Of a DNA stretch of 64,000 nt, positions 1-64,000 are shown one piece after another (within the stretch, counting starts at the first letter, position 1; each line of letters opens with the position of its first letter). The DNA is from Ascidia mentula (Eukaryota > Chordata > Ascidiacea > Phlebobranchia > Ascidiidae). The translations under genes and the position numbers were made by a program. Location: the NCBI GenBank assembly GCA_947561715.1, contig OX387201.1:7706001-7770000 (forward strand), given 5' to 3'. The notes under the pieces were generated by a model. The model made no database searches and was not told where the DNA came from. It saw only the letters and a program-made list of their open reading frames with translations.

Positions 1-367
1 CGCTGGCGTTTTGATAACTTCCAAGCAAAACAGGAAAGGTTGGTCTGACAGTAAATGCCTTGCCATAAACCACGTAAACTTTGAAATTTCAAGCTCAGCA
101 AAAACCTTAGTGATAATAAGTCGATGTCCCGCTGGTTTACGCACAACTGTCCACCTTGTGTGGAAGGTAGATATTTTTAAAAAACGCTTGAAAGCATTGC
201 ATAACCAATCGTTGATTAGTTCTTATTGGCTCATATTAAGTCATGATCAAACTGATTGAGATGAGTCGAGTCCATCTTACTCACGTCCATTGTTTTATAT
301 TTCATGTTATTCAGGGTTATTATAAAACTTTAACATTTAATCGTTCGAAACTTGTACGGAAAAGAAA
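1..367. other. 5' flank of the sushi gene with a TATA-like box
   Basis: No gene is supported here. A TATAAAA string lies at 321-327, about 40 bases before the start codon at 368, and is a reasonable core promoter for the plus-strand gene. Bases about 61-115 resemble 1900-1945 (both contain a shared TCAAGCTCAGCAAAAAC block), so this flank belongs to an old local duplication. Confidence 0.4.
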
Positions 368-966
368 ATGAAACGTTCGTTCTCGTGTCTACTGGTTGCT
401 GTTGTACTTCTCAGTGTGGAAGGTAAGCAAACCTTATCGTCACTTACTTGTTAGTAAAATAACATATTCCTTTATTTTTATGGTCACATTAAAAAGGGGG
501 TAAAAGTTTACTGTTTCGGGAAAAGAGTTTGTGAGCTTGAGGTTAACCGAGTTCATTGCTTAGCCAGGTGCTCCACGGATCAAAAGTTTTGAGAAACCAT
601 GTTGTAGATTTTGTTGACTGATTATATCAATGTTGGTTTAATTGACAAACAAACAATTACTCGGGGGTTGCAAATACTGCATACATATTATCGGTTTTAC
701 AATGTTTCCTTAGGATTAAGGTTGAGCAAAAGCAGTCTAACGACGCTTCTTACAACAATTTAACGACCGTAATAATTTTTGCAGGATGTTTGTTTCCTCC
801 GACTGATACCGGAGTTGATTTCTATCCACAATTATACTTCTATCCACCCCATTATTTTGTGTCGTACCGTTGTACAAGTACTGGAGATGCTCCAAGTGGC
901 TCAAACATTAATGTCTGTCTACCCACTGGTCATTGGTTGTCGCCAGCACCCACGTGCAATAATTAA
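368..966 (+). CDS. Secreted single sushi (CCP) domain mini-protein
   Basis: Two coding exons, 368-422 and 785-966, joined in phase 1 (donor GTAAGC, acceptor TTTTTGCAG), give 78 residues. Residues 1-18 are a basic then hydrophobic signal peptide. The mature part starts with Cys20 and has exactly four cysteines in the CCP order. A Tyr-Arg-Cys lies mid-domain, and a Gly-His-Trp falls between the third and fourth Cys before a C-terminal Pro-Thr-Cys. Four Cys plus that Trp are the CCP (sushi) signature of complement regulators, adhesion proteins and other extracellular proteins. A stand-alone domain is small for the family. It may be an innate-immunity or matrix binding peptide, but the ligand is unknown. 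AATAAA is at 1016-1021. The exon junction and domain are seen in the sequence; the role is inferred. Confidence 0.72.
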
Positions 967-1021
967 AACGTTGAAAACGTGACATGGTTGAAAACAATGA
1001 TATAAAAAGTAAACCAATAAA

Positions 1022-3420
1022 CATTCCAACTACTAGAAGTATGTGTGTTGAAATTGATCCATTGCAAGAGTTAATAAATAAATGATTTGTTTCAGTCCGG
1101 ATAGTAAATACACACGGAATTTTCATTATATGGGTAAATAAATAGTTCACGCCTTAAAAGAATTTCAAAGGAAAGCAGATTGTTGAAGTTATGAAAACAT
1201 TTAATTTCAAAATCGACAAGTTGAAAACAGTAACATTTGGTAACAAGGCACTGATGTAGCCGATACGAAACTTAATGAATTCAGTGCAGAAACAATAAAG
1301 AAAAGTCAGTAACAGTTTAAAAGTAATGATGGAAATCATTCAAACAAAAAACAGTTTCACATTGCAAGAAAAATGAAAAGTATCAAAAAAATGTAAGCGA
1401 AGGCGAAAAAGAGATTTGGGCAGTTACAAATATACAGACTTTTGCTTCACCTCGTTTGTCCTTCAAGGTCTCGCTCATGTGGTGTAGGATGACAACTTGT
1501 GACCTTTTGAAGTTTCGAACTTTTTCTGCTTTCCCCAAGGTTTAGTAATTGCTTCACTTGTATAGTTGTAATTCCTGTTCTCTGAAATAAATAAATTTAG
1601 GTACAGGTCGAATAAAAGTTTTGTCGCAGGATCGGCGTATAAACAAAATCTTTTATAATATAGGGAAAAACGTGGCAGTGCAAGGGCTTTTTCTGTGGGA
1701 TTGTATTTAAGTGCGACCAAGTTTTTGTAGTAGAAACTCCTCGGTTTTGGACAAAACAATGGTGTTCATAGGTCCCTATACTTGCATGAGTCGTGAAAGC
1801 ACGAGTCTGTCCATGACACATGCCATTGCCATTATTTTAGTCTCTTACTATAAGTTTCAGGATATGCCAACGCTGAAAAAAACAGAAAAGTTTCGCTTGC
1901 TTAATACCATGTAGACTTTAAAATATCAAGCTCAGCAAAAACATTGCAAGACTTTTTTGATATAGTTTGTGGAGGATTGATGTTCAACAAAAGACAACAA
2001 CTTTAAAGATATACTCTCCCGAAAGTTTGGGATTCGAATCCCGATCAAGCTTGTCGATATAGTGTAACTTAAATCAATTTTTTTTTAACCCAAACGTTTG
2101 CTCCGAAAGAGTCGGTTTAAAATATACTCCGTTTTGGATATTTTCTTACATTAAGATACCGGAGTTTATAATATCACGGGAATTGAGTTTCCATCAAGAA
2201 ATTGTTTGCAAACACTTGATAACTGAAATGTTTTTTTTTTCCCCAAAAAATAGATCTACGAAATTGTTCGATTGGACTATTAGGAATTTCCTTCACGTTA
2301 GATCTATTGTTTCCGCATGTTTCTCATCTTTTTTCCCATTTCGTTTACTGGACAATTTGGGCATGCGATAAACGCGTAATTTTTGGTAACGTTGGTTTTA
2401 CCTCTCGTTTTCGTTTTACGCGATTTTTGCATTATTAAAATTTTGGTGGCTTTTTTAGGTATATGCAAGTGTTGAGTAGCAACAGTAGAGTATTTACCCA
2501 TCCCAAAATCCAACAATAACATCAACAATATCTTTGAAACTTAATGATCGTTTCAAATGCGTTGGTTTGATAGGCATATCTACTTTTAATTTGTTAGTTA
2601 TTTCTTAATAATGCTTGTGATTGAAAGATGTGTATGTGTCCCCTGTGGAGTTGATTACTATCCACATCGTATCGGGGAGTGTTAGGTAATTACTTCTTGT
2701 AAATAGTTTCGATTACAAAGAAATTTGAATTTACCTCTGTACCCCAACCAAGCTAAACCCACTTATGTTAACGCAACGATTAACTAATATAACAAAGACC
2801 AACACGGGTAAATTATCGAACCGTCAACCAACACGCATTTAACAATCTTGAAAATGAGCCGTGACGTAAATTTTCACCTCGTTTCAGTCTGGTAACTCCA
2901 TTACCAGTTTTCAGTTTTCACCACCATGGTATGTTACAATTACAAAAGAAGTTTTTTAAACGTAGCCTTGTTGTATCTGTTGCATCAAATGGGAGAAAAT
3001 ACATTTAAGGCTTGTGTCGTTTAATATTTCTAGGGACTAAGAATGGCGTCAGTGTCGTCATATTCTAAATTTTGAAACGTAACAAAGGTCGTTTGTTTGT
3101 CTTTATTACAGGGTGGAAGAACGTATGTTTTTCCATCAACTGATTACTGCATTTTAGAAAATTCTCCACTAGCCCTCCTTTGTAGGAGAGTAAATTGTTA
3201 ACAGATATAATATCTGTTAAGAAGGTTTGTGCCTTCTCGGGTCTTTAGTTTTTAACTCCCCATTTCCCAAACTTCCACCATCATCTTCTCCTAATCCAAG
3301 AATCATTGTTTTCTCGTTTTTTGTGGTGAAACATGGCATTCTAACTTTTGGTCAACATGTCTTTTGTCAACATCACACATCTGTTGGTCCGCGAGGCCGT
3401 ATTTTCAACTCAATTTGTGC
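1022..3420. other. Intergenic stretch with decayed copies of the sushi-gene region
   Basis: No intact gene seen. At 2647-2666 there is a 19 of 20 match to 811-830 of the sushi exon, and the bases before it are also similar. The reading frame there ends quickly in TAG, so it looks like a relic of a duplicated exon. Bases 1900-1945 resemble 61-115. Around 2310-2490 lies a copy of a dispersed repeat that reappears at about 50760-50915. A possible non-coding first exon of RNF10 could lie near 2925, where an ATG is directly followed by GTATG, but this is not established. Confidence 0.4.
2310..2490. repeat. Dispersed repeat copy (partner at 50760-50915)
   Basis: This segment and 50760-50915 share, in the same order, a TTCT-rich lead, TCTCAT, TTTTATTGGAC-like and GGGCATGCG-like blocks, an AACGCGT core, and a GGTATATGCAAGTGTTG-like end. 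Minus-strand translations of both copies resemble each other (AAQH or ATQH followed by YIPK-like residues). It could be a mobile-element fragment with a small decayed reading frame. The family is not recognised. Confidence 0.45.
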
Positions 3421-6400
3421 ATGTCAATATCTCCAACAATGTCTTCTCGAGCTGGCTCATTGCCAATTACCAAAGTTTCCAGCTCTGAAAATATTTGTGC
3501 CAAGTCAAAAGAAGGTATATATTTATTGTGTAATTTTGTTTTCTGAAAAAAAAAGATTTTGTTTTTTAATAGTTCTTTTTGGCGGACACTAAAGAGTAAT
3601 TCTAAAAGTTTGGTTTGAAATTGTGTGGGGATGGTGCTTGTGGTACACTGAAAAATTTACCTATGTATGTTTAGATCGCAAAAGAGGCAACTTCAGCAAA
3701 CATCCTGGAAATTATCAAGAAATCAGTAATAATGCATGTTACTCCAATGCAAAAGGTGCAAACAATCATTATCAGAAACAACCAAGGGCAAAGTCTTGTG
3801 TCAAAGCTTGTGGTGGACGTAGGAATCAGGTTTAAAAAACACAAATTCATAAGGTTTGCATAGCCTGACTCTATTTTAACAATGAAATTCGTTGCAGGTG
3901 AAAGCTGAAAGACGGGATGCATTTTCTCCGCTTCCCGTTGAGCAACATGGAAGCAAGAAAACCAACATGAATCATCTGCTTAATTTTACATTTGATTCAA
4001 GTTACAATGATCACAAATATGCGCCAAGAGGCAAAGTTATCCATGGGTGGAAACCTGGAAGTCAACAGACAGTGTTTAACAAGGAGCAGTTCATTCAGGC
4101 AAAGTATGAATATAATTAATTGTAAATATCAGCTTGATATTGATAATATCTGGAAAACAAAAATTGACTTTTATATTAATGTGCACCATTTGATCATTCT
4201 CTTTTTTTTGTGTGCATGTTTGGTTTGTTGTTTCATATTCTGTTTACAACTAAGTTTGACCTTTGCACTGTTTTCCAGTTGCCAGCTTGTTGTAAAAGAA
4301 GGTCTTGACTACAGTGCTTACTGTGCTGATGCAGATATTCCTATCGATTGGGATCTAGTTGAAAAAGTGGTAAGTGCAAACATTATTAATTGGCTCATTT
4401 CTGATTGTTATACATCTTGCAAGTAAATGAGTTAATTTTATTTTCAATACAATGCAGAACATGTGGAGCCATGAGACACCCTCTTGCCCAATATGCCTTG
4501 AATCACCCAATGCCGCAAGAGTTACTAAATGTGGACATATTTTTTGCTGGCCGTGCATTCTACATTATCTTGCTCTTGAAACAAAGCCTTGGAGAAAATG
4601 TCCGATTTGTCATGAAGCTGTGCACCAGACTGATCTGAAAAGGTCTGTTTTTGAGGCTTCACTTTGTTAATGTAAAACAACACAAATTTGTTTGAGTAGT
4701 GTGTCAGTCTACGAGGATCAATTTTATGACCCCCAAAGCATAATAACAATGAAACTGATGAAAAGGTATAGAGGATCCATGATTGCATATCCGGCAGATA
4801 AGCATGAAGATAGCCTTAGAAGTATATCTGATCTCCGCAATTTTGTTGGCACCACCAAGGCTCAAATAATGGTAATTTACTTCCCTATTTGATTAAATCG
4901 TTATTTGTTAAAACAATGGGTATGGTAAAAAAGTTGAAATTTGTGCATTGCCATTACCTTTCTAATGCTAGACACCAAACAACTTTCATTGCAGATCCTA
5001 ATGTCCTAATTGTATACGATTGGTAAAAGATGGTTAATCACCAAATTGTGGTTTTCTGCTTATTTGTGTATGTTTTCCCCTTTTTAGGACTTTTGTTTAT
5101 CAATCTAAACCATATTTAGAGCCAAAGAAATTTTAAATTTCTACATGCCACATCTGGACAAGTCATCACCAACATAGTTCAAGTTGAAATGGAGCAACTG
5201 GAGTTCAGGCTTGCAACTGAAAGTGACGTAAGTTGGTGTGTGATTGTCACATGACAAGCATTGTTTGTTTGTGGTTGCACAGGAAGTGACTGTCATATCC
5301 GTTACTGTCCTACCCTAAATTTTTGCTGAGATAGGTGTTTATATTATTTTTCAACCTTCAATTATTGCGTGCTGCAAATATGCATGCACTTATACATGAA
5401 TGCATTGGTCGACATGAATTTGTGATTTGTGTGAATTTAGGATTTGGAGAAACAATTTATAATCGCTGCATTGGACCTCTGCAAACAACGGCAAGCAGAT
5501 TTACTATCTAGCATCGAAAAAAAGCAACAATGTGCTGAACAAACTTCCACAAATACGGGTATGCTGAAGTTTGCTTTCAGTTTCTGTATATGATAGATAA
5601 CTGTTACTATATCCGCCAATATTTTGGCTAACATCCAGCTATGCAGTGACTCATCATAGGTATCATACATGGCTTACAACGTTCTAACTTGCAATAAATA
5701 AAAGCACAGTGCTTTAGTACGCAATCTAACTGACTACAAAAAACTTTACAGAAACTGTGACCGAAAAAGGTTGTGTGGACAAACAACCGGAACCAGAAAA
5801 CAATTCCAGTGTTTGCCTGGAAAGTTCATTGCAGTTGGAAAAGACTCCTGATTCACCCAATGACCATGTTTACTATTTCTATCAGGTAAAAACAGATTAG
5901 TATGTCAACATGTGCCTACTATTTATCATTGTTATGGCTTTGTTGAGATTAGGCGAAAGATGGGCAACACATTTACCTGCATCCGGTAAATGTAAAATGC
6001 CTCATCCACGAGTATGGCAGTTTTGATCAGTGTCCAATGGAGATCACTGGAAAAATTCTTGAAACTGAGGATCTTATAATGAATGAGGTTCGAGTCAACA
6101 TTCATTTTTGCAAAACAACTGCAATATGCTTCAAGTTCATGAAGTTTTAGGTAGAAACAAAAAAAATCTTTTAAAAGACCAACAACTTTCCCACAGGCAA
6201 TGAGGAAACGCCACCGCTATTTGGCGCATTTGCCGATTTCACTCGAGTTTCACGTGACTGAGCTTGACCTGCGTCCACCGGTGCTGCAGAAAGCTACACT
6301 TGATCTCTTTCATGACCACTTGGAGCGACGCGCAACCCAGCGCAAGCGAAAAGCTCGCGAAGAGAAAAAGGTCCTTCGCAAAGTTCACAACGCTGAGATG

Positions 6401-7351
6401 AGGAAACAGGGGAAATGTGAGTTTGATTCGGTTTTAAATATTTAAATAAGTTTAAACAGATTTACAAGCAAAGTATAATGCCCTTCATAACATATTATAA
6501 TTTCTTGCAAACAAGGACTGGCGAACGATTTAAACATACAGGACTTTATGTTTCAGACCCGTCTGCACGCATAAGCTTGGAGAGTCAAAAGCAGTTTCCT
6601 AACTTCCCTGGTCGTTCCGGCGCTGGTCCAAGTTCGTTTTCAGTTCTTCTTCCCAGCTCTCAAGTCGACCAATGCGAAACACCACACGACAATATCTCCG
6701 AGCCGAACTCCAGCACATCGGTCAGTCCGTTGGTTGTAAGTGCGAGCAGCAGCTTGGAAAATACCGCCGGACCCTCTTTTGCACAGGTAACTGTTATGTA
6801 TTTTTTTAAACTTATGGTTCGGTGGTGTTTTTTAAAGTATCATGTAAAAATTCATGTAAAAATGTAACGAATTAGTCGCAATTATGGTTAGTTCTGGTGA
6901 TACACACACAGTGATTTCAAAAATTCTGGTTAATCTAATAGGTAAAATACGGCTGCCCACAACGTAAATAACCTGAATAAAAACTTTCGCACGCAGCTGT
7001 GTTCCTTGAGAAATACGTCAGTTCCTTAACTGATGCGTTAACTCCGTTGCGCTATATTGACAGATGCTGAGAAGTGCCAAGACCGCCGAACAACAATCTT
7101 GGTCGCGGATCTGTCCCAGTTCTTCGCAGACAAGTCAGACGTCAACGAATGACGTCGTCGACGATGATCCGGATTACGTGGCACCGCCCTCGTACCAGAG
7201 TTCGTTCGGCGATGCACTCACTAGCGCCCTCTCCCGGCTTGATACCGGTGCGAGTGAAGAAAATGAGAGAGGAAAGGGAAAAAAGGGACGGGGCAAGAAA
7301 AAAGGAAAGAAAGTTCTCTTGTTCAGCACGGCGGGTCATCAACTGCAATGA
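3421..7351 (+). CDS. RNF10: RING finger protein 10 (E3 ubiquitin ligase)
   Basis: Thirteen coding exons: 3421-3514, 3675-3829, 3898-4103, 4279-4369, 4458-4642, 4700-4871, 5120-5227, 5441-5558, 5752-5885, 5953-6087, 6197-6416, 6557-6786, 7064-7351. All junctions keep phase and give 711 residues. A C3HC4 RING lies at residues 192-233 (Cys192, 195, 207, His209, Cys212, 215, 230, 233). RNF10-specific blocks are NHLLNFTF upstream of the RING, HIYLHPVNVKCL and RHRYLAHLP downstream, a Lys/Arg-rich helix, FAQMLRSAK, and a basic tail with LLFSTAGH. RNF10 is a cytosolic and nuclear E3 ligase acting on small ribosomal subunit proteins of stalled ribosomes, and in mammals also a Meox2 partner. ATG 3421 is the first in-frame ATG of exon 1; a short upstream exon cannot be excluded. 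The exon 5 donor is GTCTGT. A possible poly(A) signal AATAAA is at 7760-7765. Confidence 0.93.
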
Positions 7352-8131
7352 GTTTGGTTTGGGGGAAATGTGTTGCTAAAAACGTAATGTGCGCTTTGAC
7401 CAGTTATTTTGCCTGTGTACAACATAAAATGTCAAAATATCCTGACATGTATATTGTAAACATGATCAGCGTAATAGTGTGTTATCAAAAATGCAAAAAA
7501 ATGTGTAATTGCAACGCATGACAAATTGCTTGGGTGTTTTTAAATCTTCTTGTGTACTTACCAATTCTTAATTTATATATACTTAGACGTGAAAATGTCG
7601 ATTTGTTTGCGGCAGATGTACAGTCACACGGCCTCGCTGTTACACTAAATGAACAGTCCGTATGTGTTGCATTGATATCAACTCGTTTAGCTTCGTTAAG
7701 TTCAGCTCTGCCTGTAATATTACCCCTATCCCTACAACTACAAATGTCAAAAAACATTAAATAAAATGGGTACCTAGTTCGGTTGAGTTTGTCTATGTAT
7801 TCAGCGATGTAGCCTACTTTTATAGTCATTGACACACAAACCAATAGAAAAACGTGTTTCCCTCGAGGAAAATTTAAGAAAAAACAGACCGAATATTTAT
7901 GTTTTTTGGTAGTTTTAGATCTGCAGCGACGACCTGGTTGCTACAGCAAGCAAATCGCGTAGTTCTCGACTGTTTCCTTCCAGCTTAGTATTTATTTGTA
8001 AATAATGGCAAGATAAATTGCATCGTCGAAGAGCAGTAATCAAAATTACAAAAAAAGCAGTTTTCTGACGCAAGACAAAAGTAATTGAAGTTGATTTGCA
8101 ATGTATTTGAGATGCTTTCGTGCATGTGAAT
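7352..8131. other. 3' UTR and spacer between RNF10 and actin A1
   Basis: The two genes are convergent. The plus-strand AATAAA at 7760-7765 fits RNF10. TTTATT at 7991-7996, which is AATAAA on the minus strand, lies about 136 bases past the A1 stop and fits the actin. Nothing else is recognised. Confidence 0.5.
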
Positions 8132-9624
<1,493 letters not shown>

Positions 9625-9765
9625 TCACAAATACATCACCTTGTCATTATGCTGCACCAATTCTTAACAAAAGTTATTTACCTTAAGGTTGACTTTGTTG
9701 AATGTTTGCGATGTTTGCTCGATAACAGTTTGATCGTTTGATGAAATTTCCGAGTTCTTTGGCTA

Positions 9766-9830
9766 CTTTTATAGGGTGATCAGCGTAATGACAATGGCCT
9801 ACAAGGTGTCGACAGCTGTGCGTGTTCTCG
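9766..9830 (-). promoter_or_regulatory. Core promoter of actin A1: TATA box and E-box
   Basis: Read on the minus strand, TATAAAAG is at 9766-9773, and an E-box CAGCTG, a myogenic factor (MRF) type site, is at 9813-9818. The order E-box, TATA, 5' UTR, intron, ATG matches the other actin copies. Factor binding is inferred from the motif only. Confidence 0.6.
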
Positions 9831-10718
9831 CCCGCCTGGAAACCATCAGCCTGCTGCGTTGTTGCGTGAGAGTTGTCGCACTACCGTATTTGGGCATGGT
9901 GGCAATATTGGGAAAACGAGGGCTATTTTCTCGACATTTTTTAAAATTAAATTCAATTGTGATGTAACCTTTGTCGTTTTATTATTTTGTATGTTTTTCA
10001 CGTTTGACTGCTGCAGTTGCACATTTGAATCCTCTGGAATTCAAAGAAAACACTTTTCTTTAATTTTCTCACGAGATTATATTAAAGACACTATACGGAA
10101 TAGTGTCATGCACAACAGCATTTACTGCGAAGTATGGTCCTGTCTGCGTGAACAAATTGGTTTAAATCGGGATGCCCGATAAGTTCCCTAAGTTCCACAA
10201 CCACAACTTGCTTTTCTTAATTAACGCCTGGGAAGAAAAGCACAGTGTTTGCATATTTCAAATTTTACAATTTTACAAAATCTTTTTGTGAATGGTTGTT
10301 AATTATAGAAAAACTTTTGCGACAGAGCTGAACCCGTTTTAAATGGTTTAAGAAAACCATGATCTATGGAATACAATATTACGCGATCCCACCAGATGCA
10401 CGAGCTGGATATTTTGGTTACATCATTACAACGTATATGAGAAACGGCAGCTTAACACATTTTTTGTTTTTTTATCGTTTGTAACAATGCTTCATACGTG
10501 CAATTATCAGACTTTCACTGTTTTTTTGTGTTTTGACAGTTACAGGCTAAAAAAAACAAGCAACTAAGACAAGTTTATAAGCTGATAGTGTAGCAATGAC
10601 ATATTTTGAAATAAACAGTCTTCTGTATTTACCGGTGTTAAAAGTGTAACAAGGAGTCAAAGATACCAAAAGGAATTTCAATTATGTGAAATATTACGAC
10701 GCGACTTTTGATTGACAG
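9831..10718. other. Spacer of the divergent actin pair A1/A2
   Basis: About 1.35 kb separates the start codons of A1 and A2. No gene is supported in between. Both promoters sit at its edges, so it may act as a shared regulatory region. No terminal repeats or RNA genes were seen. Confidence 0.45.
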
Positions 10719-10925
10719 CAGCTGCTACTGCTTACTATCCTTATTAGGAGAAACAGCTCGCCCCAGCCTTCTTTTTTGTCACCTCTGACGTATATAAAGC
10801 GATTGCATTCAATCCATGATATCATCTCAACATTTCATCAACAACTTCGTTCAAGAATCAACAGTAAGTTAAGCACACCATTTAAAGCAAAGTTTATTAA
10901 TGAAAGTAAATCGATTTTGTTTCTA
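10719..10925 (+). promoter_or_regulatory. Promoter and 5' UTR intron of actin A2
   Basis: E-box CAGCTG at 10719-10724, a CRE-like TGACGTAT overlapping the TATA box TATATAAA at 10791-10798, a non-coding first exon ending near 10863 (donor GTAAGT), and an acceptor TTTCTAG near 10926. The CRE/MRF combination is a known theme of Ciona muscle promoters. Activity here is inferred. Confidence 0.6.
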
Positions 10926-10936
10926 GATATAATTAG

Positions 10937-12365
<1,429 letters not shown>

Positions 12366-14340
12366 AGCGTGCCTTATGAAGTAGTTCGCTTGGAGAACTA
12401 ACTGTTTAACATCTAACTTATGACGGCAATAAACCCGCAACAATGTGCTTGCATTTCAGTTCTTTTCCTTTTGTCCATATTTTTTCCCGTCAGCTTCTTG
12501 GGGTTTTCAGGAAGGGTCAATTTAAAAATTAGTCATATATACATGGGTTTTCGTTTCACCAAATCTTTTAAGGGCGTTCAGAGTCATGCATTGACGCCAC
12601 TACACCGAGCAACAAAAGACAATTGATATTGTAAGCATTACTGCATAATAAAACACGTATTGCTACATGAGGTAAACTTATTTTGGAAATAAAAACACAG
12701 CAAGTCGCATTGCGAGGTGATGGGTTGCGAAAGGCTACATAGGATGCTACATAGGATGCAACCCTGCCTGTTGTTATGCCTTAACAAGATATTCTGTTAA
12801 CGTCAGTTTTGCCTCGGTTTAGTGATTACGTGTACGTAATCTTGTAACAGGCGCAAATTTTCTTTAAAAGATTGAATTTATACAGTTTATTTATTAGACT
12901 GGCAGTGAGATACGTGTAGACAGATTCTTGTGGTAGAATCTCAAGCAGTTACTTAAATATGCGCAATACCTTATGGTAAACTAATAACTAACTCACGTCT
13001 TTTACATATTATCAGAATGCAGAAAACTTACACATCTAGCAAGGGTTTACTTGCGATTCGAAACAGGATAAGTGGTTAAGTTTTAATTTTAAGATAAACC
13101 TAATCATTTCCAAGTATATGTAATCCACATTGATAACAAAAGACAATTAAAAAACCCGGAGTTTGACAAAAACATATTGGCTGCTGTATCAACTGCAAAA
13201 GAAAAAGCAAAACTCTTTTACCAGCAAGTTGTCTCGCTATAGCACAAAAACAATGCGAAACAGTGTCTATAGCAACCGTAATCCGTAAAGATGGCCGTTT
13301 ATTACAGACGAATTCCCCAACGTAATAAGATATTTCGTGTTCCTGGTCCGATTTGCTCAAAGCGGTCAAATGTGCCAAGGACCAGCTTTGATTCCAAGTA
13401 GGCATGTGACGCTCCTACAACAATGTAACCGTTTTAATGATTTAAAAAAAACAATAAAAAATACAGTATTTGGCAAACTCTGAATTAAAGAAATTGCAAC
13501 AACCGTTTTAATGAGCTTCTATGCGAAACGACTGAATCATATCATCGGTCTTGTTCTAAAACTAAGGTAATACAAACATGCTAAATCCTTGACTACAAAT
13601 ACACAAAACAAAGCGGGTAGTATAAATAAATCTGATGATTTATTTTCACAAAACACATTTGGACAAACATTTAATAGAGATGGGTGCTTTTCGACAATTT
13701 TGACTGATGTGCATCTGCTCGATAGGAGAATAACACTGTCTACTCTTTCCAAGATGTGAAAACATCTAAATCTTCTATGGGCTCAGAGCAAATACAGAGA
13801 TTTTCTTTTGCATGTGATCACCAATAACAGTCCTTACAACCGACACGCACAAACATATAGAAATTTTTTTATGTACAACATGGGAAAAATGACAAAATGT
13901 TTTTATGATTTACGCCAAGGACACTGTGTTCATGATTATCAGGGAATAGTAAAAGCATCATTTTCTAAAAGCGCACAAGCAAAACTAACAATTCGGATTA
14001 GACAGGCGCAAATTATCAAAATATGCCATAAGGATCATTTGACTGTTTTTTGAGACAATTTATGGAGTATAAATCAGTATTAATAGATTCACTATCGCAT
14101 CAAAGGCATTGCAACCAAACTGGATGAGCTACTTTTCCACAAGTGGGAGCGAGATCTCAAAAATTAATCTGTATTGTTTACTGTAGCAAGACTGACCTAA
14201 AATTGCGGGTACATTTAAAGCATTGTATTTTTGATATCATTTTGAATTCAGCAAACACAGAAAATCTAATAACAAAAATCAATGCGCCAAGTGACGGTAA
14301 TAACAACTGAAACGATCAATACTCCGTTGGAGATCACAAG
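12366..14340. repeat. Actin intergenic block, first copy of the ~3.65 kb tandem duplication
   Basis: From the A2 3' UTR to the A3 start this block is nearly identical to 16017-18000. It holds an 18-base near-palindrome GATTACGTGTACGTAATC at about 12826-12843 and the AATAAA of A2. A minus-strand frame at 13100-13405 stays open in the second copy too (16679-17053), but it has no recognisable domain, and recent duplication alone explains why it is kept. No other gene is supported. Confidence 0.85.
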
Positions 14341-14353
14341 TTTGTACTGTAGA

Positions 14354-14592
14354 TGACGTCGCGCCTCGTAGCTAGTAACAGCTGGCCATGCAGGCCTTCC
14401 TTAATAGGCGAAGAAACACGTCATAAGGTTTTTCTTCACGCCCTTTAGAGTTTATAAAGTGACCCTGTCGACTAATATCATCATTACAACTACACGACTA
14501 CTACTTCGTTTACGTCTACGTGTAAGTAAGTTGTCTCACTAATGCATAATATCATTCCGTAACGACAAAAATTTATTTTCCTTATACTTCAG
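14354..14592 (+). promoter_or_regulatory. Promoter and 5' UTR intron of actin A3
   Basis: CRE TGACGTC at 14354-14360, E-box CAGCTG at 14379-14384, TATAAAG at 14453-14459. A non-coding exon ends at 14521 and a 5' UTR intron runs 14522-14592 (GTAAGT to TTCAG). The arrangement is the same in A4. Confidence 0.62.
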
Positions 14593-14617
14593 GAATAGAA
14601 GAATTTTAAGCATTGAC

Positions 14618-16016
<1,399 letters not shown>

Positions 16017-18000
16017 AGCGTGCCTTATGAAGTAGTTCGCTTGGAGAACTAACTGTTTAACATCTAACTTATGACGGCAATAAACCCGCAACAATGTGCT
16101 TGCATTTCAGTTCTTTTCCTTCTGTCCATGTTTTTTCCGTCAGCTTCTTGGGGTTTTCAAGAAGGGTCAATTTAAAAATTAGTCATACATACATGGTTGT
16201 TCGTTTTACCATAGCTTTAAAGGGCATTCAGATTCATGCTTTGACGCCACTAACACCGAGCAAAGACAATTGATATAGTGAGCGTCACTGCATAATAATA
16301 CACGTATTGCTACATGAAGTAAACTTATTTTGGAAATAAAAACACAGCAGGTCGCACTGCGAGGTGACGGGTTGCGAAAGGCTACATAGGATGTTGGGTG
16401 GCAACCCTGCCTGTTGTTATGCCTTAACAAGATGTTTTGTTAACGTCAGTTTTGCCTCGGTTTAATGATTACGTGTACGTAATCTTGTAACAGGCGAAAA
16501 TTTTCTTTAAAAGATTGAATTTATGCAGTTTGTTTACTAGACTCGCAGTGAGATACGTGTAGACAGATTCTTGTGGTATAATCTCAAGCAGTTACTTAAA
16601 TATGCGCAATACCTCATGGTAAACTAATAACTAACTCACGTCTTTTACATATTATCAGAATGCAGAAAACTTACACATCTAGCAAGGGTTTACTTGCGAT
16701 TCGAAACAGGATAAGTGGTTAAGTTTTAATTTTAAGATAAACCTAATCATTTCCAAGTAGGCTATATGTAATCCACATTGATAACAAAAGACAATTAAAA
16801 AACCCAGAGTTTGACAAAAATATATTGGCTGCTGTATCAACTGCAAAAGAAAAAGAAAAACTCTTTTGCCAGCAATTTGTCTCGCTATAGCACAGAAACA
16901 ATGCGAAACAGTGTCTATAGCAACCGTAATCCGTAAAGATGGCCGTTTATTACAGACGAATTCCCCAACGTAATAGGATATTTCGTGTTCCGGGTCCGAT
17001 TTGCTCAAAGCGGTCAAATGTGCCAAGGACCAGCTCTGCTTCCAAGTAGGCATGTGACTCTCCTACAACAATATAACCGTTTTAATGATTTAAAAAAAAA
17101 CAATAAAAAATACAGTATTTGGCAAACTCTGAATTAAAGAAATTGCAACAACCGTTTCAATGAACTTCAATGCGAAACGACTGAATCATATCGTCGGTCT
17201 TGTTTTAAAACTAAGGTAATACAAACATGTTAAATCCTTGACTACAAATACACAAAACAAAGCGGGTAGTAAATAAATCTGATGATTTATTTTCACAAAA
17301 CACATTTGGACAAACATTTATAAGAGATGGGTGCTTTTCGACAATTTTCACTGATGTGCATCTGCTCGATAGGAGAATAACACTGTCTACTCTTTCCAAA
17401 ATGTGCAAACATTTAAATCTTCTATGGGCTCAGAGCAAATACAGAGATTTTCTTTTGCATGTGATCACCAATAACAGTCCTTACAACCGACACGCACAAA
17501 CGTAAAGAAATTTTTTTATGTACAACATGGGAAAAATGACAAAATGTTTTTATGATTTACGCCAAGGACACTGTGTTCATGATTATCAGGGAATAGTACA
17601 AGCATCATTTTCAAAAAGCGCACAAGCAAAACTAAAAATTCGGATTAGACAGGCGCAAATTATCAAAATATGCCATAAGGATCATTTGACTGTTTTTTGA
17701 GACAATTTATGGAGTATAAATCAGTATTAATAGATTCACTATCGCATCAAAGGCATTGCTGTCAAACTGGATCAGCTACTTTTCCACAAGTGGGAGCGAG
17801 ATCTCAAAAATTAATCTGTATTGTTTAATGTAGCAAGACTGACCTAAAATTGCGGGTACATTTAAAGCATTGTATTTTTGCTATCATTTTGAATTCAGCA
17901 AACACAGAAAATCTAATAACAAAAATCAATGCGCCAAGTGACGGTAATAACAACTGAAACGATCAATACTCCGTTGGAGATCACAAGTTTGTACTGTAGG
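16017..18000. repeat. Actin intergenic block, second copy of the ~3.65 kb duplication
   Basis: Near-identical to 12366-14340, with small indels (for example, one of two tandem CTACATAGGATG motifs near 12740-12760 is lost). Start codons of A3 and A4 are 3637 bases apart and stop codons of A2 and A3 are 3651 apart, which sets the unit length. No additional gene is supported. Confidence 0.85.
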
Positions 18001-18229
18001 TGACGTCGCGCCTCGTAGCTAGTAACAGCTGGCCACGCAGGCCTTCCTTAATAGGCGAAGAAACACGTCATAAGGTTTTTCTTCACGCCCTTTAGAGTAT
18101 ATAAAGTGACTCTGTCGACTCATATCATCATTACAACTGCACGACTACTACTTCGTTTACGTCTACGTGTAAGTAAGTTGTCTAATGCATATTCCGTAAC
18201 GACAAAAATTTATTTTCCTTATACTTCAG
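18001..18229 (+). promoter_or_regulatory. Promoter and 5' UTR intron of actin A4
   Basis: CRE TGACGTC at 18001-18007, E-box CAGCTG at 18026-18031, TATATAAA at 18098-18105. The 5' UTR intron is about 18169-18229. It is a duplicate of the A3 promoter with a slightly stronger TATA box. Confidence 0.62.
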
Positions 18230-18254
18230 AAATACAAGAATTTATAGCATTAAC

Positions 18255-19669
<1,415 letters not shown>

Positions 19670-20648
19670 ATTTTCTGGTTGTTTCGAATTTGGATCGCAT
19701 TTAAATTACCTTTTTATCGAAAAAATGCTAAATTTGAAATAAATAAATTATCAACCTATGGAATAGATATGGAAAAGCATTGTTGTTTCCTAGCCTGAGT
19801 GGTTCATTTGAGTTAGTTCGAGATCTGGTGGGGTTTGGAGGTGTAACAATAAATTTCTTGCAAGTTTAGGAAATTTAATTTAACCATCAAAATTAGGTTC
19901 AAATTTGTCAAATACGCACCTACGCTTAAAAAACCCAACAACATCAGGTACTTTCGCTTTGTGCATAGTACGCGCTACATGTGTCTCTGTCGGCTTAAAC
20001 GCACTAGTTTGTTTCGGAAGCACGCGATAAACCATTGATTTTAGACTTTCAATTAAATTTTAAACATTCTATGTCGTAATTTGTATTTATACCTATTTAT
20101 ACCAAAGATCTGTCCATACCATAAAACACAAACTAAGTTATGTCGAATTTTTTAGAAAACCTAGTTTTGCTGGTGATTCTAATCAAAGTGAAAGGTGCCC
20201 TTACAAGCTGTGAACTTACTAACCAGGGAATCTTGAACACAGTAGCCATCTTATTTTCCACACCACAAATTTTTTGCTCTTTCTTAACTTTTTTGACTAC
20301 TAAAACAATTAACGATATGCAGCGCAGTTTCTCGGTTACAACATAAAATCTGTGGCCCTAGTTTTTCCGGAATAAACGAATGAACATGCCTCAGTAAGCA
20401 ATTATTTCTATTTAAAAGATTTTAATATTTTTAGATAAAATTGTTACTCCCATTCAACGAAAGAACTTTTTCAGAATTTTTTGCATTTTTGTGACCCTGT
20501 TGCTTTATGACAAGGAATTTTGACTAAATTTTCTTTTACATTTGAGAACAAATCTATGGAGGTTAACAACACATATTAAAATTTTAAACGATAGTTCTTT
20601 ACAAAAATATCACACACATATACAGTTGTTCCTTGCGCTCGAAAGTAC
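19670..20648. other. Intergenic, nothing recognised
   Basis: Contains the A4 3' UTR and AT-rich sequence. Short open frames here show no family motif and lie in no repeat that I can detect. Confidence 0.4.
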
Positions 20649-20656
20649 ATGAGAAA

Positions 20657-21616
20657 TAGTGATGCACCGAAACAGCATTTTTTTTATTCGGCCGAAACCG
20701 AATATTTGGCAAAAGTTGCCGAATAAACCGAAACTAATTTTGGTATCCATCGCAATAAATATAAACAAAACATGTGCTGGAATGCATCTGATCTAGGGAT
20801 GTGACAAGGCGAACCCGAATAGATTCGCCGAATATGAGCACAGATTTCAGATTCGTACGAACCCGAATGTTGCGTTTATTAAAGCATAATATAGTTGTGT
20901 GATACAACCGCCAAAGTTTTTGTCTTTTTCGCATGACCAATAACGGTAGCACACCGCTTACAACGCCACGAGAACTGGTGTAGTCGTTTTTGCTATTGGT
21001 TTATCACCACGATTGAACAAAACGTGACGAAAATGCCTTTGCGATTGTAGCAAAATCCTGGTGGTCTAACGTCGTATTGCAGTTCTGGGCGCTGCTCGCA
21101 TAGCACGGGTTTTCATCACCAAAATACAGGAGCGCATTTAAAAACAACTGTATGCAATTGATTTGTCGTATGATATCAAAAGAATAGTTGGTGAAGCAAC
21201 ATACTTGCGCACGTGATGCAAACGACCAACTATTATTGACGTCACACCTACAAACGAATATATTCCGGTTCGCACAAATAATGTTTCTAATTATTTGGAT
21301 TCGCACGAACCCGAATCTTTGTCCATTTGGCACATCCCTAATCTGATACTGTCATACAACATTTTATTGGCAGTTAAAGAATGCTGTACCAACTGCTTAA
21401 AGTTAATTTCGATGACAATTACCAAATAAAACACACTAGTACAGTTTGAACTATGATTCTAAACTATACTAAACTTTGCGTACCGGTGTTGCATGCAGTA
21501 AAACAGTTTCGGTTTTGGCCGAATTTTGCAAAAATATTCGTCCGAAAACGAATAATTATAAAAACCTTGGTTTCGGCCGAATAAATTCGGCAAACCGAAC
21601 TTTCGGTGCATCCCTA
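20657..21616. mobile_element. hAT-like non-autonomous transposon (outer element)
   Basis: The left end TAGTGATGCACCGAAA and right end TTTCGGTGCATCCCTA are inverted repeats. They are flanked by 8-base target-site copies ATGAGAAA (20649-20656) and ATGAGAAG (21617-21624), 7 of 8 matching. TTCGGCCGAA-type subterminal repeats occur inside both ends. TIRs of the TAGGGATGCACC type with 8-bp duplications are typical of hAT elements. There is no transposase frame. About 413 bases remain once the nested insert is removed. Confidence 0.8.
20794..21340. mobile_element. hAT-like MITE nested in the outer element
   Basis: Ends TAGGGATGTGACAAGG and TTTGGCACATCCCTA are inverted, with CGAACCCGAAT subterminal repeats at both ends. 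Target-site copies are ATCTGATC (20786-20793) and ATCTGATA (21341-21348), 7 of 8. It is 547 bases long, with no transposase. It lies wholly inside 20657-21616, so it inserted later. Confidence 0.8.
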
Positions 21617-21624
21617 ATGAGAAG

Positions 21625-22231
21625 AAAATTACAAAATGTATGGGTGCATCTCAAAACCACTAAAATATAACAATTAGATCCCAACCGCAAAACAAAACGA
21701 TTAAGATTAACGACGAATCGTCCCATTATATCATATTATAAATTTGTTAATTATTGAAGACCAAAGGAGTTTAAAGGTATAAGGATATGGATCCAACAAG
21801 CCAGTTGGTTTCTTCAGGATGAGGTTACATTATATACTGTGATGACATTATGCGCATTGTCATAACCACACCAGGAATGCATATTTACGAAAAAGCAAAA
21901 CATGCCCACAAAGCAAAACACCCAAGGTGTCAAAACGGTAGTTGGAATGGCTGCCAGGCGCGGAATAGGACAATAATACATTTATTGGACCAAAATATTA
22001 AAAAAAAGGAATACCCAGATAAAGAAAATCAACCGAAAATATGAACGGAACTATAGTGACTTTTGTCATACAAATCGTCAAACTTTCACATGCTGTGCTG
22101 ACATTACTATCATTGTCCGCATGATGCCACAAACATTTACAGGTCAAAAATAAAAAAGAGTCAAATTTGAGGATTTTAAAACAATGCACAAAGTGTCAAA
22201 TTTAGCTCGCACAACTCATAGGTGAAGAATA
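21625..22231. other. Intergenic, upstream of actin A5
   Basis: AT-rich sequence with no recognised gene or repeat. The conserved actin promoter module starts near 22232. Confidence 0.4.
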
Positions 22232-22530
22232 TCACTTCGGTTGCAACAGCTTGACATTGCGCTGTATACAACATGGGCGCGATCAGCTGAAGCGAATCGC
22301 GCCTTATTTGGAATGCATCTGCCGAACAGTTGTCACCACAAAGGCAATACGGTTAATATAAAAGGCGGTCGTGCCAGGACCATCACCACATCAGCTCTAC
22401 AACTACAACTGGTATCATCTCCTATTGGTAAGATATATGTTGTCTTGTAGTGTTTGTACCTCTACAGATGAAATGAAGCAAAGCGTCTTTTTTGTATAGT
22501 TTGATGATCTAACGTTGCTCTTACTTGCAG
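22232..22530 (+). promoter_or_regulatory. CArG-type promoter and 5' UTR intron of actin A5
   Basis: E-box CAGCTG 22284-22289, perfect CArG box CCTTATTTGG 22302-22311 (serum response factor consensus), TATAAAAG 22357-22364. A non-coding exon ends at 22427 and the 5' UTR intron is 22428-22530. The whole module of about 200 bases recurs before A6 and A7. Confidence 0.7.
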
Positions 22531-22538
22531 ATTTGTGA

Positions 22539-23999
<1,461 letters not shown>

Positions 24000-25085
24000 T
24001 TATTTTTGTTCTTTCAATAATATCTCATTTTCTTTTCTACAAAACTTGCAAAATTCGTAATAATTCATTTATGAAACTTGGGCAATAAATATATAAATGT
24101 ATTCTTGTTTACTCGCATGTACGATAGTTGAGTTTTCACGTCGTCCGACCAAGTTTAGAAGTTGTTTGTAAACACAAATTATTCATCACTAATAGGTCAA
24201 GCTACAACTCGCTTCCCAAGTGGCCACAAATGGCCTCGTGTTGTTAAAAGTGTTTTAAAAATCAGTCTGTCACAACAAGAGCACTAGAAACTAAACCGCG
24301 CATTTTGTGTTATGAAAACAGACGATGCAAACATGTCCAAAACACATGCGAATCATTTTCTGCAACTCCAGTTCATAAATACGATTATTTTTGTTATATT
24401 TAATATTTTTAAATATTTGTTTTTACCCTGGTTATATTTTGAAGCTTATTTCCTCCTCGAGTGCCCTGTGAAACAGTGTTATTGCATTTGACACATAAAA
24501 ATCTTTAAATCTTATAGATAAAGTAAAAGGTTTCTTAGTTAGAGGCCTTTATGTCAGAAAAAAGGCTTCATTTTGAACTAAAGATTCATATAAATCAAGG
24601 TATAACTCATAAAAATGTAGCCTGAAACAGACAGCATAAAATTTAAGTACAATTACACACTATCACTAGAAGTGGTCGCTGCATGTTTACACTATAGGCT
24701 TCTTCTTCGAGTGAAGTAACTTTACCGAGTAAATGTTAGGTTGAGTCACTTCACCGTATGCTGAAATTTACCCACGACCCCTGTTAAAAGAGTGCTTTGT
24801 ATTCGTACAGGAACTGCCAGCGAGCTTCATGCGAAGGAATGTGAAACAATGTGTAAAACTTACCCATAGTATTGCTAAATACTGCTCTTCTGGCAAACTT
24901 TATTTTATCGACGTATCAGCTGTTATGCAGCAGCCTTCTTCAGGAGGTATGAAATGTAAATCAATCAATGTGGACAATGTTGTGGCACAAAAACAAAGAA
25001 AAAACGCTACAACAGAAAAGAAGAAGAAGTGAAAAAACGATAAAGCGCGAACACACCAGCACTATACAATTATCAGTAACCACAA
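24000..25085. other. Intergenic, A5 3' flank
   Basis: Holds the A5 3' UTR. The remaining sequence shows no gene I can support. A 67-codon frame at 24829-25032 ends in low-complexity lysines and is probably fortuitous. Confidence 0.35.
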
Positions 25086-25713
25086 GGGTTATCAAGGTTT
25101 CTGGAGAGCGAGAGGTTTAACGGTAGAATTTCCTAGCAGGTGTCGGCACACTGGGGGAAACAGAGTTTGCTGTTTGTCATTGAGTGACGATGCATGCGTA
25201 TTAATGTTCAATGACTCCAAAATCATCCTCTTGTATCTGTCGGACTTGCGTTCCAAAATAATCGTTCTTGAGAAGTCCACCGCATGTCCTGTTTCGGCCG
25301 CATGATGAGAAAGATCTGTTTTCTCCTCATGGTTGTTCACGTCCCTTTGGTGTTCTTTCAACCTCGTTTTTAGCGAACGGCCCCTTTTCCCCAATGTACA
25401 CGCCGCTGCACCCACCGCAGGGAATGCTGTAGACAACACCCCTCGTGTCAAGCTTATCATGCATGCGGTCTTTCGGGTGAGATTACAAGGAACGCAGGGT
25501 AGCGGCCGGTCGTTCAAAAACCTGATGTTAACATCGCCAAGCAGGCCTTTTTAGCGTTTCCGAAAGTCCAGAAATATACGGTAATACAACTATACCCGCG
25601 GGCTGACCCTCGTCACTTCTCAACGTTAAGCTTCGATTAACCTGGAGAAAGGAACTACGCATGGTAGTTTTTGCAATAAAACAAGTAACACAACAAGTGG
25701 ACAAGTGCAACAA
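25086..25713 (-). mobile_element. Decayed Penelope-like retroelement, RT tail and GIY-YIG end
   Basis: Minus-strand frames give the end of a reverse transcriptase (VVLPYISGLSETLKR), then a linker with PKDRMHDKLDTRG, then the GIY-YIG nuclease start (GVVYSIPCGGCSGVYIGE), and RSLKTRLKEHQRD with HHAAETGHAVDF. This RT plus C-terminal GIY-YIG order is the hallmark of Penelope-like elements. The pieces lie in different frames. A TAA falls between LRSL and SHPKD, and at least one frameshift sits after VYIGE, so it is dead. The 5' part of the element is missing or unrecognisable. Confidence 0.78.
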
Positions 25714-26651
25714 AGGGATTATGATCGTTTACTTGCGCACTAATAAAACTGTCACTGGGACAGGGTATTTGAGTGGTAAGTTTAATTTCTACGCATTTAT
25801 GAAAGCTAACGCCCCGCATATCCATTCCAAAATTGACGACTAAAGAGGAGACAGATCAATTATTATTGGTTTATTTATCGCGCCAATTAGTATTTATTGT
25901 CGTTTTGTCCGCTCCCGACGAAGATAAATAATTAAATTTTGAAGCTGGCAACGGCGGCCGAATCCACTTTTACACCTACAAAACCAAGATAATAAAAAAA
26001 CACAATTATCCTATAATAATACGACTGTTTGTCTGGTACCACTAATGTTATCAGGTCAAAAGCGTAACGTACGGGTTCGCGTGGCGTCAGATATGATTTA
26101 ATTAATTCGGACAAATTTATTCGGCTAAACTGCAGAATATTCGGCTACGGTCCGAAAATAAGTTAAACGATGCGGTACACAGCACATCACTAGTTATTGT
26201 TTAAGTTCTTTATTAAATAAAAATCAGCCACATTCGACCATCAAGGTATTTTTGACAGTATTGTTCTAAAAGTTGTCACCCCAAGTCAGTGTGCAACTTG
26301 CGAAAACGAGAACAGTGTTTGGAATCAGCAGGACGCCCCTGGGATTTACAAGATAAAGTTCAAGGTAGAAAAGGCTGTGGCGAGCGAAATACCAGAGCAC
26401 TACATTCCAAAATAGAAAATTATGTATGCCATAATATAGCATTTATTTGAAATACTGTGAACAAAAAGGAACAGAATTGCCAAAATTCCTTTTTTCAGTT
26501 GCATATAAAAATTATAAATGTATAATACACATGTGGTGATGTCTACATTCACTACAATGTTTTTGAAAGTTAAAATCATTGCTCAAAGGATGAAACCACA
26601 ATGCAACCAAAAGCCATCATGTTAACTCTTCGAAGGCGCAAACAAATGTTT
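25714..26651. other. Intergenic, upstream of actin A6
   Basis: No gene supported. Some of it may be the eroded 5' part of the Penelope-like element, but no motif confirms this. Confidence 0.35.
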
Positions 26652-26935
26652 TTACTTCGGTTCCAACAGCTTGACATTGCGCTGTACACAACATGGGCGC
26701 GATCAGCTGAAGCGAATCGCGCCTTATTTGGAATGCATGCTGGCGAACAGTTGTCACCACCAAGGCAATACGATTAATATAAAAGGCGGCCGTGCCAGGA
26801 CCATCACCACATCAGCTCTACAACTACAACCGGTATCATCTCCTATTGGTAAGATATTCATTAGAATTTGTTGTACAACTGTAGCAACAACTTGTAGTTA
26901 GTACACTTAAAAAATAATGTTGTCGCTTATTGCAG
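26652..26935 (+). promoter_or_regulatory. CArG-type promoter and 5' UTR intron of actin A6
   Basis: E-box CAGCTG 26704-26709, CArG CCTTATTTGG 26722-26731, TATAAAAG 26778-26785, 5' UTR intron 26849-26935. Spacing between the three motifs equals that in A5 to within a base or two. Confidence 0.7.
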
Positions 26936-26952
26936 ATTTGTGAACAGTTTAA

Positions 26953-28381
<1,429 letters not shown>

Positions 28382-30480
28382 TTTTTGTCGCACAAGCAAA
28401 CTTATATTTAATACAAGAAAAATAAACCTGCTGTCATTGATTAGTGTGTTTTGTATGATCTTGTGACAAGGATATATTCCTACGTTTCCTTTACTTCTTT
28501 TTGGCTAAAGCGAATTCAATAAAACTTTCTTTCAATGAAATAGAAACGTGAAATAAATAGAAAGCAATGGAAAGCTATTAGATGTTATTTTTGAGGCCAC
28601 TCTGCTACAACACAATAGACCAGCCACACCTTTTGTGACCATTACTGTAAGTTTAAGAAACTCTGATATAATTTTTGGAATATGTATTTCTGTGTTAAGT
28701 CCTTGCAGACGCTCAGTAGTTTGTTGGTGTTTAGAAAATATATTTCGCCTAAAAAGACATCATTAGTTTCTACAACTGCCACAGGTGAAACAGAAATGAA
28801 ACAGTATAATTTTTCTCAATACCAACCAGCTGAGCTGTCTGCAAGATCGCTGTTTGGAATAACATAAAAATACATATCGTGACACGGTGGGAGATCGATA
28901 GCCTGCTAGGGGACCTTGGTTCGAACTGATCTAAATTACTTTATTGTTTTGCAAATCATATCATTTTTAGAGAGTATGTTTTAAAAATTTTTTCTTGCAT
29001 TTTGGTCCAGGTATTTATATGATGTTTCTTGCAATATTTACTGTGTCTTCTTTAAAATGTTGGCTGGAACTAAATGCACTTTTCGGTGTTAACAAAAATG
29101 ATAACTTTTTAGAAATCAAATTTATCTGCACACGATAAGCCACTAGATCATACACTATAACAACAAGTTTTTTGTGTTCGAGGACTTTAGCTTTTCAAAC
29201 TGAGTTACAAACACAGGCACCCCAAGTCAGAAATACGAAAGGAATCGTGAAATTAAAACCAACATTCATTCTTTGGAGGTGGAAAACAAAAAAATTTAAC
29301 CACATTTACGAAACCGTAAATTTTCACCACATTTACGTAAACGAAAGAAATCAAAATAATATTATTAATATCGTTCGGGGTGCAAAGTTCAATTAAAGTT
29401 GAGCGATTTCTTGAAAAGAAATTTCGGCTTGATCTGCAATATGTGCAGTGATGACCTCATGAGTTTTTTAACTATAACAAGGGTACCTATACTGCGAAAG
29501 CGCAATTCATGTTTAAAATAACCACGAAGCGAACGACTATATATAGCTTATCGTATATCTTTTTGCTTTTTTGTGATCAGCAGAATGTAAAAACATTTTT
29601 TAACATAGACAAACATAATTGTATCCTTATCCCAACCTGCGTGAAACAAAGACTTGTCTCATTAGAAAAATTTATCACGTATGATTTAATGCATATGTGG
29701 GGGGTTTGGTTATTCTTACAAACAGATTAAACAAACACAAGAAAATAATTGACAACGTTACGCTTTGAAACTTATCAAACCATGGTAGGCCTACACTGCA
29801 CTTGGTGACAAGGCACAAAACCCACAAAACTTTACAAACCATCAATATGCCAGTGCACTCAGTTAACAATTGATTTCCAGTAAACATCATTGAGGCAAGG
29901 TATGACGGAACTTGAATGTCACATTAGTGTATTGGAAGCAAACGAACGGATGGCAGTTTACATTGTTTTGATTACTCATTGGTACGTACTCGAGTTGGCA
30001 CGTTTATAGGTGAATGAAATATGTTAAATCCTGCGCTAGGTCAACAATTTAAAACAAGTCGTATATAAGAAAAGCTTTGCATCGCTAAATTGTCTATCTC
30101 GTTAAAAATTGCAAAACTAAATGTTCGAGAAAGCAATCATGTATTCCGCAATGGAACGTACAGGGACGACCATCATTGCATATTATGATGTTTTTTTCAT
30201 GGTCACAATTTACTCATTTAACATCGAACAAATGGAAGATAGAGAATACTCTACATGGTTCCATTCATAAAATGGCTACTTCATTTATTTTACACCAGCA
30301 TGCCTTAGTAAAACTCTCAAGATTGTTTTTGTTGTGCGCGTGGAAAATAATTCCAAAGCCATATGTGCCTCGTTTGCCAAAGAGACTTATGCCTAAAATG
30401 ATACAGTGCTACACGGCAGTCAAAAGTTATGATCAAGCAACGGTGCAGAAAGTGTTAATTTACCTTGTAAGTGCAGACAA
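28382..30480. other. Intergenic between actin A6 and A7
   Basis: No gene, RNA or complete transposon seen. Around 28880-28930 there is a tRNA-like stretch with a B-box-like GGTTCGAAC, too poor for a tRNA gene and perhaps a SINE trace. Short frames up to 73 codons lack motifs. Confidence 0.35.
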
Positions 30481-30786
30481 ATGGTATCACTTTGGTTCCA
30501 ACAGCTTGACATTGCGCTGTATACAACACGGGCGCGATCAGCTGAAGCGATTCGCGCCTTATTTGGAAAGCATGCTGGCGAACAGTTGTCACCACAAAGG
30601 CAATACGATTAATATAAAAGACGGTCGTGCCAGGACCATCACCACATCAGCTCTACAACTACAACTTGTATCATCTCCTATTGGTAAGATATATGTTGTC
30701 TTTTAAAGTTTGTACATCTACATGTCAAATGGAGCAAAACGTCTTTTTTACGTAGTTTGATGATCAAACGTTACTCTTGTTTGCAG
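30481..30786 (+). promoter_or_regulatory. CArG-type promoter and 5' UTR intron of actin A7
   Basis: E-box CAGCTG 30539-30544, CArG CCTTATTTGG 30557-30566, TATAAAAG 30613-30620, 5' UTR intron 30684-30786. The 5' UTR intron is close to that of A5 in sequence. Confidence 0.7.
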
Positions 30787-30794
30787 ATTTGTGA

Positions 30795-32239
<1,445 letters not shown>

Positions 32240-32640
32240 TTTTCTCCCAACTAAAGCACTATTTTTCTGTGTAGCGATTTATTTTCTGAAATACAGTTAA
32301 TAAAATTATTTGCAACAAACCGTTTTTGCTATCCACATTATTTTGTTTTTATGTTTGTCTACTAGTTAGATCAGTGGTTCGCAGCTTACATGAAGTGGAG
32401 ACTATCCAGCCCTTGCAAAATGCCACGACGATACATTAGTCAGTTTGTGACAACCCAGCCATAGACGTAAATTTATTCAAACAGGGTTTGACTATTTCCT
32501 TGAGGTTATCGACCACAAGAGTCAACGTACACTGTTTAAACTACCAATGAGGCAACCCACACAGTCAACAAACAGCTTGAACCTACTGATATCGGAAAGT
32601 TGATGTTGGCAATTACAACAGCTCTAAGGTATCGGTACTA

Positions 32641-35131
32641 CACTAGAAAAGTGAAACGTGTTGTTTTAACACGGCAATTCTGTAGCCGTATACAACACTG
32701 TACACGTGTTGCATTACAGCCGTGTTGTTTCTCCCTGTGATTGCTGTGACACACCTAACGTGTTGTTTTGCCGTGAAAATCTGCGATCCTGCCTAAACAA
32801 CACGCGTGTAATGTGTCGTATACGGCTACAAGCCCATTACACGGGAAATGCGTGTTCTTTCAAACCACACAGTTATATATGCACCAAGTTGTATTACAAT
32901 ACTAAAGACAATTGAAAAGGACTGGAACGAAATGCAGAAAAACAAATAGAACTGTGAAAATGTGTATATGGCACTAATTATAACCAAATTTGAAACCATC
33001 AAGTAGCATAAGTAGTTGAAATACATATCAAGCACCTTTTTGTGTTAAACATGCAAAATGTCAAAGTCAACAGTTGTTTTAGAATTTTGTCTAAGGCATT
33101 AACTTTGAAAACATTTTATGGCTGCAAAGGACCACGATTCAACAAAATCAAACTATAATGAACAGCCAACCAAGCAAATATGTTTGGTAGCTTTACTTTA
33201 TATAGAGATATCCACAGCAATGGACATCGGTCCAATGAACCCAGCATTATTTGTATTGATTACAATACAAGCATGGGCTAGCATCTTGGGCTGTTCATTC
33301 TGAAAATAAAATAAATAGGCATAAGACAAAATATATGAATATAGCATTGACACTAACACAATTAGTTATTTTTAAAACCATGTCAAAATTGAGACAACAA
33401 CACAACTTTGCCTTGCAAAGTCAATGTATGAATATGAATTATCACCAACATGTTTTCAGCCTTCGAATATGCGAATTAATGAAAAACAAGAATGCCATAT
33501 AGTAATTTGCTACCACAAAATGAGCATTTTCAGTAACTTGTTTTTGTAAGCGGCTTCATACATACTACTTACAAAACTAACTTATTGTTTTGTGAATAAA
33601 AAAAATATTAACCTTCGTCAGAACAAAAATGGCAGTAGAATGCTTGCTGATATTACTTTTTCCTGTGTATCTTCATGTTGTCCACCCCAACATTAATTAA
33701 CCTAAAAGGGATTGTTGTTGAAAAATTTTATTTGCCGAAGGGCAAAGGTGAAATACAGAACACAAAAACGCTATATTTGTTACTTTGATAAGAAATGACA
33801 ATACTTACTGAACATTACTTTTCATGTGTCAACATATTCTTCTGGTATCAGGAGGCCCAAACCAGCAAGTAAGACAATCTACAAAACATTCAACAACAAA
33901 AATAACATCTGATTCTGCACAACATTTATTGTTATGTATGTTTTAAAGTGCCTGATGTTTGGTTTATTGTACATGCAATTGTTAATGAAGTGAATAAAAG
34001 CACATGCTTAAAAAAGCACACATGTTGATAAAGTGCTTGAAACTAACCTCAGGGTGATCCATCTAATCCACAATTTGTATTGCAACAAGTTGATCAACAG
34101 TATACAAGGATCTAGTTTATACAATATAACCTAAAAGAATTTTGCAAACCAAACAGCTCATATTAAAAATGACAAAATACACATTTTAACATAGCTAAAA
34201 ACGAAGTGGCACGACTTACCCTTGTAGTTAAAACAACATACTTTAACATCAACAAGCTAACCTGGCAAGCTGCTTTGAAACATTTCGCCACAAATTCCCG
34301 CCGAAATATTTTCAAGGTAAGGTGTAAATAAAACCTTGTCTACACAGTCCAAAAAATTCTCAGCTTCCAAGTTTATAACAATCTGACATTACAAGATGTT
34401 ATTGTGTTAATACAGTTAATTTAGGTTTAAAAATAATGGCCAAATAAGTAGGTAGTTATTAATTTATACTTACATTGGGCGGATCCCCATGTTTCGGATT
34501 GTGCGTTTACGAAACGTGGGCGAGAGAACCTAAATTTTACTCGCAATGCCCTTAAACGATAGGAGTATAGTTTGATAATATCTAACTCAAAACGCTCTTA
34601 ATTATACACTAGCAATTGCGCATACAACTGTGCTTAGCAGTAAAATCAGCATTAATGCATTTTATTGATTGCTTGCTTTATGACGTAATTTAAAATACAT
34701 TATGACAGAGGAATACATGTTGGGCATTTCCCATCGCCAATACTTACTTCAATAGAAATATTGATATGCAATATAAAACACTTTAGTAATTTATCTTGTC
34801 ACCAGCCTTCGAATTTTGACCGTAAATATCCTATGCAAACATAGATGTCTGATAACAACACGGAAAGCGTGTTGCTAACAGTAGTGCATATAACACGTTG
34901 ACGTGTTATTATGCAAATTTGCAACACGTTTGCCAGAAACTGCCGTGTTGTTTCCAAAGAACACACGTGTTGTTTGCAGATTTTAACGCTAAAACACACA
35001 CCGCCGTGTTAGAAATACACATCAAGCGTGTTGTTTTCACTCGGTGCTAATAAAACAACACGTTTGGCAACACAGAAGTGTGTCATTTCAACACGTAGCA
35101 GTGTCAAAACAACACGTCTAATTTTCTAGTG
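32641..35131. mobile_element. CACTA-ended non-autonomous transposon, 2.5 kb
   Basis: The ends CACTAGAAAA and TTTTCTAGTG are inverted repeats and are followed inward by ACGTGTTGTTTT on both sides. Many copies of a CGTGTTG motif in both orientations fill the first ~250 bases (32641-32850) and last ~280 bases (34850-35131). CACTA termini with dense subterminal short repeats are the layout of CMC/EnSpm elements, where the repeats bind transposase. TA flanks both ends; no clear 3-base target duplication is seen. The interior is AT-rich with only short frames (longest about 61 to 69 codons), so no transposase is encoded. Confidence 0.75.
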
Positions 35132-35137
35132 TACTTG

Positions 35138-36356
35138 TTAAAATTGGTATGTCTTTACTGTAACTTAAAGATGCATCCTTTACTAGTTTTTTGGTACTTA
35201 TGTATCGATTTGTTCCATTTTGTATGGACATTGTGTTGCGATTTGTTAAGTTTATGTTTTAAAACCATTCTCATTTTGTTAAAGTCGGGAAAAGTAACGT
35301 AAGAATGCATAATGTGATCAACAGTAATCAAGAGAGAGTTCCATCAAGTTAAGTCTGCATTAAGTGCGGTAAAGCACTACGATACAGATAAATTTCGGAT
35401 TATAAAATTGTTGGCGCACGAATACAATCAGTTCTGTACGTGACGTGCCAAACCCTAGGTGTAATAAAACGACGCAAAATTAATAACTTTATGATTGTTG
35501 GTTGCACTTTGATGCTGCTGAATCGCATGGAGGCGTTTAGCCAATTGGTTAAAGTTGGCAAACAAAAAATGGCAACCAAGTAGACAATTCCGTTAAAAGA
35601 CATGACTTCAACTATTCACCTGCGCTGGTATTTTTTAGCCAAACCTCCACCGAGAGATCTTGTAATAGATTACCTGATGATGTACGTTAAAATATTGCGA
35701 TGAATAGATACATGAAGAAATGATGTAAGTTGTTTTTCGGCCAGACCCATTAATGAAGTGGTAATCACTGTATGTTAAGCTAATATTAGTTTAGCGCATG
35801 AGTTAGTGACCTGAGTACGTGTTGATTTAGTCTTGCGCTTTCATGGCACCACAAGTGCGGCAACACATTATGGCTCCGCTCACCAGACGCGGTTGATGGT
35901 GGCGTATGGCGATTCGTTGCGGTCACGGATTTTTCCCGCGCTTTTGGAGGCGGCAAGGGGATTCACAAATGCAGTGCGGTTGGCGCAGACGCGGCAAATC
36001 ATTTCTATATAATATTCAAGTACGGAGCGTTTACTGACGACTTATATATTACTTGGTTCTCTTTTACCGTTAGGACGGTAAAATACTATGTTAGTGATAC
36101 TGATCTACAATATTTCGCAAAAACAACGTTTTCACAAAGTCCAAAAAATCAATTACCGCAAATCCATTAAATAATTTGTAACAAGCAATTCTAGTCATAA
36201 CAAGCCAAATACCCTACGAAAACAAGCTTCGGATCATCGATGCTGACGGAAAAGTTAAATCAGATTTAACTCCGCCGTCAGACGCTTCGGGCAAGAAAAT
36301 CACGCCGTCAGGGTATGACGCCGGCTGGTGTGAATGCCCCGCCGCTCGAAAACCGC
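35138..36356. other. Intergenic before the deiodinase array
   Basis: No gene supported. About 35720-35820 weakly resembles the sequence just upstream of the deiodinase start (shared GCTAATATTAGTT and GTTGATTTAGT), which may be an eroded fourth unit. A strong hairpin lies at 36243-36281. Confidence 0.35.
36243..36281. repeat. 39-base near-perfect palindrome
   Basis: The outer arms CTGACGG and CCGTCAG and inner arms AGTTAAATC and GATTTAACT pair around a single A. Only a 3-base internal mismatch (AAA against CCG) breaks the pairing. It sits about 75 bases before the first tandem unit begins. It could be a MITE remnant, a fold-back structure or a dimeric protein site. Confidence 0.7.
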
Positions 36357-38594
36357 ATCTGGTGTGAATCCAATCGCAAGTTTTTTTTGAAAAAACAATC
36401 GCAAGGTTTTTTTGCTGGATTAGCCACAGCTGTCAACTGGGACATTTTGTCGAGGTTCCCGTTATGCGCGCAATATAGTTCCATATACCATATACCCTCT
36501 ACCAAAATTTTGTGGCGTTCTTTTTAGCAAAAGTCCTGCACCATTCTGACAAAGAGGGTTGATTTTTTTGTTTTTTGTGGCACTTTAAAAAATTAAGTGT
36601 TAAAATCCGCCGTGTTATTTCTTTACCAATGGCTTGCCAGATTTGACAAGCTTGCCCTGCATTGTGTCTCTGTGTTGTGCATTAATAAATCTGACAGCCG
36701 AAAAGAAAAACACAAATGCTTGCAAACGACTTTTAGTTTGGTTTGTTTTGTTTCCTGCTGCCACTGCAAAATAAACGACCATCCGTCAACGATTTCCGTT
36801 CATATCAAATCACTTCCTTGCTCGAAAACGAGCAAATTAATTGTTTGTTGCAAACAAACTCGGAAAAACAGGAACATTCCGGAAAAGACAAATTTCAGTT
36901 CTCTTTTACTGTTTTCAGTGGTGACAGAATATTTTATTCGAGTAGCTAACATGTTTTGTTCTTCTTTTGGTTTTATTCCTTTAATAACCAGCAGCAACCG
37001 TGAGTTTTAGGTACAAAAAAAAAGGTTTGAATAAAATAATAATTCCGGTTATTAGAAAGAAGCTACTTAATACGCTACAGCCTGTCAAAGAGGTTCAAAA
37101 TCCACTGGTTTTAACATTTCTATTGTTTAAATTTATTGAGCATTTCTATGGCTGTTGTGATATCTCCAAACCTGGCGAAGGTTCGGAAATCGTATGCAAA
37201 CAATTCATTAAATTCCAATCTGAAAATGTCTTTCAAAATTTTTTATCTAGGCATTCGCCCACCACTTAAACCTTTCCATTAAGTGTGGGTTGAAGCAGGG
37301 CATCCCAACTTTTTTAGCTTGCGAGCCTTTTTAACAAAAATATTCGCCACGCAACGACTGATAAACTTTGTATCTACTAAAACAGTGATTCCCAACCTTC
37401 TTGTGGTTGCGTACCACTTGGAGGTAAAACAAATTCGACGCGTACCACCTAGTTGAGTGTTGCAAAGTGACAAACATTTTGAGATCACTAACGATTTTTT
37501 AAATTCAAACTATATCCGCAAATTACGGAAAGGTGCTCGCGTACCACCTGGAATGGCGTCGCGTATCATTAGTGGTAACAATGCTCCGTGTTTGACAATG
37601 GCAAAATTACAAGTCCCCGCAGTGATCGCTTCAAAGTTGGTCCTTTGTCGATCTTTTATCAGTCTATGTGTATGTCGCTGTAAGGAATATTGTACCGCAA
37701 AGGAAAAGTCGCAAAGGCGCCGTACAACTGCTTGGTTTAAATGCTTGTGGTTTTACATGTCTTTGTTAAACACGGAAATGGTTTAAACCGCATTTCAACA
37801 AACAAAATCGTTTGTCACACGCCCGCCAAACATGTGAAGGCTGAACGACCATGGCATTGAGGAACTGTTTAGGTTCAGTGATCTCAAGAGTCATCGAGTA
37901 CTGTTTGCTTTGCATTACAGCATTCTAACTGAGCCGACTCAAATGTGTTACGAATAGTTTTTAAGCACAGGCCTGCATTGTTTAAATCAGCAAGTATGTT
38001 TAAGTAAAGTGTCAATTCGCTTGCTCCACAACAACTTCCATCTATACAGTCTCAAATACATAAAAGTTCAAGTGTTTACAGTTTTTGAAGGCGCTTTTGA
38101 AGACTATTCAAACGTTACTTATGTTTGTGTAGTCACGCATTTCGTCGCAATGTTCATTATTTTGGTGGATGTTGCTTGCAGGCGCCCCAACATTCAAATG
38201 TGCAGTAAAATTTTGGGGTTACATATTTATTGTTCGTTGTACTGAGATGCTGCAAATGTGTTAAAGCGCCTAGTGTTCAGCCTATAGGTTTGTTAAGGAA
38301 AAAAGGCAACCAAGGGTGCTCTAGCCTTTAGATATTCAGCGGGCGTAAATTTTCTCCAGCGTTTGACCCATTGTTCCTGGCACAGACAGCCTATGGGCGT
38401 TAGCTAAACTATTGCAAAAAGTAACAGCAAGTCCGGAAATGATGCAAGATGTTTCGTTTAGTTCAACTCATAATTGTATGGTCACCTTGCGCTAATATTA
38501 GTTCATCGTATTTTGTTGATTTAGTGGTGAGCTGGTAGTAACGATACGCCAATACATAGTAAGCTGCTGCTGTTGCTTGGCAGAAACGATCGCC

Positions 38595-40671
38595 ATGGGC
38601 ATTGTTGGAACTATCTCAGCGGTCAACTGGGATAGTTGGCTGTGGTTCCGCCTGCTGTATAATGTATGTTTCTTCGTATCAAAGGTTTTGTCGGAAATTC
38701 GAGACGACACATACAACTGGATACGTAACAAGATATCAGGTTTATTGTTTAATACTATATACGTCACGCTTATTCTATAGCAATTCATGGTTCCGAATTA
38801 GCATCAACAATCGGTCTGACGTCAAATGCTGCAGGTAAAGATTGTATTGGTTTAGATCGGAATTCTTCAATAAAACGCATGTAGACCAGCGAAAAATCCT
38901 TTTGCGCAAAATTTTTCGTTCCGGCAAAGCAGAAATTGTCGAAGAATATGAGTACCAGGCACCAAAAATCATTTTTTTTGTCAGTGCGTACAATTAAAAA
39001 ATGATAAAAATTTGTAAATATTATTGATTTTTGCAGGACTTCTAAACTGGCCGAATGAATAAAAACACATTTATTATTTGATTAAGTGTCTTTTCTTTCA
39101 TATGCTAACGCGCACACCAATTCCATGTATCCGTCAAACGCGGTAGTTGTCGTTAATTTCAGACGTTTACTTTGTCTATGCGTAAATTTTCGTTTTGGTG
39201 CTTGGCACATACATTCCCATCCACTCTTTACCTGCAGCATTGTAAGGTCAGGTCCTTTGTTGGCGAGAGGTTAGAAACATGATTTGAGCATGCATGCAAT
39301 ATTTGTTTTGGTTTGGTTTATTTCCTGCTGCCACTTTACTGCATGGTTAACGACCACCCGGTAATGATTTTTATTAAAATGAAATCACTTCCTTCGCGCG
39401 AAAACGAAACGATTAATTGTTGTTGGTAACAGACCCGGAGAAACGGAACAAGTCTGAACGAACAAAGGATATTATGAAAAAAACAAGCGTCGACTTTCAA
39501 CAACAGCGGATTTTAAAGTAAACTCCGTGGTTGTCAATGTTTATGTCTATATGCACATCCTATACATCGCCTTTTTGCAGTTCTGTAACAAGTTTACAAA
39601 TGATGTTTTATCAATACGTGTTTGTCGACATGAAGCGAACGGCCGTTCAAAACATGCAAGCCCCCAACCCAAAGGTGATTCGATATTGCGACAGACAAAC
39701 AAAGAGGCAAGTGCTGGTTCTAATAGGTCATTTAGTTAATGTTTTACCGCGTGCCTTGTCCTTAAATTATATTTGAGCTTGCTATTCGAAACAATGTATA
39801 CGATAGGTGTGTTTGTCCCCAAGACGTGCGAGCCTAGTCCAAATAAAACACGACCAGATAATCATATCATAAAGTTGTGTACGTAAGTTTTACATATGTG
39901 CGATAACCATGCATGAAAAGCAGAATTCTGGACTTGGTGAAGCCAGGACGCCCTTTGGTCGTGATCTTGGGTTCGTGCTCCTGACCCCCGTTTATGTCGA
40001 CCCTGGATCTTTTGTGTCAAATGTCAGTCACATACAAGGATAGGGTCGACTTTGTTGTCATCTACATTGAGGAGGGACATGCTTCAGACTTTTGGTCGTT
40101 TGCGCAAAACAAGTAAGGAAGGAAGAGACTAACTAACTTTATGGATCTTGAAATCTGACAAATAACTGACTATCATCACGCGCACAGCCATGCCAGCATA
40201 AATAATGTTGTTTAGTGCCGACATGAATTTTGTTGGGCCTAAGACTCTTAATTCATATCACATTGTAATCTAGTGTTTCCAGTTTTTGATTTAAATATTC
40301 TATAAAATTTTAGTCAACAATATACAGAACCAACTTTGTAAATGCCAACTCTACAGATATAGGGTAAGCTTCGACACAAAATTACATTTAATGATTTTGT
40401 GTAAAGATACAAAATCACAACTCACAAAACGACGGAAGATCGCTTTATTGCCGCTGAGTTGTTGAAAGAAACCATGGACGGTGAATTGGATCTTTTTGTC
40501 GACCCAATGACGAATGAAGCCAATTTTGCATTCGGAGGAATTCCGGAAAGAATGGCCATAATCGAGAACGACACAGTAGCTTACATCGGAGGAATGGGGC
40601 CTTATGGTTTCGATATTTCCGAGATGAAAACGGCGCTTGATAAAATCTTGGAGCGTGGCAACTCACCATAA
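38595..40671 (+). CDS. DIO: Iodothyronine deiodinase, copy 1 (selenoprotein)
   Basis: Exons 38595-38739, 38781-38834, probable micro-exon 39163-39181, 39581-39706, 39924-40112, 40407-40671, giving 265 residues if TGA 39982-39984 is read as selenocysteine. Deiodinases remove iodine from thyroid hormones by reductive dehalogenation, with Sec as the catalytic residue, at ER or plasma membranes. Seen: an N-terminal membrane helix (WLWFRLLYNVCFFVSKVL), a FYQYVFVDMKR linker, PGRPLVVILGSCSUPPF with Sec at about residue 135, the active-site block VIYIEEGHASDFW, TTEDRFIAAELLKE, and PERMAIIENDTVAYIGGMGP. These match the family in order, and the length is normal. The start ATG is in a strong context (CGCCATGG). 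The intron after 39706 is GC-AG (AG then GCAAGT). The protein keeps going in frame after the TGA for over 110 residues. The micro-exon is inferred from phase. Confidence 0.88.
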
Positions 40672-40786
40672 CCTGTTGATCTATAGCTTGTGTCACATAA
40701 TTCTTGTGTATTATAACCGTTCCATATCATTTGTATTTGTTTTTGCTTTTATCTGGTTGTTACAATTGTTCAAATTGCGTTGCTTT

Positions 40787-40853
40787 ATGTCTCATTGATG
40801 ATGTTAACCTTCAAAACAAGCAAGGGGGTTTATTGATACTATTTCGGAGACAT
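40787..40853 (+). promoter_or_regulatory. SECIS-like element, deiodinase copy 1
   Basis: It lies 116 bases after the stop codon. Helix I is ATGTCTC pairing with GAGACAT (7 of 7). The non-Watson-Crick core is TGAT (5') against TGAT (3'), giving the tandem G.A pairs that SBP2 recognises. A second stem (AACC with GGTT plus CCTT with AAGG) carries the apical AAAA, about 11 bases after the core. This is the layout of a eukaryotic SECIS, which directs Sec insertion. It was found by eye; a fold was not computed. Downstream AATAAA is at 40918-40923. Confidence 0.8.
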
Positions 40854-41681
40854 TGCGCGAGGTGATTTTTACAACTACATTCGTCGATTCATTGCGTCCT
40901 TGTAACTCTGCATACCCAATAAACACAAGATGATTCCCAAGAAAACACGTCTGGTGTGAATCCTGCTGCTGTCGGAAACATTCGCAAGATTTTTTTGCTG
41001 GAATGGCCAAAGCTGTCAACTGGGACAATTCTTCGAGGTTCCCGGTATATTCGCGCCATATAGTTCCATATACCATATACCCTCTACCAAAATTTTGTGT
41101 CGTTCTTTTTAGCAAAAGTCCTGCACGATGCTGACAAAAAGGGTTGATTTTTTTGTATTTTGTGGTAAGGACGGCACTTTAAAAAATTAAGTGTTAAAAT
41201 CCGCCGTGTTATTTCTTTACCAATGGCTTGCCAGATTTGACAAGCTTGCCCTGCATTGTGTCTCTGTGTTGTGCATTGATAAATCTGACTGCCGAAGAGA
41301 AAAACACAAATGCTTGCAAACGACTTTTAGTTTGGTTTGTTTTGTTTCCTGCTGCCACTGCAAAATTAACGACCATCCGTCAACGATTTCCGTTTATATC
41401 AAATCACTTCCTTGCTCGAAAGCGAGCAAATTAATTGTTTGTTGCAAAATAACTCGGAAAAAACAGGAACATTCCGGAAACGGCAAATTTTAATTCTCTT
41501 TTACTGTTTTCAGTTGTGACAGAATATTTTGCTTCAGTAGCTAACATGTTTTGTTCTTCTTTGGTTTTATTCCTTTAATAACCAGCAACCGTCAGTTTTA
41601 GGTAAAAAGAAAAAGGTTTCAACAAAATAATAATTCCGGTTATCGAAAAGAAACTACTTAATACGCTACAGCCTTTCAAAG

Positions 41682-42112
41682 GGTAGACACTTTAACCACC
41701 TCACGGACGGGCGAAACGGGAATTCCCCGGTTCATCGTGATATGGTTAAACTAGTGTTACAGACATGTTTGTTGGAAATATCAATCTTTCCAAACTAAAA
41801 TAGTTATCAAGACATTGTATAGAGGTATTTTTAAAACAAGAAAAACATATTCCATCAACAAAACGTTTGTTTCGGTCACCATGTGCTTCGGCAACGCTAC
41901 ACACGTCCTGAAGTATCAAAATTATTGGTCTTTAGGCAAATCTACCAAAAAACAATATGCTTTTAGAGCTGTGTAAGAACGTTTTTGCACAAATAAACCA
42001 AATATTAGAGTTATAATATTGCAAAATTTCATGAAAACTTAAGTTAAAGTAGCCACGCATGAACCGGGAAAATCCCGTTTCGCCCGTCCGTGAGGTGGTT
42101 AAGTATCTTCCC
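41682..42112. mobile_element. MITE with long inverted ends and 8-bp target duplication
   Basis: The ends pair over about 50 bases, from GGTAGACACTTTAACC / GGTTAAGTATCTTCC through a highly matched CCACCTCACGGACGGGCG arm. Flanking copies of TTTCAAAG are at 41674-41681 and 42113-42120. Unit 1 has the single empty site (TGTCAAAG) at the matching position near 37083-37090, which confirms the boundaries. 8-bp duplications fit hAT-type or similar cut-and-paste elements. There is no coding capacity. Confidence 0.88.
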
Positions 42113-43624
42113 TTTCAAAGAGGTTCGAAATCCACTTTTTTAACATTTCTATTGTTTAAATTTATTGAGCATTTCTAAGGCTGCTGTGATATCTCCGAAC
42201 CTGGCGAGGGTTCGGAAATTGTATGCAAACAATTCATTAAATTCCAATCCGAAAATTTCTTTTTATCCAAGCATTCTCCCACCACTGAAACCTTTTTATC
42301 AAGTGTGGGTTGAAGCAGGGATTCCTAGCATTTTTCGCTTACGAGCCTTTTTTAATAAAAACATTCGCCACGTGACAACTGAAAAACTTCGTATCTACAA
42401 AAACAGTGATTCCCAACCTTTTTGTGGTTGCGTACCACTTCGAGGTAAAACAAATTCGACGCGTACCACCTAGTTGAGTGTTACAAAGTAACCTAGTGTA
42501 CGAAGTAACAAACATTTCTAGATCACTTACAATTTTTTTAAATTCGAACTATATCCGCAAATTACGGAAAGGTGCTCGCGTACCACCTGGAATGCCGTCG
42601 CGTATCATTAGTGGTAACAATGCTCCGTGTTTGACAATGACAAAATTACTATGCCAAAATGATAAGTCCCCGCAGTGATCGCTTCAAAGTTGGTCTTTTT
42701 GTTGATCTTTTATCAGTCTATGTGTATGTCGCTGTAAGGAATATTGTACCGCAAAGGAAAAGTCGCAAAGGCGTCGTACAACTGTTTGGTTTAAATGCTT
42801 GTGGTTTTACATGTCTTTGTCAAACACGGAAATGGTTACGAAATCGTTTGTCACACGCCCGCCATACATGTGAAGGCTGAACAACAATGACATTGGCGAA
42901 CTGCTTAGGTTCAGTGATCTCAAGAGTCAGTAAGTACTGTTTGCTTTGCGTTGCAGCATTCTAACTGAGTCGACTCCAAATTTGTTACGAATATTTAAGC
43001 ACAGGCTTGCATTGATTAAATTAGCAAGTATGTTTAGGTAAAGTGTTAATTCGCTTGCTCCACAACAACTTCCATCTATACAGTCTCAAATAGATAAAAG
43101 TTTAAGTGTTTACAGATTTTGAAGGCGTCCATACTTTTCAAAAGTTACATATGTTCGTGTGGTCACGCATTTCGTGACAATCTTTATCATTTTGGTGGAT
43201 GTTGCTTGCAGGCGCCCCAACATTCAAATGTGCAGTAAAATTTTGGGGTTACATATTTGTTGTTCGTTGTACTGAGATGCTGCAAATGTGTTAAAGCGCC
43301 TAGTGTTCAGTCTAGGTGTGTTAAGGGAAGAAGGCAACCAAGGGTGCTCTAGCCATTAGATATTCATCGGGCGTAAATTTTCTCCAGCGTTTGACCCATT
43401 GTTCCTGGCATAGACAGCCTATGGGCGTTAGCTAAACTATTGCGAAAAGTAAAGGCAAATCCTGAAATGATGCAAGATGTTTCGTTTAGGTCATCTTATA
43501 ATTGGTATGGTCACCTTGCGCTAATATTAGTTCATCGTATTTTGTTGATTTAGTGGTGAGCTGGTAGTGGCGATACGCCAATACATGGTTACGCTGCTGC
43601 TGTTGCTTGGAAGAAACGATCGCC

Positions 43625-45701
43625 ATGGGCATTGTTGGAACTATCTCAGCGGCGGTCAACTGGGATAGTTGGCTGTGGTTCCGCCTGCTGTACAATGTGT
43701 TTTTCTTCATATCAAAGGTTTTGTCGGAAATTCGAGACGACACATACAACTGGATACGCAACAAGATATCAGGTTTATTGTTTAATACTATATACGCTTA
43801 TTCTCCAGCAATTCATGGTTCTGAATTAGCATCAACAATCGGTCTGACGTCAAATGCTGCAGGTAAAGATTGCATTGGTTTAGATCGGAGTTCTTCAATA
43901 AAACGCATGTAGACCAGCGATAAATCCTTTTGCGGAAAATTTTTCGTTCCGGCAAAACAGAAATTGTCGAAGAATATGAGTATCAGGCACCAAAAATCAT
44001 TTTTTTTGTCAGTGCGTACAATTAAAAAATGATAAAAATTTGTAAATATTATTGATTTTTGAGAGACTTCTAAACTGGCCGCATGAATAAGAACACATTT
44101 ATTATTTGATAAAGTGTCTTTTGTTTCATATGCTATTATTTTCCCTACTAACGCGCACACCAAAGCCATGTAACCGTCAAACGCGGTAGTTGTCGTTAAT
44201 TTCAGACGTTTACTTTGTCTATGCGTAAATTTTCGTTTTGGTGCTTTGCACATACATTCCCATCCAATCTTTACCTGCAGCATTGTGAGGTCAGGTCCTT
44301 AGTTGACGAGAGGTCAGAAACATGATTTGAGCATGCAAGCACTATTTGTTTTGGTTTGGTTTATTTCCTGTTGCCACTTTACTGCATGGTTAACGACCAC
44401 CCGGTAATGGTTTTTATTTATATCAAATCACTTCCTTCGCACGAAAACGAAACGATTAATTGTTGTTGGTGACAGACCCGGAGAAACGGAACAAGTCCGA
44501 ACGAACAAAGGATATTATGAAAAAAACAAGCGTCGACTTTCAACAACAGCGGATTTTAAAGTAAACTCCGTGGTTGTCAATGTTTATGCCTATGCACATC
44601 CTGTATATCGCCTTTTTGCAGTTCTGTAGCAAGTCTACAAATGATGTTTTACCAATACGTGTTTGTCGACATGAAGCGAACGGCCGTTCAAAACATGCAA
44701 GCCCCCAACCCAAAGGTGATTCGATATTGCGACAGACAAACAAAGAGGCAAGTGTTGGTTCTAATAGGTCATTTAGTTAATGTTTTACCGCGTGCCTTGT
44801 CCTTAAACTATGTTTGAGCTTGCTATTCGAAACAATGTATACGATACGTGTGTTTGTCCCCAAGACGTGCAGGCCTTGTCCAAATAAAACACGGCCAAAT
44901 GATCATATCATAAAGTTACGAAAGTACGTAAGTTTTACATATGTGCGGTAACCATGCATGAAAAGCAGAATTCTGGACTTGGTGAAGCCAGGACGCCCGT
45001 TGGTCGTGATCTTGGGTTCGTGCTCCTGACCCCCGTTTATGTCGACCCTGGATCTTTTGTGTCAAATGTCAGTCACATATAAGGATAGGGTCGACTTTGT
45101 TGTCATCTACATTGAGGAGGGACATGCTTCAGACTTTTGGTCGTTTGCGCAAAACAAGTAAGGAAGGAAGAGACTAACTAACTTTATGGATCTTGAAATC
45201 TGACAAATAACTGACTATCATCACGCGCACAGCCATGCCAGCATAAATAATGTTGTTTAGTGCCGACATGAATTTTTTGGCCTAAAACTCTTAATTCATA
45301 TCATATTGTAGTCTAGTGTTTCCAGTTTTTGCCTTAGATATTGTCAACGATGTACAGAACCACCTTTCTAAATGCCAACTCTACAGATATAGGGTAAGTT
45401 TCGACACAAATTTACATTTAATGCTTTTGTGTAAAGATACAAAATCACAACTCACAAAACGACTGAAGATCGCTTTATTGCCGCTGAGTTGTTGAAAGAA
45501 ACCATGGACGGTGAATTGGATCTTTTTGTCGACCCAATGACAAATGAAGCCAATTTTGCATTCGGGGGTATACCGGAAAGAATGGCCATAATCGAGAACG
45601 ACACAGTAGCTTACATCGGAGGAATGGGGCCTTATGGTTTCGATATTTCCGAGATGAAAACGGCGCTTGATAAAATCTTGGAGCGTGGCAACTCACCATA
45701 A
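43625..45701 (+). CDS. DIO: Iodothyronine deiodinase, copy 2 (selenoprotein)
   Basis: Exons 43625-43772, 43809-43862, probable micro-exon 44206-44224, 44622-44747, 44969-45157, 45437-45701, giving 266 residues with TGA 45027-45029 as selenocysteine. Exon 1 has one extra Ala codon compared with copy 1 (SAAVNW). The Sec exon has the same length (189 bases) and the GSCSUPPF core is unchanged. The last exon encodes the same 70-residue C-terminal stretch from MLKETMDG. The same GC-AG intron follows 44747. A poly(A) signal AATAAA is at 45955-45960. No frame break is seen, so this copy looks functional. Confidence 0.87.
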
Positions 45702-45818
45702 TCTGCTGATCTATAGCTTGTGTCACATAAATCTTGTGTATTGTAACCGTTCCGTAATATTTGTGTATATTTTTGTTTTTATTTTGGTGCCTTAAAATTG
45801 TTCGAATTGCGTTGTTTT

Positions 45819-45885
45819 ATGTCTCATTGATGACGTTAACCTTCAAAACAAGCAAGGGGGTTTACTGATACTATTTCTGAGACAT
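45819..45885 (+). promoter_or_regulatory. SECIS-like element, deiodinase copy 2
   Basis: Same design as copy 1: ATGTCTC/GAGACAT helix I, 5' core TGAC and 3' core TGAT, with the AAAA apical run. One core-adjacent change (GATGATG to GATGACG) is shared with copy 3. The G.A tandem is kept. Confidence 0.78.
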
Positions 45886-46709
45886 GGCGCAAGGTGATTT
45901 TTACAACTACATTCGTCGATTCATTGCGTCCTTGTAACTCATAACTGCATTCCCAATAAACACAAGATGATTCCCAAGAAAACACGTCTGGTGTGAATCC
46001 TGCTGCTGTCGGTAACAATCGCAAGGTTTTTTTGCTGGAATGGCAACAGCTGTCAACAGGGACAATTTGTTGAGGTTCCCGGTGACGCGCCATATAGTTC
46101 CAAATACCATATACCCTCTACCAAAATTTTGTGACGTTCTTTTTAGCAAAAGTCCTGCACGATGCTGACAAAGAGGGTTGATTTTTTTGTATTTTGTGGC
46201 AAGGACGGCACTTTAAAAAATTAAGTGTTAAAATCCGCCGTGTTATTTCTTTACCAATGGCTTGCCAGATTTGACAAGCTTGCCCTGCATTGTGTCTCTG
46301 TGTTGTGCATTAATAAATCTGACTGCCGAACACAAATGCTTGCAAACGATTTTAGTTTGGTTTGTTTTGTTTTCTGCTGCTACTGCAAAATTAACGACCA
46401 TCCGTCAACGATTTCCGTTTATATCAAATAACTTCCTTGCTCGAAAACGAGCAAATTAATTGTTTGTTGCAAACAAACTCGGAAAAACAGGAACATTCCG
46501 AAAACGACAAATTTTAATTCTCTTTTACTGTTTTCAGTGGTGACAGAATATTTTATTCGAGTAGCTAACATGTTTTGTTCTTGTTTTGGTTTTATTCCTT
46601 TAACAACCAGCAGCAACCGTGAGTTTTAGGTACAAAGAAAAAGGTTTCAATAAAATAATAATTCCGGTTATCGGAAAGAAACTACTTAATACGCTACAGC
46701 CTTTCAAAG

Positions 46710-47018
46710 GGTAGACACTTTAACCACCTCACGGAGGGGCGAAACGGGAATTCCCCGGTTCATCTTGATATGGTTAAACTAGTATTTCGGACATGTTTGT
46801 TGGAAATATCATTCTTTCCCAATGAAAATAGTTGTCAAGGCATTGTATAGAGGTATTTTAAAAACAAGCAAAACATGTTCCATCAACAAAACGTTTGTTT
46901 CGTTCACCATGTGCTTCGGCAACGCTACACACGTCCTGAAGTATCAAAATTCTTGGTCTTTAGGCAAATCTACCAAAAAACAATATGCTCTTAGTGTGTA
47001 AGAACGTTTTTGCACAAA
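46710..47018. mobile_element. Truncated copy of the MITE in unit 3
   Basis: Left end and body of the element at 41682-42112, preceded by the same TTTCAAAG (46702-46709). The right ~119 bases and following sequence were removed by the unit 3 deletion. It was inherited by duplication and not inserted independently, since the position and target site are identical. Confidence 0.85.
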
Positions 47019-47984
47019 ATGATAAGTCCCCGCAGTGATCGCTTCAAAGTTGGTCTTTTTGTTGATCTTTTATCAGTCTATGTGTATGTCGCTGTAAGGA
47101 ATATTGTACCGCAAAGGAAAAGTCGCAAAGGCGTCGTACAACTGTTTGGTTTAAATGCTTGTGGTTTTACATGTCTTTGTCAAACACTGAAATGGTTACG
47201 AAATCGTTTGTCACACGCCCGCCATACATGTGAAGGCTGAACAACCATGACATTGGCGAACTGCTTAGGTTCAGTGATCTCAAGAGTCAGTAAGTACTGT
47301 TTGCTTTGCGTTGCAGCATTCTAACTGAGTCGACTCCAAATTTGTTACGAATATTTAAGCACAGGCTTGCATTGATTAAATTATCAAGTATGTTTAGGTA
47401 AAGTGTTAATTCGCTTGCTCCACAACAACTTCCATCTATATAGTCTCAAACAGATAAAAGTTTAAGTGTTTACAGATTTTGAAGGCGTCCATACTTTTCA
47501 AAAGTTACATATGTTCGTGTGGTCACGCATTTCGTGACAATCTTTATCATTTTGGTGGATGTTGCTTGCAGGCGCCCCAACATTCAAATGTGCAGTAAAA
47601 TTTTGGGGTTACATATTTGTTGTTCGTTGTACTGAGATGCTGCAAATGTGTTAAAGCGCCTAGTGTTCAGTCTAGGTGTGTTAAGGGAAGAAGGCAACCA
47701 AGGGTGCTCTAGCCATTAGATATTCAGCGGGCGTAAATTTTCTCCAGCGTTTGACCCATTGTTCCTGGCATAGACAGCCTATGGGCGTTAGCTAAACTAT
47801 TGCGAAAAGTAAAGGCAAATCCTGAAATGATGCAAGATGTTTCGTTTAGGTCATCTTATAATTGGTATGGTCACCTTGCGCTAATATTAGTTCATCGTAT
47901 TTTGTTGATTTAGTGGTGAGCTGGTAGTGGCGATACGCCAATACATGGTTACGCTGCTGCTGTTGCTTGGAAGAAACGATCGCC

Positions 47985-50058
47985 ATGGGCATTGTTGGGA
48001 CTATCTCAGCGGTCAACTGGGATAGTTGGCTGTGGTTCCGCCTGCTGTATAATGTATTTTTCTTCGTATCAAAGGTTTTGTCGGAAATTCGAGACGACAC
48101 ATACAACTGGATACGTAACAAGATATCAGGTTTATTGTTTAATACTATACGCCACGCTTATTCTATAGCAATTCATGGTTCTGAATTAGCATCAACAATC
48201 GGTCTGACGTCAAATGCTGCAGGTAAATATTGCATTGGTTTAGATCGGAGTTGTTTGGTAAAACGCATGTAGACCAGCGATAAATCCTTTTGCGGGAAAT
48301 TTTGCGTTCAGGCCAAGCAGAAATTGTCGAAGAATACAGGAACCAGGCACCAAATATCAAATTTTTTTTGTCAGTGCGTACAATTAAAAAATGACACAAA
48401 TTCGTAAAAATTATTGATTTTTGCAGGACTTCTAAACTGACCGAATGAATAAGAACACATTTATTATTTGATAAAGTGTCTTTTGTTTCATATGCTATTA
48501 TTTTCCCAACTGACGCGCACACCAAAACCATGTAACCGTCAGACGCGCAAATTGTCGTTAATTTCAGACGTTTACTTTGTCTATGCGTAAATTTTCGTTT
48601 TGGTGCTTTGCACATACATTCCCATCCAATCTTTACCTGCAGCATTGTGAGGTCAGGTCCTTAGTTGACGAGAGGTCAGAAACATGATTTGAGCATGCAA
48701 GCACTATTTGTTTTGGTTTGGTTTATTTCCTGTTGCCACTTTACTGCATGGTTAACGACCACCCGGTAATGGTTTTTATTTATATCAAATCACTTCCTTC
48801 GCACGAAAACGAAACGATTAATTGTTGTTGGTGACAGACCCGGAGAAACGGAACAAGTCCGAACGAACAAAGGATATTATGAAAAAAACAAGCGTCGACT
48901 TTCAACAACAGCGGATTTTAAAGTAAACTCCGTGGTTGTCAGTGTTTATGCCTATGTACATCCTGTATATCGCCTTTGTGCAGTTCTGTAGCAAGTCTAC
49001 AAATGATGTTTTATCAATACGTGTTTGTCGACATGAAGCGAACGGCCGTTCAAAACATGCAATCCCCCAACCCAAAGGTGATTCGATATTGCGACAGACA
49101 AACAAAGAGGCAAGTGTTGGTTCTAATAGGTCATTTAGTTAATGTTTTACCGCGTGCCTTGTCCTTAAATTATGTTTGAGCTTGCTATTCGAAACAATGT
49201 ATACGATACGTGTGTTTGTCCCCAATACGTGCAGGCCTAGTCCAAATAAAACACGGCCAAATGATCATATCATAAAGTTATGAAAGTACGTAAGTTTTAC
49301 ATATGTGCGGTAACCATGCATGAAAAGCAGAATTCTGGACTTGGTGAAGCCAGGACGCCCGTTGGTCGTGATCTTGGGTTCGTGCTCCTGACCACCGTTT
49401 ATGTCGACCCTGGATCTTTTGTGTCAAATGTCAGTCACATACAAGGATAGGGTCGACTTTGTTGTCATCTACATTGAGGAGGGACATGCTTCAGACTTTT
49501 GGTCGTTTGCGCAAAACAAGTAAGGAAGGAAGAGACTAACTAACTTTATGGATCTTGAAATCTGACAAATAACTGACTATCATCACGCGCACAGCCATGC
49601 CAGCATAAATAATGTTGTTTAGTGCCGACATGAATTTTTTGGCCTAAAACTCTTAATTCATATCATATTGTAGTCTAGTGTTTCCAGTTTTTGCCTTAGA
49701 TATTGTCAACAATGTACAGAACCACCTTTCTAAATGCCAACAGATATAGAGTAAGTTTCGACACAAAATTACATTTAATGCTTTTGTGTAAAGATACAAA
49801 ATCACAACTCACAAAACGACTGAAGATCGTTTTATTGCCGCTGAGTTGTTGAAAGAAACCATGGACGGTGAATTGGATCTTTTTGTCGACCCAATGACAA
49901 ATGAAGCCAATTTTGCATTCGGAGGAATTCCGGAAAGAATGGCCATAATCCAGAACGACACACTAGCTTACATCGGAGGAATGGGGCCTTATGGTTTCGA
50001 TATTTCCGAGATGAAAACGGCGCTTGATAAAATCTTGGAGCGTGGCAACTCACCATAA
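47985..50058 (+). CDS. DIO: Iodothyronine deiodinase, copy 3 (selenoprotein, possibly degenerating)
   Basis: Exons 47985-48129, 48169-48222, probable micro-exon 48568-48586, 48984-49109, 49331-49519, 49794-50058, giving 265 residues with TGA 49389-49391 as selenocysteine. The GSCSUPPF core and phases are intact. In the last exon it reads IIQNDTLAYIGG where copies 1 and 2 have IIENDTVAYIGG. The SECIS 3' core is changed (CAGAT in place of TTGAT or CTGAT). The shared AATAAA is altered to AAGAAA, so expression or Sec insertion may be reduced. The coding frame itself is unbroken. Confidence 0.85.
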
Positions 50059-50174
50059 CCTGCTTATCTATAGCTTGTGTCACAAAATTCTTGTGTATTA
50101 TAACCGTTCCGTATCATTTGTATTTGTTTTTGCTTTTATCTGGTGGCTTACAATTGTTCAAATTGTGTTGCTTT

Positions 50175-50241
50175 ATGTCTCATTGATGACGTTAACCTTC
50201 AAAACAAGCAAGGGGGTTTACAGATACTATTTCCGAGACAT
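50175..50241 (+). promoter_or_regulatory. SECIS-like element, deiodinase copy 3 (altered core)
   Basis: Helix I and the apical AAAA are as in copies 1 and 2. The base before the 3' GA is A, not T, which removes the U.U pair next to the G.A tandem. Whether it still works is not known from sequence. Confidence 0.65.
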
Positions 50242-50300
50242 TGCGCGAGGTGATTTTTACAACTACATTCGTCGATTCATTGCGTCCTTATAACTCTGCA

Positions 50301-51444
50301 TACCCAAGAAATACAAGAAGAAAAAAAACAATCTTGTTAATATGTTTTCAATGCACAATATGCGGACAGAGTATTGTTTCACTAAATGCACAGCAAACGT
50401 GTTGATAGACTATAATTTCGCATCGTTAGTCAGAAAGCAACTTGCTGCACGTTTTATCTTCGGTTATCTTACAGCCTGGAATTAATATGTCAATCAATTT
50501 CGTCCGGATTGGAAAGGCATTTGTTTTAAAGGGTTAAGTGTAACATTTCAGATATTTCGGTAAAATTACGAACACAGCGTGGACATTTTTGCAACTTTAA
50601 GATCCATTAAAGCACTGCAGCATGTGTGTCCGACCTTTACGCACAAATAACTGAAAAAGTACAAAAAAAAACATAAAAATTGTATTGACTGTTATGTTAT
50701 GTCATTCGTGCAGTTATAATGTCGATTGGTCAGCACAGCGAGTAACAAGTTCCAATATAAAGCATGTCGGGGTTCTTCTTTTTTTCTCATGTCGTTTTAT
50801 TGGACTTGGACATGCGTTGAACGCGTGATTCAATGACTTTGGTTGAACTCTCGGTCCAACATAGTTATATGTTTTGAGCCTTTTTTGTATATACATGTGT
50901 TGTGCGGCGACAAGCACAAAGCCGTTTTTCGGCTAAACTTAAACGTTGTTTAGTGTACTATTGCAGCGGGTAAAAATCTGGATTTGGCTTACGAGATGTT
51001 AAAAAAGCAACTTTTATTGGAATTGGCAAAGAAACGGATTGAATCCGGAGGTTTTGTTACAAATACATTGCAAGTCATTTGTACCTTCAATTTTATTCGA
51101 ATTATTTTTAAGGCGATGGTCCGGATTAACTAGTTTTTTTTCTTATTCAAAAGCTTTTGTATTATTAAAACATCAATATGAATTTTCAAATAACATTTAA
51201 ATGCAAAAAATTATTTTTTAATGTGCTTTTATTTAAAATTGGGAAAGTGTTATCTCAGCACATAGAAATTATTTAATTAGCAAATGGTTTCTAATTTCTA
51301 TGGGCTCACGTGTGTATGGCGTCCAAAAATAGTCGTTTTTGGAAAGTATGTTGTTTGTAAATACGCCCTACAACACTGATTAGTAGATTTTGTCGTTTAT
51401 CAAGGCATATCCTTCTTGTTCGTTGGACCTCCAATATTGCTAAC
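50301..51444. other. Intergenic before NLE1
   Basis: Holds the partner copy (about 50760-50915) of the dispersed repeat at 2310-2490 and AT-rich sequence. The NLE1 promoter should lie near its right end; no TATA box is obvious. Confidence 0.4.
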
Positions 51445-54318
51445 ATGGAATGTGAAATGGAAATCACCAGCAGTGCATTGGTGCAAATGTGCAACGAAGA
51501 TGGTGACGTCACTGGCCCACCATTTGACGTTCCATTATCTGTAACTTCAAAACAGTTACAGTTACTATGTAACTCTATGCTTGACAATGTAGGTTTCTCA
51601 TTTAGACACAAACTTTGCTGTGGTGTTTTTGTAACTTGTAGTGTATTTTCAGGGGGAGGAAACTCCATATGCTTTCTATGTGAATGAAAAAGAGATTCTG
51701 AATGACCTGGAAAGCATTGTTAAACAAGAAAACATTTCTACAGAGTCTGCAATAAAAATTGTTTACCAACCTCAAGCAGTTTTTAAGGTATGTATACAAT
51801 AATGTGTTCACTAGAAACAATAAAAATAACTCTCCAAACCAGTGATTATCAACAGCCGGTCTGTAGAGCATTGTCAGAAAGCAGTCCACAAAATTACTCT
51901 ATGTATTGGCAGACCTACTTTTGAGGCTATGTAATTGGAAAACTTATTTTTGAAAAATATTGTCCTTATTACATTACAATCTTGGAAATACAATGGGCCA
52001 CATACTAAACAATCACAATATCAATACAAAAATATGTTATTGCTAATATTGTATTTTAGGTCCGAGCAGTTACCAGATGCACCTCATCAATAGAGGGTCA
52101 TGCGGAGGCTGTTTTGTCTGTTGCTTTTAACCCAAATGGAAGGTAGAGAAAAATATTTCTGTTGTTTGGACATGGCATTATGTACCAATGACATGAAAAC
52201 TAGTGTTTCATGTAAATTGTGTACTTTGATATTCTTTACCTATTTAAAAATATATATAAAAAGGCACTTATAGGTTTAAGTCAGTAATTGAAACAATGTA
52301 AGTGCAGTCTATATATATATATATATATATACATACGTTTTAGGTATTTAGCAAGTGGTTCTGGGGACACAACTGTACGTTTTTGGGATCTTAACACAGA
52401 AACACCGCATTTTACGTGCAAGGCACACAGACACTGGGTTTTATTTATTGCCTGGTCCCCAGATGGAAAAAAACTGGCGTCCGCCTGCAAAAATGGGCAA
52501 GTAAGTCAACATAGCTCAAATAATTAAGTCCCCAGTAATGCAAATGTTTCTAGTATTAACATACAAGTTATTATAATATCAGACTGTGGACTTTATGATA
52601 AAACAAAATTTGTTACGATTTTTCCTTGTTATATGTAGATATGTATTTGGGATCCACAAACTGGAAAGCAGTTGGGCAAGTCTATGACAGGGCATAAACA
52701 ATGGGTAACTTATCTTTGTTGGCAGCCGTTGCATTTGGATGGAATGTGTAGGAAATTGGCTAGTTCATCAAAAGTATGTACTGCTACAAATAGTGAAAAT
52801 GGTAAGCCTGTTTCAAAGACTTTTGTGTCATTATTTGCAGGATGGCACTATCAGAATATGGGATGCCATAACTAGCCAAAGCCTGTTGATTTTGTCTGGG
52901 CACTTGCAGAGCATTACATGCATCCGGTGGTCTGGCGAAGATTTAATTTACAGTTCATCCCAGGACAGAACCATCAAAGTTTGGAGGCCTAATGATGTAG
53001 GATTTGGTTTTAAAACAGCATCAAACTCATGTTTTTGTAATGCAAATAATTGTTTAGGGTGTTCTTTGCCGTACTTTGCAAGGCCATGGCCATTGGGTTA
53101 ACGTTTTGGCGCTTAGCACTGACTATGTGATGAGAACGGGAGCATTTGATCCTGTGTCAGCGACGATTATTTCAACTGACTGCAAAGATTCTACCAAAGT
53201 GATACAGGAGAAGGCAAAACTGAGATACAAGGCTGTAAAGGTCAATAACACTTTTTGAAGTGATTCCTTAGTTTCTGTATCTTTGTTTCAAATGCATACA
53301 AAATTGGCGAGGTAAAAATTACATGAATGAAACACTAGTTAGCTTTTGCAATGTTGAGCTTTACAGATCTTCAAGTAACGTTAAGGGCTGACGAAAAACA
53401 TGAAGAATATAAAAATGTTTACTGTCGCATTGCAGTTTCATGTTTACTGAAAAGTCCAGTAAGCATTGGCTGCAATCTAAAGTGTATGTTGGTTATGTAA
53501 AAATACAATTTTTTCGTTGCTAATTTCAGGGTGGCGGAAGTGAGAGGATGGTGTCCGGCTCTGACGATTTTACTTTGTTCCTGTGGAATCCCTCCGAAGA
53601 AAAAAAACCATTGGCTCGCATGACAGGACACCAGGTTTGTGGGATCAATCCCCCTTTTTCTCTTTACTATTGGGAATTTAAAACAGCGGTTTATTGCTGC
53701 AGGCTTTGGTAAACGATGTGCGGTTTTCTCCTGACGGTCGCGTTATTGCGTCCGCCTCATTCGATAAATCGATCAAGCTGTGGGAGGGAAAGTCTGGAAA
53801 GTAGGATTTAATTTGAAGTGAATTTCACTTTCTTGTTCTGTTATGTAACGTTATGGATTTTCCAGGTTCCTCGCTTCATTGAGGGGACATGTTGGTTCGG
53901 TCTATCAAGTTGCATGGTCGGCTGACAGCAGGCTGCTGGTTAGTGGAAGCGGGGATAGCACATTAAAGGTCAGTTGACCCACTACGGTTACGATACATAG
54001 ATTTTTAATTTGTCGAACAATACCCCCTGAAGCACGTCAAAGTGTCGTGTAGTCAAATCTTGATTGTAGGTCTGGTAGTCCTGAGATGATAAGGTATAAA
54101 ACTCCGTGATTGACTTTAGGTTTGGGATGCGCACAAACAAAAACTTTTGTTGGATTTGCCTGGTCACGCCGACGAGGTGTACGCGGTGGATTGGAGCACT
54201 GACGGGCAAAGGGTCGCAAGTGGTGGGAAGGACAGAGTGTTGAAAATGTAACTTTGACTGTTTTTACTTTTGGTGACGTCGCAACTAACCATTCTACTGC
54301 TATAGATGGAGAAAGTAA
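51445..54318 (+). CDS. NLE1: Notchless homolog 1, WD40 ribosome assembly factor
   Basis: Twelve coding exons: 51445-51588, 51653-51787, 52060-52142, 52344-52500, 52639-52773, 52841-52996, 53058-53240, 53530-53634, 53703-53800, 53866-53968, 54120-54247, 54306-54318. Total 1440 bases, 479 residues, all phases kept. The N-terminal NLE domain (PPFDVPLSVTSKQL and IVYQPQAVFKVRAVTRC) binds the AAA ATPase Midasin (MDN1/Rea1) in pre-60S particles. It is followed by a WD40 propeller with clear repeats: GHAEAVLSVAF, SGSGDTTVRFWD, SSSKDGTIRIWD, SSSQDRTIKVW, SGSDDFTLFLW, SASFDKSIKLW, SGSGDSTLKVWD, SGGKDRVLKIW. NLE1 drives 60S subunit maturation and was first described as a Notch modulator. Exon 7 uses a weak donor (GTCAAT). 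AATAAA is at 54470-54475. Confidence 0.95.
52310..52332. repeat. (TA)n microsatellite in NLE1 intron 3
   Basis: A run of alternating T and A just upstream of the exon 4 acceptor. Likely length-polymorphic. Confidence 0.8.
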
Positions 54319-54930
54319 TCCGCATCGGGAAGCTGTGCTCTATCGGTGCAGAAGTCCCTGATTTCGGGGACGCGAGATGAATGGGACGGAATGCAGTGAG
54401 GGGTGTGGTATAGATGCCACGCTAAACGTCTTCGTCATATCAGCGGTGCCGCGAATTCATGGAGTATATAATAAAGTTTTCAGACCAAAATAAGCTCTAG
54501 TTTATTGTCTAAATAATAAATATGAAGATTGCGCATTAGGAGACACCAGGTAGAACGCGAAGAAAAATGCGGAACTACACGAGGACAACGAACATGTAAG
54601 AGAAGGTAAATCAACGCCAGCACAGTGAAGCAGACAGATTACGAAAACCATTATTATGGATTATCTATGCATGATAATAAATAAAACAACATTCAAAAAA
54701 ACATAAACGCTGGAAGTAGAGCGCGAACTTGAAACGCACAAACGAAACAAAATACATGCAGTTTGCAAATATTAAAATCTACGTTGCGATTAAGCTGTAA
54801 AACCCATTCCTTTGGAAGTTAATTAAGTTTTGCGAAATACTTCTTGTATTTTATTTGTTGTGTCAAAAACAATTAATTTTAGGCACAAAGTTTCCGATTC
54901 ACAGTTATAACCATATGTGTTGCAAGGCCG
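54319..54930. other. Tail-to-tail spacer between NLE1 and PAQR
   Basis: NLE1 ends at 54318 on plus and PAQR at 54931 on minus. Plus AATAAA is at 54470-54475. Minus-strand AATAAA appears as TTTATT at 54850-54855 and 54501-54506. If the second is used, the two transcripts would nearly touch. Confidence 0.5.
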
Positions 54931-57740
54931 TCATTGTATCTTGACATGTAGCTGAGCGCATTTCCTATATAAATCATAGCTGTAGCACAGTGAAACGATA
55001 ATTGAGAGCACAGTGACAAGTAGAGGGATGTGCAAACCAGTGAATAAGGTGATGTTCAACTTCTCCGCCGACAAATCACTGAAATAAGAATGTTGTTTTG
55101 GGGTGATGGTGTTTACTAAATCGACGTTTCGCCTTAGTGTAAAGCTTGTTTTAGACGATATATATTCATGTCCTTATTCGTCGTCAAAAACTTCACCATC
55201 TATATTTCTATTAACTACATAATGCTGTACGTAGCAAAACCTAGACCTATACCCAATTAAAAAAACGTGAAAATATAGCAAAAATGTTTGTGGAAGTACT
55301 GCAAAGACGACTGTTCTCATCACAGACCATAGCATATCAACCCCGCTTCTGTATACGGAAGGAAATACAATGCTAAAGCTACACACCTAAGCAGGCGAAG
55401 ATTGATTACTTCACGTAGAGATGTTTGTATCACAACTGCCTGATAATAAATTCCCAAGGCGGTGAAAAGGTGAAAGATCTGATGTGAGTGCCCAACGATG
55501 TCAAACTTTCCTAAATCGTATGTCGTGTTAAAATGAACTTCATCTAGGTTTCAGAGTCACTTCCTACCTGGAAAAAATCGTTCCGGTACCTTTGATGCCT
55601 GAAGGACAACACCAGTGAGCATGGACAAACATAGCATATAAAAATTATGGGACAATGCGGGTGATTTATTGAGGTTGCAGACTAAGGTTGTATTTGCTTG
55701 AGTTCTTGCAAAAGTCGTCCCGTCTGCAGAATATCTAAAGAATAGAACGGGATGCTTGTTCGTGTTACGACGAAGTGTATGTTTGCATGTAGTAAATAAA
55801 AAATGCTACAGTAAACGTAGACACGGAAGTCTCGTATGAAACCCTACACTCCATATGCAGCTAATGCTTCCCTTCTGTTTTTGCAATACAGTCATTAAGT
55901 ATGGCGCCGAACGACATCCATCAGCTGCGCATCTGAGCTAAACTACTACTGTAACATAGTTTCATACTAATTAAGGTTGATAGCTAATTAAAAAAAAACA
56001 GTCTCATTGACCTATTGGTGATGTACATATACGTTATTAACAAACAATCTGAGGAACCCTTACTTGTAGAGGCACGGAACATTCAGTAACGTGAACATGG
56101 CCGCAAACGGCAACACTCGGAATAGATTTCTATAGGGAACTCGAGGATACCTTGTGTAGCATGCAGTGGCCACAGTTATTATATTTCCAAACAAGATGGT
56201 CAGGTAGGGGAAAAACCATGCATCTAACGAAAGAAAAAAAACAAAATTATTGCCAACAAAAACAACTTTACATCATGAGATTATATCTGCCTCAATCATT
56301 TACTAATATTGGGATGTTAGGAAAACCAAAAGTAAAACTTGTTGGTTGATTCAATGTTGTGCCACGTATTACCATTTGAAAAAACGTAGGCGCCACAATG
56401 ATGACTACAACACATTACGTTTACTTGTTTGTATTCTATATACCACAATGGTAAATGTGCGTCGCAATGAATTATGTTTGTCTCTGAAAGACTCATTACA
56501 CTACAAACACTCGTATAACCTTATTATCCTGCAAGTCAGCTAAAATTCCATTGTTTGCTTTGAACATCTATACAATCATAATTAACCCAACATGGCAAAA
56601 AATGCAACACTTTTTACTCACCTTGGGCAAGGCCGAAGCACGTGAAAGGACAAACGTAGAATGTGAAGCAACAAGTTACCCCGAGCGCTTCCAGGGATAT
56701 AAATCCGTAGTCGCAGCAAAAGCAAGCTTCCCGGACACCGGGCGACACGCAATTAAACATATGAGCGCCAGCGCTACCGAGCAACGTGATTGTAACACCT
56801 GCGGCAATTAATTGACAGCAATTTTAGTGCAATCTTTCCAAAAATAAAAAGAGAACTTAAAAATAAAGAACCTACCAAACACAAAAAACCAATATGGATA
56901 AAAGACACTGTCCGTCCAGCTTAATTGCCCAAAGTTGTTGACAGCAAAAGAAATGTTGAACCACAGTAAGAAGACACAGGGCAATGCGTGTGTCCAAACA
57001 TTGAGGGTCTCGTTGGTGGGGTGAAATATGCTATAACAAAATCGTTCGCACAAGTAAAAATTCCGTGCAGGCAAAGTTGAACTGAATGTCATTATTTATA
57101 AAAATGTGTTCCGTTTTGACATACGCTCTCCATTATTCATTAAATTATTCATCACTCATTCAAAAACTGCCATCGCCTCGAGTTCTTCGGGTAAGCTACC
57201 GTCCACCGAGCAGATAGTTAAGTGGAATTTTATTAAATAATTCATGTTCTACTTTAAGCCTATCAAGTTGTAGACTTCCACCTTGTTTTGGTGTACAAAA
57301 TGCAGATAAAACAGTAAACAACATTTTTGAAAAGTTTTCTAGGGTGCATATCCGACAGCATCCTACCTGCTGAAACAGTATCGCACAGTGGTGGGGTTGC
57401 AACGGTAGCCATGCTGTATATGAGGTTCGTGGCAATAAAATGCCACCTCTTCCTTTGGTTTTAACCCGAACGATCGAAGCCACTCATTTGTTTCGTTCCT
57501 ATCATAATTTGTAAAATCGATATATTCATTAATTTTGAAGCATGGATAGCAATTGCCTCTTCTTGATGTGCACGGACGACTGGACAGGCCCGGCTATAAC
57601 GACCAAAGAATTGGACAAACGTTTAAAGCATGTAATTAATGAACCTTCTAATATAGGGTACTGTGAATGACCCAAGTCAACACAGGACAAAGTACATACC
57701 TGTCTGGTTTTGATGCCACAGTGACGTCCTGCGGTGACAT
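54931..57740 (-). CDS. PAQR family seven-helix receptor (membrane progestin receptor-like)
   Basis: Eight coding exons in transcript order: 57700-57740, 57367-57498, 56876-57030, 56622-56798, 56064-56223, 55568-55734, 55387-55510, 54931-55078. Total 1104 bases, 367 residues, phases consistent. Family marks: HGYRCNPTTVRYCFSSIF then HPTNETLNVWTH before the first membrane helix, GSAGAHMFNC (the Ser-x3-His site), DYGFISLEALG (the Asp site), KVPERFFPG, and GHSHQIFH (the His-x3-His site). The Ser, Asp and His residues are those that coordinate zinc in adiponectin receptors, where they form a ceramidase-like centre. In mPR-type members they are also conserved, and steroid binding is reported. The eighth exon supplies a last hydrophobic helix (LLVTVLSIIVSLCY), which fits the mPR-like class. 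The paralogue cannot be fixed by eye. Confidence 0.9.
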
Positions 57741-60585
57741 TGCTTGTCGGCAAGCCCTTCTTGTAGTGTGTTATAGAAACTGGTGTTCAGATTGATTTTT
57801 TTTTTATTACACCGACACTACTCATACAGGGCTTGCCGCAGCGGCTGTTAAGCTAAACAACAAGCAAATATTTAGATACTGCTGCCGTGTGCTGTGCGAT
57901 GCTACCTGCGCTAAACCTGTATAGTTTTGGTGAAACGTTAGTCACCAAACAGTGCCACCCCATTATTCTGCAACGTTAAGCAAAGCTAAAAAAAGAACAA
58001 AACATTAAGTTGCCTACACTCTAAGGCCTGATTGGTACAAACCGTGCGCCTGATGAAACCGAATACTCTTTACCTCTGTTAAACATAATCTACCAAGCGT
58101 GAATCTAGCAACCTAGTACTTGCCTGGTAGCAGTACTTGATGGTACCTTCCTCGCTAAACGATACGCGTGAAGGACGTAGCAGTCAGCTGTTTGTGACGT
58201 AGTATCGATTAAACAAAAAGACTGCTCCGGTGTATAATAAAGAAGGCGGCTGCGCTGACTTACTATTCATGTACGAAATCCTTAGTGAAACATACTCCGA
58301 ACGCTATCGCACCTTTGCCTTACTGAACAAGATGAACACATTGACCATCACAAATGGTTGAGCTTGATGTGTCAGAAGGATGCTGCACCATACGTCCCCA
58401 CAACTTTTCAATATTAAGATAGAACAATCGCAGTAAGTTATCGATTTACTGAAAAGGTTCTGCGACAAATCTTTGCGTGTAACCGCCTTCTTCATGATTG
58501 ACATCGATTTTTTGCGCGTTACCGCAACCTTTCAAATAGTGTCTCAGTCGATTGGTCAAAAGGTTCGCACAAATTATTTTATAGGGTGTTCTGTCGTCGG
58601 TAACGGGTATTGTATTTACGCTTTCATACATTTTTCTTTGAAAGTGGCTTTAAAAATAGCAATACGGCATTATAGTTCTTTTGGTAATCTTAAATCTTTA
58701 AAGCTGTGGCAGCAATACACAAGAACACTGGAAAGTAAGCTCATAAACAATTAAGTGCGTGGTTTAGAACTAAGCACTTTTATATTTGCTGAGAGAAAGC
58801 TTTTGCAAATAAGCACGGCACAGTGGCGCAGTTTACTTTCAGGCTTCCAACATTTGGTGGAGTGTTAGAAAGTAATTTAGGAACACATGCCAAGATCAAT
58901 GTGATGAATAAATAATTTGTCACCTTGCATTACATAAAGATACTGTAAAGTGCCCGAAACGGTTTCTTAGCGGATTGGTAACACCGCACGCCACGCCACA
59001 CTGCAGCTCAGTTATTTTTCAAAGTAAAATATCTTGAAAACGCGCTTCTGTAACTCCTTCCAACGCACACTTGTATGCAATGGTACAGAATGGCGGGAGT
59101 GGCAGCAATAGGCCGAACCTGGAGCGGTTTATAATATAAAACAAACATAATGCACACTTTCCAGGAAGTAATTTTAGCACCATAACAAATGGCATACTCA
59201 CCAAACTGTTATGCGACCCAATAAGGCAAAACAAAACGACGAACAATAACACGTTCCAAAAATATAGGCACTAAATGGCTGGCAATATTTGTTGGGTTCG
59301 GTTAATTAGTTTACTAAAATTATTCCTTGATAAAATGCCTTATTTCAAATACTGGTTTAAAGGACCAGTAAACATCACCCTTGCAACGAGATACGCTCGA
59401 TCTGTGGTCTGTTCGCGCAATGCTACTGTGCAGCCATGTGCGATGTGTACAGCAGGTGCGATGTTACGCAATAAAAACAGCACATAGAAAGCATTACACA
59501 GTTGGAAATACAATTTAACGATTAAAGGTTGGGAATTTACAGCTAGTTTTTGCATTACTTTTCGGATGGTGCACCATGCGTCCTACATTTCCCAGCTTTC
59601 GCGGTCGATCCTGTAGAACAAGAAAAGCTCATTCATTTTCAGACTGACTATACTGCAAAGGCAATACATCAGAATGCTTTCTAGTAACTTTTTTATACTC
59701 TGCTATGATACCCCAATTACTCATATTCTCTATTACACGAGTATGAGCAGGGTTTTCTGCCTTAGTTTTCACGAACATGATTTCCGGTGCGCGATGAGCA
59801 AAGGTATGCCGAAAACGATCGGCTGGCAGAGAGCAACACCTATATGATTGATATTACTTTTAATAGAACTTGGTGGTATGTGGCGACGATGCGTTACCTA
59901 AATGGTTACTGACCGCAAAAAGGTTGGGAAACACTAATTTAAACAAACAACGTTATGTGTGTCACATGAATGCACGAAAACAATCCAGTTTTCAAAGAGC
60001 CCTAATCGCATATTTGCAAAATCAAACACAGCTACCGTGTTGAGAGAAGATAAAACAGTTGTAGGATACTTACCACATATTTCGACGGGCCCCCACGAGT
60101 TGGGGTGCAGGGTCAATGAATACCATCGTTGTCACTGAAGGAGAGGAATATCCCCCTGCCCCCTTCAACCCCATGTACCAAACGCACCAGTACATCGTTT
60201 TCCATTATTCTTTTATCAATATTATATTTGCGGTTTGTGCAGCGAAATGAGAGAATTGGAAAGCGCCAACGCAACCAAAGCAAATCAAAAATAAAATAAA
60301 AAATGCAAGTTTCGAGGCATGGTGGCAAAGAACGAAACACACGAAAACAGCCGGCGGGAGACGCAGCGGAAATAAAAACTTAAAATTTGACATCCGGCGA
60401 ATGAGACAAACGGACACATATATTGCAACGGCGTTAGTTGGACCACATTGACGCGCGGGCTTTCTAAAAGCAACAGAGCCATTTGCAGGGGAAATTGCAT
60501 GTTGACTCAATTGCTCTCGGCGGGCAGCTAGCTTCGAGCAATTGCTGCTAGCTGGCGCCGTTGGACGGCAGACGAAATAAATAGT
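57741..60585. other. Intergenic between PAQR and choline kinase
   Basis: Expected to hold the PAQR 5' UTR and promoter (minus strand, right of 57740) and the choline kinase 3' UTR. A hAT-terminus-like string GGTTGGGAAACACT lies at 59923-59936, but its partner end was not found. No coding family was recognised in frames up to 93 codons. Confidence 0.4.
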
Positions 60586-63641
<3,056 letters not shown>

Positions 63642-63693
63642 CTAAAAATAAATGAACAAAAATTTTAAACAAAGCGGAGTCAATAAAATGAAT

Positions 63694-63984
63694 TCTGTGA
63701 GCTGCAGACAGCAGATGGCCACTGTTTTGACCTTTTAGGTTTCATCAGTGCAGCATGTTGAGACTCTTCTAGACAACTTTGCCGACCATACGGTCAGACT
63801 TCCACTTTGTGGTGACTATACAATCACCGTCATCCGGCACCAAACCTGGTGCATCCTTACGAAAAAAACAAGGTGGAAACACTATGGTCAAGCAAAAGCA
63901 CAAATTAGTCCAGGAGAGTCACACCAAGCAGCAATACAAGACGTTATAGGTCGAAACAGTGGCCATCTGTCTGTAGCTCACAGA
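63694..63984. mobile_element. Inverted-repeat element (MITE-like), about 290 bases
   Basis: The left end TCTGTGAGCTGCAGACAG and right end CTGTCTGTAGCTCACAGA are inverted, and pairing continues inward through GATGGCCACTGTTTTGACC against GGTCGAAACAGTGGCCATC. It lies in the choline kinase intron upstream of the 63641 exon. A clear target-site duplication was not found. An open frame at 63748-63996 falls mostly inside it and is not taken as a gene. Confidence 0.65.
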
Positions 63985-64000
63985 AAAAAAATTTAAAACC

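Follow-up and report, generated by a model that had tools for sequence, protein, structure and literature searches.

The window analysed here, a 64,000-nt stretch of genomic DNA, very probably contains a genuine tandem array of three apparently intact selenoprotein genes for iodothyronine deiodinases that arose by local duplication, with copy 1 diverging first and copies 2 and 3 later, and that are kept under purifying selection. An earlier note on this DNA had placed three such genes at 38595..50058, and these bounds hold: the first ATG lies at 38595 and the stop codon of copy 3 ends at 50058. From ATG to stop, copy 1 occupies 38595..40671 (287 aa), copy 2 occupies 43625..45701 (288 aa), and copy 3 occupies 47985..50058 (287 aa), all on the plus strand and each with its first three exons predicted.

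The deiodinase assignment made in the same note was borne out by a best-match check, in which the best matches were PF00837 and the solved Dio3 and Dio2. The full-length models matched PF00837 with E values of 1.7e-49 (copy 1), 1.1e-49 (copy 2), and 8.6e-50 (copy 3), and all three scored 168.8-169.7 bits against a curated cut-off of 27. For copy 2, the joined exons 2-4 gave an E value of 1.3e-48 against PF00837 and, against solved structures, 2.3e-37 for Dio3 and 1.4e-26 for Dio2, the sole PDB matches up to E 0.1. The catalytic domain of the array is 40-41% identical to that of mouse Dio3 (PDB 4tr3), with which it shares the motif Ser-Cys-x-Sec-Pro-Pro (the solved chain carries Cys in place of Sec). 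In Dio3 numbering, the alignment shows that Ser167, Cys168, Sec170, Tyr197, Glu200, His202, Trp207, His219, and Arg225 are all retained. The active site S-C/A-T-Sec reads SCSU, with Ser replacing Thr169, and the equivalents of Glu200, His202, Trp207, and His219 are present. The array differs from mouse Dio3 by Thr169Ser, Ala201Gly, Gly206Phe, Tyr257Ile, Phe258Pro, and Arg275Met.

These replacements raise the possibility, which we consider real though improbable on balance, that the fold and chemistry of a deiodinase were kept and the substrate or regioselectivity changed, with classical thyroid hormones no longer the main target. In the Dio3 simulations as presented in the available part of PMC7506546, the T4 carboxylate is held by Tyr257 and Arg275, both replaced here. 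The motif AHxxDGW, with which the omega loop begins and which is described there as conserved across the family, reads GHASDFW in the array, with His, Asp, and Trp retained and Ala and Gly replaced. Against such a change, the accessible text of PMC11592359 has the Arg275 position differing among mammalian isoforms (Lys in Dio2; Ala, Ser, or Pro in Dio1) and gives Pro at 258 as the Dio1 state. Moreover, Thr169Ser lowers the activity of mouse Dio3 by only 60%, again in the available part of PMC7506546, and in the tree described below, the branch of the array does not exceed in length those of the other sequences measured from one common node. More speculatively, and rather doubtfully, the array could represent a distinct subfamily in which a cleft altered by Ile for Tyr257, Met for Arg275, the Dio1-like Pro at 258, the GHASDFW start of the loop, and the SCSU motif accepts a new iodinated substrate or works with a new regioselectivity, amplified for quantity, for example, at metamorphosis or in the endostyle.

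On the main and very probable reading, that of intact-looking deiodinase genes, the UGA would be decoded as Sec by ribosomes with the help of a SECIS element, a SECIS-binding protein, and tRNA-Sec. The product would be a thioredoxin-fold enzyme, perhaps anchored in the membrane through its N-terminal hydrophobic stretch, whose selenolate would reductively strip iodine from an iodothyronine-like substrate. The hydrophobic stretch, located in the predicted exon 1a, is mild (19-residue Kyte-Doolittle mean of 1.16-1.19), and Pfam found no domain in this exon.

In our proposed models, every gene has six coding exons, and its introns include one of GC-AG type and one mini-intron of 36-41 nt. On the plus strand, these are 38595-38739, 38781-38834, 39433-39517, 39581-39706, 39924-40112, and 40407-40671 for copy 1; 43625-43772, 43809-43862, 44476-44560, 44622-44747, 44969-45157, and 45437-45701 for copy 2; and 47985-48129, 48169-48222, 48838-48922, 48984-49109, 49331-49519, and 49794-50058 for copy 3. 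Exons 1a-1c were predicted from phase, conservation, and splice signals, and the mini-intron is likewise a prediction. Splicing exon 1 directly to exon 2 was rejected, as no well-scoring homologous donor/acceptor pair stays in frame across all three copies. A search for a missing internal exon yielded 11 candidates open in every copy, among which we chose 39433-39517 and its counterparts as exon 1c; by splice score it ranked second, after a 4-nt candidate. It differs among the copies by one synonymous change, and once it is included, the Pfam match begins at profile position 41 instead of 57, with copy 2 gaining 3.5 bits. The full N-terminal exon set and the SECIS elements described below are new relative to the earlier note.

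That at least one copy, chiefly copy 1, is a decaying pseudogene, the copies being kept alike by gene conversion, appears unlikely. The first exon, when read through without the mini-intron, meets a stop in copy 1 and in neither of the others, and one candidate acceptor that is open in copies 2 and 3 reads GTAA in copy 1. Copy 1 had indeed looked broken, because the direct joining of exon 1 to exon 2 lacked a frame-keeping splice pair common to all copies; with exon 1c and the mini-intron, however, the frames of all three copies are open from end to end. Identity between copies 2 and 3 is uneven along the units, from 99.8% in a 500-nt stretch of 5′ flanking sequence to 85.1% in about 115 nt of 3′UTR, a mosaic which, judged from the alignments, suggests some gene conversion. 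Decay is nevertheless hard to reconcile with the pattern of substitution, since copies 1 and 2 differ across all exons by 14 synonymous and only 3 nonsynonymous changes, with introns 2 and 3 differing at 5-6%. Over the whole coding sequence, Ka/Ks for the three copy pairs was 0.0044/0.080, 0.0074/0.050, and 0.0059/0.062.

The triplication claimed in the earlier note likewise stands, as three head-to-tail genes on the plus strand whose repeat units align at 91.9-96.7%. Identity was 91.9% between copies 1 and 2 (4983 nt), 92.6% between copies 1 and 3 (3358 nt), and 96.7% between copies 2 and 3 (3321 nt). In the unit alignments, unit 1 (37081..41993) pairs at 91.9% with unit 2 (42111..47018), and unit 3 (47015..50321) does not have the downstream tail found in units 1 and 2; all lie on the plus strand. 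A further plus-strand copy of this tail, aligned at 36393..37090 upstream of unit 1, is 91.7% identical to 40976-41681 and 92.6% identical to 46014-46709. Within the window, tblastn found no deiodinase match in this tail copy, which is possibly a trace of unequal exchange. We consider it very unlikely that the triplication is in part an assembly artefact, with two haplotypes laid end to end. Copies 2 and 3 differ by only 3.3%, a level of divergence that heterozygosity can reach in some ascidians. Copy 1, in contrast, is about 8% different from both, the tail is present in units 1 and 2 and upstream but not in unit 3, the identity along the units is mosaic, and a 536-nt probe against the 195.8 Mb assembly gave three matches, all within the array, with no copy elsewhere.

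All three units carry the in-frame Sec TGA that had been reported in a GSCS-U-PPF setting, located on the plus strand at 39982..39984 in copy 1 (residue 157), 45027..45029 in copy 2 (residue 158), and 49389..49391 in copy 3 (residue 157). The reported reading frame of over 110 residues past the TGA proved to comprise 130 residues over two exons in each copy, and this arrangement is not due to chance. Past the Sec codon, the three copy pairs show 0, 2, and 2 nonsynonymous changes versus 6, 4, and 6 synonymous ones. On these sequence comparisons, purifying selection is acting on the coding sequence before the TGA as well as after it.

Each copy has a SECIS-like hairpin about 118 nt downstream of the stop codon, on the plus strand at 40789..40851 (copy 1, 29.1 bits), 45821..45883 (copy 2, 31.6 bits), and 50177..50239 (copy 3, 29.7 bits). 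These SECIS_1 matches fall in all three expected 3′UTRs with E values of 0.007-0.032, and all score under the Rfam gathering score of 35; an Rfam search of the window at the gathering threshold accordingly gave no match. A whole-genome RF00031 search also returned no match, but control genomes gave none either. The SECIS core (RTGA, apical AA, and NGA), with upper and lower helices, is present in each 3′UTR of the array. Using a custom scan of both strands of the 64 kb, whose filter was loosened after a stricter version missed the array elements, we obtained nine candidates, and the three whose lower helix has 5 pairs or more are exactly the array elements. The fold of the copy 3 element is weak (z of -1.22), with 20 of 200 shuffles folding equally well.

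The rest of the genome holds a tRNA-Sec (79.3 bits, anticodon TCA) and SepSecS as seven exon pieces spanning profile positions 23-388. PF00837 matches revealed further deiodinase genes, two at C2 and one at C52, plus two fragments at C73; both the Sec exon and the C-terminal exon are present in six deiodinase genes of the genome, three of them in the tandem array. A Sec TGA occurs in both C2 genes, the C52 gene, and one C73 fragment; in the other C73 fragment, the Sec position is occupied by Cys. With E values of up to 10 allowed, Rfam found no SECIS at any of the five paralogue loci. A SECIS-like hairpin lies downstream of both C2 genes; downstream of C52, a looser scan gave three candidates, one of them SECIS-shaped though not the best by energy. 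That the TGA acts as a stop, with truncated or alternative proteins being made, finds some support in the subthreshold SECIS scores and the Cys in one C73 fragment but is extremely unlikely, as 130 residues past the TGA are under selection and the TGA is retained in all three copies and in both C2 and C52 paralogues.

The catalytic part of the C2 and C52 genes is 35-40% identical to the array, and their matches break just past the Sec motif and are continuous over the intron sites of the array. In a seven-sequence unrooted tree, the array forms a separate branch, and its introns are placed differently from those of the C2 and C52 genes. We rejected a long branch for the array, its length of 0.95 falling within the range of about 0.81 to 1.12 for the other sequences from the same node. 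A tunicate host, as the earlier note had claimed, is likely, as the genome contains a GH6 domain in two pieces (E values of 9.2e-6 and 1.1e-4). Among animals, GH6 is a marker of tunicates.

The array adds to the tandem deiodinase clusters already known and is not the first of its type, since such clusters have been published for Branchiostoma, Trichoplax, and Lottia and recur in unrelated invertebrates, as described in the available part of PMC3473315. Those deiodinases likewise lie in tandem, three or more in some cases, with some genes on opposite strands, whereas the array is entirely head to tail; in the Trichoplax cluster, a strong SECIS was given for only three of six genes, compared with a SECIS-like element in all three here. 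Such recurrence, together with the replaced residues in the substrate cleft, which are compatible with more than one substrate, leaves the expansion of iodine metabolism suggested in the earlier note as no more than a possibility. Among ascidians, the deiodinase DI 3 of Ciona intestinalis is tabled with selenoproteins reported to have a downstream SECIS, as the one deiodinase gene in the table seen of PMC2874816 versus three in the array, and a Halocynthia roretzi deiodinase appears in PMC8699336; both were likened to the array by description. According to the available text of that 2021 survey (PMC8699336), non-vertebrate chordates have a single deiodinase each, apparently without the linker, the hinge, or the transmembrane domain, and tunicates lack the catalytic G domain, though its motif was found in H. 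roretzi; the survey calls for improved tunicate gene annotation. As modelled here, the array does not fit this account of single-copy, N-terminally short tunicate deiodinases. The six deiodinase genes of this probable tunicate genome, including the tandem three for which N-terminal exons are proposed, suggest that the published tunicate gaps may be annotation failures at the TGA and at unusual introns. Dosage or divided expression would be the likeliest reason for the three copies, since the protein pairs differ by merely 3 to 5 nonsynonymous changes, together with one inserted Ala in copy 2. The three natural copies offer a test set for SECIS strength and dosage.

The window carries one gene three times, head-to-tail, with start ATGs at 38595, 43625 and 47985 in copies 1, 2 and 3 (c1, c2 and c3) and in-frame TGA codons, proposed to be decoded as selenocysteine (Sec), at 39982, 45027 and 49389. 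The TGA positions, the first start and the tandem arrangement are as claimed in an earlier note for three deiodinase genes, and its assignment to that family was confirmed as well. The top Pfam match of the joined exons 2-4 of c2 was PF00837 (E 1.3e-48); the other rows up to E 1 were Thioredoxin_8 (0.098) and W02B3_4_N (0.16), both below their own cut-offs. The solved structures that matched up to E 0.1 were iodothyronine deiodinases only, Type III at 2.3e-37 and Type II at 1.4e-26. The full-length models of c1, c2 and c3 matched PF00837 with E values of 1.7e-49, 1.1e-49 and 8.6e-50.

Self-alignment placed the repeat units at 37081-41993, 42111-47018 and 47015-50321 (identity 91.9% for units 1-2, 92.6% for 1-3 and 96.7% for 2-3), with a separate copy of the unit's tail at 36393-37090. 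When the whole assembly (195.8 Mb in 79 contigs; the window is C69:7706001-7770000) was searched with a 536-nt probe from c2, three matches were obtained, all within the array. The array is adjoined by an actin array (9065-31356) comprising seven copies of one exon with an identical 108-aa translation, six on the plus strand (starts 11160, 14820, 18457, 22771, 27164 and 31033) and one on the minus strand (9388-9065). Downstream of the deiodinase array lies a WD40-repeat reading frame (52709-53101, plus strand). Among animals, GH6 is known as a tunicate trait, and the two GH6 pieces in the genome are thus consistent with a tunicate host.

The gene model combines exons 2-4, placed by homology, with an inferred N-terminal part. 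Splicing exon 1 straight to exon 2 was rejected because the phases are incompatible. An 85-nt exon 1c, rank 2 among 11 candidate internal exons, solves this failure, since its phases fit and it is open in all copies, with one synonymous difference; it also adds 16 profile positions to the Pfam match. Exon 1 itself contains a stretch bounded by GT and AG (38740-38780, 41 nt, in c1; 43773-43808, 36 nt, in c2; 48130-48168, 39 nt, in c3) that varies more between copies than the 54-nt exon 1b downstream. These are possible ultra-short introns, and must be introns if c1 is intact. Intron 2 has a GC donor (AG/GCAAGT) in all three copies, giving a conserved GC-AG intron at 39707-39923, 44748-44968 and 49110-49330. 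The modelled proteins have 287, 288 and 287 aa, each with one Sec and one terminal stop. A hydrophobic stretch at the N-terminus is mild (mean 1.16-1.19), making a predicted membrane anchor plausible only.

Over the whole CDS, synonymous/nonsynonymous differences were 14/3 (c1-c2), 9/5 (c1-c3) and 11/4 (c2-c3), and past the Sec codon 6/0, 4/2 and 6/2. The few nonsynonymous differences there, with c1 diverging from c2 and c3 by 5-6% in introns 2 and 3, show that selection has acted on translation beyond the TGA. Identity varies from one part of the units to another (c2-c3: 99.8% in the 5' flank, 85.1% in the 3'UTR), so gene conversion may contribute to the similarity of the copies.

SECIS-like elements, matching Rfam SECIS_1 in a 16 kb search, start 117-119 nt 3' of each stop codon, at 40789-40851 (E 0.032), 45821-45883 (E 0.0068) and 50177-50239 (E 0.022). 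All three score below the gathering score of 35, and at the gathering threshold Rfam reported no family in the window. Our own SECIS-core scan of the 64 kb found 6 candidates on one strand and 3 on the other, and those whose lower helix had five or more pairs were exactly the three array elements; the filter had been relaxed after a stricter version missed them, so the scan is support and no independent test. Folding z-scores were -2.21, -2.31 and -1.22, with 6, 5 and 20 of 200 shuffles equally good, which does not clearly set the c3 fold apart from shuffled sequence. The genome has a tRNA-Sec (79.3 bits, anticodon TCA) and SepSecS exons spanning profile positions 23-388. Of the 44 tRNA-Sec rows, five were above cut-off, four of these with a margin of 0.2 bits; matches also arose in all 14 control genomes, five of them above cut-off, so the top row alone was relied on. 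A dense tRNA-like cluster on contig C67 (14573566-14614697) that matches the same model at 36.9-42.5 bits is probably another tRNA type.

Residue roles were taken from PMC7506546 and PMC11592359. Numbered as in Dio3, the residues retained in the array are Ser167, Cys168, Sec170, Tyr197, Glu200, His202, Trp207, His219 and Arg225, and the replacements are Thr169Ser, Ala201Gly, Gly206Phe, Tyr257Ile, Phe258Pro and Arg275Met. These sources describe Thr169Ser as costing mouse Dio3 no more than 60% of its activity (PMC7506546), the Arg275 site as variable between isoforms and Pro at the Phe258 site as the state of Dio1, which the array shares (PMC11592359). We infer that the array proteins would be active enzymes, their substrate preference left open.

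A profile search of the genome gave 14 PF00837 exon matches (window genes 6, contig C2 4, C52 2, C73 2), resolved into the three window genes, two C2 genes (C2a and C2b), one C52 gene and two C73 fragments. C2a and C2b, about 194 kb apart, are 92% identical over the aligned catalytic part and are followed by canonical-looking SECIS hairpins (L020 3274-3311 and L021 3247-3285, minus strand) that are strong (z -3.51 and -3.02) and absent from Rfam's report; C52 had three SECIS candidates under a loose filter, one of them SECIS-shaped. The array is 35-40% identical to the C2 and C52 genes. In an unrooted tree of seven sequences, C52 and C2 grouped together (support 88), as did Dio2 and Dio3 (support 83); the array stood apart from both groups on its own branch, which was of ordinary length. 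Matches in C2 and C52 are interrupted right after the Sec motif and continuous where the array has introns, which means that the gene structures are not the same. The C73 fragments, in L023 (C73:9725501-9735500) and L024 (C73:9740501-9750500), both minus strand, partial and about 15.7 kb apart, have Cys (GSCTCPPF) and a retained TGA, respectively, at the Sec site. In both, the upstream and active-site pieces are not in one frame, and a c2 query found no C-terminal exon in either. The fragment in L024 is flanked by weak hammerhead ribozyme-like matches (L024 4018-4068, minus strand, and 8337-8418, plus strand; 29.7 and 26.3 bits, below gathering scores).

Tandem deiodinase clusters are already known in other invertebrates, and the array adds another: PMC3473315 describes them in Branchiostoma, for which three genes are shown, in Trichoplax, with six, and in Lottia, and its table gives four of the six invertebrates between 4 and 12 deiodinases. 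For tunicates, no title among the matches listed in our literature search, which left most subscription papers outside, reports such a cluster. The Ciona selenoproteins found in PMC2874816 include one deiodinase, and PMC3316567 found Dio2 and Dio3 in vertebrates alone. PMC8699336 gives non-vertebrate chordates one deiodinase each, apparently lacking TM, hinge and linker domains, and describes the tunicate G domain as absent, yet a G domain motif as found in H. roretzi; its database step initially gave eight Oikopleura and two Ciona entries. The useful part of our finding is that the array disagrees with this 2021 picture of tunicate deiodinases.
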